A stretch of DNA of 64,000 bases from Akkermansia muciniphila (GCA_945882215.1 CAMCWM010000006.1:1-64000); one strand, 5' to 3'. Counted from the first letter of the stretch, positions 1-64,000 are shown. Translations and numbers: made by a program. The notes: a model not told the origin generated them from the sequence alone.

Positions 1-251
1 TGCGCACCAACAAGCGCCTGCAACGCGCCGCCGCCCGCCTGCGCAACCTCAAGCGCGAGGTGCAGGAGTTTTACTGGAACAACCACGTCACCAGCGAAAT
101 CCTCGAGCTGCGCAACTTGGTCGAAACCGCCTCTCTCATCGTCGAATGCGCCATCCGTCGTCATGAGAGCCGGGGTTTGCACTACACGCTGGATTATCCT
201 GAGACAGACAAGTCACGCGCGCCGCAGGACTCCACGCTGCGCCGCTATTGA
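1..251 (+). CDS. nadB: L-aspartate oxidase, C-terminal part (open at left edge)
   Basis: The frame is open from the left edge and stops with TGA at 249-251, so only about 82 C-terminal residues are present. They match the helical C-terminal domain of L-aspartate oxidase, the FAD enzyme that oxidises L-aspartate to iminoaspartate in the first step of de novo NAD synthesis. Seen in the sequence: a basic helix rich in Arg and Lys, then EFYWNN, LRNLVETASLIVECAIRR and the family-typical ESRGLHYTLDYPE near the end. The flavin domain and active site lie outside the window, so integrity cannot be judged. The 195 bases that follow before the next gene show no clear gene or signal. Confidence 0.85.
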   Translation, partial: RTNKRLQRAAARLRNLKREVQEFYWNNHVTSEILELRNLVETASLIVECAIRRHESRGLHYTLDYPETDKSRAPQDSTLRRY

Positions 252-446
252 GATTATTGCGGCTCTTGTGAAGACGGGGTCAGTTCAACGTTTTGAACGA
301 CGCCATGCAGGGTTTGTCCATCTTAAGGCGTCGATGCTTTGCAAAACACCAGTCGGATTTGCCAGGCAGCCCCGCTTCGCTTGGTGAATTACAGATTGCG
401 GTTTACCAGGTGAACCTGCTACATTTTCACCAAATTGGCCCCCCCA

Positions 447-1385
447 ATGCCTGCCCAACGCTCAATCAGTTCTATGATCGTCGCCGCGTCCCTCATGACG
501 GCGGCATCGGCATTCAGTCAGGGGGCATCATCGGTCTCAGCGACCGGAGCCGTGGCGGCTATGAACAAGCGTGACACCACGCCGACGGCGGTGAAAAGCA
601 AACCGGCCGCTCCGGCTCCGCCACCACGGAGCATCGCTTCCGCACTGCCCAATTTCAGCTCGCCCGCCATGCCGCATTTGGGTTACGCGAGATATCCGTG
701 GAAAATCGACATCGTCGCCACCGTGTTCTGGGTGGGTGAGCAGCCGACGGAAAACAACCCCACGCCCAATGACAAAAGCTCCTGGGACACGAAGTGGATG
801 GAGAATTTCGGCGGATATGACGACCCCGATCCCACCAAGCGCACCGACAACTTCACCCCGGTGGGGTTCACGCCAAGGCAGAATCCGTTTTACATCGCGC
901 TGCCGTACAATGACGTGATCGACTACAACTCCCACAAGCCCGAGGCTTCGAAGGTCATCCCATGGTTCAAGCAGCGTTACACCCGCTCCGGCAGAACTGT
1001 TCTCAAGGGGCAGTGGGTGGCCATCCGCCACGGCAATCGAGTCTGCTATGCCCAGTGGGAGGACTGCGGCCCTTTTGTCACCGATGACCACGACTATGTC
1101 TTTGGCAATGCCCGCCCGAAAAACGCCAGCAACAACGGCGCCGGCATCGACATCTCCCCCGCCATTCGTGATTACCTCGGCCTGAAAAGCATGTCCCGCT
1201 GTGACTGGCGCTTTGTCGATGTGAGCGAGGTGCCTGCGGGTCCCTGGCGCTCCATGGGCGACAACAACCATTTCGTCCGCCAGCAGAAGGTCGAGAAGGA
1301 GCGCGAACAAACCGCCATCTCCTCACGCCTCGAAGAGCTTCGCCGCATGCGTGACGCGTATTTCAAAGAGAACGGCTCCCGATAA
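447..1385 (+). CDS. Secreted protein with possible RlpA-like (double-psi barrel) domain
   Basis: A protein of 312 residues. I prefer the ATG at 447 over the in-frame TTG at 435 because it gives a clean Sec signal peptide (MPAQRSISSMIVAASLM, cleavage near ASA-FSQ). A Pro/Ala-rich linker follows to about residue 65. The remainder is a globular domain with GQWVAIRHGNRVCYAQWEDCGPF and GAGIDISPAIRDYLGL, followed by WRFVDVSEVPAGPW. The pattern of a basic Lys/Arg surface, a conserved D-C-G-P and a late D-hsP-A segment resembles the double-psi beta-barrel of RlpA/expansin-like proteins, which bind or cut peptidoglycan; this is inference. The C-terminus is a charged helix. It is convergent with the Hsp70 gene with no gap between the stops. 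No exact function can be given. Confidence 0.7.
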   Translation: MPAQRSISSMIVAASLMTAASAFSQGASSVSATGAVAAMNKRDTTPTAVKSKPAAPAPPPRSIASALPNFSSPAMPHLGYARYPWKIDIVATVFWVGEQPTENNPTPNDKSSWDTKWMENFGGYDDPDPTKRTDNFTPVGFTPRQNPFYIALPYNDVIDYNSHKPEASKVIPWFKQRYTRSGRTVLKGQWVAIRHGNRVCYAQWEDCGPFVTDDHDYVFGNARPKNASNNGAGIDISPAIRDYLGLKSMSRCDWRFVDVSEVPAGPWRSMGDNNHFVRQQKVEKEREQTAISSRLEELRRMRDAYFKENGSR

Positions 1386-3122
1386 TCACACCAGCCCGCG
1401 CCTGACCAGCGATTCTTCCATCGCGCGGTCGAGCAGCAGCACAGCGAGTGACTGTGTGGCATCATCAAGCAACTGCGTGGCGGCTTTGAGGGCTTTGGCA
1501 TCGTGACCGGGGGATTGGAGCAGCCGACGGACCTCGGAAGCATGTTTGAGGACATCTGAGCGCTCCTCATCAGTGATGGCATCGCCAAGTTGGGTGAGCG
1601 CGGCATCGACGGCGGGGAGCAACTCTTCTGCTTTGAATTTCGACTCGGTCCAGATGCGTTCGTTCATGTCCTCGAAGGCGAAATCGACGCTCTCGGCGAT
1701 CATTTGCTCAACGCGTTCGTCTTCCACGTCGATGGCGGTGCCGCTGATTTCGAGCGTGGTGTCCTGATTCGTGGCGGTGTCGCGGGCGAGGACGTGCAGG
1801 ATGCCGTCCGCGTCGATGCTGAACTGCACACCGACTCGGGCGCTGCCTTTGGGACCAGCGGGGAAGGGTACCTCAATGCGGCCCAGCTCCCAGTTGTCCT
1901 TCGCCAGTTCGCGTTCGCCCTGCAGGATGCGGATGAGCATGTTGTCCTGGTTGGCGACGGCGTTGGTGAACATCTCACCTGCCTTGGCGGGAATGGTCGT
2001 GTTGCGCGGGATGATGATGTTCATCAAACCGCCGAAGGTTTCGATGCCGAGCGAGAGTGGCGTGACATCGAGTAGCAACACCTGCCGCAGACTGCCGCTC
2101 AAGATGCCTGCCTGGATCGTGGCACCGAGCGCGATGGCCTCGTCAGGATTCTGCGAGGTATTTGGCTCACGTCCGAAAAGTTCGCGCACATAATCGCGCA
2201 CCAGCGGCATGCGCGTGCTGCCGCCGACGAGGATGATTTCGTCGAGCTGATCGAGTTTGATCTTCGCATCGCTCAACGCGCGCAGGCAGTGCATGCGCGT
2301 GCGCTCGATCCATGGGCGGGCGATTTTTTCGAGATCGGCGCGGGTGATGTCCAAACCGTTGAAGGCGGCCGTTTCATCAACGGAAAGCCGCTTTTTGACG
2401 GTTTCCGCCGCTTCGAGCACGCGGATGTCATTGGCGGGCAGATTGAGCCGTTCGGCGATGAATGCGGCGAGCATGCGGTCGAGATCATCGCCACCGAGTT
2501 GCGTGTCCCCGGCGGTGGAGAGCACTTGGAAGGTGCCATCGCGCATTTCGAGCACGGAGATGTCGAAGGTGCCGCCGCCGAGGTCATAGACGGCCACTTT
2601 TTGATGCTCACCGAATTTGTCGAGACCGTAGGCGAGTGCTGCGGCAGTGGGTTCGCTTAAAATGCGCAGAACTTCGAGTCCGGCGAGTTCACCGGCACGC
2701 TTCGTGGCATTGCGCTGCGCATCGTTGAAGTAGGCGGGAACGGTGATGACGGCCTGGGACACGCTTTGTTCCAGCGCTCGTTCGGCGACGGCCTTGAGAT
2801 GCTTCAAAATCTCCGCTGAAACCTCGACGGGCGAGGTTTTCAAATCACTCAAAACATACGGCGGTACCCAGCCGCCTTCTCCGGGCCTGCGGCCGATGAG
2901 ACGCTTCACGGAGGTGATGGTGTGCATGGGATGCAGAGCCCGTTGCCGCAACGCCACGGCTCCGACAGTGATTGTTCCGTCTTCAGCGAAGCAGACGGCG
3001 CTTGGCGTGCTGCGGCTGCCGTTTTCATCGGCCAGCAGGATGGGAAAGCCGCTGTCCACGACGCCGACGAGAGAGTTCGTGGTGCCGAGGTCGATGCCGA
3101 GGATGGGGGAGTTTGGGTTCAA
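1386..3122 (-). CDS. Hsp70/DnaK-family chaperone (DnaK paralogue)
   Basis: A 578-residue Hsp70 protein. The N-terminal ATPase domain shows the phosphate-1 motif GIDLGTTNS at about residues 9-17, AVITVPAYFNDAQR, the phosphate-2 motif YDLGGGTFDISVLE and the adenosine motif ILVGGSTRMPLVR. The substrate-binding beta domain follows (LLLDVTPLSLGIETFGG), then a short helical lid. It lacks the long acidic C-terminal tail of canonical DnaK (about 640 residues), so it is closer in size to HscA/HscC-type paralogues. No dnaJ, grpE or iscU lies beside it. The only ordinary start in the frame is TTG at 3120-3122, since an in-frame TAG lies upstream. It would act as an ATP-driven protein-folding chaperone in the cytoplasm; its clients cannot be inferred. 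Confidence 0.88.
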   Translation of the reverse strand: MNPNSPILGIDLGTTNSLVGVVDSGFPILLADENGSRSTPSAVCFAEDGTITVGAVALRQRALHPMHTITSVKRLIGRRPGEGGWVPPYVLSDLKTSPVEVSAEILKHLKAVAERALEQSVSQAVITVPAYFNDAQRNATKRAGELAGLEVLRILSEPTAAALAYGLDKFGEHQKVAVYDLGGGTFDISVLEMRDGTFQVLSTAGDTQLGGDDLDRMLAAFIAERLNLPANDIRVLEAAETVKKRLSVDETAAFNGLDITRADLEKIARPWIERTRMHCLRALSDAKIKLDQLDEIILVGGSTRMPLVRDYVRELFGREPNTSQNPDEAIALGATIQAGILSGSLRQVLLLDVTPLSLGIETFGGLMNIIIPRNTTIPAKAGEMFTNAVANQDNMLIRILQGERELAKDNWELGRIEVPFPAGPKGSARVGVQFSIDADGILHVLARDTATNQDTTLEISGTAIDVEDERVEQMIAESVDFAFEDMNERIWTESKFKAEELLPAVDAALTQLGDAITDEERSDVLKHASEVRRLLQSPGHDAKALKAATQLLDDATQSLAVLLLDRAMEESLVRRGLV

Positions 3123-3183
3123 CGTTTCGGGAGGTTCACTCAGGGGGGCTTGCTAAACACTGCGCTTTGGTCAAAATCAAATC

Positions 3184-4221
3184 ATGGAATCACTGACCAC
3201 CAGCCTGACCCAGGGAACGAATCTCACCGAAGCCCAGATCGCGGAGGCTGCGACGTGCTTGGTCGATCCGGCGGTGACGGCGATGAAGAAGACGGATTTT
3301 TTGCGTGCGCTGGCGCAAAAAGGCGAGACGCCGGAGGAGATCGCGGCCTTTGTGAATGAATTCCTCAAGCTGGCGGTCGATCCGGGGATTGATCGCGCCA
3401 AATTGCCGGGACCGATGCTGGATGTCGTCGGCACGGGTGGCGACAAACTGCATCTATTCAATGTGTCGAGCACAGCGATGTTCATTTTGGCCGCAGGCGG
3501 TGTGTGTGTGACGAAGCACGGCAACCGCGGCATCACCTCGAAGGCGGGCGGTGCGGATGTGCTGGAGGCGCTGGGCATCAAGATCGATCTGCCGGTGGAA
3601 AAAGTGGTGCATGGCATTGAGACCATCGGCCTCGGGTTCTTTTTTGCGCCGCTGTATCATCCGGCGTTCAAGGCGGTGGCTGAAGCACGCAAGCTGCTCG
3701 CCGCCGAAGGCCAGCGCTCGATTTTCAACGTGCTGGGGCCGCTGCTGAATCCCGGCAGGCCGGACTACCAGCTCATCGGCGTGTTCGATCCGAAGCTGAC
3801 GCGGGCTTTTGGCGAAATCCTGCTCAAGCTCGGACGCAAGGGAGCGTGGGTGGTGCATGGCAGCGCCGGGGCAGGGCAGGGGATGGATGAGCTTTCCACG
3901 CTGGACGTGAACGAAGTCTGCCAGATCGCGGGTGGTAAACTCAGCGAGATGAAGATCGACCCGAAAACGCTCGGCTTTGGCAAGGCAGCGCTGGATGAAC
4001 TGGTGGGCGGCGATGCGGCGGAGAATGCGATGATTCTTGAAGGCGTGCTGGCAGGCACGATCAAAGGCGCGAAACGGGACATCGCCGTGTTGAACGCGGC
4101 GGCGGGTTTCGTGATCACTGGCATGGCGGCGGATCTGGCCGCAGGCAAGGCTTTGGCGGAGGAACTCCTCAATCGCGGTGCCGCGCATGTGAAGATGCGG
4201 GAAATGCAGGATCTGTGCTGA
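3184..4221 (+). CDS. trpD: Anthranilate phosphoribosyltransferase
   Basis: Transfers phosphoribose from PRPP to anthranilate, the second step of tryptophan synthesis. The 345-residue length is normal for the family. An N-terminal helical bundle is followed by the PRPP/Mg-binding glycine-rich loop VVGTGGDKLHLFNVSS, then KHGNRGITSKAGGADVLEALG and the family signature FNVLGPLLNPGRPDYQLIGVF. The related thymidine phosphorylases share the fold, but the GTGGD loop and KHGNR segment favour TrpD. It stands alone here: no other trp gene is in the window. It is divergent from the Hsp70 gene with a 61-base spacer that must hold both promoters. Confidence 0.93.
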   Translation: MESLTTSLTQGTNLTEAQIAEAATCLVDPAVTAMKKTDFLRALAQKGETPEEIAAFVNEFLKLAVDPGIDRAKLPGPMLDVVGTGGDKLHLFNVSSTAMFILAAGGVCVTKHGNRGITSKAGGADVLEALGIKIDLPVEKVVHGIETIGLGFFFAPLYHPAFKAVAEARKLLAAEGQRSIFNVLGPLLNPGRPDYQLIGVFDPKLTRAFGEILLKLGRKGAWVVHGSAGAGQGMDELSTLDVNEVCQIAGGKLSEMKIDPKTLGFGKAALDELVGGDAAENAMILEGVLAGTIKGAKRDIAVLNAAAGFVITGMAADLAAGKALAEELLNRGAAHVKMREMQDLC

Positions 4222-4288
4222 GCCATTTTCGTGCGAGACAGCGCGGCGGGAGATGTTACGATGGCGCGCGTCCCATCCCACCGCATCC

Positions 4289-5170
4289 ATGCCGAATCCC
4301 AGTGAAGTGCTCCAGACCGTCCAGAAGGTGCCCTCCAGCATGTGGGCCACCATCGGCATCGTGGGCTTCATCGCTTTCGCCGCCGGACTGGCCTTTTCAC
4401 GTGGCGTGGTGAAGCAGTTGCTCGGCGCGGTGACGCTGGCGGTTTCTGTGGGCGCGGCGTGGTATGTGTTTCGTCATCGGGTGCAGATTTTTGGCGCCGC
4501 AGGCATCAGCATCACCACGGATCGCCTGTTGATGTTGTCCGTGGCGGCCGGGCTGCTGACCTACTTCCTCTGCAAAATGGGAACGTACTTTCTGGCCGCT
4601 TTCGGCCTGCTGAAAATGCTCGGCGGCCTGGATGGTTGGAAGGGGCTGATCATCAGCTTTCTTCCTTCCGGGGCGCTGTTGTGGATCGGCAGCATGGTGC
4701 TGCGGCTCGTCGGCAGCCTGTATGGCATGGAAAACGCGGCTGAGATCGTGAAGAAAGGCGGCGAGGTGGGAAGCCAGGCCAAATCCTTCTGGTACAGCCT
4801 CAGCCAGCGCATCGACAACAGCTTCCTCGGTGGGGTGGCGAAAAAACTCGATCCCTACGACATCAAGCCCACCGCGAATCTCGCCCGCCTGCTGATCCTG
4901 TGGCCCGAGGGCAGCATGTGGCAGCAGCTTGCCGCTCAAAGTCCTGCCACCGCCCAGGCGCTCAATCATCCGCGCATCGTTGAGCTCGGCTACGACCCGG
5001 CCGTACGCAAGGCGATCGACAACCGGGACTTTGCCGGTCTGATGCAGATGAGAAAAGTCGAGGACGCCGCCAATCATCCCGATTTGCAGCCGCTGCTGGG
5101 CGGATTGGCGCTTGAACAAGCGATGGATTCCGTCGTTTATCAGCGCCCGCAGCCGGTGCGCTTGAATTGA
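4289..5170 (+). CDS. Membrane protein resembling CvpA, with soluble C-terminal region
   Basis: A protein of 293 residues. The ATG at 4289 gives a short polar N-terminus before the first membrane segment and is preferred over the upstream in-frame start at 4253. Three or four hydrophobic segments are visible (IGIVGFIAFAAGLAF, AVTLAVSVGAAWYVF, LLMLSVAAGLLTYFL, GALLWIGSMVLRLVG). After about residue 150 the protein is soluble and helical. The spacing of membrane segments with Gly-rich turns recalls the CvpA family, inner-membrane proteins of uncertain function; this is a weak resemblance. The gene sits between trpD and gatB in the same direction, with 30 bases to gatB, and may be cotranscribed with it. 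Confidence 0.55.
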   Translation: MPNPSEVLQTVQKVPSSMWATIGIVGFIAFAAGLAFSRGVVKQLLGAVTLAVSVGAAWYVFRHRVQIFGAAGISITTDRLLMLSVAAGLLTYFLCKMGTYFLAAFGLLKMLGGLDGWKGLIISFLPSGALLWIGSMVLRLVGSLYGMENAAEIVKKGGEVGSQAKSFWYSLSQRIDNSFLGGVAKKLDPYDIKPTANLARLLILWPEGSMWQQLAAQSPATAQALNHPRIVELGYDPAVRKAIDNRDFAGLMQMRKVEDAANHPDLQPLLGGLALEQAMDSVVYQRPQPVRLN

Positions 5171-5200
5171 TGCCCGGCGCGTCCATTCTCGCCCCAGATC

Positions 5201-6664
5201 ATGCCCAAGTACATCGTCACCATCGGCCTCGAAGTTCACGCGCAGCTCACCACGCAGAGCAAGATGTTCTGCGCCTGCCCTGCCGAGTATGGAGCGGAGC
5301 CGAACACGCACACATGCCCCACCTGCCTCGGTTTGCCGGGAGCGCTGCCGGTGTTGAATCAGGCTGCCATCGAGAAGACGATCCTCACGGGGATGATGCT
5401 GGGCTGCGAAACGCCACCCGTGGTGAAGTGGGACCGCAAAAACTACTTCTACCCGGACATGCCGAAGAATTACCAGATCACGCAGTTCGACATGCCGCTA
5501 TGCATTGGCGGCGGTGTGCCTCTGTATGATCTGGCGTATCCGAAGGACGCGCAGAAGAGCATCGCCAATCCGGGCAAGGTGGTGAAGCTCACGCGCATTC
5601 ACCTGGAGGAGGACGTGGGCAAGTCCACGCACTACGACAAGTTCACCACGCTCGACTTCAACCGCGCCGGCACGCCGCTGATGGAAATCGTCAGCGAACC
5701 GGACATCGACAGCGCGGAGGAGGCCTTCGCCTACCTGACCAGCCTGCGGCAAATTTTGATCTACGGCGGCGTCAGCGATGCCGACATGGAAAAGGGCAAC
5801 CTGCGCTGCGACGTGAACATTTCTTTGAGGCCCGAAGGCCAGAAGGAACTCGGATCGAAGATTGAGCTCAAAAACCTCAACTCGATGTCCGCTGTGCGTC
5901 GGGCGATCAAGTTTGAAACCGAGCGTCAGGCCGAAGCTCTGGATCGCGGTGAAAAACTCCTCCAAAGCACCCGCCGCTGGGACGATGACCGCGGCGAGAC
6001 CACGCTCATGCGCACGAAGGAAGACGCGCATGACTATCGCTACTTCCCCGACCCCGATCTGCTCCCGGTGCGCACCGCCGATCTCGTTGCCAAGATGAAA
6101 CCGCAGGTTCCCGAGCTGCCGCATGAAAAACGCGCCCGTTTCGAGCTGGACTACGGTTGCAGCGCCTACGACGCCGGGGTGCTCGCGAGCGAGAAGGAAC
6201 TGGCCGCTTGGTATGAGGCCGCCGTGGCTGCTGACAAAGGCGTTCCGGCCAAAAAAATCGCCAACTGGGTCATCAACGACCTGCTCGGTGCTCTCAACGA
6301 CCGCTCGCTCAGCCTTTCGGAGTGCCCCGTGAAGCCAGAAGCGCTCAGCGCGCTCGTTGCCACTGTCGAAGCCGGCAAAATCTCCAACAACCAGGCCAAA
6401 GAAGTCTTCGTCGAGATGTTTGAGACCGGTAAACCCGCCGCCGACATCATCAAGGCCAAAGGCTTCGAGCAAGTCAGCGACACCGGTGCCTTGGAGGCCA
6501 TCGTGGAGCAAATCTTGGCCGCGAACCCCGACAAAGTCGCCGAAGTCCAGGCTGGCAACGAGAAAGCCATGAACTGGTTCACCGGCCAGGCCATGAAGGC
6601 CAGCCAAGGGAAAGCGAATCCGAAGATGGTCACAGAGATCGTGCGCAAGAAGGTGCTGGGATAA
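5201..6664 (+). CDS. gatB: Asp-tRNA(Asn)/Glu-tRNA(Gln) amidotransferase subunit B
   Basis: A 487-residue subunit of the GatCAB amidotransferase, which converts misacylated Glu-tRNA(Gln) and/or Asp-tRNA(Asn) to the correct amide forms. The opening YIVTIGLEVHAQL is the family signature. Two Cys pairs follow (CACP and CPTCLGLPG) that commonly bind zinc. The kinase-like core contains RKNYFYPDMPKNYQITQFD, a hallmark of GatB, and MEKGNLRCDVNIS. The C-terminal part is the helical YqeY-like tRNA-binding domain ending KANPKMVTEIVRKKV. GatA and GatC are not in the window, so the subunit genes are dispersed in this genome. Confidence 0.96.
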   Translation: MPKYIVTIGLEVHAQLTTQSKMFCACPAEYGAEPNTHTCPTCLGLPGALPVLNQAAIEKTILTGMMLGCETPPVVKWDRKNYFYPDMPKNYQITQFDMPLCIGGGVPLYDLAYPKDAQKSIANPGKVVKLTRIHLEEDVGKSTHYDKFTTLDFNRAGTPLMEIVSEPDIDSAEEAFAYLTSLRQILIYGGVSDADMEKGNLRCDVNISLRPEGQKELGSKIELKNLNSMSAVRRAIKFETERQAEALDRGEKLLQSTRRWDDDRGETTLMRTKEDAHDYRYFPDPDLLPVRTADLVAKMKPQVPELPHEKRARFELDYGCSAYDAGVLASEKELAAWYEAAVAADKGVPAKKIANWVINDLLGALNDRSLSLSECPVKPEALSALVATVEAGKISNNQAKEVFVEMFETGKPAADIIKAKGFEQVSDTGALEAIVEQILAANPDKVAEVQAGNEKAMNWFTGQAMKASQGKANPKMVTEIVRKKVLG

Positions 6665-6677
6665 GGCCGCTGTGCGG
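6665..6677. terminator. Hairpin directly after gatB (no T-tract)
   Basis: GCCGC-TGT-GCGGC forms a perfect 5-bp GC stem with a 3-base loop immediately after the gatB stop codon. There is no run of T after it, so it is not a classic intrinsic terminator. It could help end the transcript or protect the 3' end. Confidence 0.3.
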
Positions 6678-6699
6678 CAATGACGAAACCAGAATGAGG

Positions 6700-6754
6700 A
6701 ATGACGAAGGGAAGCCCGGAATGGCCTGCCATTCGGATTTCGGCATTCGTCATT
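6700..6754. repeat. REP-like imperfect inverted repeat
   Basis: An imperfect dyad about 55 bases long lies in the spacer downstream of gatB. The outer arms AATGACGAA (6700-6708) and TTCGTCATT (6746-6754) pair perfectly over 9 bp. The inner arms GAATGGC (6719-6725) and GCCATTC (6728-6734) pair over 7 bp around a CT loop. The middle portion pairs poorly. The internal words ATGACGAA and ATTCGGATTTCGG are of the sort that recur in intergenic dispersed palindromes, but only one full copy was seen here. Confidence 0.5.
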
Positions 6755-6842
6755 TTGCCACCCCACAAACCCCTTGCACCTTGGGAGCGGGCGGCTATTC
6801 TCCGCGCCCTTTTTCAGACTACCCCCAGCCCCTTAACTCACC

Positions 6843-6995
6843 ATGTCCCAACATAGCAGCCTCAAGACTTCCGGCTCCGTCGGCACCAAGCGCAGTGTTT
6901 TGAAGCGCGGCGAGCGCGTCAAGCTGCTCAAATCCCGTGGACTTTGGAAAGAAGGCCGTCTCCCGACGAACCTGCCCAAGACCAAGCCGGAATAA
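6843..6995 (+). CDS. Small basic protein, Verrucomicrobia/Chlamydiae type
   Basis: A 50-residue gene with ATG at 6843 and TAA at 6993-6995. The protein is strongly basic, with an N-terminal Ser-rich stretch, the core GTKRSVLKRGERVKLLK, then RGLWKEGR and the C-terminus LPKTKPE. This matches my recollection of a lineage-specific small basic protein family (I believe TIGR04137) conserved in Verrucomicrobia and Chlamydiae, possibly ribosome- or RNA-associated; its function is not established. No obvious Shine-Dalgarno precedes it. Its stop codon is part of the TAAGG sequence that probably serves as ribosome binding site for the pseudouridine synthase starting at 7005, so the two genes are likely cotranscribed and coupled. 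Confidence 0.8.
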   Translation: MSQHSSLKTSGSVGTKRSVLKRGERVKLLKSRGLWKEGRLPTNLPKTKPE

Positions 6996-7004
6996 GGCTT
7001 CCCC

Positions 7005-8093
7005 GTGCGCCTCAATCGTTATCTCAGCCAGTGCGGCGTGGCCTCACGGCGTGGCGCGGAGGAAATCATCCTCGGCGGGCGTGTGTCGATCAACGGCCAC
7101 ATCATCAAGGAACTCGCCACCCAGGTCGAGGAAGGGGACAAGGTCGTTGTGGATGGCTCCCCGGTGCGCACCGAGACGCCTGTCGTTCTCGCGTTGAACA
7201 AGCCCAAGGGCTATCTCTGCTCCCGTGGCGACACGCATGAGCGCATGACGATTTACGATCTGCTGCCGCTCAAGTATCAGAATCTGCATCACGTCGGTCG
7301 CCTCGACAAAGAAAGCGAAGGCCTCATTCTCCTCACCAATCGCGGTGATCTTTCCCATCGGATCATTCACCCGAGCCAGGGAGCCGAAAAGGAATACGAA
7401 GTCGTCGTCGATCAGCCGCTGAACGCGGAAGTGATGGCCAAGCTCGTCAAAGGCATGATGACCGAGGAAGGTTTCGCCCGCGCTGAACGTGCCTGGGTGG
7501 ACACCGGTTACCGGGCGCACATCGTCCTGAAAATGGGGCTCAAGCGGCAGATCCGCATGATGCTCTACTACCTCGGTTACGAGGTCACACGCCTCACGCG
7601 CATCCGCATCGGCTGGCTGAAACTTCACGGTCTGGCCAAAGGCGCCTACAAAGAACTCACGCCCACCGAAGTCGAGCGCTTCTTCAAAGAAGAACCCGCC
7701 AAACCGCGTCTTGAGCGCAAGCCCGCTGCTGAGGCAGAAGGCGAATCCGAAGGCCGGCCACCGGCTCGTGGGAAAGGCTCCAAGGATGGCGAGCGGCGTT
7801 TCAAACCCACTCGCGGCAGAGCGGGCGGTCCTCCAAGGGAACGTGACCTCAGCGAACGCGAGCCGGAAGCGCGCGAACCGCGCAGCTTCAAACCCACACG
7901 AGGCAAAAAAGGTGGCCCACCACGTCGTGATTCCGCGGAAGGACCATCCCGCTTCAAACCGAAGCGCGACTCGTTCAGCCCGCGATCACGCTCAGGCGGA
8001 ACGGCGCGGGACGAAAAACCACGGGGGCGCTCAGGTCCGCCAGCTCGCCGTCCAGCTCCACGGGGGCCTCGCCGCGGTCCGAAGTCACGGTGA
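7005..8093 (+). CDS. rluB: RluB/RsuA-family pseudouridine synthase with long basic tail
   Basis: It starts with GTG at 7005, 9 bases after the preceding stop, with AAGG as ribosome binding site. Residues 1-60 are an S4 RNA-binding domain (RLNRYLSQCGVASRRGAEEII). The catalytic domain carries the signature GRLDKESEGLILLTNRGDL, whose Asp is the catalytic nucleophile, and later LKRQIRMMLYYLGYEV. The enzyme isomerises uridine in rRNA; the RluB-versus-RluE/RsuA specificity is inferred from length and neighbours. From about residue 225 the protein turns into a disordered Arg/Lys/Pro/Gly-rich tail of nearly 140 residues with repeated FKPTRG and FKPKRD blocks. The last 119 bases overlap the end of the convergent lipid kinase gene. 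Confidence 0.88.
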   Translation: MRLNRYLSQCGVASRRGAEEIILGGRVSINGHIIKELATQVEEGDKVVVDGSPVRTETPVVLALNKPKGYLCSRGDTHERMTIYDLLPLKYQNLHHVGRLDKESEGLILLTNRGDLSHRIIHPSQGAEKEYEVVVDQPLNAEVMAKLVKGMMTEEGFARAERAWVDTGYRAHIVLKMGLKRQIRMMLYYLGYEVTRLTRIRIGWLKLHGLAKGAYKELTPTEVERFFKEEPAKPRLERKPAAEAEGESEGRPPARGKGSKDGERRFKPTRGRAGGPPRERDLSEREPEAREPRSFKPTRGKKGGPPRRDSAEGPSRFKPKRDSFSPRSRSGGTARDEKPRGRSGPPARRPAPRGPRRGPKSR

Positions 8094-8865
8094 ACTCACG
8101 CGTCTGGATGTAGTCCAGGTACTCGCACTCTCGGTAGCCGTCGAGCAGCATGCCGCGCAGCAGTTGGATGAATTCCATGCCGCCCAGACCGCGGAAGATG
8201 ATCAAATCGAGCAGCCCGTCCGTGTTCGACGCATCGCGGAACAGTGGAAACGGTCCGCCGTAGTGTTTGCCGTTGCCAATCAGCACCACGGTGCCCAGCA
8301 GCGGAGGTTTGCCGTCGATCTGCACACTGAGCGTCGGCGGAGTCTGCATCAGCACGTTCACGGCGCTCATCACATAGCTAAGCGGGCCGTATTTTTTCTT
8401 CTGCTCCCACGAGGTGTCCTGCACGATTTGCGCGTCGAGACCCACGCCGCCGAGCTGCACAAAGTAATGCTCGTTTGCCATCCAGAGATCGATTTCCTGC
8501 CGCGTTCCGCTCGTGATCTTCCGCCAGCAGCCTTCGATGTCCCGGCCTGGCAGCTTCAGCTCCACGGAGAACACATTCATCGTGCCCAGCGGCAAAACAC
8601 CCAGCGCCGTGTGATTCTCACCGGGTCTGCGGCGCGCGTTGGCGCGGCAGATGCCTTGCAGCACCTCGTTCATCGTGCCGTCACCGCCGGCGGAGACGAT
8701 GAGTTCGTGCCCTTCCGTCGCCAGCCATTCTGCGATCACCGCCGCATCGCCGGGGGCTTTCGTGAGATGCAGTTCCGGCTCGGGCGTGAGCTTGCGCAGG
8801 GCATTTTCGAGCGACGCAGCTTTGGTGCTGCGTGCGGCGGGATTCAAAATGACCGGGATGGGCAT
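7975..8865 (-). CDS. Diacylglycerol kinase-type lipid kinase (YegS/DgkB-like)
   Basis: A 296-residue lipid kinase. I choose the ATG at 8863-8865 (MPIPVILNPAARSTKAA) because the family begins with the nucleotide-binding strand I-x-NPxA; the frame extends to 8904 but adds no conserved residues. Motifs: NPAAR near the N-terminus, VSAGGDGTMNEVLQG (the GGDGT ATP-binding motif at about residues 69-73) and LGVLPLGTMNVFS. The C-terminal domain ends with VELDGELADLSAPVVFRPAP, as usual in this family. It transfers the ATP gamma-phosphate to diacylglycerol or a related lipid, linked to phospholipid recycling. It overlaps the tail of the pseudouridine synthase gene tail-to-tail and is divergent from nuoG. 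Confidence 0.87.
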   Translation of the reverse strand: MPIPVILNPAARSTKAASLENALRKLTPEPELHLTKAPGDAAVIAEWLATEGHELIVSAGGDGTMNEVLQGICRANARRRPGENHTALGVLPLGTMNVFSVELKLPGRDIEGCWRKITSGTRQEIDLWMANEHYFVQLGGVGLDAQIVQDTSWEQKKKYGPLSYVMSAVNVLMQTPPTLSVQIDGKPPLLGTVVLIGNGKHYGGPFPLFRDASNTDGLLDLIIFRGLGGMEFIQLLRGMLLDGYRECEYLDYIQTREFTVTSDRGEAPVELDGELADLSAPVVFRPAPFRLSVIAG

Positions 8866-8999
8866 GGCGGGGCGCATGAATGGCACGCGCCAGCCGCTTG
8901 GCAAAGACTGATGCCTGGACGCTTGTGAAACTTTTCACAAAATCGGGTTGCCGCACTCCATGCGGCTCCGATAATCGACTCCAGCCCCCATTTTTGCTC

Positions 9000-10739
9000 A
9001 TGCCTGCCCCTGCTGAAGCCCCTGCCGCTACTCCCGCCCCACCACCGCCCGCCGATCTGGTGAACGTGCAGATCGATGGCGTCTGGCTCAAGTTCCCCAA
9101 AGGCACCCGCATGATCGAGGCCTGCAAGCAGGCCAAAGCGGAAGTCCCGCACTACTGCTACCACCCGAAACTCTCCTCCCCCGGCAACTGCCGCATGTGC
9201 CTCGTCGAGATGGGCATGCCGCCGCGCCCCGCTCCCGGCACCGAGCCTGAAAAAGACGAGCACGGCATGCCGAAGATCGGCTGGATGCCGCGTGCGGTCA
9301 TCGCCTGCGCCAACACCGTCGCTGAGGGCATGGGCATCCGCACGGATTCCCTCCTCACGCAGGAATGCCGCAAAGGCGTGATGGAGTTTTTGCTCATCAA
9401 TCACCCGCTCGACTGCCCCATCTGCGATCAGGCGGGCGAATGCCGTCTGCAGGAGTTCAGCGTCGAGCACGGCAAAGGCGAAAGCCGCTTCCGCGAGGAC
9501 AAGGTCAAGAAACCGAAGAACGTCGATATTGGCCCGCGTGTGCGCCTCGATGACGAGCGCTGCATCATGTGCAGCCGTTGCATCCGCTTCACTGCCGAGA
9601 TCGCTGATGATCCCGTGCTCGGCTTCACCGAACGCGGCAGCCACACCACGCTCGCGGTGCATCCTGGCAAGCGTCTCGAAAACAACTACTCGCTCAACAC
9701 CGTCGATATTTGCCCCGTCGGTGCTTTGACCTCGAACGACTTCCGCTTTCAGCAGCGCGTCTGGTTCCTCACTGAGACGAACAGCATCTGCACCGGCTGC
9801 GGTCGTGGTTGCAACATGGAGATCGGCGCACGTGGCGAAACCGTTTATCGGCAGACGCCACGCGATAACAACGACGTGAATTCCTCGTGGATGTGCGACC
9901 AAGGCCGTCTCGACTTCCATTTCGTGAACAGCGAGTTCCGCCTCACCGATCCGATGATCAAAACCGGCGGCAAACACAACATCGCCACCTGGAAAGCCGC
10001 GCTGAGCAACATCGCCACCGCTTTGGCCGGCAAGAAGGGTGAAGAAATCGCCATCATCGCCAGCGCCCGCATGACCAACGAGGAACTCTTCTTCGTGAAG
10101 CACCTCGCCGCCCAACTCGGCACCACCAACGTCGATGTCATCCCCCGCACCGGCGGCTCCGACAACTACCTCCGCGCCGACGACCTCAATCCGAACACCA
10201 ATGGTGCCAAACTCATCCTCGGCATCGAACCCGGAGCCAAACTGGCCGAAATCACCGAAATGATGAGCCGTGGCCGCCTCCGCGCTGTCTTGGCTCTTGG
10301 TGAAAACCTGCTCAAAGTCGGCTTCGCCCAACGCGACCTCGAAAAAGTGCCGTTCATCGCCTCCCTGCACATTTTGGCCAACGCCAGCGCCGAACTCAGC
10401 GATGTCGTCCTCCCCGGCACCGCCTACGCCGAAAAACGCGGCAGCATGATCAACGTCACCGGCCGCCTCCAGCGCCTCAACCGCGCCGTCAAAGCTCCCG
10501 GCAACGCCCACGACACCTGGGAAATCCTCCGCGACCTCATCGTCGCCCTCGGCGGCTCCAACGGCATCCACACCGTCGAAGATGTCTTCAAACGTCTCGC
10601 CACCGAGATCCCCGTCCTCAATGGCCAAAGCTTCTCCAAGATCGGCGATCAGGGCGTCCGGGTGCTCGAAACCGCCGAAAAGATCCCTCTCCTTGAGCGT
10701 GAGAAGGAACGTAAGGCGAAGGGAATCATTGTTGGGTGA
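9000..10739 (+). CDS. nuoG: NADH-quinone oxidoreductase subunit G, short form
   Basis: A 579-residue iron-sulfur subunit of respiratory complex I. The ATG at 9000 is preferred because the earlier frame from 8880 encodes non-conserved sequence overlapping the divergent kinase start. An Ala/Pro-rich leader is followed by the [2Fe-2S] ligands C53, C64, C67 and C103, then H135-x3-C139-x2-C142-x5-C148 for a [4Fe-4S] cluster and CIMCSRCIR with a distal CPVGAL. A molybdopterin-like domain begins near residue 260 with TGCGRGCN. The C-terminal half is much shorter than in E. coli NuoG (about 908 residues). No other nuo gene lies within the window, upstream or downstream. Confidence 0.85.
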   Translation: MPAPAEAPAATPAPPPPADLVNVQIDGVWLKFPKGTRMIEACKQAKAEVPHYCYHPKLSSPGNCRMCLVEMGMPPRPAPGTEPEKDEHGMPKIGWMPRAVIACANTVAEGMGIRTDSLLTQECRKGVMEFLLINHPLDCPICDQAGECRLQEFSVEHGKGESRFREDKVKKPKNVDIGPRVRLDDERCIMCSRCIRFTAEIADDPVLGFTERGSHTTLAVHPGKRLENNYSLNTVDICPVGALTSNDFRFQQRVWFLTETNSICTGCGRGCNMEIGARGETVYRQTPRDNNDVNSSWMCDQGRLDFHFVNSEFRLTDPMIKTGGKHNIATWKAALSNIATALAGKKGEEIAIIASARMTNEELFFVKHLAAQLGTTNVDVIPRTGGSDNYLRADDLNPNTNGAKLILGIEPGAKLAEITEMMSRGRLRAVLALGENLLKVGFAQRDLEKVPFIASLHILANASAELSDVVLPGTAYAEKRGSMINVTGRLQRLNRAVKAPGNAHDTWEILRDLIVALGGSNGIHTVEDVFKRLATEIPVLNGQSFSKIGDQGVRVLETAEKIPLLEREKERKAKGIIVG

Positions 10740-10741
10740 GC

Positions 10742-10802
10742 CAGCGAGGAAATATCTGGTTTCCGCTGACTCTTCAGGGCGGATATCATGCTCCTCAGCA
10801 TG
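10742..10802. terminator. Pair of hairpins between convergent nuoG and glycosyltransferase genes
   Basis: The 66-base convergent spacer holds two dyads. The first, 10742-10768, pairs CAGCG-GGAAA with TTTCC-GCTG around TATCTGG with a small bulge. The second, 10787-10802, is CATGCT-CCTC-AGCATG with a perfect 6-bp stem. Neither is followed by a clear T-tract, so a bidirectional terminator is plausible but not certain. Confidence 0.35.
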
Positions 10803-10805
10803 CAC

Positions 10806-11645
10806 TCAGCGTGTCACTTCGACAAAGGTGTGAGTCAGTTTTGGATTCATGTACAACATGGCGGTCGCGATGTTGGACACCGGATGTATCAGGTGCGCGG
10901 TGCGTGACATCGCGAGCGTTCTGGCGAACATGTTGCGCACATGGCCGCTGCCATAAGTGTCGTGGCAGACCGGACTTTGACCGGTCAAAGGAACCCTGTT
11001 GATGACATCCCAAGTCAGCATGCGGCCGCCGAGGCGCGCATGAAACTCATAAGCGGCCTCATCAGAGTCGGCGCAAACGAACACAGGGGCGTATTTGGAC
11101 ACGGCATTCACCGCCTGGCACATATCATCCACGGAAGGAAGGACTCCCGTGAGTTGCTCGCGCGCCAGACCTTTCTCCCCACGATGAAGCACGGCCACAC
11201 ATTGGTGAAGCGATTCTGGCAGTATGGAGTTTGCAATGCCCAGCACCTCGGTCTTCACCTCGATCTTCTGAAACTGCCCGTGCAGGCGCTGACGCCAGTC
11301 TTCACCAAGTTTATACAGATGTCCGGTCCGGCTCCCGGTGTACCTGAGGTGTGGATACTCCATCACGATGGCCCGATGTTCTCCTTCGAGAGGAGCGTCG
11401 CGCAAGGGATGGCAGATGACCTCCCACAAGTTTTTTTCAGTGACATTTCTGTAGAATGTCTGTCCGGGCGGAAAGCTGACTTCAACACGCGGATAAATCT
11501 CCATGCAGGTGATGACCTTGTTGAAGAGGGAGAAAATACCTCCTCGATGTGGAATAACGACGCAGGCATCCGGACGTGACACCGGCTTGGCGGGATGGCT
11601 GGTGGATTCCTGGCATGCTGGTGCCTGCGCTGAGGGGTCGTTCAT
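10806..11645 (-). CDS. Glycosyltransferase-like protein (fucosyltransferase-like fold), third GT of the operon
   Basis: A 279-residue protein. The start ATG at 11643-11645 overlaps the stop of the previous gene by four bases (ATGA), so translation is coupled; the frame extends further upstream but that stretch is covered by the previous gene. The C-terminal half has VFVCADSDEAAYEFHARLGG, a D-x-YG segment and SRTAHLIHPVSNIATAMLY. This order of an SD-containing strand and a late Ser/Asn-rich acceptor strand resembles the C-terminal nucleotide-sugar domain of NodZ/Fut8/O-fucosyltransferase-type enzymes. VLHRGEKG may correspond to the HxR element. Substrate and sugar are unknown. The assignment is by pattern only. 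Confidence 0.55.
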   Translation of the reverse strand: MNDPSAQAPACQESTSHPAKPVSRPDACVVIPHRGGIFSLFNKVITCMEIYPRVEVSFPPGQTFYRNVTEKNLWEVICHPLRDAPLEGEHRAIVMEYPHLRYTGSRTGHLYKLGEDWRQRLHGQFQKIEVKTEVLGIANSILPESLHQCVAVLHRGEKGLAREQLTGVLPSVDDMCQAVNAVSKYAPVFVCADSDEAAYEFHARLGGRMLTWDVINRVPLTGQSPVCHDTYGSGHVRNMFARTLAMSRTAHLIHPVSNIATAMLYMNPKLTHTFVEVTR

Positions 11646-12559
11646 GCGGGTGCTAGTTTGAGCAGCTTGGGTTTTGCACCCAGCGCTTCGGCAATCATGA
11701 GAAACCCTGATGTCACCGTTCCAAGAACGAGCTGACAATGTCCCAACATCCAAAGATCCACCACGGCATCCCTGACGTCCGTCTGGCGTAAAGATTCCTT
11801 CCATGCCTTGTCATGGCTGATGAAACGAATGCCATCTGTTGCGAGCCAGCCGGACCACCGAAGAAAGGCCGCATGATCGTCGGACGCCAGATAAAAACAG
11901 GCATGGGGATTCACCTTGGCTTCGTGCCGGACCTCATCGAGCAGGGCGATGTCGTGCATGGCCAGATTGGCCGAGGTTATTTCCTTCCTGAATGGGTGGT
12001 TCACAACATCCGTGCGCCTTACATGGATACCAATGAGTGGATTGCCGTGCGCTATTGCCAGGCATGCGTCAATGTTTTGCCGGACCGCATCCACCGGCTT
12101 GAAGGAACGTATCTCCGACCGCCAGGCATCCTTGAAGGAATCCAAGCTGTGGTAGGGACCGTGATCCAGGCCGCAGGGGACAAGGCGTCCCCAGAATTCC
12201 CAAGGTGTCACGTTGCTCGGCATGGAAATCAAGACGCTCCTTGGAGGTAGCGCCGGGATGTCCTTTGGATCGCGGCATACCCCTGCCGGATAGGTGAAGA
12301 GCGACTCATACGTGGCCGGACACTTGGCGTTCGCAGACCAACCGTATAGCAGGCGCATCCGGTTCGCCTTGGTCCATGCCAGACCGCAAGCGAGACCCCG
12401 CAGCCTATCACAAAGACCGTATTGGCCGTGCATATTTGACCAACAGGCCACTCGCTCCTGAATTCCAAGGTGTTCGAGCCAGTTCATGCAGCGTGTTTTC
12501 AACATTGTCCATGAAGAGCGCGTTGGATTTGGCGGGGTTTTGGTGACGGAAAAACTCAT
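11642..12559 (-). CDS. Glycosyltransferase-like protein with fucosyltransferase HxRRxD motif
   Basis: A 305-residue protein. The ATG at 12557-12559 shares one base with the stop of the upstream gene (TGATG overlap), which fixes the start better than the longer frame to 12634. Seen motifs: NMHGQYGLCDRLRGLACGLA near the N-terminus, IGIHVRRTDVV in the middle (the H-x-R-R-x-D element typical of GDP-fucose-using GT11/GT23 and related transferases), then FYLASDDHAAFL and a late DLWMLGHCQLVLGTVTSGF. The N-terminal G-x-x-D-R-L-R-G also fits that superfamily. It probably transfers a sugar from a nucleotide donor to a surface glycan or protein. It is the middle of three coupled genes. Confidence 0.62.
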   Translation of the reverse strand: MSFSVTKTPPNPTRSSWTMLKTRCMNWLEHLGIQERVACWSNMHGQYGLCDRLRGLACGLAWTKANRMRLLYGWSANAKCPATYESLFTYPAGVCRDPKDIPALPPRSVLISMPSNVTPWEFWGRLVPCGLDHGPYHSLDSFKDAWRSEIRSFKPVDAVRQNIDACLAIAHGNPLIGIHVRRTDVVNHPFRKEITSANLAMHDIALLDEVRHEAKVNPHACFYLASDDHAAFLRWSGWLATDGIRFISHDKAWKESLRQTDVRDAVVDLWMLGHCQLVLGTVTSGFLMIAEALGAKPKLLKLAPA

Positions 12560-14826
12560 CAGCCGTCCTCCCTTCGTTCCATGAAGTAGTTGGCGAGACC
12601 TTCGCTCATTGAATGGGGGGCGGTCTCGCTCCACTCGATCAGGCCAGCAGGAGTCCGCATAATGTGCGAGGGTGCGAAATTACGCATCATTTCACGCCGG
12701 CTCACATAACGGCGCTCGGCGCGGTCTCCGTGCCATTCGTGCCAGACATCTCCCGCCAGATAGGCAACTCGACCCTGGCACCACTCTTTTACGGCGGTGG
12801 CCCACACCTCGTGATGGTGTCGACTGGCATCCTGAGTGTAGCCCACGGCCGTTTTCATGGAAGCAGACAGGGGTATGTCCAGCAGAGTGGCTGCTGTGAC
12901 AGTGTCGCCCGAACCCGCCAGAGCGAGATCATACAATCCCGGACTCATCAACCAGAAGTCTCGGTGGGCTGCCCACGCAAAGCCTGGGTGAGCCCACTCG
13001 TCCCTCCGAGCCTTCACAATAGCGTGCCTGGAAAGCTCCATTCTCCCTTCGCGATCCATCCAGCAGGCGCGCTCAAACAGCTGGATGACACGGGCGCCGT
13101 TTTTGACGGCTTCCAGCAGCTCCGCTACCCATGTAGGGCGTTCGAACCAGACGTCAGCGTCCACCCAAGCCAGCACCTGACAGTGGTCCGGCACGCGTCG
13201 TGCCAGTTCGTTGATGGCGGCCTCTTTCTGCCAAAGAACACCGCGCTGGGTGACATATTCGACCCACCAGCCCGGAATTCCCGCAGTCACAGGGAGCGTT
13301 CCCTGAAGACATATCTCCATTCCATACACCGTGACGCCAAGGCTACGGCATTGAAGCAAAAAGCGCATGAGGTTCCTGCGCGGTTCGGTGAAGCCGGCGA
13401 AGTTGAAGTGGGTGCAGAGGACGGCGACCGGATGTCCATTGGAGCCATGGGGAACATACTGCGGCGGCGGAGTGATTTGCGCGAAGGGAGGTCCGATGCG
13501 ATCGGATTGCTTGGCCGTCCCATTTTTGTCGTCCGGTCTGCAAATGGTGGCTGCAACCGGTGTTTCCACAGTCTTTGTCCCGGAGTGTTGCGCCAGCGCG
13601 TCGAGAATGCGGACGTTTTCTCCGGGAAAATCGGCAGACGACCGCCTGCCGTCCAAACCAAGACCCGGCCAGAGCGTGGAAGTGGCACCGACATGCTCGG
13701 CGAGGCTGGGCGCATGCATCCAGAAATGATGCTTGGTTCGGACACACCAATCTCCAATGACCGAATCCACGTTTTTCGTGCCGTCGAGGATGCCTTTCTG
13801 CCGGTGCGCAACCACCTTCGGGTCGGATAGAAAGGTGCGGGCCGCAGCATTGGGGAAAATCAACGCCTGCGCCCCCCATGCCTGCCAGCCAAGCTCCGCA
13901 TGGAAGAAGCCAGCACTTTTTTCAGCGGCCAGATGGCCCGGGGTATGCAGCGAAACCACCCCGACAACCGCGCCTTTCGGCCATAGGCGCTCTTCCAAGT
14001 AATCGCGCAGTCCGCGGCAGAAGATCACATCATCCTGCACCATGAGGTAGGCGTCCGCGTCGGGCTGGCGGAGGTAAAGCTCCTGAAGCCCGAGGAAAAA
14101 GTTTGGCCAGGCTCCCAGAGCTGGCCCATTTCGGTGGATGACCGCCACGGGGCCGCTGATGAGCCGGGCGGACCAAGTGCGTGTGCCTGCTTCGGCGAAA
14201 AGGTGCACGTGCTCTGTCCAGCCCGCTTTGCGCAAGGAGCGCAGCGCACGGTTCAGCGTGGCCTCCGAGCGTGGCGCTGTTGTCATGCCGACGGCCCAGC
14301 GCGCCACCTTTTGCGAAGGCGGTCGCGGCTTGTAGTCACGGCACTTTTGGCAGTGCTGGATGGTGGTGGTCTGGTGGCGTGGGTGATGGCATTGGAACAC
14401 TTTTCGCCGCACGTTGCCCCGGCAGGTGCGACACTGCTGCTCTCCAGTCTGTGCGCCGAGATGGCGGCACGGGTGCGGACTCGGGCCGCCTGCGCGCTGC
14501 TCTGGACTGGCAGATGACACATCTAGATATCGGATGACCAGCGGCAGCATCATCGAGGCGGTGGCCGCGTCACATCCGGGGACGCCGCCCGCGTTTTTGA
14601 CCTGCTGCAGCGCCTTGTAGAGGGTGGAGGCGACGATGCCGTTTGGCTCCTCGGCGGTCGGTGGTGCGCTCTCGCAACACCGCGCGCATTCATGTTCGTT
14701 CACCGCGCACAGCGCCGGATTCTCCGCACCAGAGATGCCCAATGCCAGCAGGCAGGCATGCGTGGCTTTCCCGAGCGGCGCTGGGAGAGGCTGGCGGTAG
14801 GGGCAGGCGTCAGGCATTCTCGGCAT
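12559..14826 (-). CDS. Two-domain GT-A-like glycosyltransferase with two Cys-rich clusters
   Basis: A protein of 755 residues from the ATG at 14824-14826 (a GTG five codons upstream is possible). The first Cys cluster has C8, C25, C40, C47, C50 and C51. The second has C120, C132, C135, C146, C159 and C162 in a C-x11-C-x2-C-x10-C-x12-C-x2-C spacing with interspersed His, like a small zinc-binding module. A first GT-A-like domain follows, with TTAPRSEATLNRALRSLRKAG and YLMVQDDVIF (acidic metal-binding motif near residue 265). A second begins near residue 466 with AVLCTHFNFAGF and carries VLAWVDADVWFE with a DAD motif at 556-558. It likely adds two sugars or binds two donors; products are unknown. 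Its stop overlaps the next start. Confidence 0.65.
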   Translation of the reverse strand: MPRMPDACPYRQPLPAPLGKATHACLLALGISGAENPALCAVNEHECARCCESAPPTAEEPNGIVASTLYKALQQVKNAGGVPGCDAATASMMLPLVIRYLDVSSASPEQRAGGPSPHPCRHLGAQTGEQQCRTCRGNVRRKVFQCHHPRHQTTTIQHCQKCRDYKPRPPSQKVARWAVGMTTAPRSEATLNRALRSLRKAGWTEHVHLFAEAGTRTWSARLISGPVAVIHRNGPALGAWPNFFLGLQELYLRQPDADAYLMVQDDVIFCRGLRDYLEERLWPKGAVVGVVSLHTPGHLAAEKSAGFFHAELGWQAWGAQALIFPNAAARTFLSDPKVVAHRQKGILDGTKNVDSVIGDWCVRTKHHFWMHAPSLAEHVGATSTLWPGLGLDGRRSSADFPGENVRILDALAQHSGTKTVETPVAATICRPDDKNGTAKQSDRIGPPFAQITPPPQYVPHGSNGHPVAVLCTHFNFAGFTEPRRNLMRFLLQCRSLGVTVYGMEICLQGTLPVTAGIPGWWVEYVTQRGVLWQKEAAINELARRVPDHCQVLAWVDADVWFERPTWVAELLEAVKNGARVIQLFERACWMDREGRMELSRHAIVKARRDEWAHPGFAWAAHRDFWLMSPGLYDLALAGSGDTVTAATLLDIPLSASMKTAVGYTQDASRHHHEVWATAVKEWCQGRVAYLAGDVWHEWHGDRAERRYVSRREMMRNFAPSHIMRTPAGLIEWSETAPHSMSEGLANYFMERREDG

Positions 14827-14854
14827 CACGATGGTTCCCACAGTGAAACCCGCC

Positions 14855-15298
14855 TCATAGAGATTTGCGCTTAGGCCACAGCAGCCAGAGCACCAGCGCG
14901 GCCGTCAGGACGCCCAATACCGGGCCGGTCCACCCGGACAGGGATTTCGCCTCTGCCCAGCGGCCGCCCAGCCATGTGGCACCCAGCCCCATGACGACCG
15001 CCAGGATGATGCGGATGAGCGGAGAGCCTTCATCCACGTCTGGTAGACATTCCTCCCACTTGGCTCCACGGCTGGTCCCCCTTCTGCGAAGCTCAGCTTT
15101 GCTCAAGATTTTGTTGCATGTCGGGTGGTACCCCGAAGCGCATCGGTTGTCGCCACAGCAACGCATGACACCAAATTGGTCGATGTCTGCCAGGAAATAT
15201 CCACCGGGGTGGCTGCCTGGGGGATAGGAACCCGGGTCTCCAGAGCAAAGTGGAGCGGTCGCGGCTCGCAGGAAGGTTTCACGCATGGATTCTTTCAT
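14855..15298 (-). CDS. Small Cys-rich protein with two C-terminal membrane segments
   Basis: 147 residues, not recognised. The N-terminal 90 residues are hydrophilic and contain C18, a CC pair near residue 47, C52, C61 and C84, with FGVMRCCGDNRC and CNKILSKAELRRRG as the notable blocks. Two hydrophobic segments follow (IRIILAVVMGLGATWLGG and VLGVLTAALVLWLLW), with a basic end KRKSL. A topology with the Cys-rich part on one side of the membrane and a helical hairpin anchor is likely. The Cys pattern suggests zinc binding, like the Cys clusters of the glycosyltransferase encoded just downstream. It starts 54 bases after the kinase stop and ends 28 bases before the next gene, so it is probably in their operon. 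Confidence 0.6.
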   Translation of the reverse strand: MKESMRETFLRAATAPLCSGDPGSYPPGSHPGGYFLADIDQFGVMRCCGDNRCASGYHPTCNKILSKAELRRRGTSRGAKWEECLPDVDEGSPLIRIILAVVMGLGATWLGGRWAEAKSLSGWTGPVLGVLTAALVLWLLWPKRKSL

Positions 15299-15352
15299 GA
15301 GGAGTCGGTGGGATAGTATGATGCTAGCGTTCGGCGGTAAAACGTGGCAAGA

Positions 15353-18300
15353 TCATTTTTCAGGAATTTCAGGAGGCACGATCCGTGCCAGACGCAGTCC
15401 GGCATGGGTCGCTGCCGATTTACGTCCTGTCATGAAGATCTCTTCTTGTCCCATCCCCCCCGGATGCGTCGTGTACGATCCCCCATACACCTCTCCAATC
15501 TCAGTACTTTTCACCTCTCGGAGAGCATGTCCCCATTCTCCGGCATTTCCCAAGGTGTCCCATAGTCCTTGGTCGTTCGGCAATAGAAGTGCGACGTCAT
15601 TCGCATGAACGCCAGAGTTCAGCGCTCCCCAGGCGAAGAAAGTCATGTGCGTTCTTGCATTACCAAAGTCATAGCTGCCCTTCGGAACAGAGGCGGCCGC
15701 AGTCTTCCATTCCGTGCGCGTGGGCAGCCGGTATCCCGCGTAGCTGTTCGTGTCGAAATCGGGCTTTGAGCCTGCAACCGCATAAAGGTGCCCTGCAAGC
15801 TCTAGGTTCTCCTTCGCGGACAACCAATCGCAATAATTCGCCGCCTGTTCCCAGCGCAGGCCATGCACCGGTGCGTCCTTGTCTTCATCCTTGGCGGGAA
15901 TGAACTGCACGAACCGGGAAAACTCGGCTTGTGTGACCTCGCAGGCACCGATGGCGCATCTGCGGCCGTCTGGCAGCCGGATCATGCGCATGTCAACGCC
16001 AGAGGGGGTCACCCACCATCCTTTTCCAGACTCCGGGAAGGGAAGGCGCGGCAGTTTTTTCTGCCACTCGGCCAGTTCCAGGTCTAGTGACCAGCGCTTC
16101 ATCAAGGTGGCGATGGAGGAGTGCACGCCGCCATCCGGATCTGTTGTGTAAGCATCGCGTAACCACGCCAAGGTGCGTTCATGCAGCGATGCTGGCAACA
16201 GCGACGTCGGATACGCGCTCAAGGCCAGCAGCACCGCCTGACGCACACCAGCATCCTTCTCCACCAGCAGTCGCTTCACCAGCGTCTCGAGCGGAACACC
16301 AGCGGCGGCAGCATTGACGAACAAAAAAGTGCGCAAAGTGCGGTCGGCCTGCCGTCTCAGGCATGGCCAGAAACTCTCCTCCCTGCCGAGACAGAGTCCG
16401 GCCAGCAGCACATTGGCATGGGCTGCGAGGGCGGCTTCGTCGTCGTCGCTTAGAAGCTCCGGTTCGCTGCCGCCTGCGATCTTGACCTGCGGGGCCTTGA
16501 ACCCTGCCAGCAACTCTCCCGCCCCGGAATGTCTTTTCAAAGCCTGAACCACAGGCGGCATGGCAGAGGCCGGGACCAGCCTCAATAGCTTCACAAGTTC
16601 TGTTGGTGCCTCGGCGTGCAGGCTGGCCATCAACGCCGCGACATGCTTCTGATCCGCCTCAATCTGCGCGGAATGCAGCGCTTTTTCCAGCAAGGGGGAT
16701 AGCTTGTCGGCACGCCGACCCAGCAGGGCCGCCCATGCGGCAGGTTCGCTCACGGATGTCACCAGCCAGCGGGCCGCGTTCTCGTCCACGCCGTCGAGTG
16801 TGGAGCCACCCTCCTCAAAAGCTGTCAGTGCAACGTAGGCTCGCAGTTTCTGGCCGTTGACGGCCTCCGCGTTTTTCAAGACGGCGTGAAAAATTTCCGG
16901 CGCGGGCTGGTGGCTTCTCAAAGCCTGGCGAATCGCCCCGAAGACCGTCGCGTCAGCGTCCAGCATCGCAGTGGCCAGGACCGGCACATGGGATGGGTTG
17001 TAGTCCACAAGTGCCAGGCGTGCGTTCAGCCCTGCGGTGGTGGTCAGGGGCAGCATGGCGGCTTCTGCCAGCCTTGGCTGCACTGCCTTTCTCCAAGGTT
17101 CGGCATGTTTCATGAGAGTCGCCACTTCGTTTGCTGGCGCGGATAGCACTCTTTCAGCCAGATCATCGCCGCGCATTACGGCGCGGAGTTCATGCAGGCC
17201 CCATCCTCCTGCGCAGAGCATGATGACGCAGACTGCGGCCCAAGTTTGGGCGCGGTTCATGCCCTTGCGCATCCAGCGCCTCTCCTCATTCGTCCATCGC
17301 GAGCTATTTGTGAGCATGCGCAAACGAAGCCACTCCCAGACCCCCGGCAGGCGTGCGGGATCGGGACGCGCGTGCCATTCGCGTGCTCGTTCGCCCAACC
17401 GGATCTCGGCGCGTCCAAGCAGCGTGTCCGCCTTGCGCGCCAGAAGCCATACGCGCAGGGCTGGCACCATGTGATCATGTGTGAGCTGCCAGGACGCCTG
17501 GCCGTCCGATGTTTCCAGCGTGTCCACCGGCGTGAGCAGGCGCAGATCGGCATCCAGCACATGCAGCAGTTCATGGAAAGCTTTGGGATGTGATTCGTAG
17601 CCGGATGCCGCCTGCAACTCCGACTGCTGGCGGGCGGCACCGCGCACATCGCCTGTTTCAGGCACAAAGAGCTGCAACACCTGCCGGGCCGCCTGTTCAT
17701 GAACCCGGTGCGGCCCGCGCGCAGAGGTGCCGCAGAATGTTTCTTCCAGAAATGTCACGGCGACTCCGCTCACACCACCCACCTGCCGCAGGCCTTCAGG
17801 ACTCCACTCGCGATCACGGAACATCTGTGCGAACAAAGCCAGCCTCACCGGCGAAACCCGCCGGTCTTCCTCCAAACTGCGCACCGACTCGCGGATGAAC
17901 TCGAGAGCGGTCTTCGGAAGCGGCACGGCAGGATCTTCCGGCAGGCACTGGTAGGCGCGGCCGAAGCTCTCCAGCACCATCTCCGCGTGACGCGGCTCAA
18001 ACAGATCCACCAGTGCGCTGTTGTTATTATCCAGTTCGACGTCTGCCTCGGTGAGCAGCCGGCTCACGCTGCGCCAGAAATCGTCGCGTACCAGCATGAG
18101 CATCTGGATCTGTGTGCCGTCGCACTGCCGTAGCGTGTTTAACAGCGCAGGCCCCTCTTCTAAGTCTGGCATCAGCTCATCACCGCCACCGCTGGGAAGC
18201 GTTTCACCGTGGGAATCCACAACGTCTTCCACTGCGGCGGTTGATTCGCCCGCCCGCAGCCATTGTTCCGTCTGGTCGATCACCAGCAGCAGCTTGCGCC

Positions 18301-19684
18301 CGCCACGCAGCAGCCCGTTGTGACGCAGCTTTTGCAGCAGAAGTGGGGGCGATTCGCCGAAAGGAGCCAGCGAAGGAAATTTTTGCCACAAGGCTTTCGC
18401 CAGGCGCGTCGCATTGCCCGCGCTTCGCGCTTCGTGAAACAGCACGGTGACATGCTCTGCGCAGCGTGGCAGCAGGCCGGCGCGTATGAGAGAAGACTTG
18501 CCGCAGCCAGACGGTCCGTAAAGAACTCCCACGCGAAAGGCGGACTGTGGATCATCGGTTTCGATGCGCTGTTTCCAAAATCGGAGGCTCTCCGGCAGGC
18601 CGTGTCGATCTCGCGGCCCGGGAACCAGCGTCAGGAAAAAATCCGCGTCGCCTTGGTCGAACGCCCGCAGGCCACGGGGCACGACACGGGGTTTCGAGGA
18701 GTGCGGGCCGGTGGCCCCCGTGCGAGGAGCGGCGGCTTGAGGTGCATTGCCCGCCGCCGTCCCCGTCGCCGCAGGAGGCGGCACGCCCACCACGGTTTCG
18801 CGCATCGCAGCCTGCCACTGGCGGAGATCCTCCAGCATGTCGGTGGCCATCGCATACCGCAAGCGGATCTGTGGCTGCAGCGCCTTCAAACAGATGCGTT
18901 CCAGCTCTTTGGAAACGCGGGGTTCTATCTGACGTGGCGGCGGCGGCCCGCCGGATTCCAGCAGGTCCATCTGCTGCCGCACTGAACCGCACGGGAATGC
19001 CTGCTGACCCGTCAGCATCTCAAAAAGCACCGCCCCCAGGCTGAAGATGTCGGACCGGTTGTTGACCAGATGATCTTCGCCACGGAGCTGCTCCGGGCTC
19101 ATGTAGCCTGGCGTGCCAGCCGCCAGCCCCATGCCATCAAGGTCGCTCCAGCTCCGGGCCAGCCCAAAGTCGAGCAGCAGCGGACGCAGATCGGGGGTCA
19201 GCATGATGTTTGCCGGTTTGAGATCCCGATGTACCACGCCGAGCTTGTGTGCATGGTTCAGCGCCTCGCACAGTTCCGCCGCTACAACGGCGGCCTCCAT
19301 GAACGTGAGGCGCCGCTCACCCAGGTGATCGCGTAACGTCCGGCCCTCCACGTAGCGAGAGATGATGCAGTAGCCGCCCGCATCCGTCTCGACCACATCG
19401 TAGATCGGCACAATGCCCGGGTGCTCCATCCGGGCCACCATCCGTGCCTCCGTCAAAAACGCGGCGTCTGCCACAAATCCACCCCCGGAGTTGTCACGTC
19501 GAGTTCCGCGCAGAATTTTGATCGCAACTCTGCGGCGTAGAAGTTCGTCCTCCGCCAAATACACCTGGCCGAATCCACCACGCCCCAGCTCTGATAAAAC
19601 GCGGTAACGTCCGCCAAGACTCGCCATCACTGCGGTTGCGGCGGGGTCGGTTCCTGCGATGATCTGGACGGCTGGATCGGCCAT
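15353..19684 (-). CDS. Ser/Thr protein kinase fused to STAND-type NTPase, membrane segment, helical region and FGE-like domain
   Basis: 1443 residues from ATG 19682-19684 (in-frame start at 19732 also possible). Residues about 30-295 are a Hanks-type kinase with all catalytic elements: GRGGFG loop, VAIK lysine K56, HRDLKPAN with D154 and DFG with D172. After a Pro/Ala linker comes a P-loop NTPase of STAND type (GPSGCGKSS at 390-398; LLLVIDQTEQW as Walker B). A single membrane helix lies near 813-833. A long alpha-helical region rich in Leu/Ala follows, probably HEAT-like. The last 235 residues resemble the FGE/SUMF1 fold (EVTQAEFSRFV, YRLPTRTEW, NAGEW, GGSY, GLRLAR) but lack the catalytic cysteines. 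It leads a five-gene minus-strand run and is divergent from the U32 gene with a 95-base spacer. Confidence 0.88.
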   Translation of the reverse strand: MADPAVQIIAGTDPAATAVMASLGGRYRVLSELGRGGFGQVYLAEDELLRRRVAIKILRGTRRDNSGGGFVADAAFLTEARMVARMEHPGIVPIYDVVETDAGGYCIISRYVEGRTLRDHLGERRLTFMEAAVVAAELCEALNHAHKLGVVHRDLKPANIMLTPDLRPLLLDFGLARSWSDLDGMGLAAGTPGYMSPEQLRGEDHLVNNRSDIFSLGAVLFEMLTGQQAFPCGSVRQQMDLLESGGPPPPRQIEPRVSKELERICLKALQPQIRLRYAMATDMLEDLRQWQAAMRETVVGVPPPAATGTAAGNAPQAAAPRTGATGPHSSKPRVVPRGLRAFDQGDADFFLTLVPGPRDRHGLPESLRFWKQRIETDDPQSAFRVGVLYGPSGCGKSSLIRAGLLPRCAEHVTVLFHEARSAGNATRLAKALWQKFPSLAPFGESPPLLLQKLRHNGLLRGGRKLLLVIDQTEQWLRAGESTAAVEDVVDSHGETLPSGGGDELMPDLEEGPALLNTLRQCDGTQIQMLMLVRDDFWRSVSRLLTEADVELDNNNSALVDLFEPRHAEMVLESFGRAYQCLPEDPAVPLPKTALEFIRESVRSLEEDRRVSPVRLALFAQMFRDREWSPEGLRQVGGVSGVAVTFLEETFCGTSARGPHRVHEQAARQVLQLFVPETGDVRGAARQQSELQAASGYESHPKAFHELLHVLDADLRLLTPVDTLETSDGQASWQLTHDHMVPALRVWLLARKADTLLGRAEIRLGERAREWHARPDPARLPGVWEWLRLRMLTNSSRWTNEERRWMRKGMNRAQTWAAVCVIMLCAGGWGLHELRAVMRGDDLAERVLSAPANEVATLMKHAEPWRKAVQPRLAEAAMLPLTTTAGLNARLALVDYNPSHVPVLATAMLDADATVFGAIRQALRSHQPAPEIFHAVLKNAEAVNGQKLRAYVALTAFEEGGSTLDGVDENAARWLVTSVSEPAAWAALLGRRADKLSPLLEKALHSAQIEADQKHVAALMASLHAEAPTELVKLLRLVPASAMPPVVQALKRHSGAGELLAGFKAPQVKIAGGSEPELLSDDDEAALAAHANVLLAGLCLGREESFWPCLRRQADRTLRTFLFVNAAAAGVPLETLVKRLLVEKDAGVRQAVLLALSAYPTSLLPASLHERTLAWLRDAYTTDPDGGVHSSIATLMKRWSLDLELAEWQKKLPRLPFPESGKGWWVTPSGVDMRMIRLPDGRRCAIGACEVTQAEFSRFVQFIPAKDEDKDAPVHGLRWEQAANYCDWLSAKENLELAGHLYAVAGSKPDFDTNSYAGYRLPTRTEWKTAAASVPKGSYDFGNARTHMTFFAWGALNSGVHANDVALLLPNDQGLWDTLGNAGEWGHALREVKSTEIGEVYGGSYTTHPGGMGQEEIFMTGRKSAATHAGLRLARIVPPEIPEK

Positions 19685-19779
19685 GGGCGGAATTTCAACG
19701 CGAATACTGCGGGCGAACGTTCGGAAAGCCACTCAAACCTTTGGTTGTCTGCATTGCATTGCTCGTCTCTGTCAGTTGC

Positions 19780-22215
19780 ATGCCCGTCGCTCCAAAACCC
19801 GAACTCCTCTCTCCCGCCGGAAACTGGGACTGCGCCCGTGCGGCGGTCGCGAACGGGGCGGATGCGATTTACTTTGGCATGCCGCGCTTCAATGCGCGAT
19901 TGCGGGCGGATAACTTCACGGAGGAAGACTTGCCGGAGCTGATGAAGTTTCTCCATGCGCATGGCGTGAAGGGCTATGTGGCCTTCAACACGCTCATCTT
20001 CACCAAAGAGCTGCCGGATGCCGAAACGCAGCTCCGTTTGCTCGAAGATAGCGGCGTGGATGCGGTGATCGTGCAGGATCTGGGTCTCGCGCGCATGGTG
20101 AAGGCGCTCACGCCGAAGCTACGGCTGCATGCGAGCACGCAGATGACGATCACCTCGCCTGAGGGCCTCGAATTCGCCAAGCAGCTCAACATCGACCAGG
20201 CGGTGCTGGCGCGTGAGCTTTCCATGCGCGAGCTGGAGCGCTTCAAGGACGCGCATGTGCCGCTCGAAGTGTTTGTGCATGGGGCTTTGTGCGTTGCTTA
20301 CTCGGGACAGTGCCTCACGAGCGAATCGTTGGGCCGCCGCAGTGCGAATCGCGGCGAATGCGCGCAGGCCTGCCGCATGCCGTATGAAATGATCGTCGAT
20401 GGCGAACAACGTGACCTCGGCGACAAGCGTTACCTGCTTTCGCCGCAGGATCTCGCCGCCGTGGATGAAATCCCGCGATTGATCGAACTTGGCATCCGCA
20501 GCTTCAAGATCGAAGGCCGCCTGAAGACGCCGGAATACGTCGCTGGTGTCACTCAGGTGTATCGCGCGGCGATTGATCGTGCGCTGGCCAATCAACCGGC
20601 TCCTGCGAGTGATGCAGACCGTTATGCGCTCGAAATGACCTTCTCACGCGGCCTGTATCCCGGCTGGATGCACGGCGTGAATCATCAGGAGCTTGTCGGC
20701 GCTTACTACGGCAAGAAGCGCGGGCCGTATGTGGGTCAAGTCACGCGCATCCTCGGTGCTGACACGCTGGAACTCGATGAATTGCACATCGCTATGAAGC
20801 CCGGCGACGGCGTCGTTTTTGAAAACCTCTCCGACACCAATTACGAGCAAGGTGGCAGCGTCTATGAGATGCGCGGCAGCGCTCTGAGCTTCCGCCACGG
20901 CCATCTGCGCATGGAGGATGTCCAGATCGGCATGCGCGTCTTCAAAACGAGCGATCCAGCGCTCAATCGTTCCTTGAGACAGTCCTTTGAGGGCGACATC
21001 CCAATTCGGAAGCAGCGCCAGCTTGATCTCCACGTCACGGGCAAAGTCGGGGAGCCGCTCGTTGTGCATAGCGGTGCCCATAGCATTGCCTCCACCATGA
21101 CGTTGCAGGCCGCGATGAAGCGTCCGCTCACGCCGTCCGCCTTCATCGAGCAATTCAGCCGCCTCGGCGGCACGGAGTTCGAACTCGGCAGTGTGCAATT
21201 CGATGTCAAAGGCGAGGTGATGCTGCCCATCAGCGAGTTGAACCGCATGCGACGGGATTTGATTGCCTCATGGAGCGCTGACGAGTCGTCGTCAAAGCAA
21301 ACTCAGATCAGCACGGTGACCCTCGAAGAGCTCATGCCATCGCGTGGGAATGCGAGTGAGCCGGCGGCGCTTCAGCTTCATGTCCTTTGCCGCACACCGG
21401 CGCACGTTGATGCCGCGCTGGTGCTCGGCATTCCGCGTCTCTACCTCGATTTTGAAGACATTCGTCGTTATGCAGATGCCGTGAAGCACATCAAGGCCGC
21501 CAGCGACACAGCGCAGGTCTGGCTGGCGACGCCACGCATCCAAAAATCCGGCGAAGTGGGCTTCTTTAAGCTCATTGAGCGTGCGGAGCCGCATGGCGTG
21601 CTCATTCGCAATCTCGGCGCCATCTCGTTCTTCCAAGACGCGAAAATCCCGATGACGGGTGATTTTTCGCTCAACGTGTCGAATCCACTGACTGCGGAGA
21701 TCTTGAAGAAAACCGGCTTGGAGCGGCTCACGATCAGTTATGACCTCAACATCGAGCAGGTTGTCGATTTGCTCGCCGCCGCGCCGCCGTCGTGGTTCGA
21801 GCTCACGTTGCACCAGCACATGCCGATGTTTCACATGGAGCACTGCGCGTTTGCGGCCTTTCTGAGCGATGGCACCGACTTCACGAACTGCGGTCGTCCC
21901 TGCGACCACCACCGCGTTCATCTGCGCGATCGTGTTGGCATGAACCATCCGCTCAAGGCCGATGTCGGCTGCCGCAACACGCTCTTCAATGCCGTGGCTC
22001 AAACCGGCGCGCAGTTTTTCTCCGAGCTACGCGATTTCGGCCTGAGCTGCTTCCGCATCGAACTGCTCGAAGAAGATGCTGACGAGGCGATGATCGTCCT
22101 GCGCACCTACCAGGAGCTGCTGGCCGGTCAGCGCGATGGCGAGGAGATCTGGCGCGACTTGAAGGCCCAAAGCCAGCTTGGGGTGACGCGTGGAACATTG
22201 CAGGAACTTTCTTGA
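19780..22215 (+). CDS. rlhA: U32-family protein, RlhA-like (23S rRNA hydroxylation)
   Basis: 811 residues from ATG 19780 (MPVAPKPELLSPAGNWD); the upstream in-frame start adds a non-conserved hydrophobic stretch. The N-terminal TIM-barrel-like part opens with ELLSPAGNWDCARAAVANGADAIYFG and contains the U32 signature SGQCLTSESLGRRSANRGECAQACRMPY, whose cysteines are thought to bind an iron-sulfur cluster. The region after residue 330 corresponds to the DUF3656-type barrel of RlhA (YdcP). A second Cys segment, FTNCGRPCDHH and VGCRNTLF, lies near the C-terminus. In E. coli RlhA is needed for 5-hydroxycytidine in 23S rRNA; the longer protein here may carry the same role. The peptidase name of the family is historical. 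Confidence 0.82.
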   Translation: MPVAPKPELLSPAGNWDCARAAVANGADAIYFGMPRFNARLRADNFTEEDLPELMKFLHAHGVKGYVAFNTLIFTKELPDAETQLRLLEDSGVDAVIVQDLGLARMVKALTPKLRLHASTQMTITSPEGLEFAKQLNIDQAVLARELSMRELERFKDAHVPLEVFVHGALCVAYSGQCLTSESLGRRSANRGECAQACRMPYEMIVDGEQRDLGDKRYLLSPQDLAAVDEIPRLIELGIRSFKIEGRLKTPEYVAGVTQVYRAAIDRALANQPAPASDADRYALEMTFSRGLYPGWMHGVNHQELVGAYYGKKRGPYVGQVTRILGADTLELDELHIAMKPGDGVVFENLSDTNYEQGGSVYEMRGSALSFRHGHLRMEDVQIGMRVFKTSDPALNRSLRQSFEGDIPIRKQRQLDLHVTGKVGEPLVVHSGAHSIASTMTLQAAMKRPLTPSAFIEQFSRLGGTEFELGSVQFDVKGEVMLPISELNRMRRDLIASWSADESSSKQTQISTVTLEELMPSRGNASEPAALQLHVLCRTPAHVDAALVLGIPRLYLDFEDIRRYADAVKHIKAASDTAQVWLATPRIQKSGEVGFFKLIERAEPHGVLIRNLGAISFFQDAKIPMTGDFSLNVSNPLTAEILKKTGLERLTISYDLNIEQVVDLLAAAPPSWFELTLHQHMPMFHMEHCAFAAFLSDGTDFTNCGRPCDHHRVHLRDRVGMNHPLKADVGCRNTLFNAVAQTGAQFFSELRDFGLSCFRIELLEEDADEAMIVLRTYQELLAGQRDGEEIWRDLKAQSQLGVTRGTLQELS

Positions 22216-22248
22216 ACTGGGAGCGTTTACCACCACAGTCATCCCGCC

Positions 22249-23997
22249 ATGCCCAGGCACGTACCCGACGACTTTAGTTTTCTGCCGACCGTCGATTCGA
22301 CGGACGAGGATATTATTGAGCGGGAGACCCTCCGGAAGGATGCGCGCCACCAGCCTGGGCCTGGAACTGACAGGCCGGTGCATGAACCGATGGCCGAGGA
22401 GCCGCAGGCGCATCAAAAGACACCGGTCGTTGATCCAGCTCCGCCGATTCCCGCCAGTGCTCCTCCATCCGCGAAGAAGGGCCGCGTGTTTGAGCCGGAT
22501 GCAGGTCATCCAGAAGAGAAAGCGGAATCTGGGCAGGATGGGCGCGCGTTGTGGCAGGCGTTCCAAAAAGAACAGGAGGCGGTGCCTGCCAAAATTATAC
22601 CGCCGAGACAAGCTTCCGCAGCTCCGAAGGCCGAAACCGAGGCTCCACTGCCCACGCCACGTGCTCCTGAGGCGGTTCGTCTGCGTGATGAAAAAATGAG
22701 CGGGCCGGTGGTGACGCCGGCGGTTTCCTTGAGTGGCCGTCGTTCGGTGGAGAAAGTAGCCGCACCACCGCCGATGCCGACAGGAAAGGCCAAAGAGGAG
22801 CCGTTGCCCCGGGCTGAAGATCAGGCAGGCATTGTGGCGAATCCGAAGCCGTTCATCGCGCCGAAACCCGCGCCGACGGAGCCGGAGGATCCAGAGCAGG
22901 CCAAAAAAACCCGCTGGCGGAAGCTGGCGGAAAAAGTGGGAGTGAGCTCACTGGGCCTGAGTGTGGGTGTGCATTTGTTTCTATTGTTGATCGCCGCCTT
23001 TGTGGGCGTGACCCAGGTGATGGAGCGTCAGGTGGATTTTCTGCCTGGAGGCAGCTCACCGCAGTCGGAAGCCGCGGCGGCGGAGCTGACCCACAAGATT
23101 CAAAACAAAAAGAATCCCTGGCTGAAGTCGAAGCCGCAGATGCGCAAGCTCGCGGTGCAGACGATGTCGGCCAATGTCGTGCTCCCTGACATGCCGCCGA
23201 TGGACATGATGGACTTCTCCAAGATCACGGACCGGATGGACATCAGCAAGGCGGGCGCATTGGGAGCGAACCAGCCGATGGGAATGGGCACAGGAGGCGC
23301 GGGCGGTGGCTTCGGCTCCGGGATCGGGCGTGGCGGCAAGTTCAGTTTCGTCGGTCAGACCGCCATCGGGCGGCGTGTGGTGTTTGTCGTGGATGTCTCG
23401 GGCTCCATGTCTGCCATCGGGCAGGGGGAGAAGATCTCGCGGTTTGATCTGCTGAAGAAGGAGCTGGTCAAGAGCATCAGCCAGATCCCACCCGGCACGT
23501 CTTACCAAATCCTGTTTTTCTCCGACTTTGCGTGGCCACACAACGAGGTGGACAGCCGGAAGTCGGATGCGCTCATGAAGTATCGCTGGGAGATCGACTC
23601 CAAGGATTACAAGAAAGTGAAGATCCCCACCTTCAAATACCTGCAGGCCAGTCCATTCTCGCTGCAGGACAGCCGGGAGATCGTGGAGCGCTCTGACAAT
23701 CCCGGCGGCACCAACTGGGGGTCGGGTCTGCTCATGGCGCTGAACGCCAGCCCAAAGCCGGATGTGATCTTCTTCATGACCGACGGCAATCGTTCTGACG
23801 AAATGGGCTGGATCGATGTTGTTACGACAGAAAACAAGCGCCGGGCACCCATGACGGTGATACACACCAGTGCGATGCAGCAGCCGGACGCCGCGCGTGA
23901 GCTGGATGACCTCGCCCGACGCAACAACGGCAAGTTCACCGTGGTGATGGGCGAGGGCAAAGTCATCAAGGGCGAGGACTTTTTCAAAATGAGGTAG
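22249..23997 (+). CDS. Membrane-anchored von Willebrand factor A domain protein
   Basis: 582 residues. The first 220 are acidic/Pro-rich and disordered. A basic patch (KKTRWRKLAEKVG) precedes one membrane helix, SLGLSVGVHLFLLLIAAFVGV, at about residues 243-263. A Gly/Met-rich stretch follows (GMGTGGAGGGFGSGIGRGG). The C-terminal domain from about residue 372 is VWA: VVFVVDVSGSMS contains the metal-binding DxSxS motif, with the Thr and Asp elements GGTNWGSGL and FFMTDG. The VWA domain would be outside the cytoplasm if the basic patch stays inside. It probably mediates protein-protein interaction; no partner is evident. It follows the U32 gene by 33 bases. Confidence 0.8.
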   Translation: MPRHVPDDFSFLPTVDSTDEDIIERETLRKDARHQPGPGTDRPVHEPMAEEPQAHQKTPVVDPAPPIPASAPPSAKKGRVFEPDAGHPEEKAESGQDGRALWQAFQKEQEAVPAKIIPPRQASAAPKAETEAPLPTPRAPEAVRLRDEKMSGPVVTPAVSLSGRRSVEKVAAPPPMPTGKAKEEPLPRAEDQAGIVANPKPFIAPKPAPTEPEDPEQAKKTRWRKLAEKVGVSSLGLSVGVHLFLLLIAAFVGVTQVMERQVDFLPGGSSPQSEAAAAELTHKIQNKKNPWLKSKPQMRKLAVQTMSANVVLPDMPPMDMMDFSKITDRMDISKAGALGANQPMGMGTGGAGGGFGSGIGRGGKFSFVGQTAIGRRVVFVVDVSGSMSAIGQGEKISRFDLLKKELVKSISQIPPGTSYQILFFSDFAWPHNEVDSRKSDALMKYRWEIDSKDYKKVKIPTFKYLQASPFSLQDSREIVERSDNPGGTNWGSGLLMALNASPKPDVIFFMTDGNRSDEMGWIDVVTTENKRRAPMTVIHTSAMQQPDAARELDDLARRNNGKFTVVMGEGKVIKGEDFFKMR

Positions 23998-24002
23998 GGC
24001 GC

Positions 24003-24572
24003 TCAGCCTTGAAGCAAACGCAGTGCCTCAGTGACCTCCTCCACCGGCAGGCCGACGACGTTGGTGAACGATCCCTCCATGCGGTCGAGGATCATGTTCG
24101 TGCATGCCTGGATGCCGTAGGCACCTGCCTTGTCGAGAGGGTTCACTTGAGAATGATAGTCGCGGATGATCGCCTCGGAGAGCGGCTTGAAAGTGACGTG
24201 CGTGATGACATGCAGCTCGCGCTCTACGTTTCCATCGCAGGCAAACACCACACCGGTGCAGACTTCGTGGGCGCGGCCGGAGAGACGGCGCACCATGTGC
24301 AGTGCTTCGTCCATGTCGGCAGGCTTGGCCAGCGGATCACCGTCCACGTAAACCAGCGTGTCGGCACCGATCACGAGCGCTCCAGGTTTGGCACGGCTGC
24401 CGGCGAGCGCTTTGCGCCGTGCATTTTCGATCGTGAGCTGCTCCGGCGTCAGCGAGACATCGTGGGCTTCCTCGACCTGCGGCACGACGATTTCAAAATC
24501 AAAACCCGCCTGACGCAGGAGTTCGACACGACGCGGGGAGGCGGAGGCGAGCACGAGCGGGCGCTTGCTCAC
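24003..24572 (-). CDS. maf: Maf-type nucleoside triphosphate pyrophosphatase
   Basis: 189 residues. LVLASASPRRVELLRQAGF is the Maf signature near the N-terminus; VIGADTLVYVDGDPLAKP holds the catalytic Asp, followed by LSGRAHEVCTGV and DKAGAYGIQ. Maf proteins hydrolyse dTTP/UTP or modified pyrimidine nucleotides to monophosphates, a house-cleaning role. The start is GTG at 24570-24572, overlapping the stop of the upstream lipoprotein gene as GTGA, so the two are coupled. Its end is 5 bases from the convergent VWA gene. Confidence 0.93.
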   Translation of the reverse strand: MSKRPLVLASASPRRVELLRQAGFDFEIVVPQVEEAHDVSLTPEQLTIENARRKALAGSRAKPGALVIGADTLVYVDGDPLAKPADMDEALHMVRRLSGRAHEVCTGVVFACDGNVERELHVITHVTFKPLSEAIIRDYHSQVNPLDKAGAYGIQACTNMILDRMEGSFTNVVGLPVEEVTEALRLLQG

Positions 24573-24814
24573 GCACGCTGCTCCACGATGGTCGCGACCT
24601 CATCGGCACGGATCACGGCATCGCGCTTGTCAGGTGTGCGATAGCGGTAGTAGCCGGTTTTTTCCTGATACTGCGGCGCTCCGTTGCAGGGCACCTCGCG
24701 TCCATCCTTGAGCTTGATCTTGTGCGGCGTGGTGGACGCAAACATGTCGGGCATCGAGCAGGAGGTGAGCACGATGGCGGGCAGGAGCAGGAATGGAAGA
24801 CGTGGAACGTTCAT
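24569..24814 (-). CDS. Small lipoprotein, YgdI/YgdR-like
   Basis: 81 residues. A signal peptide with lipobox (LLLPAIVLTSC, Cys at residue 19) indicates export and lipid anchoring. The mature part, HKIKLKDGREVPCNGAPQYQ followed by GYYRYRTPDKRDAVIRADEVATI, has the pattern of the YgdI/YgdR (DUF903) SH3-like domain: a Lys-Asp-Gly hairpin, a TGYYRY strand and a final D-E-V-x-x-I. The function of that family is unknown. It is transcribed ahead of maf and overlaps it. Confidence 0.75.
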   Translation of the reverse strand: MNVPRLPFLLLPAIVLTSCSMPDMFASTTPHKIKLKDGREVPCNGAPQYQEKTGYYRYRTPDKRDAVIRADEVATIVEQRA

Positions 24815-24950
24815 GACAGCGAACTTGGGCTAAAAACGACACTATTCAGACGCGACTTTCGAGGATTTTGTTCATCCTTGAGGAAGGTGACATTTTCAAG
24901 CAGAAGCATGATGCGGGTTGAAGCAGGCTCTGTGCCTTTTACGCTGCCGT

Positions 24951-25823
24951 ATGAGTCAAAATCTTCCCCCAGCCATCGGTGTCATCGGCGGTTCCGGTTT
25001 GTACGACCTCGATGGGCTCGAAAATCGCGAGGAAATCACCGTGGAGACGCCTTTTGGCTGCCCGTCGGACGCGCTGGTGACGGGCACGCTGGCCGGACGC
25101 CGCGTGTATTTCCTGCCACGTCACGCCAAAGGCCACCGTATCCTGCCCACGGAGTTGAACCATCGCGCGAACCTCTGGGCGCTGCGCAGCCTGAACGTGC
25201 GCTGGATCATCGCCGTGACTGCGGTGGGCAGTTTGCAGGAGCAGTATCATCCGCGTGACATCGTGCTGCCGGACCAGTTCTTCGACCGCACCAGCCGCCG
25301 CGACCAGCACACGTTTTTTGGCCGGGGCATCGTGGCGCATGTCGCTTTTGGCGATCCCATTTCAGACAAGCTGCGGGCACTGTTGCATGACGCCGCCGTG
25401 GCGCAGGGACGCCGTGTTCATAACGGCGGCACCTACGTCTGCATGGACGGGCCCGCATTCTCCACGCGGGCGGAATCCAACGCGCACCGTCAGCTCGGTT
25501 TCGATGTCATCGGCATGACGAACCTCCCCGAGGCCAAGCTTGCCCGCGAGGCCGAGATCGCGCTCGCCACGCTGGCGATGATCACCGATTACGACTGCTG
25601 GAAGGTCGAGGAGGAAGCCGTCACCGCCGAGTCCGTCATCGGCCATCTGCATGCCAATGTCGCCGCGGCCAAAGCCATCCTCGCGCAGGTCATTCCGCAG
25701 ATTCCCACCGAACCGAACTGGCCCGAGCATCGCTCTCTCGACTCCGCGTTGATGACGGATCGCAAACTGTGGCCGGAGCAGACGGTGGAAGACTTGCTGC
25801 CGCTGTTGCAGCGGTTTTTGTGA
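24951..25823 (+). CDS. mtnP: S-methyl-5'-thioadenosine phosphorylase
   Basis: 290 residues from ATG 24951; the in-frame start at 24918 adds unconserved residues. It cleaves methylthioadenosine with phosphate to adenine and methylthioribose-1-phosphate in methionine salvage. Motifs: IGVIGGSGLYDLDGL at the N-terminus (phosphate-binding GGSGLY), FLPRHAKGHRILPTELNHRAN, AVTAVGSLQEQYHPRDIVLPDQF, TYVCMDGPAFSTRAESN and VIGMTNLPEAKLAREAEI. The MT-N-E-like and ES-N segments fit purine nucleoside phosphorylase-type MTAP. No other salvage genes are adjacent. It ends 6 bases from the convergent SirB1-like gene. Confidence 0.92.
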   Translation: MSQNLPPAIGVIGGSGLYDLDGLENREEITVETPFGCPSDALVTGTLAGRRVYFLPRHAKGHRILPTELNHRANLWALRSLNVRWIIAVTAVGSLQEQYHPRDIVLPDQFFDRTSRRDQHTFFGRGIVAHVAFGDPISDKLRALLHDAAVAQGRRVHNGGTYVCMDGPAFSTRAESNAHRQLGFDVIGMTNLPEAKLAREAEIALATLAMITDYDCWKVEEEAVTAESVIGHLHANVAAAKAILAQVIPQIPTEPNWPEHRSLDSALMTDRKLWPEQTVEDLLPLLQRFL

Positions 25824-25829
25824 CGAGGG

Positions 25830-26672
25830 TCAATCCTCCATCAGCTTCACCGCGAGACGGCGCATGAACTGGCGCTCATGGAGGAGGCCGAGGCGTTCGT
25901 AGGCTTCGTCAAGGTTGCGCAGGATGCGCAGCAGGGTGCCGTCGGCGGTGGCGGATTCGCGGATCAGGTCTTCCATGCCCGGATTGGCGGCGGGATGGTG
26001 TTTGGCCACGTCGGCGGCCAGCATGAAGCGGCCACGGTTGAAGCAATCGACCAGCCAGGTTTTTTCCCGATACGTCACGCGGGAGAGGAAGTGGCCGGGG
26101 AAGTTGCAGCCTTCGATTTCGAGGCCAAAACGCTGGCCCAGCAGGCGGTAGAGGCAGCAGAGGCTGATCGGATTGCCCAGACCGGTGTCCAGCACCCAGA
26201 ACAGGTTGCTGTTCGCGGGCGAGTAGTAGTCCTTGCTGTTGCCACGGAAGCGCGTGATGCCGCCATGCGGCGCAAAGAGCCACTGCGCCAGTTCGTGAGC
26301 ATCCATGCGACCCTGCTCGGCAAATCCTTCCTCGGCCATCGCGTCGAGACGTTTCGCCAGGTCGGATGATTGGGTCTTCCAGCCGTTCAGGAAGGCGGAA
26401 AGCTGGCTCAGGCCCTCCTCAAGCTGCGCATCCGGGCCTTCCATCCAGCGCCAGCGCATCCACGTCTCCTCCAACTCGACGCGACGGGCGGGCTCAAGCA
26501 TCTGCGCCACGAGCCGTTCCTCATCGGCGGTGAGCGGTGTCTCCAGTTCTTCGATGTGCTGCGGCAGTTCGCGGCGCATGCCGGTCAGCTCCTGCTTCAC
26601 CGCCTGACGCACCACTTCCGACTCGTCGTCGAGCAGTTTGATCAGGTGGCTCAGTTGAGCGGTGGCAGGCAT
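25830..26672 (-). CDS. SirB1/transglutaminase-like family protein
   Basis: 280 residues. The N-terminal 90 residues are helical and start like a HEAT-repeat segment (LLDDESEVVRQAVKQELTGM). The middle contains SKDYYSPANSNLFWVLDTGLGNPISLCCLYRLLGQRFGL and then GCNFPGHFLSRV, which is the SirB1/Transglut_core2 pattern (N-S-x-L..V-L-x-x-x-x-G-x-P-I-S-L..Y..G-x-x-x-x-x-x-G-V-x-x-P-G-H-F). Such proteins resemble a degenerate transglutaminase fold, with unclear activity. The sequence here keeps the family His and a Cys. No functional link to its neighbours is evident. Confidence 0.75.
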   Translation of the reverse strand: MPATAQLSHLIKLLDDESEVVRQAVKQELTGMRRELPQHIEELETPLTADEERLVAQMLEPARRVELEETWMRWRWMEGPDAQLEEGLSQLSAFLNGWKTQSSDLAKRLDAMAEEGFAEQGRMDAHELAQWLFAPHGGITRFRGNSKDYYSPANSNLFWVLDTGLGNPISLCCLYRLLGQRFGLEIEGCNFPGHFLSRVTYREKTWLVDCFNRGRFMLAADVAKHHPAANPGMEDLIRESATADGTLLRILRNLDEAYERLGLLHERQFMRRLAVKLMED

Positions 26673-26720
26673 GGCATGGTGTTAACATGACCCGCCCATC
26701 GGGCGCAATCATGAATTGCA

Positions 26721-27902
26721 TCACAGCCGGATTTGCATCGCCTTGGCGGCGCGATGGGCCTTCGCACGTGCCTCGTTGATGTTCTTGGCACGAGCCAGCG
26801 TGACGGCCATGCGGCGCTGGCCGCTGACGTTGGGTTTGCCAAAGAGGCGGATCTGCGTGTCGGGCTCGGCCAGGACTTTGTCGAGCTTGCCGAACTGTAC
26901 CTGGGACGATTCTCCGGCGACAAGCACAGCGCAGCTCGCGCTGGGGCCGTGCTGATGGATGTTCGGGATCGGCAGGCCGAGGATGGCGCGCACATGCAGC
27001 GCGAACTGGCTCAAGTCCTGCGAGATGAGGGTGACGAGGCCGGTGTCATGCGGGCGCGGGGAAACTTCGCTGAAGATGACGTTGTCCCCTTTGATGAACA
27101 TCTCGACGCCGAAGAGTCCGCGGCCGCCGAGCGCCTCGGTGATGGCTCCGGCCATCTGTTCGGCGGCTTTGAGCGCTTTTTTCGACATCGGATGCGGCTG
27201 CCAGGATTCGCGGTAGTCGCCTTTGATCTGCGTGTGGCCCACGGGGGCGCAGAACGACGTGCCGCCGACATGGCGCACAGTCAGCATGGTGATCTCGTAG
27301 TCGAATTCGACAAAGCCTTCGACGATGACCTTGCCCTTGCCGGCACGGCCGCCTTCCTGGGCGTATTGCCATGACTTGGCGATGTCGCTCTTCTTTTTCA
27401 CCACGCTCTGACCCTTGCCGGAGCTGCTCATGATCGGCTTCACGACGCAGGGCATGCCGATTTTTTCAATCGCCGCCCGGAACTCCTCTTCGGTGGCCGC
27501 AAACACATACGGCGAGGTCTTGAGGCCGAGTTCTTCCGCGGCGAGACGGCGGATGCCCTCGCGGTTCATCGTGAGTTTGGCCGCGCGGGCGGTGGGGACG
27601 ACACGATAGCCTTCCTTTTCCAGTTCCAGCAGCGTGTCGGTGGCGATGGCCTCGATCTCGGGAACGATGCAGTTGGGCTTTTCGACTTCCACGATTCGGC
27701 GGAGCGCCTCGCCATCCAGCATCGAAACGATGTGGCTGCGGTGCGCCACCTGCATGGCCGGTGCGTTGGCATAACGGTCCACGGCGATGACCTCGCAGCC
27801 GAGGCGTTGCAGTTCGATGACGACTTCCTTGCCCAGCTCGCCGGAGCCGAGGAGCATGACTTTCGTTGCGGTGGATGAGAGGGGAGTGCCGATGCGTGCC
27901 AT
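26721..27902 (-). CDS. purT: Formate-dependent phosphoribosylglycinamide formyltransferase
   Basis: 393 residues, the usual size. It makes formyl-GAR from GAR, formate and ATP in purine synthesis, an alternative to folate-dependent PurN. Seen: [22 protein letters not shown] at the N-terminal Rossmann part, [40 protein letters not shown], the ATP-grasp region [35 protein letters not shown] and [19 protein letters not shown] with the metal-binding Glu/Asn. The start ATG is at 27900-27902. It is divergent from comF with a 53-base spacer. Confidence 0.95.
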
Positions 27903-27955
27903 GCGGGCAATTAGGCTCGCAGTTGGCTTGCTTCAAATCGCAATTATTCTCCGCT

Positions 27956-28762
27956 ATGTCCTTTCCTGGCCCGCCTGCCGAATCACGTCTGCAACGAATG
28001 TTGCGGCCGGCGTGGACGGCTGTGGTGGATCTGTTCTACCCGCGTTTGTGCAGCTCCTGCCGCGTTCCGCTGCCGCAGGAGGCGCCGCGTTCTGGTGCGC
28101 GGGCGTGGTTCTGCCGTGGCTGTGAGGAATCGCTGCCGCTGCTGGAGCCGCCTTACTGCAAGGTGTGCGGCGAGGTGTATGACGGCGCGTTCACGAATGA
28201 GTTCCGCTGCATGAACTGCAGCGGGCGGAAATTGGAGTTTGAGTTCGCCGTGGCGGCCTGCCGTGCCGAGGAGGCGATGCGGGAGATGATTCATCAGTTC
28301 AAGTATGACCGCCGCCTGCAACTGCGCGGGGCGCTGGCCACGCTGCTGCTGCGGGTGCTGGAGGAGCCACGGCTGGCGCGGGAAAATCTCGCGGACTGGC
28401 TGCTGGTGCCGGTGCCGCTGCATCGCAGCCGCGAGCGTGACCGCGAGTTCAATCAAAGCTGGGAGCTGTGCCAGCGGCTGTCGCGTTTGACCGGCATCCC
28501 CGCCGCGAAGGCGCTGGTACGCGTCCGTGCCACCGAGGCGCAGGCGAATCTGGATCGCGACGAGCGGCTGCGGAATCTGCGGGGAGCCTTCGCAGTGAGG
28601 CAACCACGGCGCTGGCAGCCCAAAATCGACCTCCAGGGCCGCCGCATCCTGCTGGTGGACGACGTTTTCACCACCGGCGCCACGACCAGCGAGTGCGCCC
28701 GAATTTTGCGACGTGAGGGTGGGGCAGAAAAAGTGGTGGTCATCACGGCGGCACGCGGCTAG
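27956..28762 (+). CDS. comF: ComF-family phosphoribosyltransferase-like protein
   Basis: 268 residues from ATG 27956, chosen because the frame upstream overlaps purT. An N-terminal double zinc ribbon is visible: CSSC, CRGC, CKVCGEVY and CMNCSGRK. A phosphoribosyltransferase domain follows, with VPVPLHRSRERDREFNQSWEL and the PRPP loop ILLVDDVFTTGATTSEC. ComF is part of the DNA-uptake machinery in some bacteria; in others its role is not known. No other competence genes are nearby. 144 non-coding bases separate it from accD. Confidence 0.88.
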   Translation: MSFPGPPAESRLQRMLRPAWTAVVDLFYPRLCSSCRVPLPQEAPRSGARAWFCRGCEESLPLLEPPYCKVCGEVYDGAFTNEFRCMNCSGRKLEFEFAVAACRAEEAMREMIHQFKYDRRLQLRGALATLLLRVLEEPRLARENLADWLLVPVPLHRSRERDREFNQSWELCQRLSRLTGIPAAKALVRVRATEAQANLDRDERLRNLRGAFAVRQPRRWQPKIDLQGRRILLVDDVFTTGATTSECARILRREGGAEKVVVITAARG

Positions 28763-28906
28763 GATCGCCCTCGCGTCCGGCTCTGGCCGGGCCTGACAGT
28801 GCGAACGCCGGGTGGTTTTCCTCTCCGGCAACTCCTGCGACATGCCACTCGGGGAGACGCTCCTTCAGGTCCGTCATCGCAGGACGCCCACACCGACTGA
28901 CCTACC

Positions 28907-29749
28907 ATGGGATTTTTCAAAAAACGCACCGTTGACGCACTGGGTGAAAAGAAACGCGACATGCCGGAGGGCCTCTGGACGAAGTGCCCCTCATGCAATG
29001 AGAGCCTTTTCGAGGACGCGCTGAGCAAGAACCTCCGCGTCTGCACGAGCTGCGGCTACCACTTCACCATCGGCTCCGACGAGCGCATCACCAGCCTCGT
29101 GGACGAGGGCAGCTTCGTCGAGATGGACAAGCATCTCGATTCCGTGAACGCCCTCGGCTTCAAAGGCTACCTCGACAAGGTGAAGGCCTATCAAGCCAAG
29201 ACCGGGCTCACCGAGGCCGTCGTCACCGGCCACGCCACCATCGAGGGCATTGCCGTCCTGGTCGCCATCATGGACTTCCGCTTCCTCGGCGCCAGCATGG
29301 GCAGCGTCGTGGGGGAAAAAATCACCCGCGCCATCGAGGCCGCCACCGCCGAGCGCAAGCCGGTCATCGTCTTCTCCGCCTCTGGCGGCGCCCGCATGCA
29401 CGAGGGCATCCTCAGCCTCATGCAGATGGCCAAGACCAGCGGCGCGCTCGCCCGCCACGCCGAGGCACGCCTGCCCTACATCTCCGTGCTCACGCACCCG
29501 ACCACCGGCGGAGTCACCGCCAGCTTCGCCACCCTCGGCGACATCATCATCGCCGAGCCGAAGTGCATGATCGGCTTCGCCGGGCCGCGTGTGGTGAAGG
29601 AAACCACCCACGCCGACCTCCCTCCCGGCTTCCAGACCGCCGAGTTCATGATGCAGCACGGCCTCGTCGATATGATCGTGGACCGCAAGGACATGCGCCC
29701 CACGCTGGCGAAGGTGCTGCGCTACCTGGCCGGAGCGAAGGCTGCGTAA
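28907..29749 (+). CDS. accD: Acetyl-CoA carboxylase carboxyltransferase subunit beta
   Basis: 280 residues, the normal bacterial length. The N-terminal zinc ribbon has C27-x2-C30 and C46-x2-C49 (KCPSCNESL, CTSCGYH). The crotonase-fold core contains AIMDFRFLGASMGSVVGEKI, VFSASGGARMHEG and VLTHPTTGGVTASFATLGD, all AccD hallmarks, and then MIGFAGPRVV. With AccA it transfers the carboxyl group from carboxybiotin to acetyl-CoA, the first step of fatty acid synthesis. accA is not in the window. Confidence 0.96.
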   Translation: MGFFKKRTVDALGEKKRDMPEGLWTKCPSCNESLFEDALSKNLRVCTSCGYHFTIGSDERITSLVDEGSFVEMDKHLDSVNALGFKGYLDKVKAYQAKTGLTEAVVTGHATIEGIAVLVAIMDFRFLGASMGSVVGEKITRAIEAATAERKPVIVFSASGGARMHEGILSLMQMAKTSGALARHAEARLPYISVLTHPTTGGVTASFATLGDIIIAEPKCMIGFAGPRVVKETTHADLPPGFQTAEFMMQHGLVDMIVDRKDMRPTLAKVLRYLAGAKAA

Positions 29750-29864
29750 GGGTTCCCTTTCAGCCCAAGGTCCGCCAAACTCTGGTGCTTTTTGAGGTGT
29801 CGGCGAACGGGACCGTCAGAAGAAAGCACGGTGTCCTGCGCGCAGGCTTCTGAGCGATAGAGTT

Positions 29865-29881
29865 GCTCGGTTGAGCCGAGC
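29865..29881. terminator. Hairpin between convergent accD and DUF4928-like genes
   Basis: GCTCGG-TTGAG-CCGAGC is a perfect 6-bp stem with a 5-base loop, located in the convergent spacer 29750-29905. No T-run follows on the plus strand. It is a candidate for stopping one or both transcripts. A 12-base GC palindrome (CCTGCGCGCAGG) lies shortly before it. Confidence 0.35.
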
Positions 29882-29905
29882 GTGCTCCTGAAGCCATTCC
29901 CACGA

Positions 29906-30847
29906 CTATTTCAAAACGATGCGAATGCCGGGAGTGCCGACCTTCTCAACCCATTGGCGATTATAAAGCTCGAAAAGTGCCGCAAATTGGGTGGCCTTGC
30001 CCTTGATCGAAAACTCCGCCAGCTCCGTGATGTTTTGACCGACGAACGCTTCGACGGAAGTCACGACGACTTTCTCGCTTATGATGTCATCAGAGTCCTC
30101 CACTTCATTCTTCCAGCCGTTCACACGGTCGGAGCGAGTTAGGAGCCAGACCTCCTTGTCAGACTTCTCAAGGATTTCCGCCATTTGTTGGAGGTGCTTT
30201 TGATCCACCGGCCCGACAGCAACCTCAATCACGGCATTTTCGATTTCAAAGTCACCCAGCTTCGCATTCACGTCGGATCGTGATCTGCGGTCACTCTTGT
30301 TGGCTGGATGAACCGGGATGTCGCGCTTGAACCGCAGCGCGAGTTTTGCCCCGACGAGATACTGGGCCACCTCGCCTGACTTGCCCTTCTGTTCCGCATC
30401 AAGAAGGAGGTTGTGAATGATGGCTTCGGCGCTTCGTCCCTTGATCCGGGCTTCCAAAGGCTCCTGTTCGATGATGGCCCGCAGAGGCTTGGCGAGTTCG
30501 GCTTGTGCCTTGGAAATGATGTCCTCGCGTTCTTTGGGAGAAGCATCTGCAAACCCGGCGGCAGCGATGGCATCCAGCAGATACTGGCCCCATTCCGGCA
30601 GGTTCGATGAGCGCCGCCCATGGTTCTTGTTGATCGGCTGGAGATTCAGACGCTCGTGAACACGATTGCCGTATGTCTCGTGTGATATGGCCCCGGCACT
30701 ACCTTGAGCCCGGTGGTCAGAAAGCGTCAGCGATGGGAAATCCCGGAGTCGTTCCAGTAGAACCAAGCCTGCCTGAAGCCGCGCAGGCACGATTTTGCCT
30801 GCTTTCTTGGTGTGTGAGGTCAGGAAGGTTTCGAGTTGTGATGACAT
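29906..30847 (-). CDS. DUF4928-like protein, candidate restriction endonuclease
   Basis: 313 residues. I recognise the overall pattern as that of the DUF4928 proteins found beside DNA cytosine methyltransferases, but not with certainty. The N-terminal part is helical with YGNRVHERLNLQPINKNHGRRSS. The C-terminal part holds a possible nuclease-like core: KSGEVAQYLVGAKLALRF, DVNAKLGDFEIENAVIEVAVGP and then KEVWLLTRSDRV. The D-x-x-IEVAVG arrangement recalls the D-x(n)-E-x-K-like strand of PD-(D/E)xK enzymes, but with Val/Ala in place of Lys, so catalysis is inference. It starts 35 bases after the methyltransferase stop and so is probably its operon partner. Base composition is slightly lower in GC than the core genes around it. 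Confidence 0.6.
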   Translation of the reverse strand: MSSQLETFLTSHTKKAGKIVPARLQAGLVLLERLRDFPSLTLSDHRAQGSAGAISHETYGNRVHERLNLQPINKNHGRRSSNLPEWGQYLLDAIAAAGFADASPKEREDIISKAQAELAKPLRAIIEQEPLEARIKGRSAEAIIHNLLLDAEQKGKSGEVAQYLVGAKLALRFKRDIPVHPANKSDRRSRSDVNAKLGDFEIENAVIEVAVGPVDQKHLQQMAEILEKSDKEVWLLTRSDRVNGWKNEVEDSDDIISEKVVVTSVEAFVGQNITELAEFSIKGKATQFAALFELYNRQWVEKVGTPGIRIVLK

Positions 30848-30882
30848 ACGGCATTAGGATCATCCGCGCCCCGACGGCACTT

Positions 30883-32058
30883 TCATTTTTTCAAGACTCG
30901 AGTCTTTCTGGGGGCTGAATACAACACAGACTTCCTCAGAGATGGCAGGGCGGCAGGCAACTGTTGTAGCTCTGCGAGAACTGGATTGAGGTAATGACGC
31001 GCTATCCATTGAACCACCGGAACACAGACCGCGTCGCCAAATCCAAACAACGCCTGATTGAGCGGGACTTTGATCTTGTATGTTCCAGCTCCCATCAGCC
31101 GCGCACACTCCCTTGGAGTCAGTAGCCTGACTCGGAATTGCCCTTTGCCTCCACAGAAAAGAATCTGGCGGCCACTACCCCCACGAGGAGTGCGCAGACA
31201 GCCCGCGATACCATCCGTTCTCAATTCGCCCATCGAGCGGCCATTTCTTACCCGACGAAATACCGTCCCATACGACCATTTTGAATCGGCCATCATCCTC
31301 TCAGCCTCGGTGCGATGACGCTCGCTCATCTGGTTGAAAAGATAGTCGCAGCGCTCCTTAGACCACCAAATCTCCGAGTTCAGGGGTACATCTTCGATGA
31401 TGTCCGCCAGTTTCATGGACGAGGGGGGTAAGGCAGGCAGCTTGCGAATGTTCCAGCCAATATCTGGGTTCATGAAAATGAAATCCGCCAGTGGTGCGGG
31501 CCGGCTGTCACTTTGTAAAAGCTTCAATTCCTGCATTTTCACTGCTGGTGCTTTTGTTGCGACGACGAAGAGCCGCTGGCGGCTTTGAGGAACAAAACGG
31601 ACGGCATCAATGATGAAGGCATCAACGGCGTAACCCAGCTCATTGAGCGCGACCAATGCATCGCGGAAATCATTGCCGTCGTGAGAAGTGAGGAAACCGG
31701 CCACATTCTCCAGCAGAACAAGCGGTGGCCGACGATGCCCCATCGTCTTTAGGACATCCACAAAACCCCAGAAAGCGGACGAATGCGTACCAGCTAGTCC
31801 GTGGCGGCTGCCGGCCAGTGAGAGGTCATTGCAGGGGAAAGAGGCTGTCGCTAGTTCAATGTCGGGCACGTCTTTGCCATCGATCTTGTGTACATCATCT
31901 AGAATGAATTCACAGGCCCCTTCATTGAAGTTAGATCGGTACATCTCCCACTTCTTCTCGTCGAGATCGTTGGCCCATGCGGTCGTCCAGCCTTCTTTTT
32001 CCAAACCCATCCGCATTAAGCCAATCCCGGCAAAAAATTCTGCTACACGTTTCTGCAT
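30883..32058 (-). CDS. DNA (cytosine-5-)-methyltransferase
   Basis: 391 residues with the standard C5-methyltransferase motifs in order. Motif I FAGIG at 9-13 binds S-adenosylmethionine. Motif IV is SFPCNDLSLAG, with catalytic C76 preceded by Pro. Motif VI is LLENVAGF with E117. Motif VIII is FVPQSRQRLF. A variable target-recognition region follows, and motifs IX-X occur near the end (RLLTPRECARLMG, then FGDAVCVPVVQWIA). Asn follows the PC pair instead of the more common Gln. It modifies cytosine in a specific DNA sequence, presumably to protect against the product of the following gene. The recognition site cannot be read from sequence. The start is followed directly by MQKRVAEFFAG. Confidence 0.93.
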   Translation of the reverse strand: MQKRVAEFFAGIGLMRMGLEKEGWTTAWANDLDEKKWEMYRSNFNEGACEFILDDVHKIDGKDVPDIELATASFPCNDLSLAGSRHGLAGTHSSAFWGFVDVLKTMGHRRPPLVLLENVAGFLTSHDGNDFRDALVALNELGYAVDAFIIDAVRFVPQSRQRLFVVATKAPAVKMQELKLLQSDSRPAPLADFIFMNPDIGWNIRKLPALPPSSMKLADIIEDVPLNSEIWWSKERCDYLFNQMSERHRTEAERMMADSKWSYGTVFRRVRNGRSMGELRTDGIAGCLRTPRGGSGRQILFCGGKGQFRVRLLTPRECARLMGAGTYKIKVPLNQALFGFGDAVCVPVVQWIARHYLNPVLAELQQLPAALPSLRKSVLYSAPRKTRVLKK

Positions 32059-32579
32059 GCGTGAATAGGCACGACGCGCGCCTTCAAGGCAAATAGGAAA
32101 AGTGTTTGTCCCTTTGCGGTCCCCTCCGATGCTCCATGCTTAGAGGGCAATTCTCCTGGCGGCCATTTGGCACGGTGTTCCCTCTTGAGTTTTCCGGCCG
32201 GTGCTCACGGGAGCGGCGGCTAGGACGCCGAGAAGCGGACCAGATTACCGGGATTTTGGCTGGATTCCCGTATTTCCGGCCCCGATGAATGGGAACGCGG
32301 ACTAGGTCAGTCATTCTTGTCCGCTGCTCCCGTAGATCATGGCGAATGGAATTATCAGGATGAAAGCCGGGACTACAAAATGGGCACAGGGAGACGCGGA
32401 GAACGAAGGGGACACGTCTGTCCACGTTCCTTGGGGGGGAGTGTGAGGCTGGCGGGGTGCGCTGCCCGCAAACGCGTCGTTGTTGGCGATGGCGGTTTAC
32501 CCACGAAAAAGAGCGGCAAATCATGCCTTTCCGCATTTGCACTCGTATCGAAAGAGCGCATTCTCCCCGCCCCCCCATC
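32059..32579. other. Non-coding spacer upstream of the methyltransferase and sucA
   Basis: About 520 bases without a convincing gene: the open frames on both strands are short, unconserved in composition and lack good starts. The spacer separates the divergent methyltransferase (minus) and sucA (plus), so it should contain both promoters; no clear -35/-10 pair was identified. At 32401-32429 GAACG and CGTTC flank GGACA-CGTC-TGTCC, giving a two-part hairpin, followed by a run of seven G. Confidence 0.5.
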
Positions 32580-35345
32580 ATGAGTGCTACATTGCCGTAC
32601 CGCGCCAACGCGGATTTCCTCGAGTCCAAGTATGTGGACTGGAAAAAAGACCCCGGTTCCGTCGAACCGCTGTGGTCGTCGTTTTTTGAAGGTTTTGAAC
32701 TGGGCATGGCCCGTCTGGCCACGAAAGGCGCGGAGTCGGCCGCCGGGGATGGCACGCCGCTCTCGGAGAAGACGCTGAACTTCCGCATGCGTGTGTCGAA
32801 CGCGCTGTATGCCTTCCGCGAACTCGGCCACACGGCGGCGCATCTCGATCCGCTGGACAAGGAAGGGCCGGAGATCCCCTCGCTCACGCTGGCGGGCCTC
32901 GGCTTCACGGCGGACGAGCTGGAAGAGGATGTGCAGACGCATCTGTTCCGTGGCGGGCAGCCGATGAAGCTCAAGACGATGCTGGCGGACCTGCAGCGCA
33001 TTTATTGCGGACGCACGGGCTTCGAGTTCATGCACATCCACAACCCGGAGGTGCGCACCTGGCTGCTGGAGCGCATCGAAGGCCGTGATCTGGACGCCAA
33101 ACCGGACGCGAAGGCGCAGATCGACGCGCTGCGCTGGCTGCTGGAGGCGGAGACCTTTGAGCGCTTCCTGCACCGCCGCTTCGTCGGGCAGAAGCGTTTC
33201 TCGGTGGAAGGTGGCGAGTCGATGCTGGTGGCGCTGGAGACCATTCTCGAAGGCATGCCGGCCTACGGCGGCAAGGAGATCGTGCTGGGCATGGCGCACC
33301 GCGGCCGTCTCAGCGTGCTGGCGAATTTCCTGCGCAAGCCGCTGGAGTATCTCTTCTACGAGTTCAGCGAGAACTATGTGCCGAACATGGTCAGCGGCGA
33401 TGGTGACGTGAAGTATCACCTCGGCTTTGAAACCGTGCGCCAGACCAGCGGCGGAGATTCCATCGGCGTGATGCTCGCGCCGAACCCGAGCCATCTGGAG
33501 GCGGTGGATCCCGTGGTCGAAGGCATGGCCCGTGCCCGCCAGCGCGCGCTGGGCGACACGAAGGACCGCAAAAAAGTCATCCCCGTGCTCATCCACGGTG
33601 ACGCGGCTTTCGCAGGGCAGGGTCTCGTGGCGGAAGTGCTCAATCTCTCGCAGCTTCCCGGTTACCGCACCGGCGGAACGATCCACATCATCGTGAACAA
33701 CCAGATCGGCTTCACCACGATGCCGGAGGATGCCCGCAGCTCGCATTACTGCACTGACGTGGCGAAGATGATCGACGCGCCTGTCTTCCATGTGAATGGC
33801 GATTGCCCGATGGAAGTCGTGCACGCGACGAAGCTCGCGCTCGAATTCCGCCAGACCTTTGGCCTGGATGTGATCCTCGACATCGTGTGCTACCGACGTC
33901 ATGGCCACAACGAGACGGACGAACCCGGCTTCACCCAGCCGAACATGGCCCGCTCCATCGCGGAGCATCCTTCCACCGCGACGTTGTTCCGCCTCGATCT
34001 CGCCAGCCAAGACGTGCTCGATGAGGCAGGCGCGGCCGCGTTGCAACGCGAGCTGGAAGACGAGCTGGAGCAGGGCATCACCACCCTCGCTGAGAAAGAT
34101 AAGACCGCCGATGGCGGCAATCCTTTCGAAGGCAGCATGGCGATGCCGCAGGCGGCCTATGACTACCTCCCGGTGAAGACCGGCGTCGAACTTAAGAGTC
34201 TGAAAAAAGTGGGCGAGCGTCTTCTGGAAGTGCCGGAAGGATTCAACCTGCATCCCACTATCGCCAAACGCTTCCTCGCGGCCCGCAGGAAGGCCTTGGA
34301 GGCTGAAGAAGGCATCGACTGGGCCTACGCCGAGTCCCTGGCCTTTGGCACGCTGCTCACCGAAGGCCATGGCGTGCGCCTCAGCGGCCAGGACGTGCGA
34401 CGCGGCACCTTCAGCCAGCGCCACAGCGTGTTTTATGATTCGCAGACACGTGAGCGCCACATCCCGCTGAACAACCTTCAGGCAGAGCAGGGCCGCTACT
34501 GCGTGTACAACAGCCTTCTTTCCGAGGCTGCCGTGCTCGGTTTTGATTACGGTTACTCGCTGCTCACCAGCAACCTGCTCGTCTGCTGGGAGGCGCAGTT
34601 CGGCGACTTTGTGAACGGAGCGCAGGTCATCATCGACCAGTTCATCGCCAGCGCGGAGAGCAAGTGGCAGCGTCCCTGCCACCTGACGCTGCTGCTGCCG
34701 CACGGTTACGAAGGACAAGGCCCCGAACACTCCAGCGCGCGTCTGGAACGTTTCCTCCAGCTCTGCGCCGGCGGCAACATGCAGGTCTGCAATTTCACCA
34801 CGCCAGCGCAGTATTTCCATGCGCTGCGCCGCCAGCTCAAGCGCAGCACGCGCAAGCCGCTCGTCGTCATGACGCCGAAGAGCCTGCTGCGCCATCCGAA
34901 GTGCGTCTCCAAGCTCAGCGACATGGCCGAGGGCACCACCTTCAAGGAAGTGCTCGACGACGAGCACCTGCTGGCCCCGCCGGAGCGCATCACGCGCCTC
35001 ATCCTGTGCAGCGGCAAGGTCTATTACGATCTCCTGGAGTTCCGCGAGGAGCACAAGATCAAGAATGCCGCCATCATCCGCATCGAGCAGCTTTACCCGC
35101 TGAACTACGAGATGCTGAAGGAGATCGTCGCCAAGTATCCGCGTGCGCAGAAAAAATGGATCTGGTGCCAGGAGGAGCCGCGCAACATGGGCGCCCACTA
35201 CTACATCCGTCCGCGTCTCGAAGAACTCTCCAACCACAAGCTGCGCTACGCCGGCCGCGAGCGCAGTTCCAGCCCCGCCGCCGGATCGAAGGCCATCCAC
35301 TCGCTCGAACAGGAAAACCTGGTCGAGGCCGCCTTCAACGCTTGA
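32580..35345 (+). CDS. sucA: 2-oxoglutarate dehydrogenase E1 component
   Basis: 921 residues from ATG 32580 ([15 protein letters not shown]), consistent with the usual N-terminus; longer in-frame starts add unconserved sequence. The TPP-dependent E1 decarboxylates 2-oxoglutarate and passes the succinyl group to the lipoyl domain of E2 in the TCA cycle. Visible: [20 protein letters not shown] near the start, [34 protein letters not shown], the TPP-Mg motif [14 protein letters not shown]...[19 protein letters not shown], then [29 protein letters not shown] and [17 protein letters not shown]. It is followed after 22 bases by the E2 gene. Confidence 0.96.
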
Positions 35346-35367
35346 TCATTTTCCAAAACACCCCGTC

Positions 35368-36465
35368 ATGCCCTCCGACATCAAAATCCCCGCACTCGGC
35401 GAATCCGTCGCCGGTGGTCAAATCGCCAAATGGCACTTCAAAGAAGGCGACTTCGTGAAAGTCGGCGACATCCTGCTCACGCTCGAAACAGACAAGGTCG
35501 CCGCTGAAGTGACTGCCGAGGCCAGCGGTGCGCTGCACATTGGCAAACAGCCTGGTGACGATGTGGAAGTCGGCGCGGTTGTGGGCCAGATCGATGAAAG
35601 CGTCGTTGCTCCTGCTGCCAAGGCGGTGGAAGCACCCAAACCGGCACCTGAGGCGAAACCAGAACCGAAGCCTGAGGCCAAGCCGAGCAACGTCACTGAA
35701 TTCAAGGTCGTGCCAAAGCCGGAGCCCGCTCCCGCGCCGGCTGCCAAAGCGCCTGCTTCACCCGAAGGCCGCGTGACGCGCAAGAAGATGACCCCGCTGC
35801 GCAAAAAGATCGCCGACCAGCTCGTCAGCGCGCAGCGCACTGCCGCCATCCTGACGACCTTCAACGAATGCGACATGAGCAACGTCATGGCGCTGCGCTC
35901 CAAGTTGCAGGACAGCTTTGTTGCGAAAAATGGCGTCAAACTCGGCTTCATGAGCTTCTTCATCAAAGCCGTCGTCGAAGCGCTCAAGGCCGTGCCGCAG
36001 ATCAACGTGCGCGTGGAAGGCGAGGAGATCGTGCAGCAGCACTATTATGACATCGGCGTCGCCGTCGGCACCGAGCGCGGCTTGATCGTGCCTGTGCTGC
36101 GTGATGCGGATCAGAAGAGCTTCGCTGATCTCGAAAAAGACATCCTCGGCTACGCCGCGAAGGCCAAGGAAGGCAAAATCCAGGTCAGTGACCTCACCGG
36201 CGGCGTCTTCACGATCTCCAATGGTGGTGTTTACGGCTCCCTGCTCAGCACGCCGATCATCAATCCGCCGCAAAGCGCGATTCTCGGCATGCACAGCATC
36301 CAGCAGCGTCCTGTGGCAGTGGACGGCCAGGTCGTCATCCGTCCGATGATGTATCTCGCCCTCAGCTATGACCACCGTGTTGTCGATGGCAAGGAAGCCG
36401 TCACCTTCCTCATCCGTGTGAAGGATTGCATCGAAAATCCAGCCAGGATGCTGGTGGGAGCGTAA
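35368..36465 (+). CDS. sucB: Dihydrolipoyllysine succinyltransferase (E2), without E3-binding domain
   Basis: 365 residues from ATG 35368. Residues 1-75 form a lipoyl domain with lipoylation site [11 protein letters not shown] Pro/Ala/Lys linker runs to about residue 130. The catalytic domain follows directly with [30 protein letters not shown] and the active-site [13 protein letters not shown] near the C-terminus. The peripheral subunit-binding domain that normally sits between linker and catalytic core is absent, as in mammalian DLST, so the protein is shorter than E. coli SucB (405). It transfers the succinyl group to CoA. The E3 gene (lpd) is not in the window. Same operon as sucA. Confidence 0.93.
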
Positions 36466-36540
36466 TTCTGCACGAGCGCACAATAATGCTGAACATAGTG
36501 ATTGGCGCGCGTTTTCATCCACGCACTGAAGCTCATTGAA

Positions 36541-37437
36541 ATGGCACCCGAAACACCCAGTACCATTCCTGTCCATGAGGCGCTTGCGCCGAAGGGCTGG
36601 GGCGTCTGGTTGCGGAACAAGTTCCTGGCCGGTCTGGCGCTGGCGCTGCCGCTGATCATCACGTTCTGGATTCTGTACTCGATCTACGACCTGCTACATG
36701 GCTGGAGCAAGCCGGTGCTGGCCCAGGTGGTGAGTCTCGTCAACGAACTCTCTGACGAGATGGTCCTGGACATCGAAGACCCGAAGCTGGAAAACATCAC
36801 CAACTTCATCGGCTTCCTGTTCTCGCTGCTTGTAATTCTGGGTCTTGGCTTCATGGCCACCAATGTCATCGGCGTCCACTTCGTCACCGTCGTTGATAAA
36901 TTGCTGCTGCGCATCCCGCTGGTGGCAGTCATCTACAGACCGCTCAAGCAGGTGATCGACGCCTTCCGCGGTCTCGGTGGCGCCAAGCAGAGCTTCAAGC
37001 GCGTCGTTTACATCGACTATCCCGTGCCCGGGATGCGGATGATCGGCTTTGCCACCGGACAGTATTGCGATCCACAGAATGGCAAGGCGATGACCTGCGT
37101 GCTGCTGCCCACCGCGCCCAGCCCGATGACGGGCTTTTTGCTCGTCGTTGACTCTGACAAGGTCAGCGATGCGCCGATCACCATCGAAGAAGCGATGAAG
37201 ATGATCATCTCCGGCGGTCTGGTGGTGCCGCTCAATTCCGTGGTGCCGCTCAATCAAAAGCCTGTTGTCGCGCCTTTGCCGGAATCTCTGCCAGTGCCCG
37301 AACCGGCGACGGATCTGCCCGCAGGACTGCCGCGTGCGGAGGACTTTGACGCTGGAGACACCGAGATCCTCGCGCAGTCGATGGACATCAAGAGCGGCAA
37401 ACGCTGGCTGCGCGCCCTGCCGTGGAAAAAACGCTGA
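36541..37437 (+). CDS. DUF502 membrane protein
   Basis: 298 residues from ATG 36541; a start at 36502 is in frame but unlikely. Two membrane segments, FLAGLALALPLIITFWILYS and NFIGFLFSLLVILGLGFMA, frame a short extracytoplasmic loop. Then come IPLVAVIYRPLKQVIDAF and a C-terminal domain with YPVPGMRMIGFATGQ and VLLPTAPSPMTGFLLVV, which is the DUF502 signature. The last 60 residues are a disordered tail. The family is widespread with unknown function. It lies 75 bases after sucB and 6 before the NUDIX gene. Confidence 0.88.
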   Translation: MAPETPSTIPVHEALAPKGWGVWLRNKFLAGLALALPLIITFWILYSIYDLLHGWSKPVLAQVVSLVNELSDEMVLDIEDPKLENITNFIGFLFSLLVILGLGFMATNVIGVHFVTVVDKLLLRIPLVAVIYRPLKQVIDAFRGLGGAKQSFKRVVYIDYPVPGMRMIGFATGQYCDPQNGKAMTCVLLPTAPSPMTGFLLVVDSDKVSDAPITIEEAMKMIISGGLVVPLNSVVPLNQKPVVAPLPESLPVPEPATDLPAGLPRAEDFDAGDTEILAQSMDIKSGKRWLRALPWKKR

Positions 37438-37443
37438 ACCACG

Positions 37444-37938
37444 GTGATCATCGACTGGAGCTCCTGGCAACCCGGCGTCCGAGCAACGCTGATGTTCATC
37501 ATCGACGAGGCGAAGCGCGAGGTGCTGCTCATCCGCAAAAAACGCGGCCTCGGAGCGGGTAAAATCAACGGTCCCGGCGGCAAGATGGACCCTGGTGAAA
37601 CCTCCGTGCAGTGCGCGGTGCGGGAGACTCAGGAGGAACTCGGTGTCACGGCCTTGAATCCGGCGCATCATGGCGAGCTCCGGTTTCAATTTGTCGATGG
37701 CTTGAGCATGCATGTGGATGTGTACGTCGCCACGCAGCACGAAGGAGAGGCCGTGGAAACGCCAGAGGCAGTCCCGCTTTGGACTTCTCTCGATGCACTG
37801 CCGTTTGATCAGATGTGGGCCGATGACGAACACTGGTTGGAGCGGACTTTGATCGAGAGAAGGCGATTTATCGGCAGTTTCGTATTTGATGATGACAGGA
37901 TGCTTTCCTGCGAATTGACCTGGATCGCCGAGGATTAA
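37444..37938 (+). CDS. NUDIX hydrolase, MTH1/MutT-like
   Basis: 164 residues, GTG start at 37444 six bases after the DUF502 stop. The NUDIX box is complete: GPGGKMDPGETSVQCAVRE followed by TQEELG, matching G-x5-E-x7-R-E-x2-E-E-x-G. WSSWQPGVRATLMFIIDEA precedes it, and LSMHVDVYVAT with W-(x)-D-EHWLER follow. The arrangement resembles NUDT1 (MTH1) and related oxidised purine nucleotide diphosphatases, which remove 8-oxo-dGTP or 2-hydroxy-dATP; the substrate here is inferred. After its stop the base composition turns distinctly AT-rich. Confidence 0.87.
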   Translation: MIIDWSSWQPGVRATLMFIIDEAKREVLLIRKKRGLGAGKINGPGGKMDPGETSVQCAVRETQEELGVTALNPAHHGELRFQFVDGLSMHVDVYVATQHEGEAVETPEAVPLWTSLDALPFDQMWADDEHWLERTLIERRRFIGSFVFDDDRMLSCELTWIAED

Positions 37939-37985
37939 TCCAAAACATTTATATTTTATCCTCCTATTCTCTGCAAAGTTGATAA

Positions 37986-38501
37986 ATGGAATATCTATCG
38001 ACATGCCTCACTGCTTTACTTGGGTGCATGCTTGTGAGCGAACTGAGCGCTATAGAACAGGTGTCAGTTGATGCGCCGATAGGAACACTTTCATTTGCTG
38101 CTATTCATGAGGCTGGCCATGTGACAATCGCAAGGTCGCTGGGACTTTTTTCGGTCACCGCTAGAGTTTTCCAAAAATCCACTTATGGAGCAGGAACCTT
38201 TTGGAAAGGGCAAACAAGCCTGGGAAGAGGGTACATCGGCAAAGGAATGGCATTAATTAAACTGGGCGGAAACTTTGCGGAACACTTCCTCGACGATTCA
38301 AGCAGAATATATCAACCCAGTTTTTTGGATATCATCGGAAACCGCGGCGTTATCAGCCAATCGGATCAAATTAACCAGACAGATCTTGGCGGCGATAGCC
38401 TCTTAGAGGCCCAAAGGAAAACGTTTTTTATCCTTCGGGGCAGGCTTGCCGATTTGGACAAGATTTATAAGCGGCTCTACTATAATCACGTCTATCCTTA
38501 G
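37986..38501 (+). CDS. Small secreted protein with HEAGH (zinc metallopeptidase-like) motif
   Basis: 171 residues, not assigned to a named family. A signal peptide is likely (STCLTALLGCMLVSELSA). The mature protein then reads LSFAAIHEAGHVTIARSLGL, with H41, E42 and H45 in an HExxH motif identical to the zinc motif of FtsH/M41-type peptidases (HEAGHA). The rest contains GAGTFWKGQTSLGRG, LIKLGGNFAEHFLDD and a charged C-terminal helix. In M41 peptidases a distal Asp gives the third ligand; D92 or D93 in FLDD could play that role but this is guesswork. AT-rich base composition compared with flanking core genes suggests recent acquisition or weak selection. Confidence 0.6.
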   Translation: MEYLSTCLTALLGCMLVSELSAIEQVSVDAPIGTLSFAAIHEAGHVTIARSLGLFSVTARVFQKSTYGAGTFWKGQTSLGRGYIGKGMALIKLGGNFAEHFLDDSSRIYQPSFLDIIGNRGVISQSDQINQTDLGGDSLLEAQRKTFFILRGRLADLDKIYKRLYYNHVYP

Positions 38502-38542
38502 CTTTTTGATTTTAGTTGAATTCGCCCCCGCGATGAACGCAA

Positions 38543-39874
38543 CTACGGTTTCACTGAATTAAGGACATTTGGATGTTTTTGAGCCCAGGCATTGGCCTTC
38601 TCTGGCTCGGTCCTTTTCCAATTTTCTATAATTTGAGTGAGGCTCATCTTTTTAACGCTAGGATTTTCAATCGAGAGTGCCAACCCGGCGGCGTCCTCCG
38701 GATCAGACTCCATCAACGTATCCGCAAGCCGACTAAGACATATATCTTTCTCAAGGCCAGCCTTTTGCTTCTTCACCCAATCTTTGCAGGCTGTAAGGTC
38801 AGATAGGGACCAAGTTTCAAAAATAACCTCTAAAGCTGACATGCGCTTCTCTTGGGGCTTTAAATCCTGAGACCAAATCAGCACCTCAAGAGGGTAGTCG
38901 GCTGTCCAGTTTCCGAGAATGATTCTGCGCGCATTCGTAAGCTGCTCGCCTTTCAAATTGGATTCTGACCATTTGTATGCTGCAGCGGGATTATATATAG
39001 CCCACTCGGTCACAATCGCTGCATGACATAACTCGGACAAATGCTCGTCTGCAATCAATGACAACCATGCCGATGCTGCAATGTGGTCAAATCTCGCCCA
39101 TTTTCCCACCGCATTAGGTAGCAACCAATGATAATCCTGAGACAGGACTATCCATTCAGCGGCTGTCTTGGGATAGTGCTGAACCCATACATAGACCGCT
39201 TTGGAGATCATGAGATCATGGAATTTTCCTGGGGGGAGCTTGGAAACCCAATTCGCTGCGTCCATAGGCAGAATTTCAGCCCAGTTCTCGAGGACCTCGG
39301 CGACATAAAAAATTCGCTCGATCTCATTGCTCAAGTTCATTCCCCAGTCTGCGGCCTTAGCACCACCTCCACTGCGCACCCAGACTTCCCCAATCTGAGC
39401 GTAAGCTGTTCTGCGGTAGGAAGCTGAGAGATTGACGTTCGCCCACTGAAGTGCCTCCAAGGGAGCTTTCTTGGCCCAGCCTTCGAGTGCAGAGTTCGTG
39501 GCCATCAGCCGCAGTTCACCGTCCGGCAGGTCACGGCTGCGCTCTAATGCTTTGAGCGGATCTTCACGTCCCCATTGCCTCATAAGAGGAACTGAGAAGG
39601 CGATCCTGTCCGGCACAAATGGAATTTTTTTTGACAATTCCCATGCAGATTCTGGATTGGATGCTGCTAATTTAATCGATAATTGCCTAAGCATTAGGTG
39701 TCGCTCATCATAAATAGGTTCCTTGATAATGTCTTTGAGCTCTTTATTCAGTTTAGGCTCAAGTTCTTTCTCTTCTTGGGCACCTTTGCTTGAAGATGAT
39801 TCTTGTGCGGAACACTCATAAAGCGCCGAAATGACACTGATCATGCAAACGACTGAATAAAATTTGTTTCTCAT
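38543..39874 (-). CDS. Secreted alpha-helical repeat protein with DPxxAxxW repeats
   Basis: 443 residues from ATG 39872-39874, which begins a signal peptide (MRNKFYSVVCMISVISALYE); the frame extends upstream to 39928 without need. The mature protein is built of about ten helical repeats of some 33-35 residues, each with Pro-x-x-A-x-x-W followed by a Leu-Pro: examples are DPLKALERSRDLP, PLEALQWANVNL, DAANWVSKLPPG, PLEVLIWSQDL and EKANAWAQKHP. The TPR/HEAT-like periodicity suggests a protein-binding solenoid. Similar Trp-rich repeat proteins are common in Verrucomicrobia (my recollection); their roles are unknown. It is convergent with the HEAGH gene and shares its AT-rich composition. Confidence 0.65.
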   Translation of the reverse strand: MRNKFYSVVCMISVISALYECSAQESSSSKGAQEEKELEPKLNKELKDIIKEPIYDERHLMLRQLSIKLAASNPESAWELSKKIPFVPDRIAFSVPLMRQWGREDPLKALERSRDLPDGELRLMATNSALEGWAKKAPLEALQWANVNLSASYRRTAYAQIGEVWVRSGGGAKAADWGMNLSNEIERIFYVAEVLENWAEILPMDAANWVSKLPPGKFHDLMISKAVYVWVQHYPKTAAEWIVLSQDYHWLLPNAVGKWARFDHIAASAWLSLIADEHLSELCHAAIVTEWAIYNPAAAYKWSESNLKGEQLTNARRIILGNWTADYPLEVLIWSQDLKPQEKRMSALEVIFETWSLSDLTACKDWVKKQKAGLEKDICLSRLADTLMESDPEDAAGLALSIENPSVKKMSLTQIIENWKRTEPEKANAWAQKHPNVLNSVKP

Positions 39875-40074
39875 AATTATGCTGCTGAAAAATCGAGTGA
39901 GTTTGTCTCGCAGCGTAGCGCTGCTCACCTCGATCTGCCATCAATTACGCAAAAGGAGCTCTCACGACAATTATGCGGTTGCCGTTCTGAATGTTAGGTG
40001 GTATTTAAAGGCCGTCTTCTTCAACAGTTTAACAATCTAGATTTTAGATTTTTCAATAATTTCTAAAAAATTGA

Positions 40075-40102
40075 TTGTCATTTTGTCATTAAACGGTAGG
40101 AT
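40075..40102 (+). promoter_or_regulatory. Candidate promoter of tRNA-Gly
   Basis: TTGTCA (40075-40080) and TAGGAT (40097-40102) are separated by 16 bases in a very AT-rich stretch, and the tRNA begins 13 bases after the second box. Spacing and similarity to TTGACA/TATAAT fit a sigma-70 promoter. The bases 39875-40074 between it and the divergent repeat protein hold nothing else recognisable. Confidence 0.35.
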
Positions 40103-40114
40103 TGAGTTGTTATT

Positions 40115-40185
40115 GCGGGTATAGCTTAGTGGTAAAGTTCCAGCCTTCCACGCTGGCCATGTGGGTTCGATTCCCACTACCCGCT
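40115..40185 (+). tRNA. tRNA-Gly (anticodon TCC)
   Basis: 71 nucleotides fold as a full cloverleaf. The acceptor stem pairs GCGGGTA (40115-40121) with TACCCGC (40178-40184), discriminator T40185. The D-loop contains AGTGGTAAA, the anticodon stem CCAGC/GCTGG closes the loop CTTCCAC with TCC at 40147-40149, and the T arm reads GTGGGTTCGATTCCCAC. The 3' CCA is not encoded. It is the only tRNA recognised in the window. Confidence 0.95.
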
Positions 40186-40225
40186 CTGAGTAACGAATCG
40201 AAATCCTGTGAATTTACCGCCGTCT

Positions 40226-40810
40226 ATGAAAACTGTCTTTGGTTATCGCTTTGTGAGCATCCTCGCTTGCTTGTCCACGTTGACGTATTCCGGCATTAGT
40301 CATGCTCAGTCCAGCAGCGGTTGCTCCGAAATCAGCAATGACGTGAGTGTCGCCGTCTCCAAAGACTCATCCAAGGTTCTGATGGTGGTAGAAGACGCGC
40401 TGGTGATCAATGAAGGCTGTGCGGCAGACATCGTTCGGGCTGCCATCATTGCCTCCAAGGCAGATCCGGCACTCGCGGCCCAGATTGTGCAGACTGCGGT
40501 CTCTGTTGCTCCGAAAATGGCCTCCCTTATCAATGAGGCTGCTGGCAAGTTGGTCCCTGGTTTGGCAATCGCTGACTCCAGCCTGGATCAGGGCATTAAT
40601 CCAGTGATTTTGTCTGAAAAAAACCCTGGTAAAAATCCAGCTAAAAACCCCGTTTTGGAATCACCAGAACCAGTTTTGGAATCACCAGAACCTTCTGATA
40701 TGAATTGGCCCATCCGTGGTGTTCCTACGATGCTGCCTGTTTTCGGTCCTCTGCTGCCTCGGCAAGATACAAATCCGGTTTCGCCATCCAATTCAGTTCC
40801 GAGGGGGTGA
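40226..40810 (+). CDS. Small secreted protein of the exopolysaccharide locus
   Basis: 194 residues from ATG 40226 (a GTG at 40208 is in frame). Signal peptide MKTVFGYRFVSILACLST..., cleavage likely after SHA-Q. The mature N-terminal half is Ala/Val-rich and helical: VAVSKDSSKVLMVVEDALVINEG and EGCAADIVRAAIIASKADP with two Cys. The C-terminal half is low-complexity, with three Lys-Asn-Pro blocks and two VLESPEP repeats, and Pro-rich to the end. I do not recognise the family. It is encoded right after tRNA-Gly and 48 bases before the outer-membrane barrel gene, so it probably works with the export system. Confidence 0.6.
   Translation: MKTVFGYRFVSILACLSTLTYSGISHAQSSSGCSEISNDVSVAVSKDSSKVLMVVEDALVINEGCAADIVRAAIIASKADPALAAQIVQTAVSVAPKMASLINEAAGKLVPGLAIADSSLDQGINPVILSEKNPGKNPAKNPVLESPEPVLESPEPSDMNWPIRGVPTMLPVFGPLLPRQDTNPVSPSNSVPRG
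40652..40693 (+). repeat. 21-bp tandem duplication within the secreted protein gene
   Basis: Two nearly exact copies of a 21-base unit starting GTTTTGGAATCACCAGAACC encode the peptide VLESPEP twice. It is in frame, so it lengthens the Pro-rich tail without disrupting it. The preceding Lys-Asn-Pro triplets are a separate, more degenerate repeat. Confidence 0.85.
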
Positions 40811-40858
40811 TGTCAGGTGTGATCTTTCTTTTTTGTTGAAATCATTTTTCTGACTCGC

Positions 40859-42055
40859 ATGCGCGTTCCCATTCACATTTTGCTCTTTGTGGCAATTGTT
40901 CTCAGTGTAGCCAATATAAGCGCCCAGGGGCTAGTGGCGGTGCAGAACTACTCGGCAGATTTCAAAACCGAGCAGCCGCTCACCTTTTCGATCACCTCCC
41001 AGGGTGGGTATGATGCGCTCAGTTACCGGGTGAACTCCCCTTTTGTGGAGGATATCGAGTCGGCCTACGTGCAGGGAGGATTCGGTGTCGCTTATACCGA
41101 TGTGGACCAAACCACGCCATGGACTTTCTCGCTGGATACCAGCGTGATTCATTACGTGGACGGCGTGCCACGCTTTGACGACACCTTTTACAATGCCAGG
41201 GCCAATTTTAGTTTCGAGCATCGCTTCTCTGAGAGGCTGAGGATCAGCAACAATTTCTTCCTCACCTACGGGGTGGAGCCTAACAACGCCTTTGGTGCCT
41301 CCACCACGCTGTGGAATGGCCAATTCCTCTACGGCTACAACAACTTCAACGTCAGCTACGCCTGGACGCCCCGGTTCTCCACCACCACGTCATACACCGT
41401 GGATGGCATCGCGTATGAGGATGACATCGTCGCCACGCCTGAGGACCGCTACACGCACTTGTTTGCGCAACAGTTTTCCTACGCCATCTCAAAGCGCACC
41501 AGTCTCGTTGCTGAATACCGTTATCGCATGATGATCTTCGACAAGGCGGTGGGCAAAGACATCAACTCGCATTTCGCCCTTGCTGGCGTCGATCATGCCT
41601 GGAGCGAGCGCATGTCTGGTTCCGCACGCGCTGGTGCTGAGTTTTACTCTTCAGACCGTTCGGACGAGGTCGGTCCTTACGCCGAGACGGCACTTAATTA
41701 CTCGGTGGATCGTCAAACCACGGTGCGCTGGTTCGCTGCCCTTGGGTTCAACGGGGCTGAGTTGGCCGCCTTTAGCAGCCGCTACGGCTTGAACACCGGC
41801 ATCCAGGTCAATCACAACATCACCAAGCGGTTCAGTGTGAACAGCGGTGCCTCCTATTCCTACAGCCAGTTTGACAGTGGCGGCGCAGGTGATGTGACCG
41901 AGCACTCCGCGCTCCTTTCCGCCGGACTTGGCTATCAGCTTCTCGAAAACCTCAATCTCAACGCCAACTACTCCTACTCGTTCCTCGACTCTTCCGACGC
42001 ACTGCGTGAGTTTGACCGTCACCGTGTCTCGCTTGGCGCCACGGCCTCTTTCTGA
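40859..42055 (+). CDS. Outer-membrane beta-barrel protein of the exopolysaccharide locus
   Basis: 398 residues with signal peptide (MRVPIHILLFVAIVLSV...SAQ). The mature protein alternates short amphipathic strands with aromatic girdles: FGVAYTDVDQTTPWTFSLDTSV, NFNVSYAWTPRFSTTTSYTVDG, SLVAEYRYRMM and ending RVSLGATASF with the C-terminal Phe recognised by the BAM complex. The last strands repeat L-N-x-N-x-Y-S-Y-S-F. This is the type of barrel (BBP2-like) found with capsule/exopolysaccharide export genes in Verrucomicrobia, perhaps an outer-membrane exit or anchor. Not homologous by eye to Wzi or AlgE. Confidence 0.75.
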   Translation: MRVPIHILLFVAIVLSVANISAQGLVAVQNYSADFKTEQPLTFSITSQGGYDALSYRVNSPFVEDIESAYVQGGFGVAYTDVDQTTPWTFSLDTSVIHYVDGVPRFDDTFYNARANFSFEHRFSERLRISNNFFLTYGVEPNNAFGASTTLWNGQFLYGYNNFNVSYAWTPRFSTTTSYTVDGIAYEDDIVATPEDRYTHLFAQQFSYAISKRTSLVAEYRYRMMIFDKAVGKDINSHFALAGVDHAWSERMSGSARAGAEFYSSDRSDEVGPYAETALNYSVDRQTTVRWFAALGFNGAELAAFSSRYGLNTGIQVNHNITKRFSVNSGASYSYSQFDSGGAGDVTEHSALLSAGLGYQLLENLNLNANYSYSFLDSSDALREFDRHRVSLGATASF

Positions 42056-42178
42056 TCCACCCCGACAACAGCCAGAACACCCAATCCGCCGGCGGGCAGC
42101 TTCGATCCACGAACTCCCGCTGGCGGCATTTTCAGAGAGCATTGTTAGCTTTTCCAAACATCTAACGCCAACGAGGGC

Positions 42179-44377
42179 ATGAACGAAACAGGCAATGAAT
42201 TTCAAAAGCATGCGATGGACACCTGGCAGGTGGTCAAAAATCGCATGGGCCTCATCACGCTCAGCTTCATCCTCATCTTCGCTGCGGCGGCCATCCTCAC
42301 CTACATCATGCCGCGCAAGTATCGCGGTCATGTTGAGATGACCATTGAGCGCATCACGCAGGACATCAATGTCTTCGACCGCAACCGGGGTGACAGTTTG
42401 GCTTTTACGCAGGAATACATCAAAACCCAGTTCGAGACGATCACCAAGCCGTCCACCCTTTATCCGGTCGTTCAGTCCCTCGATCTGATGAAACGCTGGG
42501 AACTGCCCTCTCGTCAGGCTGCCTTAGCAAAGCTCCGCGCCAATCTCGAAACCCAGTCCATGCTGCGCTCGGACTTTGTCAGCATCGACTATTACGATCA
42601 GGACCCGCAGCTCGCGGCAAACATCGCCAACGAGGTCGCCAAAAGCTACATGGCGCAGCGCAACAACATCGAGACCGAGAAAAAGCAGAAGGCTCTCACC
42701 GTCCTTCAGCAGCAGATCTCCGACCAGGAAGACCTCCGCCGTCAGGCGCAACTGCGCTCCCAGGAGGCCAAGCGCAAGGCCGGCATTGTCGGCGACTGGA
42801 TCGTCGGTGGAGGCAGTTCGTTGAACCCAGGCAGCGACATCCGCACCTCAGAGGAAAACATGCAGATGTCCCGCGAGCAGTTACTCATGCAGTCCGACCA
42901 GGACATTCTGACTTTGCAGACCGAGATTGATCAAATCTCCAGCCTCAGTTCCGACGACCTCATCGCGCAGGCATCTGGCCTCAAGCTGGAGAATCAAAAC
43001 ATCGCGACGATGACCTCGAAGCTGCAAGAGTTGCAAGTGGCCCGCGAGGGACTGATCAATGATGGCCGTGGAATCAAGCATCCCCAGGTGTTAAGCGTGG
43101 ACAGTCAGGTCGCCCAGTACAGCACGCTCATTCTCGCGGCCGCCAAGGCGCATGTCGCAGGACTTCAGAATCGGCTTGATGGTGCCAAAAAGAAGCGCCA
43201 GTCCCTCCAGACCTACAACGACGAGGCCAAGGCGGAGATCATGGGCATGCAGTCCCTCTACAACGAGTACAAGACTGCCAAGGACGAGGTCACCTACCTC
43301 GAAGACCTGCTCGTCAAGATGCGCTCGCGCTTCTTCGAGGAAAAAGCCGGCATCGAACTCGTGAAATCTCCCGCTACCATCTACTCGGAAGCGGAACCCG
43401 AGGGTAAACCCGCCAAGCCAAATGTGCCGTTGCACCTCGCGCTCGGTGGTGTGCTTGGCCTCATGTTCGGCCTCGGTCTTGCCTTCTTCCTCGAGTACAT
43501 GGACACCACCGTGAAGAGCCTCGATGACGTCGAGCGCTTCCTCGGCGTCCCCGTGCTTGCCGTGGTGCCGAAGGATGTCGGCGTGTTGCATCGCTCCAGC
43601 GGCTTTAATCCTGATGCCGAGGCCTACCGCATCCTGCGCACAAACATTGAGTTCAATCGCAAATCACCCGACGCCAACTGCCTCAGCGTTGTCAGTGGTG
43701 GGGCGGGGGAGGGGAAATCGACCACCATGGTGAACCTCGCGTATGTCTGCGCCCAGGGCGGCTACAATGTCTTGCTCATCGACGCCGACCTGCGCCGCCC
43801 CAGCATGCACACACATTTTGATGTCAGTCACGCCACTGGCCTCACCAATTATCTCACGACCGACATTCGCCTCGAGGATGTCGTGATCCGCACGCAGGTC
43901 GAAAACCTTTTCTTCCTGCCCAGCGGCCTGCTGCCCGCTGACAGCGCCGGCCTGCTCAATTCCCAGCGCATGGTCGATCTCATCGCCGATGTCAAAAGCC
44001 GCTTCGATCTCGTCCTGATCGACTCACCGCCCATCCTCGGCGTCAGCGACGCCTCCGTGCTCGCCAACATGGCCGACATGACCATGATCGTCGTGCAGCA
44101 TCGCAAACTGCCGCGCCACATGCTCATGCGCGTCAAGCAGAGCGTCGAAAATGTCGGTGGCAAGGTTGTCGGGGTCGTCCTCAACAACGTCGATCTGCGC
44201 AGCGACGCGCAGTATCAGTACTACACCAGCTACTACACCTATTACTCGCCCACGAACTCACAGGGCGGCGGTTCTGGCGGCAAATCACGCCGCCGCAAGG
44301 TCAAGGCCGAGACCACCGCGTCCGCTCTCTCATCCCCCCGTTCAGTGTCCAGGCCCGAGGGCGATGACGTCTTTTAA
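42179..44377 (+). CDS. Polysaccharide co-polymerase and tyrosine autokinase (Wzc-like)
   Basis: 732 residues combining a Wzz/GumC-type chain-length domain and a BY-kinase. N-terminal membrane helix (MGLITLSFILIFAAAAILTYIM), a long coiled-coil periplasmic region (residues 150-400, LQQQISDQEDLRRQAQLRSQ) and a second membrane helix (LALGGVLGLMFGLGLAFFLE). The cytoplasmic kinase has Walker A GGAGEGKSTT (near residue 508), Walker A' LLIDADLRRPS and Walker B LVLIDSPPILG. A C-terminal Tyr cluster (YQYYTSYYTYYSP) is the autophosphorylation tail. It controls length and export of the exopolysaccharide. 123 bases separate it from the barrel gene; 19 bases to the Wza-like gene. Confidence 0.94.
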   Translation: MNETGNEFQKHAMDTWQVVKNRMGLITLSFILIFAAAAILTYIMPRKYRGHVEMTIERITQDINVFDRNRGDSLAFTQEYIKTQFETITKPSTLYPVVQSLDLMKRWELPSRQAALAKLRANLETQSMLRSDFVSIDYYDQDPQLAANIANEVAKSYMAQRNNIETEKKQKALTVLQQQISDQEDLRRQAQLRSQEAKRKAGIVGDWIVGGGSSLNPGSDIRTSEENMQMSREQLLMQSDQDILTLQTEIDQISSLSSDDLIAQASGLKLENQNIATMTSKLQELQVAREGLINDGRGIKHPQVLSVDSQVAQYSTLILAAAKAHVAGLQNRLDGAKKKRQSLQTYNDEAKAEIMGMQSLYNEYKTAKDEVTYLEDLLVKMRSRFFEEKAGIELVKSPATIYSEAEPEGKPAKPNVPLHLALGGVLGLMFGLGLAFFLEYMDTTVKSLDDVERFLGVPVLAVVPKDVGVLHRSSGFNPDAEAYRILRTNIEFNRKSPDANCLSVVSGGAGEGKSTTMVNLAYVCAQGGYNVLLIDADLRRPSMHTHFDVSHATGLTNYLTTDIRLEDVVIRTQVENLFFLPSGLLPADSAGLLNSQRMVDLIADVKSRFDLVLIDSPPILGVSDASVLANMADMTMIVVQHRKLPRHMLMRVKQSVENVGGKVVGVVLNNVDLRSDAQYQYYTSYYTYYSPTNSQGGGSGGKSRRRKVKAETTASALSSPRSVSRPEGDDVF

Positions 44378-44396
44378 CCCAAACTCCGCCACGCTC

Positions 44397-44963
44397 ATGA
44401 ATGTTCGCAAACTCCTCATCGCACTCGCCGCCATCGGCATGTTCCTGAACGCTGCTCACGCGCAAAACGGCGAGCTCGCCCTCAAAGCCAATGACCGCGT
44501 CACCATCTCCATCGGTGGCATCCCCGACAACGAGGTGCCGCAGATCAGCAAGGTGTACACCATCAGCGACAACGGCACCGTCAATCTCCTGCACATCGGT
44601 GAAGTCCGTGCCGCCGGTCTCAAGCCTTCCACGCTACAGCGCACCATCGAGCAGACCTACGTCGCTCGTGAAATCTACACCCGCCCCACTGTTACTGTTT
44701 CCACCGATGACAGCGCCGCCACCGCCCGCATGGTCTATGTCATCAGTGGTGCTGCCAAGAACGGCCCCATCCCGTGGAATCCCGGCATGACCATCCTCAA
44801 AGCCGTCGGTGCCGCCGGTGGTTTTACCCCATTTGCCAAGCCCAGCAAGACCAAGCTCATCCGCGACGGCGTCACCACCGAGATTGATCTCAAAAACATC
44901 AGCGCCAATCCAGCGCGTGACATCAAACTCCAGCCCGAAGACCAGATCATCGTGCCGGAGTGA
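44397..44963 (+). CDS. Polysaccharide export protein (Wza/GumB-like)
   Basis: 188 residues from ATG 44397; longer frames upstream overlap the autokinase. Signal peptide MNVRKLLIALAAIGMFLNAAHA. The N-terminal part is the polysaccharide-export domain: LKANDRVTISIGGIPDNEV, ...ISDNGTVNLLHIGEVRAAGL and a helical hairpin IEQTYVAREIYTRPTVTV. An SLBB-like beta-grasp follows (ARMVYVISGAAKNGP...ILKAVGAAGGFTPFA) and ends IKLQPEDQIIVPE. No lipobox is visible, unlike E. coli Wza. It is shorter than Wza and lacks the C-terminal membrane helix, so the barrel protein may supply the outer-membrane part. Confidence 0.88.
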   Translation: MNVRKLLIALAAIGMFLNAAHAQNGELALKANDRVTISIGGIPDNEVPQISKVYTISDNGTVNLLHIGEVRAAGLKPSTLQRTIEQTYVAREIYTRPTVTVSTDDSAATARMVYVISGAAKNGPIPWNPGMTILKAVGAAGGFTPFAKPSKTKLIRDGVTTEIDLKNISANPARDIKLQPEDQIIVPE

Positions 44964-44976
44964 GGCCACGGCAGCA

Positions 44977-46248
44977 TCACTTCACTGCCTTCAGGCGGAC
45001 AAAGCCCCGGTTGATGAAGGCGGCGTTCACCGTGATTGTTCCATCGGGATTCGTCACGGTTTGAGCGGTGGGTACGTCGGTCCATGTGGCCAGATCGGGG
45101 GATGATTGAGCTTTCAGGCTTCCCCATTCGGTAAAAACCGCCCGCGGACGATATGTTAGGGTCAGAACGCCGTTTTGCATCACCGGTTGGGGTAAACTGA
45201 AGGTGTCAGCCTGGCTTGGGTTGAATCCTTCGAGCGCGAACTCCAGCAAGTGAGGCACACCATCGTCGTCAGAGTCGTCGTCGAAGTCGCCTGCCGCTCC
45301 CTGCGCGATCATCCACTCGGTGAAGGGAATGTTGGGATCCAGTGCCAGCACGCTGGTAATGATGGAATCGTCGTCCAGCGGCGAGATCGGCGTGCTAGGA
45401 TACTTCGAGTTGAAGGCTTCCACGACCAATTGTGCGATCTTCGTGTGAGCACAGGTGTTGGGATGAAAACCGTCGCCGCTAAAGGCATAACGCGTGCCCG
45501 CGTTCGCATCCGCCACACGGTAGAATTCGATGCCTTTGATACGAAACGGTTCGTCGATCATCGACTTGGTGAATTCATACACGCCCGGCACGAAACCGAT
45601 GTCCTGCGAATCTGCCCAGGTGGCGAGGCTGGCGTTCAGCGCGCCCATCGCCGTTGTCACACGCCCTGTTTTCACAGCGTTAGTAGGATAACCCTGCTGG
45701 ATCTTCGGTGTGCAGCCGACATGGGGCACGCTCGCGAGCACGATGGGCACGGTGGCATTAAGGCCGCGCACCCAGCCCACGAGCCACTGTAGATTGCCCA
45801 GGGTCGTGTTCGTCACCTCGGCGCCCACGAGCCCGTTGTAGAGGTTTGCGTAATAGCTGTCGGCGTCGTTGCCTCCGGCAAAGATGACCACGCGTTCGAC
45901 GTCGTAACGAATGTGATTTTTGAGCGAGTTGAGCCACCACTGGTTGAAGAAATTGGTGAGCAAGTTCCTGATCTCTGTGGTCGTCGCGCCTGGAAGCGCC
46001 CAGTTGTGGGCATGGCCCGTGAGGCGTGGATCGGCGTAAACATCCCAAGTGCCCGTGTCGAACCAGTCCGTGCGATGCTGGTGCAGGATTTCGATCCAGT
46101 TCCGCGCCTGCCACGCCGCAGGGTTGTCGGGGTAAAGTCCGGAAAACTCCGCCTCGTATTCCTTCGTCAGGCTGTCCCCGATCACCAGGCACTGCTCCGC
46201 ACGCAACGGGGAGAACAGCAGCAGCGAGAGGCAGACAAAGATACGCAT
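44977..46248 (-). CDS. Secreted SGNH/GDSL hydrolase with Ca-binding-like C-terminal region
   Basis: 423 residues from ATG 46246-46248, giving signal peptide MRIFVCLSLLLFSPLRA. The SGNH blocks are LVIGDSLTKEY with the nucleophile Ser, VVIFAGGNDADS with the GxND oxyanion element, and GDGFHPNTCAH with catalytic Asp/His. After residue 285 comes a different part: an acidic DFDDDSDDDGVPHLLEFAL run like the Ca-binding linker of many Verrucomicrobia secreted proteins, then a beta-rich domain (LTLTYRPRA, AQSSPDLATWTDV). It probably removes acyl groups from extracellular polysaccharide. Divergent from the second SGNH gene. Confidence 0.82.
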   Translation of the reverse strand: MRIFVCLSLLLFSPLRAEQCLVIGDSLTKEYEAEFSGLYPDNPAAWQARNWIEILHQHRTDWFDTGTWDVYADPRLTGHAHNWALPGATTTEIRNLLTNFFNQWWLNSLKNHIRYDVERVVIFAGGNDADSYYANLYNGLVGAEVTNTTLGNLQWLVGWVRGLNATVPIVLASVPHVGCTPKIQQGYPTNAVKTGRVTTAMGALNASLATWADSQDIGFVPGVYEFTKSMIDEPFRIKGIEFYRVADANAGTRYAFSGDGFHPNTCAHTKIAQLVVEAFNSKYPSTPISPLDDDSIITSVLALDPNIPFTEWMIAQGAAGDFDDDSDDDGVPHLLEFALEGFNPSQADTFSLPQPVMQNGVLTLTYRPRAVFTEWGSLKAQSSPDLATWTDVPTAQTVTNPDGTITVNAAFINRGFVRLKAVK

Positions 46249-46324
46249 GGCTGGATGAGACGCAGTACAGGCGCGAAAGTTCATCTCATTATATGTGATT
46301 GGTGGACAAAGCCGGGCTTCCCTG

Positions 46325-47581
46325 ATGCGTTTTCATGGCATGCAAATTATCCGCCTTGCCACCTGCTTTTTCGGTTTTGCCTCGATCTCTCTCGCGGACT
46401 TCGCTCTCAAGGACGGCGACACCGTCGTTTTCCTTGGCGACAGCATCACCGCCGCACGACGCTACGACCGCATCATCGAGAACTACACCCTGCTCCGCTA
46501 CCCGCAGCGGCATGTAAAGTTCTTCAACGCTGGCAAAGGTGGCGATACCATGATCGGTGCGCTGGACCGTCTGCAACGGGAGGTCTTTGATCGCGGAGCC
46601 ACAGTCCTGACCGTCGCCTTCGGTGTGAATGACATTGGCTGGGGCATGAAAGCCGATGCCGAGCACAAGAACGCTTATCTCACTTCGCTGCGCCGACTCG
46701 TCGAGCTCTGCAAAGAACGCAAGGTCCGCGTCTTCATCTGTTCGCCCGCCATTACCAATGAAGAACCTGATCGCGCTGAGAAAGGCTTCCTCCAGCAGAT
46801 GTGCGACGAAGGGCTGGCACTCGCGCAGAGCCTGGGTGCCGATACCATCGACATCCAGCGCTGCATGCGGAAAGTGCAGCGCCATGTGCTCGCGACGAAC
46901 AAGAACCAAAAAGACGCCACGAAACACACGAAACTGCATGTCGAGGATGGCGTGCATCTCAACGAACTCGGCCAGCTCGCGATGGCTTTTGCTCTTCTCA
47001 AAGGTCTTGGTGCTCCCGCCGATGTTTCCTCGGCAGTAGTTGATGCAGCAGGGGCCAAGATTGAGTCCACGACTGGCTGTTCTGTCACCTCAGTGAAACA
47101 AATTGCCGATGGCGTTGAGTTCGACCGCCTGGATGAAGGTCTGCCGCTTAATTTCGGTACCTTCGGTGCATTGAACTTCTTCCACATTCCGATTCCGGCG
47201 GAACTAAACCGCTACATGCTCGCGATTCATGGACTCACGCCGGGAAAATACGAACTGCGCGCCGGTGGTCGTTCCCTCGGCAAATTCACCGACAAACAAC
47301 TCGCCGCGCCCCTCAACATCTCCTTTGCCACCGCCAACGGTTGGGAACCCGGCGGCCCCTGGGACGCTCAGGCAGCCGCCTTGAAGATGGTGACCGATGC
47401 ACGCATGGAGATCACAGGTTCAGAATCCTACATCAGCAACTTCATGAGCCATCATCCCGATCTTGAAGAAGTGCGCGCGGAGACAGCGGCAACACTCCAG
47501 CGTCTTGAAGCGCTGCCACGTAAGATTGCGGCACCCGTGATGGTGCATTTTGAGGTGAGGCGCGTCGCAGACGTGAAATAG
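46325..47581 (+). CDS. Secreted SGNH/GDSL hydrolase
   Basis: 418 residues from ATG 46325 (M at 46340 also possible); signal peptide IIRLATCFFGFASISLA. Catalytic blocks are VVFLGDSITAARR, AGKGGDTM, TVAFGVNDIGW and EDGVHLNELGQ, so the Ser, Gly, Asn and His blocks are all present. The C-terminal 150 residues form a beta-rich accessory region (FFHIPIPAELNRYMLAIHGL). An esterase acting on acylated glycans is the likeliest role. Not closely similar to the neighbouring SGNH protein outside the blocks. Its stop is one base from the convergent ilvD stop. Confidence 0.85.
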   Translation: MRFHGMQIIRLATCFFGFASISLADFALKDGDTVVFLGDSITAARRYDRIIENYTLLRYPQRHVKFFNAGKGGDTMIGALDRLQREVFDRGATVLTVAFGVNDIGWGMKADAEHKNAYLTSLRRLVELCKERKVRVFICSPAITNEEPDRAEKGFLQQMCDEGLALAQSLGADTIDIQRCMRKVQRHVLATNKNQKDATKHTKLHVEDGVHLNELGQLAMAFALLKGLGAPADVSSAVVDAAGAKIESTTGCSVTSVKQIADGVEFDRLDEGLPLNFGTFGALNFFHIPIPAELNRYMLAIHGLTPGKYELRAGGRSLGKFTDKQLAAPLNISFATANGWEPGGPWDAQAAALKMVTDARMEITGSESYISNFMSHHPDLEEVRAETAATLQRLEALPRKIAAPVMVHFEVRRVADVK

Positions 47582-47582
47582 C

Positions 47583-49298
47583 CTACAATCCCAAATCCGT
47601 CACCGCGCCGTGGCTGGCGTCGCATGTGAGCTTGGCGTATTTCGCCAGCACGCCACGTGTGTAGCGGGGCTTCGGCTGCTTCCACTTGGCCAGACGGGCC
47701 TTCAGCTCCTTGGCAGGAATGCCCAGCGTGATCTGGCGCTTCTCAGCGTCGATCGTGATCGCATCACCATTCTTGATGACGGCAATCGGGCCGCCCACGA
47801 AGGCTTCGGGCGTGACGTGACCGACGACGAAGCCGTGGCTGCCACCGCTGAAGCGTCCGTCGGTGATGAAGGCGACATCTTTACCCAAACCCTTGCCCAT
47901 GATGGCGCTGGTGGGGGAGAGCATCTCGCGCATCCCTGGACCGCCCTTTGGTCCTTCCATGCGCACGATGATGACGTGGCCTTTTTTGACCTTGTCATTG
48001 AGGATGGCTTGCAGCGCGGTCTCTTCGGACTCGAACACGATGGCCTTGCCGGTGAACTTGAGGCCTTCCTTGCCGCTGATCTTGCCCACGGCACCCTCGG
48101 GGCAGAGGTTGCCTTTGAAGATGACGAGGTGGCTGTCCTTCTTGATCGGGTTGCTTAGCGGACGCACGATCTGCTGATCCTTGGGCCAGACGATCTTGGA
48201 GTTTTTCATGTTCTCCTTCATCGTTTTGCCGGTGACGGTCAGGCAGCCGCCGTGCATCAGACCTTCGGCGACCAGCAGACGGATGAGCGGCACCGTGCCA
48301 CCGATCTTCACCAGGTCGTTCATGAAATATTTGCCGCTAGGCTTCACGTCCGCGAGCACCGGCGTTTTTTTGCCGATGCGGACGAAGTCCTCGATGCCGA
48401 GCTTCACACCCGCGCTGTGAGCCATCGCAATCAGGTGCAAAACGGCGTTCGTGGAGCCTCCGAGCGTGATGATGAGCGTGATCGCGTTTTCAAATGCCTC
48501 CTTCGTCATGATGTCACGCGGTGTGATGCCGCGTTTGATCATGTTCATAACGGCGGCGCCGGCATCGAAGCAGTCGATCAGCTTCTCGTTGGAGACAGCA
48601 GCCTGGGCACCGGAGTTCGGCAGGCTCATGCCAAGCGCTTCGATGGCGCTGGCCATCGTGTTCGCGGTGTACATGCCGCCGCAGGAGCCCTCTCCTGGGA
48701 TGCTGTGCTCCTCGATGTCCATGAGCTCCTTGTCGCTGATCAGGCAGTTCGCATGCTTGCCCACGGCTTCGAAGACCGTCACGATGTCCGCGTCGCGTTT
48801 GTCCAGACCAACACAGCCCGGCAGGATCGTGCCGCCATAAACGAAGACGCTGGGACGATTCAGCCGCCCCATCGCCATCAAACAGCCCGGCATGTTCTTG
48901 TCGCAGCCGCCGATGGCCACAAAACCGTCCAGGCCCTCGCAACCGACCACGGTTTCAATCGAGTCCGCGATCACTTCGCGCGACACGAGCGAGTATTTCA
49001 TGCCCTCCGTGCCCATGGAGATGCCGTCGGAGATGGTGATGGTGTTGAAGATGATGCTCTTGCCGCCCGCCGCATCGACCCCCTTTGCGGACTCCTTCGC
49101 CAGACGATCAATGTGCATGTTGCACGGCGTCACCATGCTCCACGTCGATGCGATGCCAATCTGTGACTTCTTGAAGTCCTCGCGCTTGAAGCCCACGGCA
49201 TGCAGCATTGCACGGCTGGCGGCGCGCTCGGCACCGTCCACGACGATGGCGCTGTGTTTGCGATGCAGAGACGGTTTGGCGGCGGCTTTTTGGGACAT
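47583..49298 (-). CDS. ilvD: Dihydroxy-acid dehydratase
   Basis: 571 residues from ATG 49296-49298; the frame is open to 49445 but that part is unconserved. It dehydrates 2,3-dihydroxy-3-methylbutanoate and its isoleucine analogue to the 2-keto acids in branched-chain amino acid synthesis. Iron-sulfur cluster ligands are seen in [16 protein letters not shown], and a third Cys in [13 protein letters not shown]. Other signatures: [32 protein letters not shown], and [14 protein letters not shown] with the catalytic-Ser-containing [17 protein letters not shown]. No other ilv genes are nearby. Divergent from the cytochrome c gene. Confidence 0.96.
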
Positions 49299-49427
49299 GG
49301 CGTGGTGGGGTGGGCGCGCAAAATGGCAGGCACCTCCACGCGCGCAAGCAGCCTTTGTGGCAGTTCCGGCGCAGCGTTTGGCAAGAACCGCATGGCTCCC
49401 CGGGATTTCCGGCACGATAAAAGACAT

Positions 49428-50216
49428 GTGAGTTCCCTCGTCCAACGCGCCTTCGTCCTTTTAGCCCTCGCTCCCGTCTTGTCAGCGGCGGATTCTGCCG
49501 CGCCGCTGGACTTCAATCTCTACATGCAGGGCAAGTATGTCTATGAGCGCAATTGCATCGTCTGCCACGGCCAGCGTGGCGATGGCAATGGCGAGATGAG
49601 CCCCACGCTAAAGCCCAGGCCGCGCTCTTTTCGCGAGGGCATGTTCAAATTCCGCACCACGCCGCTCGGCATGCTGCCCACCGATGACGATCTTCGCCGC
49701 ACCATCCGCAGTGGGCTCAGCGGCACCGCCATGGGCATGTTCACCCAGCTTTCCGACGAGGAAATCGACGCCGTCATCACCTATGTGAAGTCCTTCTCCC
49801 GCCGCTGGCGCAAGCCGGAGAACCATGCCGAGCCTGTGGAGCTGACTCCGCCACCCGAATGGCTCAAACAGCCCGCTGAGATCAAAACACACGCCCAGGC
49901 TGGCCAAAAACTCTTCGTCACACACTGCACGGCCTGCCACGGCGAAAAAGCCGATGGCAAAGGCCCCGCTGTGATTGCTTTGAAGGACATCTGGGGTATT
50001 CCCGCCGCGCCCTCCGATCTCCGCCAGCCGCATCTGCGTTGCGGCGATAACCCTGCCGACATCTTCCGCGTCCTCGCCACCGGCTTGAATGGCACGCCCA
50101 TGGTCAGCTTTGATGCCACGCTCACCGCCGCGCAGCGCTGGGACATCATCGCCTACATCTTCAGTATCCGCTTGTCTTCGGGTCCGGTGCTGGGAGCCGC
50201 GCCGGCCAAAGAATGA
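49428..50216 (+). CDS. Diheme cytochrome c
   Basis: 262 residues from GTG 49428 ([21 protein letters not shown] as signal peptide); an ATG at 49392 is an alternative. Two heme c sites: C43-I-V-C46-H47 and C167-T-A-C170-H171, each followed by the usual GxxxxGxG turn and by [17 protein letters not shown] and [14 protein letters not shown] with a candidate Met ligand. So two cytochrome c domains are joined in one periplasmic electron-transfer protein. It starts the co-directional run to lhgO. Its redox partner is not obvious; the adjacent genes are hydrolases. Confidence 0.88.
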
Positions 50217-50262
50217 TGTGGGTGAAAGTCATCGCAGCGGTGCTTCGTTCGTGCCACATCTT

Positions 50263-50754
50263 GTGAATCGACGCCATTTCATCACCGCGCTTGCCTCGGC
50301 ATCCGTGGCGGCGCGTGCCGCATCGCGAAGCAGCTTCTTTACTCTCGCTCAACGCCAGGGTCGCTGGTGGCTCATCACTCCGGAGGGGAAGCCGTTTTTC
50401 TCAATCGGGCTGAATCACATTGATCCTTCGCCGCTGCGATATGAGTCGAATGGCGATTTGTGGGAGCGCAAGTATGGCAACTCGATGGAGAAATGGCTCA
50501 AGGAGTCCGTCGCGACGGATTTGATGGCCTGGGGCTTCAATTCGGTCGGCTGGACGCAGGAGGTCGTCACTCGCGGGCTCTCGAATCACCGTCACTCACG
50601 CGCATTCACCTTCGAGGAATATCAGTGGCTCGACCTGCCGTATTGCCACCAGCTTCCATTCGCCGACTTTCATCAGTGGGAGGCCGAGACGCGTTATCCT
50701 GACTTCAAAAGCCCCGAGTTCGCCGAGTGGATGATGGCCGCCTCAAACCCCTGA
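50263..50754 (+). pseudogene. Truncated secreted glycosidase-like protein
   Basis: 163 residues from GTG 50263. It opens with a Tat-like signal (MNRRHFITALASASVAARA) and then GRWWLITPEGKPFFSIGLNHID, NGDLWERKYGNSMEKWLKES, MAWGFNSVGWTQEVV and HSRAFTFEEYQWLDLPYCHQLPF. This is the N-terminal part of what I recall as a longer glycoside-hydrolase-like family of Verrucomicrobia and Planctomycetes (400 or more residues). It ends abruptly after FAEWMMAASNP. In another frame across the stop PLSYFYD followed by TAG is readable, resembling a G-Y-F-Y-x-D segment expected later in the family, so an internal deletion with frameshift is likely. Ten bases later the DUF1593 gene starts. If not a pseudogene, it is a short secreted protein. 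Confidence 0.6.
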
Positions 50755-50763
50755 GCTACTTCT

Positions 50764-51780
50764 ATGATTAGGCACGCAATTTTCATCTTTTTGTTCTCCA
50801 TGATGGCCGCAGCAGCAGGCGCGGATCGTCCTCGCCTCGCCGTCCTCACGGACATCGGCGGTGATCCGGATGACCAGCAGTCGATGGTTCGGCTGATGGT
50901 GTATGCGAATGAGTTTGAGATCGAACTACTGCTGGCAAGCGCGGCGGGGACGCCGGGGGAGTTGAAGGCGGCGGTGACGAAGCCGGAGTTGATCCGCGAG
51001 ATTATCGGTGCTTACGAGAAGGTGCTGCCCAACCTCAAGAAGCACGCGGAGGGCTGGCCGGAGGCGGAGACACTGCGGCAGCGGGTGATGTCCGGCAATC
51101 CGCAGCGCGGGCGCGAGCACATCGGCGACGGGCATGACACGGATGGCTCGCGCGAGTTGGTGAGGCTCGTCGATGCAGGAAGTGCGGAGCGTCCGCTGAA
51201 TGTGGCGATCTGGGGCGGGCAGACGGATTTCGTGCAGGCGCTCTGGCGGGTGAAGCAGGATCGCGGTGGCGAGGGCCTCGCGACGTTCGCGAAGAAGCTG
51301 CGCGTGTATGACATCAACGACCAGGATCGCATCGCCGACTGGATGCGCGGCGAGTTTCCCGGCCTGAACTACCTCCTCGCCAAAGCACCGCCGGGCCGTG
51401 ACAAGCGCGAGGGCACCTACCGCGGCGTGTATCTTACCGGCGACGAATCACTGACCAGCAAGGCGTGGATCGAGGCGAATGTGAAGTCACGCGGACCGCT
51501 CGGAGCGCTGTATCCGATGAAAACCTTCACCGTGCCGAACAAGCACGGCTGCATGAAGGAAGGTGACACGCCCTCGTGGTTCTTTTTCATCCCGCTCGGC
51601 GGCAATGATCCGAATGATCCGACCAAGCCCGGATGGGGCGGCCAGTTTCAACGAGAAACAGATGGTTGGTGGCGTGATCTGCCTGCGAAAGACGGCTTTG
51701 AACCGCGCAGCACCGTCAGTCGCTGGCGCGGTGAGTTTCAGGCGGACTTCGCGAAGCGGATGAAGTGGTGCGTGGAATGA
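50764..51780 (+). CDS. DUF1593 nucleoside hydrolase-like protein
   Basis: 338 residues with signal peptide IFIFLFSMMAAAAGA. The N-terminal motif RLAVLTDIGGDPDDQQSMVRLM is the Asp cluster of nucleoside hydrolase-like folds (D-x-G-x-D-D), and the family is known as DUF1593. Later blocks: GDGHDTDGSRELV, LNVAIWGGQTDFVQAL and GDTPSWFFFIPLGGNDPNDP. The real substrate is unknown, but the proteins often accompany polysaccharide-degradation genes. It begins 10 bases after the truncated gene and is followed by an esterase after 40 bases. Confidence 0.85.
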   Translation: MIRHAIFIFLFSMMAAAAGADRPRLAVLTDIGGDPDDQQSMVRLMVYANEFEIELLLASAAGTPGELKAAVTKPELIREIIGAYEKVLPNLKKHAEGWPEAETLRQRVMSGNPQRGREHIGDGHDTDGSRELVRLVDAGSAERPLNVAIWGGQTDFVQALWRVKQDRGGEGLATFAKKLRVYDINDQDRIADWMRGEFPGLNYLLAKAPPGRDKREGTYRGVYLTGDESLTSKAWIEANVKSRGPLGALYPMKTFTVPNKHGCMKEGDTPSWFFFIPLGGNDPNDPTKPGWGGQFQRETDGWWRDLPAKDGFEPRSTVSRWRGEFQADFAKRMKWCVE

Positions 51781-51820
51781 TTGAGCCAGAAAACGATGAG
51801 TGGGATCGTTTCACGACCTC

Positions 51821-52750
51821 ATGAAGCTCGCTTTCTTGATCGCCATCCTCGCGACTGCCGCCAACGCAGAACCCATCACTCAAAACCTCTGGCCCGCGAC
51901 ACCTCCCGGTCCCGCCTCGAAAACCGACGGCGACGAACGTGATCTGACCAAGACGGAGGACAAGCTCATCTCCGGACGGCGCATCATCAAGCTTGGCCAT
52001 GTCAGCACGCCGCAGATGCAGGTGCTCTTGCCAGCGAAGGACAAGGCGAATGGTGCGGCAGTGCTCGTTTGCCCTGGCGGTGGTTTCAGCATTCTGGCGT
52101 GGGATTTGGAAGGCACGGAGGTGGCGGAATGGCTGAACGGCCTCGGCTTTGCAGCCATCGTGGTGAAGTATCGTGTGCCGACGCGCGAGCATGGCGACAC
52201 GCTGGCGGAAACGCTGAACAACGGCTGCAAGGCATCGCTGATGACGTCGGGACCGTTGATGGATGCGCAGCGCGCGATCAGCCTCACGCGGGCTCATGCG
52301 ACGGAGTGGGGCATTGATCCGAAGCGCATCGGCATCCTGGGCTTCTCCGCCGGTGGGGCCATCGCCGCCTTGAACGCTTTGAACGGCGACAAGCGTGCTT
52401 ACGCGAAGCTTGATGCGGCCGACGATCAATCCTGCGCGCCAAACTTCGCACTGCTCATCTATCCAGGTGCGCTGGTGGACAAAGAAACCGGTGCTTTGAA
52501 GCCCTGGCTGCATGCTGATAAAAATACGCCGCCGATGTTCTTCGCGATGGCGCAGGACGATCCGGTGAACAGCGACAACTGCACCGCGCTGTTCAGCGAG
52601 TTGAAGCGCGCGAAGGTGCCCGCTGAAATGCACATCTACACGCACGGCGGTCACGGCTATGGATTGCGGCCCACGGCGCAGCCGGTGACACGCTGGCCGC
52701 AGCGCGCGGAAGAATGGCTGAAGGACATGGGCTTCACTGGCGCACGCTAA
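51821..52750 (+). CDS. Secreted alpha/beta-hydrolase esterase
   Basis: 309 residues from ATG 51821 with signal peptide MKLAFLIAILATAANA. GGGFSILAWDLEGTEVAEWL contains the HGGG-like oxyanion turn (here PGGGF). The nucleophile elbow is GILGFSAGGAIA (Ser), the acid lies in FAMAQDDPV and the His in YTHGGHGYGL. That is the arrangement of carbohydrate acetyl-esterase-like alpha/beta hydrolases (similar to those grouped with xylan esterases). It probably cleaves acetyl or related esters of plant or algal polysaccharide. It continues the run from the cytochrome c gene. Confidence 0.87.
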   Translation: MKLAFLIAILATAANAEPITQNLWPATPPGPASKTDGDERDLTKTEDKLISGRRIIKLGHVSTPQMQVLLPAKDKANGAAVLVCPGGGFSILAWDLEGTEVAEWLNGLGFAAIVVKYRVPTREHGDTLAETLNNGCKASLMTSGPLMDAQRAISLTRAHATEWGIDPKRIGILGFSAGGAIAALNALNGDKRAYAKLDAADDQSCAPNFALLIYPGALVDKETGALKPWLHADKNTPPMFFAMAQDDPVNSDNCTALFSELKRAKVPAEMHIYTHGGHGYGLRPTAQPVTRWPQRAEEWLKDMGFTGAR

Positions 52751-52785
52751 AATGCTCGCGATCATGCCGCCGAAGCCTCCTCCGC

Positions 52786-54021
52786 ATGTCGCGCCCATCC
52801 CTTCTGTCACCGTTCAAAGCCCTCGGGCCAGGTCTTGTCCTCGCGGCTGCCGGCATCGGCGCGGGCGATGTGATCACGGCGACGGTGACGGGCGCGCAGT
52901 TTGGCACGAGTCTCGCATGGGCGCTGCTGGTGTGCGTGGTGTTGAAGTGGGTGCTCAATGAAGGCCTCGCGCGCTGGCAGCTCGCTACTGGCACCACGGT
53001 GATCGAGGCCTGCATGACGCGGCTGCCGCGCTGGGTCAGCGTGTATTTCTTTCTCTACCTGCTGCTGTGGACGTTCTTCGTCAGTGCCTCGCTCACGAAT
53101 GCCTGCGGCCTCGCGGGGCACAGTCTGTTTCCGCAATGGCCGGTGTGGGCCTGGGGCATCATTCATTCAGTGATCGCGGCGGCGCTGGTGTGGGTGGGAC
53201 GCTTTGAGTTGTTCGAGCGGGTGATGAAGATCCTCGTCGGCGTGATGGTGCTCAGTGTTTTGATCTGCGCCGTGTTGCTGAAGCCCAACGCGGTGGAGCT
53301 GTTGCGGCATCTCGCGTGGCCGGTGCTGCCGCCGGATTCGGGCAAGGCGGTGCTCAGCATCTTTGGCGGCATCGGTGGCAGCATGACAATGCTTTGTTAC
53401 GGCTACTGGATTCGTGAAAACGCCTGGAGCGGTGCCAGCCATCAGCGCGTGGTGCGTGCGGATCTGCTGCTCGCCTATGGGGTCACGCTCATCTTCGCCG
53501 TCGCGCTGACCATCGTCGCCGCTGGCTGCAATGCGGCCGTCACGCAGGGCAACGGCATGGCTCTGGAGGTTGCGACGCGGCTGGAGTCCGCGCTCGGGCC
53601 TGCGGGCCGCTGGGCCTTCCTCATCGGCTTCTGGTGCGCGGTGTTTGCCTCCATGCTCGGCGTGTGGCAGGGCGTGCCGTATTTCTTTGCCGACTTCATG
53701 GCGCATCGCGCGCGCACTGCCGCAATGAGCACCGTCGATTTGAAAAACACCCGCGCCTATCGCGGCTACCTGCTCTTTCTCGCTGGTCCGCCGCTCGTGC
53801 TGCTCTTCGCGGACAAGCCGGTGGCCATGGTGGTGCTGTTCACCGTCATCGGCGCGTTTTTCATGCCTCTTCTCGCCGCGCTGCTGCTCTACCTGAACAA
53901 CCGCCGCGACTGGATCGGCGAACTGTGCAACGGCACCGTGCGCAATGCGGCGCTTGTCGTCTCGTTGATGCTGTTTGGCTGGATCGCCGTCACGGAACTC
54001 ATCGACGTTTTCTCCCAATGA
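52786..54021 (+). CDS. Nramp-like transporter lacking the canonical DPGN motif
   Basis: 411 residues from ATG 52786. About eleven hydrophobic segments are visible, starting with FKALGPGLVLAAAGIGAGD. The overall pattern (GPG at the start of TM1, QFG after it, long paired helices to IAVTEL near the end) is that of the Nramp family of proton-coupled divalent metal transporters. The TM1 metal-binding motif, normally DPGN, reads GAGD, and the TM6 region reads GGSMTMLCYGYWIRE rather than a MPH-containing helix. The substrate may therefore differ from Mn/Fe. It overlaps lhgO by four bases (ATGA). Confidence 0.75.
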   Translation: MSRPSLLSPFKALGPGLVLAAAGIGAGDVITATVTGAQFGTSLAWALLVCVVLKWVLNEGLARWQLATGTTVIEACMTRLPRWVSVYFFLYLLLWTFFVSASLTNACGLAGHSLFPQWPVWAWGIIHSVIAAALVWVGRFELFERVMKILVGVMVLSVLICAVLLKPNAVELLRHLAWPVLPPDSGKAVLSIFGGIGGSMTMLCYGYWIRENAWSGASHQRVVRADLLLAYGVTLIFAVALTIVAAGCNAAVTQGNGMALEVATRLESALGPAGRWAFLIGFWCAVFASMLGVWQGVPYFFADFMAHRARTAAMSTVDLKNTRAYRGYLLFLAGPPLVLLFADKPVAMVVLFTVIGAFFMPLLAALLLYLNNRRDWIGELCNGTVRNAALVVSLMLFGWIAVTELIDVFSQ

Positions 54022-55199
54022 ACTCATGTATCATCATCGGCGGCGGCATTGTCGGCCTCGCCACCGCTTTGAAGCTGCTGGAACGCTTTCCAGCGGTCAA
54101 ACTCACGCTGCTGGAAAAGGAAGCAGGCGTTGCTCGCCACCAAAGCACGCACAACTCCGGCGTGCTGCACTGCGGCCTCTACTACAAGCCAGGATCGCTC
54201 AAGGCGAGGCTCGCTGTTGCTGGTATTCGCGAAATGGTGGCCTTTTGCCGCGCACACGACATCCCGCACGAGATTTGCGGCAAGCTCGTCGTCGCCACCA
54301 GCGAGGCTGAACTTCCACGACTCGATGAACTGCTTCGTCGTGGCGCGGCGAACGGCCTCACCGGCCTGCGCCGCATCGAGCCGGATGAAATGAAGCGCAT
54401 CGAGCCCCACGCCGCCGGTCTCGCCGCCGCGCATGTGCCGGAGGAAGGCATCGTCGATTACCGTGCCGTGTGCAACACCATGGCGACGGAGATTCAAAAG
54501 CGCGGCGGTGTGATTTTGACGAATGCGCAGGTCGCCAAACTGCATCGCCACGGCGACGAATGGATCGCGCAGACCCCGAATGGCGAAGCACGCGGCCAAT
54601 GGCTCATCAACACCGCCGGCCTGCATTGCGACCGCGTCAGCGAACTCGCCGGCGAGCAGCGCGAGGTGCGCATCGTGCCATTTCGTGGCGAATACTACCA
54701 GCTCAGCGATGCCGCGCAGCATCTCTGCCGTCATCTCATCTATCCCGTGCCTGATCCCTCATTCCCGTTTCTCGGCGTTCACTTCACCCGCATGATCGGC
54801 GGTGGCGTCGAGGCCGGTCCGAACGCCGTGCTCGCCTTCGCCCGCGAAGGCTACCGCCTGCGCGACATCAACCTGCACGATCTCGCCGACGCCGTCACCT
54901 TTCCCGGTCTGTGGCGCTTCTTGAAACGCTATCCGAGCATGGCCTTCACCGAGCTGGCACAATCCTTCAGCCGCGAGCGCTTCTGCCGCGCCCTCCAGCG
55001 CCTCGTTCCCGACGTGCAGCCGCAGCATCTCGCCCCCGGTGGCGCAGGTGTGCGTGCCCAGGCCATGACCCCGCAGGGCGACCTCGTGCAGGACTTCCAC
55101 ATCGTCGCCCGCGACCACGCCCTGCACATCCTCAACGCCCCCAGCCCCGCCGCCACCGCCTCCCTCGCCATCGGCGGTCACATCGCGGCGATGATTTGA
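54018..55199 (+). CDS. lhgO: L-2-hydroxyglutarate oxidase/dehydrogenase
   Basis: 393 residues, ATG at 54018 overlapping the stop of the transporter gene. The FAD-binding fold begins CIIIGGGIVGLATALKLLE; then STHNSGVLHCGLYYKPGSLKA, VDYRAVCNTMATEIQ and NTAGLHCDRVSELAG mark LhgO. FRGEYYQL and the C-terminal GAGVRAQAM and HILNAPSPAATASLAIG complete the family. It oxidises L-2-hydroxyglutarate to 2-oxoglutarate, feeding electrons to quinones; this enters the same pool used by the 2-oxoglutarate dehydrogenase encoded at 32580. Tight coupling to a metal transporter-like gene is unusual. Confidence 0.93.
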   Translation: MNSCIIIGGGIVGLATALKLLERFPAVKLTLLEKEAGVARHQSTHNSGVLHCGLYYKPGSLKARLAVAGIREMVAFCRAHDIPHEICGKLVVATSEAELPRLDELLRRGAANGLTGLRRIEPDEMKRIEPHAAGLAAAHVPEEGIVDYRAVCNTMATEIQKRGGVILTNAQVAKLHRHGDEWIAQTPNGEARGQWLINTAGLHCDRVSELAGEQREVRIVPFRGEYYQLSDAAQHLCRHLIYPVPDPSFPFLGVHFTRMIGGGVEAGPNAVLAFAREGYRLRDINLHDLADAVTFPGLWRFLKRYPSMAFTELAQSFSRERFCRALQRLVPDVQPQHLAPGGAGVRAQAMTPQGDLVQDFHIVARDHALHILNAPSPAATASLAIGGHIAAMI

Positions 55200-55257
55200 A
55201 TCATTCTGCAATGACGAGGGTCAGCACCGTCCAGCGTTGGGGAAGCATTTTCTGGCC

Positions 55258-56421
55258 TCAGCTCATGCGAAAGGGTTTGCCCAGGCGGATTGTACGTTCG
55301 GCCTTCGCATACCAGCCCTGCGGCGCGTGAGTGTTTGTATGCAAGTAACACTGCACCCGCACCTCGGTGCTGCCTTCGGTGAAGGTGAGCAGGCGGCTCA
55401 ATGGGCGCGAGTTTGCGGCGACATGAAAGCGAGTCAGGCAGCAGCAGTTGATGAAAGTGGCGTCCCACTTGCGCTCGATGTGGGTGCGGCCGTTGAAGTT
55501 ATCGTCGGGATTCGTGTGGGTGTGACCGCCGAACCAGAGATCAATCGCACCGGGATGTGCGGCGAGGTAGTTCTCGAAAGCCATCGCCTTGGGTTTGTCA
55601 TCGACGTAGTAGAGATACGACGAGCCTTCCGGGCTGCCGCCATCCTTCTGATAGCCGTGGTAGCGGCTTTCATAAGTGCCGTCGGGATTCAAGGTGCCAC
55701 CCTCAAAGTCGCCGGAGCCGACGGTCGTCTCACGCAGCATGTGATGATGTGCGCTGATGATGATCGCGTCGCGATTCGCCTCCACGCGTTCCTTCCACCA
55801 CGCCACCGTCTCGCTTGTCACCGCGCCTGCGGGGTAGCCGCCGCGTTTGCCGCGTCCCACGGGCACAGGGAGGTCATTTCGATCACTCATCATGAGAAAG
55901 AGCAGGTTGCCGACACGGAATTCATAGCGCTCCCAGCTCCCCGTCACCGGATAACGGCGGCGTTTCGGATCCAAACCTGAAGATGCCGTGTTTTCGCCCA
56001 ACGGATCGACATACTTGCGAAACCACCACTGTTGATCACTCGCGTCGTGATTGCCCGCGATGTCATAAAAATCCTCGCGCCGATGTTTGGTTGCCACTGA
56101 GTATTGCTTCACGACCTCAAGCCCCTCCGCATCATCCGGCGGCCCCTGATTGCCGGAGAAGTCGCCCACATTGATCGCGATGTCCCACTCAAACGGCGGC
56201 GCACCGTCCTTGCCGCCCTGCTCGGACTGACGGATCGCATCCGCCAGCGACTCGCGCTTCTTCTTGATGTCCGTGCCCACATGCGGATCACCGATGGCCC
56301 AGAGGCGGAATTGTTTCGGTGCTGCATCCGCAGCGAGACCGGGAACGATGCTGGTCAATGCGATGCCAGCGGCGGAATCGCTTACAAAGCGTCGGCGGGT
56401 GATGCTCGTTGGTGTGCTCAT
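55258..56421 (-). CDS. Secreted calcineurin-like metallophosphoesterase (Tat signal)
   Basis: 387 residues. The N-terminus SITRRRFVSDSAAGIALTS is a twin-arginine signal. The phosphoesterase motifs are in order: LWAIGDPHVG (GDxH), INVGDFSGN (GDxx), IAGNHDASD (GNH[D/E]), IISAHHHML and FGGHTHTNPD (GHxH). The metal ligands are all kept. Periplasmic phosphoesterase; substrate unknown. Its start codon overlaps the stop of the CocE-like gene (ATGA), so it is expressed with it. Confidence 0.88.
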   Translation of the reverse strand: MSTPTSITRRRFVSDSAAGIALTSIVPGLAADAAPKQFRLWAIGDPHVGTDIKKKRESLADAIRQSEQGGKDGAPPFEWDIAINVGDFSGNQGPPDDAEGLEVVKQYSVATKHRREDFYDIAGNHDASDQQWWFRKYVDPLGENTASSGLDPKRRRYPVTGSWERYEFRVGNLLFLMMSDRNDLPVPVGRGKRGGYPAGAVTSETVAWWKERVEANRDAIIISAHHHMLRETTVGSGDFEGGTLNPDGTYESRYHGYQKDGGSPEGSSYLYYVDDKPKAMAFENYLAAHPGAIDLWFGGHTHTNPDDNFNGRTHIERKWDATFINCCCLTRFHVAANSRPLSRLLTFTEGSTEVRVQCYLHTNTHAPQGWYAKAERTIRLGKPFRMS

Positions 56422-58178
56422 GGCTGACCTGGCTTGGAGATGACCGGCAGAATCAGCCGCGAAGCTGTCACGTCGCCGTGATGGATGGTTTGCGTGGCGA
56501 TTTCGAGTTTCGCATCCGCATTTTGATCGGCGGCGGTGTTGTGATTGCGGTCGTAGTTCGGGAAATCGCTGCTGGTGATGTCGAGGCGGATGCGATGGCC
56601 GGGCTGGAACTCGTTCGAAGTGGGGCGCAGCTTGATGCGATACTCAATCACCTCGCCGGGCGTGAGCAGCTTCGGTTTGTCGAGACCATCGCGATAGCGC
56701 GCCCGCACCATGCCTGATGCGATGTCGCGATTCGTGCCATCGGGCGCCACGTCAATGAGTTTGGCGAAGAAGTCGGTGTCCGGCGCGCTCGATTCGGCGT
56801 GCAGGATGACTTCGGGATAGCCGGTGACCTCCATCGCAGTGCTGAGCGGTGCGGTTTGATAGACGAGAATGTCCTGACGCAGTGCGAGCGGCGCCTGATC
56901 GGCGGGCAGCGTGAACATGCTCGGACTCCACAGCGTGGGCACCGGATCGTGCGGGTCGTAGCGGTAGATGTCGCGGCCTGTGGCGGCTGATTCGGGTGTC
57001 AGAGTGCCATCACCGGACGGCGTGTTCGCATGGCCGCCGCTGTGGAGATGGAAGGCTTTCGAGACAGCGCGTGCGGGCGGCCATTCCTGCTCGTCGCGCC
57101 AGCGATTCGCGCCCATGACGAAAATGCGCACGGGAGCGTCTTTGTTCACTCCGTTGGGTTTGCCTTTGAGCCAATAATCGAAATAGCGGATCTCCGTCTG
57201 CTTCGTGTCGAGCGCGGCGGCCTTGCCAAAGTCCACGCCGCCGACTTTGCTCGCGCCCGCGCCGCTGTGACTCCATGGGCCAATGATGAGTCGCTGGCCG
57301 TTGCGTGCGGCCTCGGTCCTGCCCACGCGGCGCATCGCCTGGTGCATCTCGATTCCGTCATTGCAGTGGTCAAACCAGCCGCAGATGTCGAGATTGGGCA
57401 CGCTGATCTCCCCGCAGTTTTCTACGAACTGCCAGGGCTCGCGATGCGGCGTGCGCAACCATGCCTCCACAGCATCCTTTTCGTCCTCAAAGACATTCTT
57501 GGGCAGGTTCATCCACGGCAGGAACTGCAGCAGGCGCTGGTCTTCGCCGCCTTTCCAGAGCTTCACGGCCTCCGCTTTGGTTTTCACGCCTTCAGCACCG
57601 GAGCGCAGCCGCATGTCCGGTGCCATGCCGGCGTAGAACCAGTTCAGCCGTCGCCCAGGCCGGATCGTGCCCGGACCTTCGAGTTGCGTGAGTCGTGCGG
57701 GGATCGAGCGTGCGCACATTGCCACAAGCGAGGGCGGGCGCAGCGGTGCGAGCCGCCATTGCAGGAACGCATTGTAGGACACGCCGAAGGTGCCCACCTT
57801 GCCGTTCGATCCCGGCAGCTTAGCCGCCCACTCGACGGTGTCATAGCCATCTGCCGCATCATGCGTGTCGAAGCGATAAAACGATTCCCATTTGCCGTCC
57901 GACGCATAACGCCCGCGCGCGTCCTGGGTGACGACGATGTAGCCCGCATTCACATATGGCTCACCCTTCTGCGCATCCTTGCCATACGGCGTCCGCAGCA
58001 CCAAGACCGGCCACGGCCCCTCACCCGCAGGACGAAACACATTCGCCCGCAGCACCACGCCGTCACGCATCGGCACGGCGACATTGCGCTCGGTTTGGAT
58101 TGCGAGAGCTGGCGCCGCGCAGGCATGGTGGAGATGCAGCGACCCTACGACGAGCAGCACGGCGACGATTCGTTTCAT
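56418..58178 (-). CDS. CocE/NonD-family hydrolase (X-Pro dipeptidyl-peptidase/S15-like)
   Basis: 586 residues with signal peptide MKRIVAVLLVVGSLHLHH.... The S15-type core has VPMRDGVVLRANVFRPAGEGPWPVL, LRTPYGKDAQ, VVTQDARGRYASDGKW and the nucleophile elbow GTFGVSYNAFLQW (Ser), then GWFDHCNDG with the acid and IIGPWSHSGA with the His. A C-terminal jelly-roll region follows (YRIKLRPTSNEFQPGHRIRL). Such enzymes cleave esters, amides or dipeptides. It precedes and overlaps the metallophosphoesterase gene. Confidence 0.9.
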   Translation of the reverse strand: MKRIVAVLLVVGSLHLHHACAAPALAIQTERNVAVPMRDGVVLRANVFRPAGEGPWPVLVLRTPYGKDAQKGEPYVNAGYIVVTQDARGRYASDGKWESFYRFDTHDAADGYDTVEWAAKLPGSNGKVGTFGVSYNAFLQWRLAPLRPPSLVAMCARSIPARLTQLEGPGTIRPGRRLNWFYAGMAPDMRLRSGAEGVKTKAEAVKLWKGGEDQRLLQFLPWMNLPKNVFEDEKDAVEAWLRTPHREPWQFVENCGEISVPNLDICGWFDHCNDGIEMHQAMRRVGRTEAARNGQRLIIGPWSHSGAGASKVGGVDFGKAAALDTKQTEIRYFDYWLKGKPNGVNKDAPVRIFVMGANRWRDEQEWPPARAVSKAFHLHSGGHANTPSGDGTLTPESAATGRDIYRYDPHDPVPTLWSPSMFTLPADQAPLALRQDILVYQTAPLSTAMEVTGYPEVILHAESSAPDTDFFAKLIDVAPDGTNRDIASGMVRARYRDGLDKPKLLTPGEVIEYRIKLRPTSNEFQPGHRIRLDITSSDFPNYDRNHNTAADQNADAKLEIATQTIHHGDVTASRLILPVISKPGQP

Positions 58179-58344
58179 GGCACGCCGTACAACGAAGGCG
58201 GCAACTCCCGGCTTGCTCGACGTTTTGCGCTCTCATGTGGCATCGGTGTGGCATCCGGCATGTCCGCGGATATTTGGATGAGAGCTTCGCTCGGCAACGG
58301 AAATGGCGTGTTGAAAGACTGGTGATCATGCCCTCAGTGGCTGC

Positions 58345-59241
58345 ATGAACCGTCTTTCCGTTTCGCTGCTGGTCGCCCTCCTCGCCGTTGCTACCACCGC
58401 CTGGTCCTCCTTGGTTTCCCCTGATGCTCAGACGCTCGTCAAACTCGGTGCGAAAGTCACCGAGACCGCCGGAGTCGTCACGCAAGTGAACGTGAAGTGC
58501 GACGCCTTCACCGAGGCCGATTTCAAGACGCTCGGCGGCATCAAGACGATCAAAGATCTCACCATCAGCGGCAAAACGATCACGGATGACACGCTCGCGC
58601 TGCTCACCGGCCTCACCGAGCTGGAGCGCCTCAGCAGCGACGGCATCCAGCTCACGGACGCGGGCTACAAGCACTTCGCGGCGTTTCAGAAGCTCAAATC
58701 GTTGTCGTTCTTCCATCCCGCGTTTCGTTCGGAGCAGTTCACGGGCAGCGGCCTGACGCATTTGAAGGCGCTGCCAAAACTGGAGCGCCTCACCTTCGCC
58801 GGATCGACCGCAGGCGATGCCGCCATGGAGGCCATCGGCCAGCTCACGCAGCTCAAAGAATTCCGCACCTGGCATACCGCGCAGACGCAGGCGGGTAATG
58901 CGCATCTCACCAAGCTCCCGCTCACTGCCCTGCGCATCGGTCAACGCCTGCCGAACTGGGGCAAGGACTCGCCCATCAGCTTCGACGAATCGACGATGGA
59001 GACGTTGGCACAGATCAAGACCCTCGAATCTCTCGAACTGACCGAAGCCCGCCTCAGCGCCAAGATCATCCCGCAGCTCAAAGCGCTGCCAAAGCTCACC
59101 AAGCTCAAGATTGAAACCGTGGATATCTCCACCGCCGATGTGGAAGCCATCAAAGCCGCGCTGCCGAACTGCAAAGTGGATCACAAGCCCATGGACGACG
59201 CAGAGAAAGAAGCGACGCTGGTGAAGAAGCTGCGACTTTAG
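58345..59241 (+). CDS. Secreted leucine-rich-repeat-like protein
   Basis: 298 residues with signal peptide [19 protein letters not shown]. Irregular LRR-like units of about 24 residues recur: [74 protein letters not shown] and [15 protein letters not shown]. The concave Leu-x-x-Leu spacing suggests a solenoid for binding. The C-terminus reads [17 protein letters not shown], the typical end of the LRR proteins of planctomycetes and Verrucomicrobia. It is divergent from the CocE gene and is followed after 52 bases by the DUF1552 gene. Confidence 0.8.
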
Positions 59242-59293
59242 CTCTCATTGTGTCAGAAAAAGCCTTCTGGATCGTTACAGCCTCGAATCCGTC

Positions 59294-60565
59294 ATGAACA
59301 TCGCCACCAAACGCCATCTCGACCGCCGTGCCTTCCTGCGCGGCACTGGAACCGTGCTCTCCCTGCCGTTTTTGGAGGCGATGGTGCCTGCCTTCGCCAC
59401 GCGTGCTCAAGCTGCCGTCGGCCAGCCACCTCCGCGCTTTTTGGCGATGTGCGCGACGTTGGGCTTCCACACGCCGTTTTTGTTCCCGCAGGAAACCGGA
59501 GCGGACTACACGCTCACACCGTATCTGGAGCCGCTGAAGGACTTGAAGGGTGATTTTTCGGTCATCTCCGGTCTCCAGCACATGGAGCAGAACGGCGCGA
59601 ACGGCCACACGTCAGAGATGACCTGGCTCACCTCAGCAAAGCATCCTGGACTCGCTGGATTCAAAAACACGATCTCCATTGACCAGCTCATCGCCGAGAG
59701 CATCGGCACGCAGACGCGGTTTCCGAGCCTCATCCTCGGCACGGGCAGCGAGTCGCTTTCGTGGTCGGCCAGCGGCGTGCCGCTTCCGGCGGAAAGCTCG
59801 CCCTCGAAGGCCTTCCAGCAGCTTTTTGTCGATGGCACCCCGGCGGAAGTTCAGGCGCAGGTGCGTGGCTTGAAACGCGGACGCAGCATTCTCGACACCG
59901 TGATGGGACAAGCGAAGAAACTCCATGGCGAGCTCGGCAAACGCGACCAGGAGAAGCTCGACGAATACTTTTCCGCCGTGCGCGATCTGGAAGGTCGGCT
60001 CGTGCAAAACGAGGAATGGGTGCAGAAACCCAAGCCTAAGATTGATGCGAAGCCGCCGACGGACATCCAGAGCCGCACGGATGCCATCGGCAAGATGAAG
60101 CTGATGCAGGATCTCATCGTGCTCGCGCTGCAAACCGACTCCACCCGCACTGTCACGCTGCGCCTCAGCGGCATGAACGCCGTGCCGGAGATCGAGGGCG
60201 TCAAAAACGACTGGCACAACCTCTCCCACCACGGCCAGGACCCCGCGAAGATCGAGGAACTCAAAGTCATCGAGAAAGCCGAGTTCACCGCCTTTGCCGT
60301 CTTCCTCACGAAACTCAAGACTGCTGCATTGCTTGAGAGCACCTCCGTCATCTTCGGTTCCAATCTCGGCAACGCCAGCGCCCACAACACCGCCAATATT
60401 CCTCTCGTCCTCGCTGGTGGAGGCTTCAAACACGGTCGCCACATCGCCATCGACAAGGAGAAGCACGTCTTTTCCAACCTCTTCGTCTCCCTAGCACAAC
60501 GCATGGGCGTTGAAGCGGACAAATTTGGCTTCAGCACCGGTGTGCTCGACATCAATCAGGCCTGA
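59294..60565 (+). CDS. DUF1552 protein (Tat-exported)
   Basis: 423 residues. The start HLDRRAFLRGTGTVLSLPFLEAM is the classic Tat leader of DUF1552 proteins. The core carries FLAMCATLGFHTPFLFP, YLEPLKDLKGDFSVISGLQH, GHTSEMTWLTS and later VTLRLSGMNAVPEI, WHNLSHHGQDP, and SNLGNASAHNTANIPLVLAGGGF. In Verrucomicrobia and Planctomycetes DUF1552 usually accompanies a cytochrome-containing DUF1592-type protein; none precedes it here. Function is unknown. It sits after the LRR-like protein and before the sulfatase. Confidence 0.92.
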   Translation: MNIATKRHLDRRAFLRGTGTVLSLPFLEAMVPAFATRAQAAVGQPPPRFLAMCATLGFHTPFLFPQETGADYTLTPYLEPLKDLKGDFSVISGLQHMEQNGANGHTSEMTWLTSAKHPGLAGFKNTISIDQLIAESIGTQTRFPSLILGTGSESLSWSASGVPLPAESSPSKAFQQLFVDGTPAEVQAQVRGLKRGRSILDTVMGQAKKLHGELGKRDQEKLDEYFSAVRDLEGRLVQNEEWVQKPKPKIDAKPPTDIQSRTDAIGKMKLMQDLIVLALQTDSTRTVTLRLSGMNAVPEIEGVKNDWHNLSHHGQDPAKIEELKVIEKAEFTAFAVFLTKLKTAALLESTSVIFGSNLGNASAHNTANIPLVLAGGGFKHGRHIAIDKEKHVFSNLFVSLAQRMGVEADKFGFSTGVLDINQA

Positions 60566-60647
60566 GCCCGCTTGAACACCGCACAACCGCACCGAGAGAC
60601 CACGTCAGAAAAACAGGCCCCAGTCGTTTGTTTGGCGCTCCTGCCAC

Positions 60648-62204
60648 ATGAAACGACTTGTCTCATCCCTGTTCTTTTCGGCCACACTGTTGGCGTCTGA
60701 AAAGCCGAACCTGATCGTCATCCTCGCCGATGATCTGGGCTATGCCGATTTATCCTGCTTTGGCAGTGAGATTCCCACGCCGCACATCGATGCTCTGGCG
60801 AAGGGCGGAATGAAGTTCGGAGCTTTCTACAATGGTGCGCAATGCTGTCCGACACGTGCCTCGCTCATCAGCGGCATGTATCCGCATGAGGCGGGTGTGG
60901 GTGACATGATCGACCAGCACTCGCTCGCCGTGCGCGAGGCGGCGGCGAGTCCGCATTACAGCGACAGGCTTGATCCGCGTGCCAAAACCATCGCCGAGCA
61001 TCTCCGACCTGCGGGTTATCAGACCTTCATGACGGGCAAATGGCATCTCGGCTACCAAGACGGCCAGCGACCGCTGCAACGAGGCTTCGACCGCTACTAC
61101 GGCATCATCTCCGGCGCGGACAGCTACTTCAAACCGAAGTCCGTGCGCGAGGGCGATGCCGTCGTGGATCAGCAGTCACTACCAACCGATTTCTACGCCA
61201 CGGATGCCTTTACCACGAAGGCCATGGAGTTCATCCGCGAGGGGGATGCCTCGCGGCCCTTCTTCCTCTACCTCGCTTACAATGCGCCGCATGCTCCCCT
61301 CCAGGCGCCGGATGATGAGATCGCGAAGCATCGCGGGAAATATGACTCGGGTTTCGAGGTCATCCGCGAGCGAAGACTCGTCCGTCAGAAGGAACTGGGC
61401 CTCGTTCCCGTCTCCACTTCGCTTCCGCCGCGTGATCCGAAAAGCCAGCCCTGGCGCGGCAGCCCGGAGCAGATGAAGGAGGTGCGGAACATGGAAACCT
61501 ATGCCGCCATGGTCACGCGGATGGATGCCAACATCGGCAAACTGACCGCCTTTCTTCAAGAGCGCGGCCAGCTCGACAACACGCTCATTCTTTTCCTCAG
61601 CGACAATGGCGCATGGGCCAGCGGCGCCACCTACGGGCAGGAATGGGCCGAGACGGGCTGCACGCCCTTCCGGCTGTTCAAGCTCTTCACGCACGAAGGC
61701 GGCATCCGCACCCCGTTCATCGCGCACTGGCCTGCGAAGGTGCCCGCAGGCACGTTTCAAACAAAGCAGTATGCGCATGTGAAGGACATCCTGCCCACCC
61801 TGCTGGACGCGGCAGGCGCAAAGCCGATCACGAATGATGCGCTGCCTCTTTCTGGTCGTAGTTTCCTTCCCGCTTTGCTCGACCATAACCACGCCAACCA
61901 TGAAACGCTGTTCTGGGAGCGCCTGGGCAATGAGGCCGTGCGTGATGGTCGCTGGAAGCTCGTGCGCAGCTACAACGACATTCGCGATTACAACGCCAAA
62001 ACCAAGCGCGGCCCAGGTTCGGGTGTTCGAAGCGGAAAATGGGAGCTTTATGATCTGGATACTGATCCCAATGAAACTCACGATCTCGCCGTGCTGGAGC
62101 CGCAAAAGGTCGCCGAAATCAGTGCCAGGCATCAGGCGTGGTCCGTGCGCGTCGGTGTGATTCCGCGTGAGGAGATCGCCGCGAAGCTCGGGACGCAGAA
62201 GTGA
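60648..62204 (+). CDS. Arylsulfatase-family sulfatase
   Basis: 518 residues with a short signal (MKRLVSSLFFSATLLAS). NLIVILADDLGYADLSCFG holds the N-terminal metal Asp pair. The sulfatase signature C-x-P-x-R is QCCPTRASLISGMYP, with C66 the residue to be converted to formylglycine. TGKWHLGYQDG and FLSDNGAW follow, with the second-site Asp/Asn, and LFTHEGGIRTPFIAHWP. It hydrolyses sulfate esters of extracellular polysaccharides. Activation needs a formylglycine-generating enzyme; the FGE-like domain of the kinase at 15353 lacks catalytic cysteines and is unlikely to be it. Confidence 0.93.
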   Translation: MKRLVSSLFFSATLLASEKPNLIVILADDLGYADLSCFGSEIPTPHIDALAKGGMKFGAFYNGAQCCPTRASLISGMYPHEAGVGDMIDQHSLAVREAAASPHYSDRLDPRAKTIAEHLRPAGYQTFMTGKWHLGYQDGQRPLQRGFDRYYGIISGADSYFKPKSVREGDAVVDQQSLPTDFYATDAFTTKAMEFIREGDASRPFFLYLAYNAPHAPLQAPDDEIAKHRGKYDSGFEVIRERRLVRQKELGLVPVSTSLPPRDPKSQPWRGSPEQMKEVRNMETYAAMVTRMDANIGKLTAFLQERGQLDNTLILFLSDNGAWASGATYGQEWAETGCTPFRLFKLFTHEGGIRTPFIAHWPAKVPAGTFQTKQYAHVKDILPTLLDAAGAKPITNDALPLSGRSFLPALLDHNHANHETLFWERLGNEAVRDGRWKLVRSYNDIRDYNAKTKRGPGSGVRSGKWELYDLDTDPNETHDLAVLEPQKVAEISARHQAWSVRVGVIPREEIAAKLGTQK

Positions 62205-62247
62205 CCCGGCATGTCAGATTCAGCGAGCCTGTTCGTCTATCTACAAA

Positions 62248-62772
62248 ATGACCGAAGAACTCCTCATCAAGACGCTCCTGGATGCACGCCCGCGACTCAT
62301 CGCGGCGACGCTGGCGGTGCTGCGGGATGTGCATCAGGCGGAGGATGTGTTTCAGGAGGTGCTGATCAAGGCGCTGCGGCTGCAGGAGAGCTTTTCGGAT
62401 GAGGCGGGGTTGCTGGCTTGGGCGCGGGTGTCGATGCGGAATCAGGGCATCGATCATGTGCGCCGTGCCGGTCGGCTGGACACGATCCTTTCCGAAATGG
62501 CGCTCGATGCCGTCAGCGAACGGTTGGAGGACGGCGAATCTGCCGCCGCGAGCCTGAAAGCCGCTGCGCTGCGGCACTGTCTGGACAGCCTGCCGCAGGA
62601 GTCGAAACGGATGCTGCGCATGCGCTACGATGAAGGCCGCAGTGGGCGTGATCTCGCGGCGCTGCTGCGCCGGAGCGAGGACGCGGTCTATAAGGCGCTC
62701 TCCCGTCTCCATGCCGCACTGCGGAAATGCGCGGAGGAGCGCCTGACTTGGATGAGGGAGGGCAAAGCATGA
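62248..62772 (+). CDS. ECF-type RNA polymerase sigma factor
   Basis: 174 residues from ATG 62248 (MTEELLIKTLL); the upstream frame is unconserved. Region 2 reads LDARPRLIAATLAVLRDVHQAEDVFQEVLIKAL (RNA-polymerase core binding and -10 recognition), with AWARVSMRNQGIDHVRR. Region 4 has LPQESKRMLRMRYDEGRSGRDLAALLRRSEDAVYKALSRL, a helix-turn-helix for -35 recognition. It resembles the Rhodopirellula/Verrucomicrobium ECF family (as I recall, TIGR02989). Its stop overlaps the start of the FecR gene as ATGA, so they are coupled. Confidence 0.9.
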   Translation: MTEELLIKTLLDARPRLIAATLAVLRDVHQAEDVFQEVLIKALRLQESFSDEAGLLAWARVSMRNQGIDHVRRAGRLDTILSEMALDAVSERLEDGESAAASLKAAALRHCLDSLPQESKRMLRMRYDEGRSGRDLAALLRRSEDAVYKALSRLHAALRKCAEERLTWMREGKA

Positions 62773-64000
62773 GCGTCTTGCCTGAAAATATCCCGTGGGA
62801 GCTGCTGGTGCGTTATGCCGCCAGTGAATGCACGCCGCAGGAGGTGGCGATGCTTTCCGAACGCATCGCTGTCGAGCCTGCGGTGGCTGATGCACTCGCG
62901 GAAGTGCTGCTGCAGGCAGTCGTGGTGCGCGATGATGCGGAGGCGCATCCCGAGCGGGTTCGCACCGCCGTGCCAGCGGTCGAAAAGCGCTCCCCATGGT
63001 TTTCTCCCGCCCTTTTTGCGATGGCGGCAGTGCTGGTGGCGGCCTTCACCGCGATCTGGTTCCTCGCCTTCCGCGCCCAGGATCGTGACATCCTCCGCAT
63101 CACCGCTCTCGATGGTGCTGTGCGCTGGACTGGACGCGGCGGCGAGGTGCGGGATGGCTTGAAGCCCGACGAATTGCTGCCCGGCGGGCTGCTGGAGACG
63201 ATCTCAGACGACAGCACGCTCGTGGTGGCTTTTGACGATGGTACCTCACTCACCCTGCTGGGACGTACTGCGGCCACGTTTTCCGCAGACGGTCAAAAAA
63301 CGGTCCATCTGCGGGCGGGCAGCCTCTCTGCTGATGTGCGACCGCAGCCCGGCGGCCACCCTTTGCTCATCCACACGCCCACCGCGCGGCTGGAGGTGCT
63401 GGGCACACGCTTTGAAGTGGACTCTGATCCCGCAAACACCCGCCTGACAGTCAATGAAGGCCGCGTGCGCATGACGCGGCTGGTGGACGGACGCGTGGCC
63501 GAGGTGCCGGCGCAGCATGAGGTGCTCGTCTCCCTCGCCGATGGCGTGGAGATGCCAGTGGAGCGCCGCAAACAGCCCGAGGTGCTGTGGCGCTCTGACA
63601 TCGCCGCTGGTCCCGCCAGCACGCAAGGACGCTGGCTGCCTGCGGAGGATGAAAAACCCGCATGCATCGCCGCCGAGCCGGTTTTTCTGCCTAAAAGCAG
63701 TCGCGGCCCGGTCACGATCCATCGAGTGGGTCTCACACTTCCATGGCAAAAGCGCGCGAACATCCAGGTGCGCCCGGAATCACGTCTGCGCCTGCGCGGA
63801 CGCGCCACGCAGCCAGCCACCCTGGAGGTCATGCTGGGCTGCATGAAGGCAGCAGGCGGCTATTCGGGGAACTGGTTCCAGCAGCACGACATCAGCGCGG
63901 GTGAGTGGCAGATTGATCTCCCGGTGAGCGCTTTCCGCCACTGGCACGCGCAGGCAAAGCCTGCGCCGCATGAGCCGCTCGAACTTCGCCAGATCGCCAT
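62769..64000 (+). CDS. FecR-type membrane anti-sigma/regulator, truncated by the window
   Basis: About 410 residues present; the frame is open at the right edge. ATG 62769-62771 overlaps the sigma stop. The N-terminal cytoplasmic part is helical (PWELLVRYAASECTPQEVAM), one membrane helix lies at about 79-101, and the periplasmic region is a FecR domain: TALDGAVRWTGRGGEVRDGL, FDDGTSLTLLGRTAATF, RAGSLSADV, IHTPTARLEVLGTRFEVD and NEGRVRM. A C-terminal carbohydrate-binding-like region begins with EPVFLPKSSRGPVTIHRVG. It likely inhibits and signals to the preceding sigma factor. Confidence 0.88.
   Translation, partial: MSVLPENIPWELLVRYAASECTPQEVAMLSERIAVEPAVADALAEVLLQAVVVRDDAEAHPERVRTAVPAVEKRSPWFSPALFAMAAVLVAAFTAIWFLAFRAQDRDILRITALDGAVRWTGRGGEVRDGLKPDELLPGGLLETISDDSTLVVAFDDGTSLTLLGRTAATFSADGQKTVHLRAGSLSADVRPQPGGHPLLIHTPTARLEVLGTRFEVDSDPANTRLTVNEGRVRMTRLVDGRVAEVPAQHEVLVSLADGVEMPVERRKQPEVLWRSDIAAGPASTQGRWLPAEDEKPACIAAEPVFLPKSSRGPVTIHRVGLTLPWQKRANIQVRPESRLRLRGRATQPATLEVMLGCMKAAGGYSGNWFQQHDISAGEWQIDLPVSAFRHWHAQAKPAPHEPLELRQIA

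Follow-up and report, generated by a model that had tools for sequence, protein, structure and literature searches.

A receptor-like kinase gene linked to glycosyltransferases with an orphan cysteine domain in Akkermansia muciniphila: a possible exchangeable glycosylation module

Results

Five consecutive genes encode a receptor-like kinase, a small membrane protein, and predicted or putative glycosyltransferases

The window, a stretch of 64,000 nucleotides from Akkermansia muciniphila, contains five consecutive genes on the minus strand. The open reading frames at 15353-19684, 14855-15298, 12559-14841, 11642-12559, and 10806-11645 encode proteins designated P0001 to P0005. Gaps of 54 and 13 bases separate the first three genes, and the last two are coupled through TGATG and ATGA overlaps, which agrees with the original prediction of five genes with no gap larger than 54 bases. 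The region's only promoter-like match (15321-15350) lies in the 54-base gap between the genes for the kinase and P0002; it is weak and at chance level.

P0001 is a receptor-like protein of 1443 amino acids. The reading frame opens at GTG 19732, and the start at ATG 19684 is supported because the corresponding frame in a genome of the same genus (G027) begins there. Matches to Pkinase (1e-43), nSTAND1 (PF20703; 8e-16), and FGE-sulfatase (2e-14) all exceed the Pfam cut-offs and bear out the predicted combination of a Hanks kinase, a STAND NTPase, and an FGE-like domain. VAIK, HRDLKPAN, DFG, and SPE motifs can be read in the Hanks-type kinase domain (18851-19606), while the nSTAND1 NTPase domain (17366-18676) contains a Walker A motif (GPSGCGKSS) and a Walker B motif (LLLVIDQ). 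These are followed by a predicted membrane helix (17192-17248) with basic residues on its N-terminal side; the helix falls below threshold in a simple hydropathy scan, and its position is conserved in 22 homologues. In the AlphaFold model covering residues 800-1459 (pLDDT 87), a long helix runs through the membrane segment; the other elements are a HEAT/ARM-like helical solenoid (16043-17131) with importin-like Foldseek matches and an FGE/C-type-lectin (CLec) fold (15464-15943).

As predicted, the FGE-like domain is degenerate. The catalytic cysteine pair of formylglycine-generating enzyme is located after the GGS motif, and P0001 contains no cysteine past YGGS. Catalysis of the FGE type by this domain is thus unlikely. 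The closest solved structure, and also the best sequence match, is the Treponema denticola variable protein (2y3c), which binds a ligand. An FGE/CLec-fold domain is a feature that P0001 shares with targets of diversity-generating retroelements; unlike the Treponema protein, it has no template/variable repeat pair near its gene, and direct repeats of at least 30 bases were absent from 8800-22300.

P0002 (147 amino acids; 14855-15298) is, as expected, small and rich in Cys; its two C-terminal membrane helices are represented by hydrophobic segments at residues 94-112 and 122-140. P0003 (760 amino acids; 12559-14841) begins with a domain of ~65 residues that we designate CysN (14617-14826). Residues C13, C30, C52, C55, N67, and S72 are invariant in 25 copies of CysN, and none of these 25 members yielded a Pfam match. 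A second Cys/His cluster (14296-14487; CRHLG...CRTC...FQCHHPRH...CQKCRDY) precedes two tandem GT-A domains, the second of which (12562-13440) ends in RREDG. Pfam alone barely detected P0003; the structural model with two GT-A domains upholds its earlier description as a two-domain glycosyltransferase with two Cys clusters. The model is most similar to K4 chondroitin polymerase, COLGALT1, and LARGE1, which likewise contain two GT-A domains per chain, with TM-scores that are low, probably because the orientation of the domains is uncertain. P0003 differs from these tandem enzymes in sequence (about 10% identity), in its Cys-rich N-terminal domains, and in the exchangeability of its second domain.

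P0004 (305 amino acids; 11642-12559, ATG at 12559) and P0005 (279 amino acids; 10806-11645, ATG at 11645) had both been called fucosyltransferase-like. This holds weakly for P0004, which matches POFUT2 (E 0.011) and FUT8 (E 0.013), whereas P0005 has no meaningful match in Pfam or the PDB and is classified here as a putative glycosyltransferase. Neither protein has a close relative in 76 genomes, and both are local cargo.

The first three genes form a conserved, linked core

Among 46 genomes of the same genus, one (G027) encodes P0001, P0002, and P0003 in order on a syntenic contig, with identities of 84, 81, and 75%, respectively. Comparison with G027 reveals purifying selection on P0001 and P0002 and on each half of P0003 (dN/dS 0.10-0.21, with synonymous change in the second of these halves close to saturation). 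Between G000 and G027, dS is 0.74 in the first half of P0003, similar to that in the kinase (0.73), and 2.8 in the second half, suggesting a probable exchange of the second GT domain. We found this domain's relatives in 106 viral contigs and, in same-genus genomes, beside endolysin- and tail-like genes. GT-A proteins with a terminal xRxEDG constitute a family that is widespread among viral contigs and that also lies near tail-like genes in same-genus genomes (L031-L110).

Cargo downstream of the core differs as well. The gene after P0003 in G027 has the same TGATG coupling but reads MAPPPGTEFSEGWAAWQNF... and is not P0004; the contig ends 117 bases past P0003. Judged by eye, this gene appears to be methyltransferase-like and resembles small methyltransferases of other loci. 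Methyltransferase-like genes follow in G027, L111, L222, and L223 (by eye in G027 and L111).

A search of distant genomes with the nSTAND1 region as query, one genome per species, recovered 79 loci, nearly all from Planctomycetota. Homologues of the N-terminal half of P0003 lie near the kinase in 13 of the 79, and 55 loci extend at least 3.5 kb downstream. A gene encoding a CysN-glycosyltransferase adjoins the kinase-nSTAND1-FGE gene in 13 of these 55 testable loci, which belong to both Planctomycetota and Verrucomicrobiota; the order in the window (kinase-nSTAND1-FGE, small protein, CysN-glycosyltransferase) is that of CysN-linked kinase loci, and in some loci the CysN-glycosyltransferase gene lies on the opposite strand. 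A search of whole genomes with CysN alone yielded 30 copies, distributed over 15 of 29 genomes, and 28 of these copies have an FGE-type kinase no more than about 10 kb away. Six CysN loci were identified independently of the kinase, and a kinase lies near four of them: a kinase-nSTAND1-FGE gene directly adjoins CysN in L222, L223, and L228, and a kinase-FGE gene without nSTAND1 lies 3.5 kb from CysN in L220. L221 (9725-13107) contains a CysN pair and a small protein with no kinase on its 15 kb contig; the sixth locus, L229, is partly masked. L223 reproduces the arrangement of the window, with a kinase, a Cys-rich small protein, a CysN-GTA-GTB protein that carries RREDG close to its end, and a methyltransferase-like gene. 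The genomes tested hold about 1-7 nSTAND1 loci each, so proximity of kinase and CysN within 10 kb by chance should be low, which we estimate at the order of 1% per locus.

CysN is fused to transferases of both the GT2 and the GT4 type. It is also rare: in the window's phylum, 1 of 388 genomes had a copy, and in that of Singulisphaera acidiphila, 3 of 343. Both counts are lower bounds because few candidates were scored per genome; in the phylum-wide search with the long kinase alignment, only two candidates were scored per genome, so that absences are weak evidence. The junction after the kinase gene has counterparts in the cultured relatives Singulisphaera acidiphila DSM 18658 and Stieleria tagensis.

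A small protein with a shared domain (GYxxWxxxGxxWxL...G.F.GQ) adjoins CysN in 11 of the 13 linked loci, usually between kinase and glycosyltransferase, and in none of the unlinked loci among the 55. This domain has no Pfam match. Cys-rich small proteins occupy the same place in L111 and L148, as in the window; profile comparison detected no relationship between P0002 and the main family of small proteins. L020 (8515-17208), L141, and L177 display a second flavour, in which the kinase is accompanied by a Ser-rich small protein and no CysN, and GT9-type genes are present in L020 and L141. The solenoid is found in all 13 linked kinases versus 28 of 42 unlinked ones (p 0.02), an enrichment to which we give little weight because the model used was built partly from linked members.

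In the nSTAND1 tree, the window groups with G027 and L111 in a single clade (support 100), and the linked kinases as a whole are scattered. At least four changes are forced, which rejects a single origin of the linkage, and the best count is ten versus 15 for shuffled labels. The tree indicates that linkage of kinase and CysN was gained or lost several times. In L181 (4147-15268), an open reading frame of 1591 amino acids directly follows a kinase frame of 2013 amino acids, possibly as a tandem kinase.

The kinase, the small protein, and the CysN-glycosyltransferase are therefore conserved as linked genes. The original prediction had envisaged all five genes as a unit. The part comprising the kinase, a small Cys-rich protein, and a glycosyltransferase recurs in distant genomes, but P0004 and P0005 are found at the locus in no relative of the same genus, and the larger unit was not sustained. 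Separate occurrence of kinase and glycosyltransferases in related genomes had been named as an outcome that would count against the prediction, and the result is mixed: 42 of the 55 kinase-nSTAND1 loci have no CysN, the kinase often standing alone, and the second GT domain of P0003 also occurs by itself, including in viral contigs, whereas CysN is almost confined to kinase loci.

The genes occupy a variable insertion site

The five genes lie on an island (about 10740-19790) between NuoG (8880-10739) and a U32 peptidase (ending at 22215). The site is empty in five close relatives, where NuoG and the U32 peptidase are spaced by 63-79 bases. Other relatives carry in this gap a passenger-repeat surface protein of 1331-1398 amino acids, a TPR protein, or a sulfotransferase/glycosyltransferase group that also has an APS-kinase-like gene. 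Being empty in some relatives and filled with differing cargo in others, the gap between NuoG and U32 represents a variable spot in the genus at which surface or glycan cargo is inserted.

No phage genes surround the island, whose flanks are housekeeping genes, and scans of viral contigs with P0001 and P0003 gave no match apart from the second GT domain of P0003. With this domain alone of viral type, a phage origin, either as prophage or as phage moron, was rejected. A BREX/Pgl system was likewise rejected, inasmuch as the match to PglW covers mainly the kinase part and falls far below the cut-off, and the neighboring genes are those of NuoG and the U32 peptidase rather than Pgl partner genes. 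Assignment to defence by PADLOC was also rejected, the matches covering essentially just the kinase domain.

Discussion

To our knowledge, the output of bacterial receptor kinases is rarely known. The locus described here joins a receptor-like kinase to sugar-transfer enzymes, and we propose that the two constitute a receptor-kinase-controlled, exchangeable glycosylation module, a reading that we hold tentatively and rate at just short of an even chance. Gene linkage alone is no proof of a shared pathway. Also weighing against the proposal are the majority of kinase-nSTAND1 genes, which have no CysN neighbor, the scatter of the linked ones over the tree, the kinase-free contig of L221, the undetected relationship of P0002 to the other small proteins, and the loci in which the CysN-glycosyltransferase gene is on the opposite strand. 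The surface- or glycan-related cargo found elsewhere at the NuoG-U32 site counts in favor of the proposal, and the exchangeable cargo suggests that sugar decoration, rather than the sensor, varies.

P0001 most likely crosses the inner membrane once. The kinase and nSTAND1 domains precede a helix with a basic N-terminal flank and are probably cytoplasmic, which would put the solenoid and the lectin-fold domain on the outer side. A ligand bound outside the cell would trigger STAND assembly and, in turn, activate the kinase, which may phosphorylate the small membrane protein and the glycosyltransferases. CysN would hold these transferases at the complex. Such docking would account for the fusion of a single domain to unrelated transferases and for its association with one type of kinase, and the presence of CysN on GT2- and GT4-type enzymes fits this role. 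The transferases could build or decorate a surface glycan or glycoprotein, with the small protein as candidate acceptor or scaffold. As strains retain the sensor core and exchange genes for sugar and methyl transfer, decoration would differ between them. With greater reserve than for the module itself, we suggest as possible an undescribed signalling system of Planctomycetota and Verrucomicrobiota, in which the new domain CysN would tether exchangeable glycosyltransferases to a STAND receptor kinase that senses a ligand, placing glycosylation of proteins or the surface under the control of a signal from outside.

Full-text searches, in which subscription journals were mostly outside coverage, found no published description of the combination of kinase, small protein, and CysN-glycosyltransferase, in line with the earlier remark that no described system with this composition was known to its author. 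Planctomycetota FGE-domain Ser/Thr kinases are mostly single-spanning with a periplasmic FGE part (PMC11032199). They share with P0001 a kinase, one membrane helix, and an FGE-type domain predicted to be periplasmic; unlike the window locus, they are reported in that paper without mention of glycosyltransferases. Other known relatives are the nSTAND1/FGE conflict proteins (eLife 2021, PMC8195603; PNAS 2024, PMC10907252), in which an nSTAND1 NTPase is combined with a C-terminal FGE/CLec sensor and kinases and GT4 are among the named associated parts.

This likeness raises the alternative, which we consider unlikely, that the locus is a conflict or defence system whose nSTAND1-FGE protein senses an invader and whose glycosyltransferases are effectors that modify molecules of the invader or host. 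Proteins with nSTAND1 and a C-terminal FGE domain belong to putative conflict systems (PMC10907252), nSTAND1 is described in counter-invader systems and GT4 as a predicted effector (PMC8195603), and the island has a patchy distribution and a variable insertion site. However, the predicted sensor faces outward. The window locus also departs from the conflict proteins in its membrane-spanning layout with a solenoid, its CysN-glycosyltransferases, and its small protein, and diversity-generating repeats were not seen. Among the Pfam matches of P0001-P0005, obtained with a library whose coverage of short adaptors may be incomplete, there was neither an effector-associated or death-like adaptor domain nor a toxic effector. 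The restriction of the PADLOC matches essentially to the kinase domain and the other cargo of the site, namely passenger/surface protein, sulfotransferase, and glycosyltransferase genes, speak against a defence role.

A product role for the small protein, as a secreted or membrane peptide modified by the glycosyltransferases and methyltransferase with the kinase as regulator or receptor, strikes us as improbable. Its gene directly precedes the transferases in nearly all linked loci, and the Ser-rich form found in L020 and L177 would lend itself naturally to O-glycan attachment; however, the N-terminus of many copies is a plain membrane helix, and no known precursor family matched the protein. 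That the kinase is a mere neighbor of a transcription unit with an unrelated task, comprising the small protein and glycosyltransferases, is very doubtful: the weak, chance-level promoter-like match in the 54-base gap, the kinase-free L221, and the many solitary kinases are in its favor, but the linkage recurs in two phyla at a level well in excess of what the spacing of 1-7 nSTAND1 loci per genome would predict.

Two orphan families emerge from the analysis, namely CysN and the small protein, as subjects for structural study. A glycosylation module under control of a receptor kinase, if true, would give a ligand-sensing kinase a testable output, in the form of sugar-transfer enzymes linked to it by the newly defined CysN domain and the small membrane protein, and it would suggest how Planctomycetota and Verrucomicrobiota alter their surface in response to neighbors.
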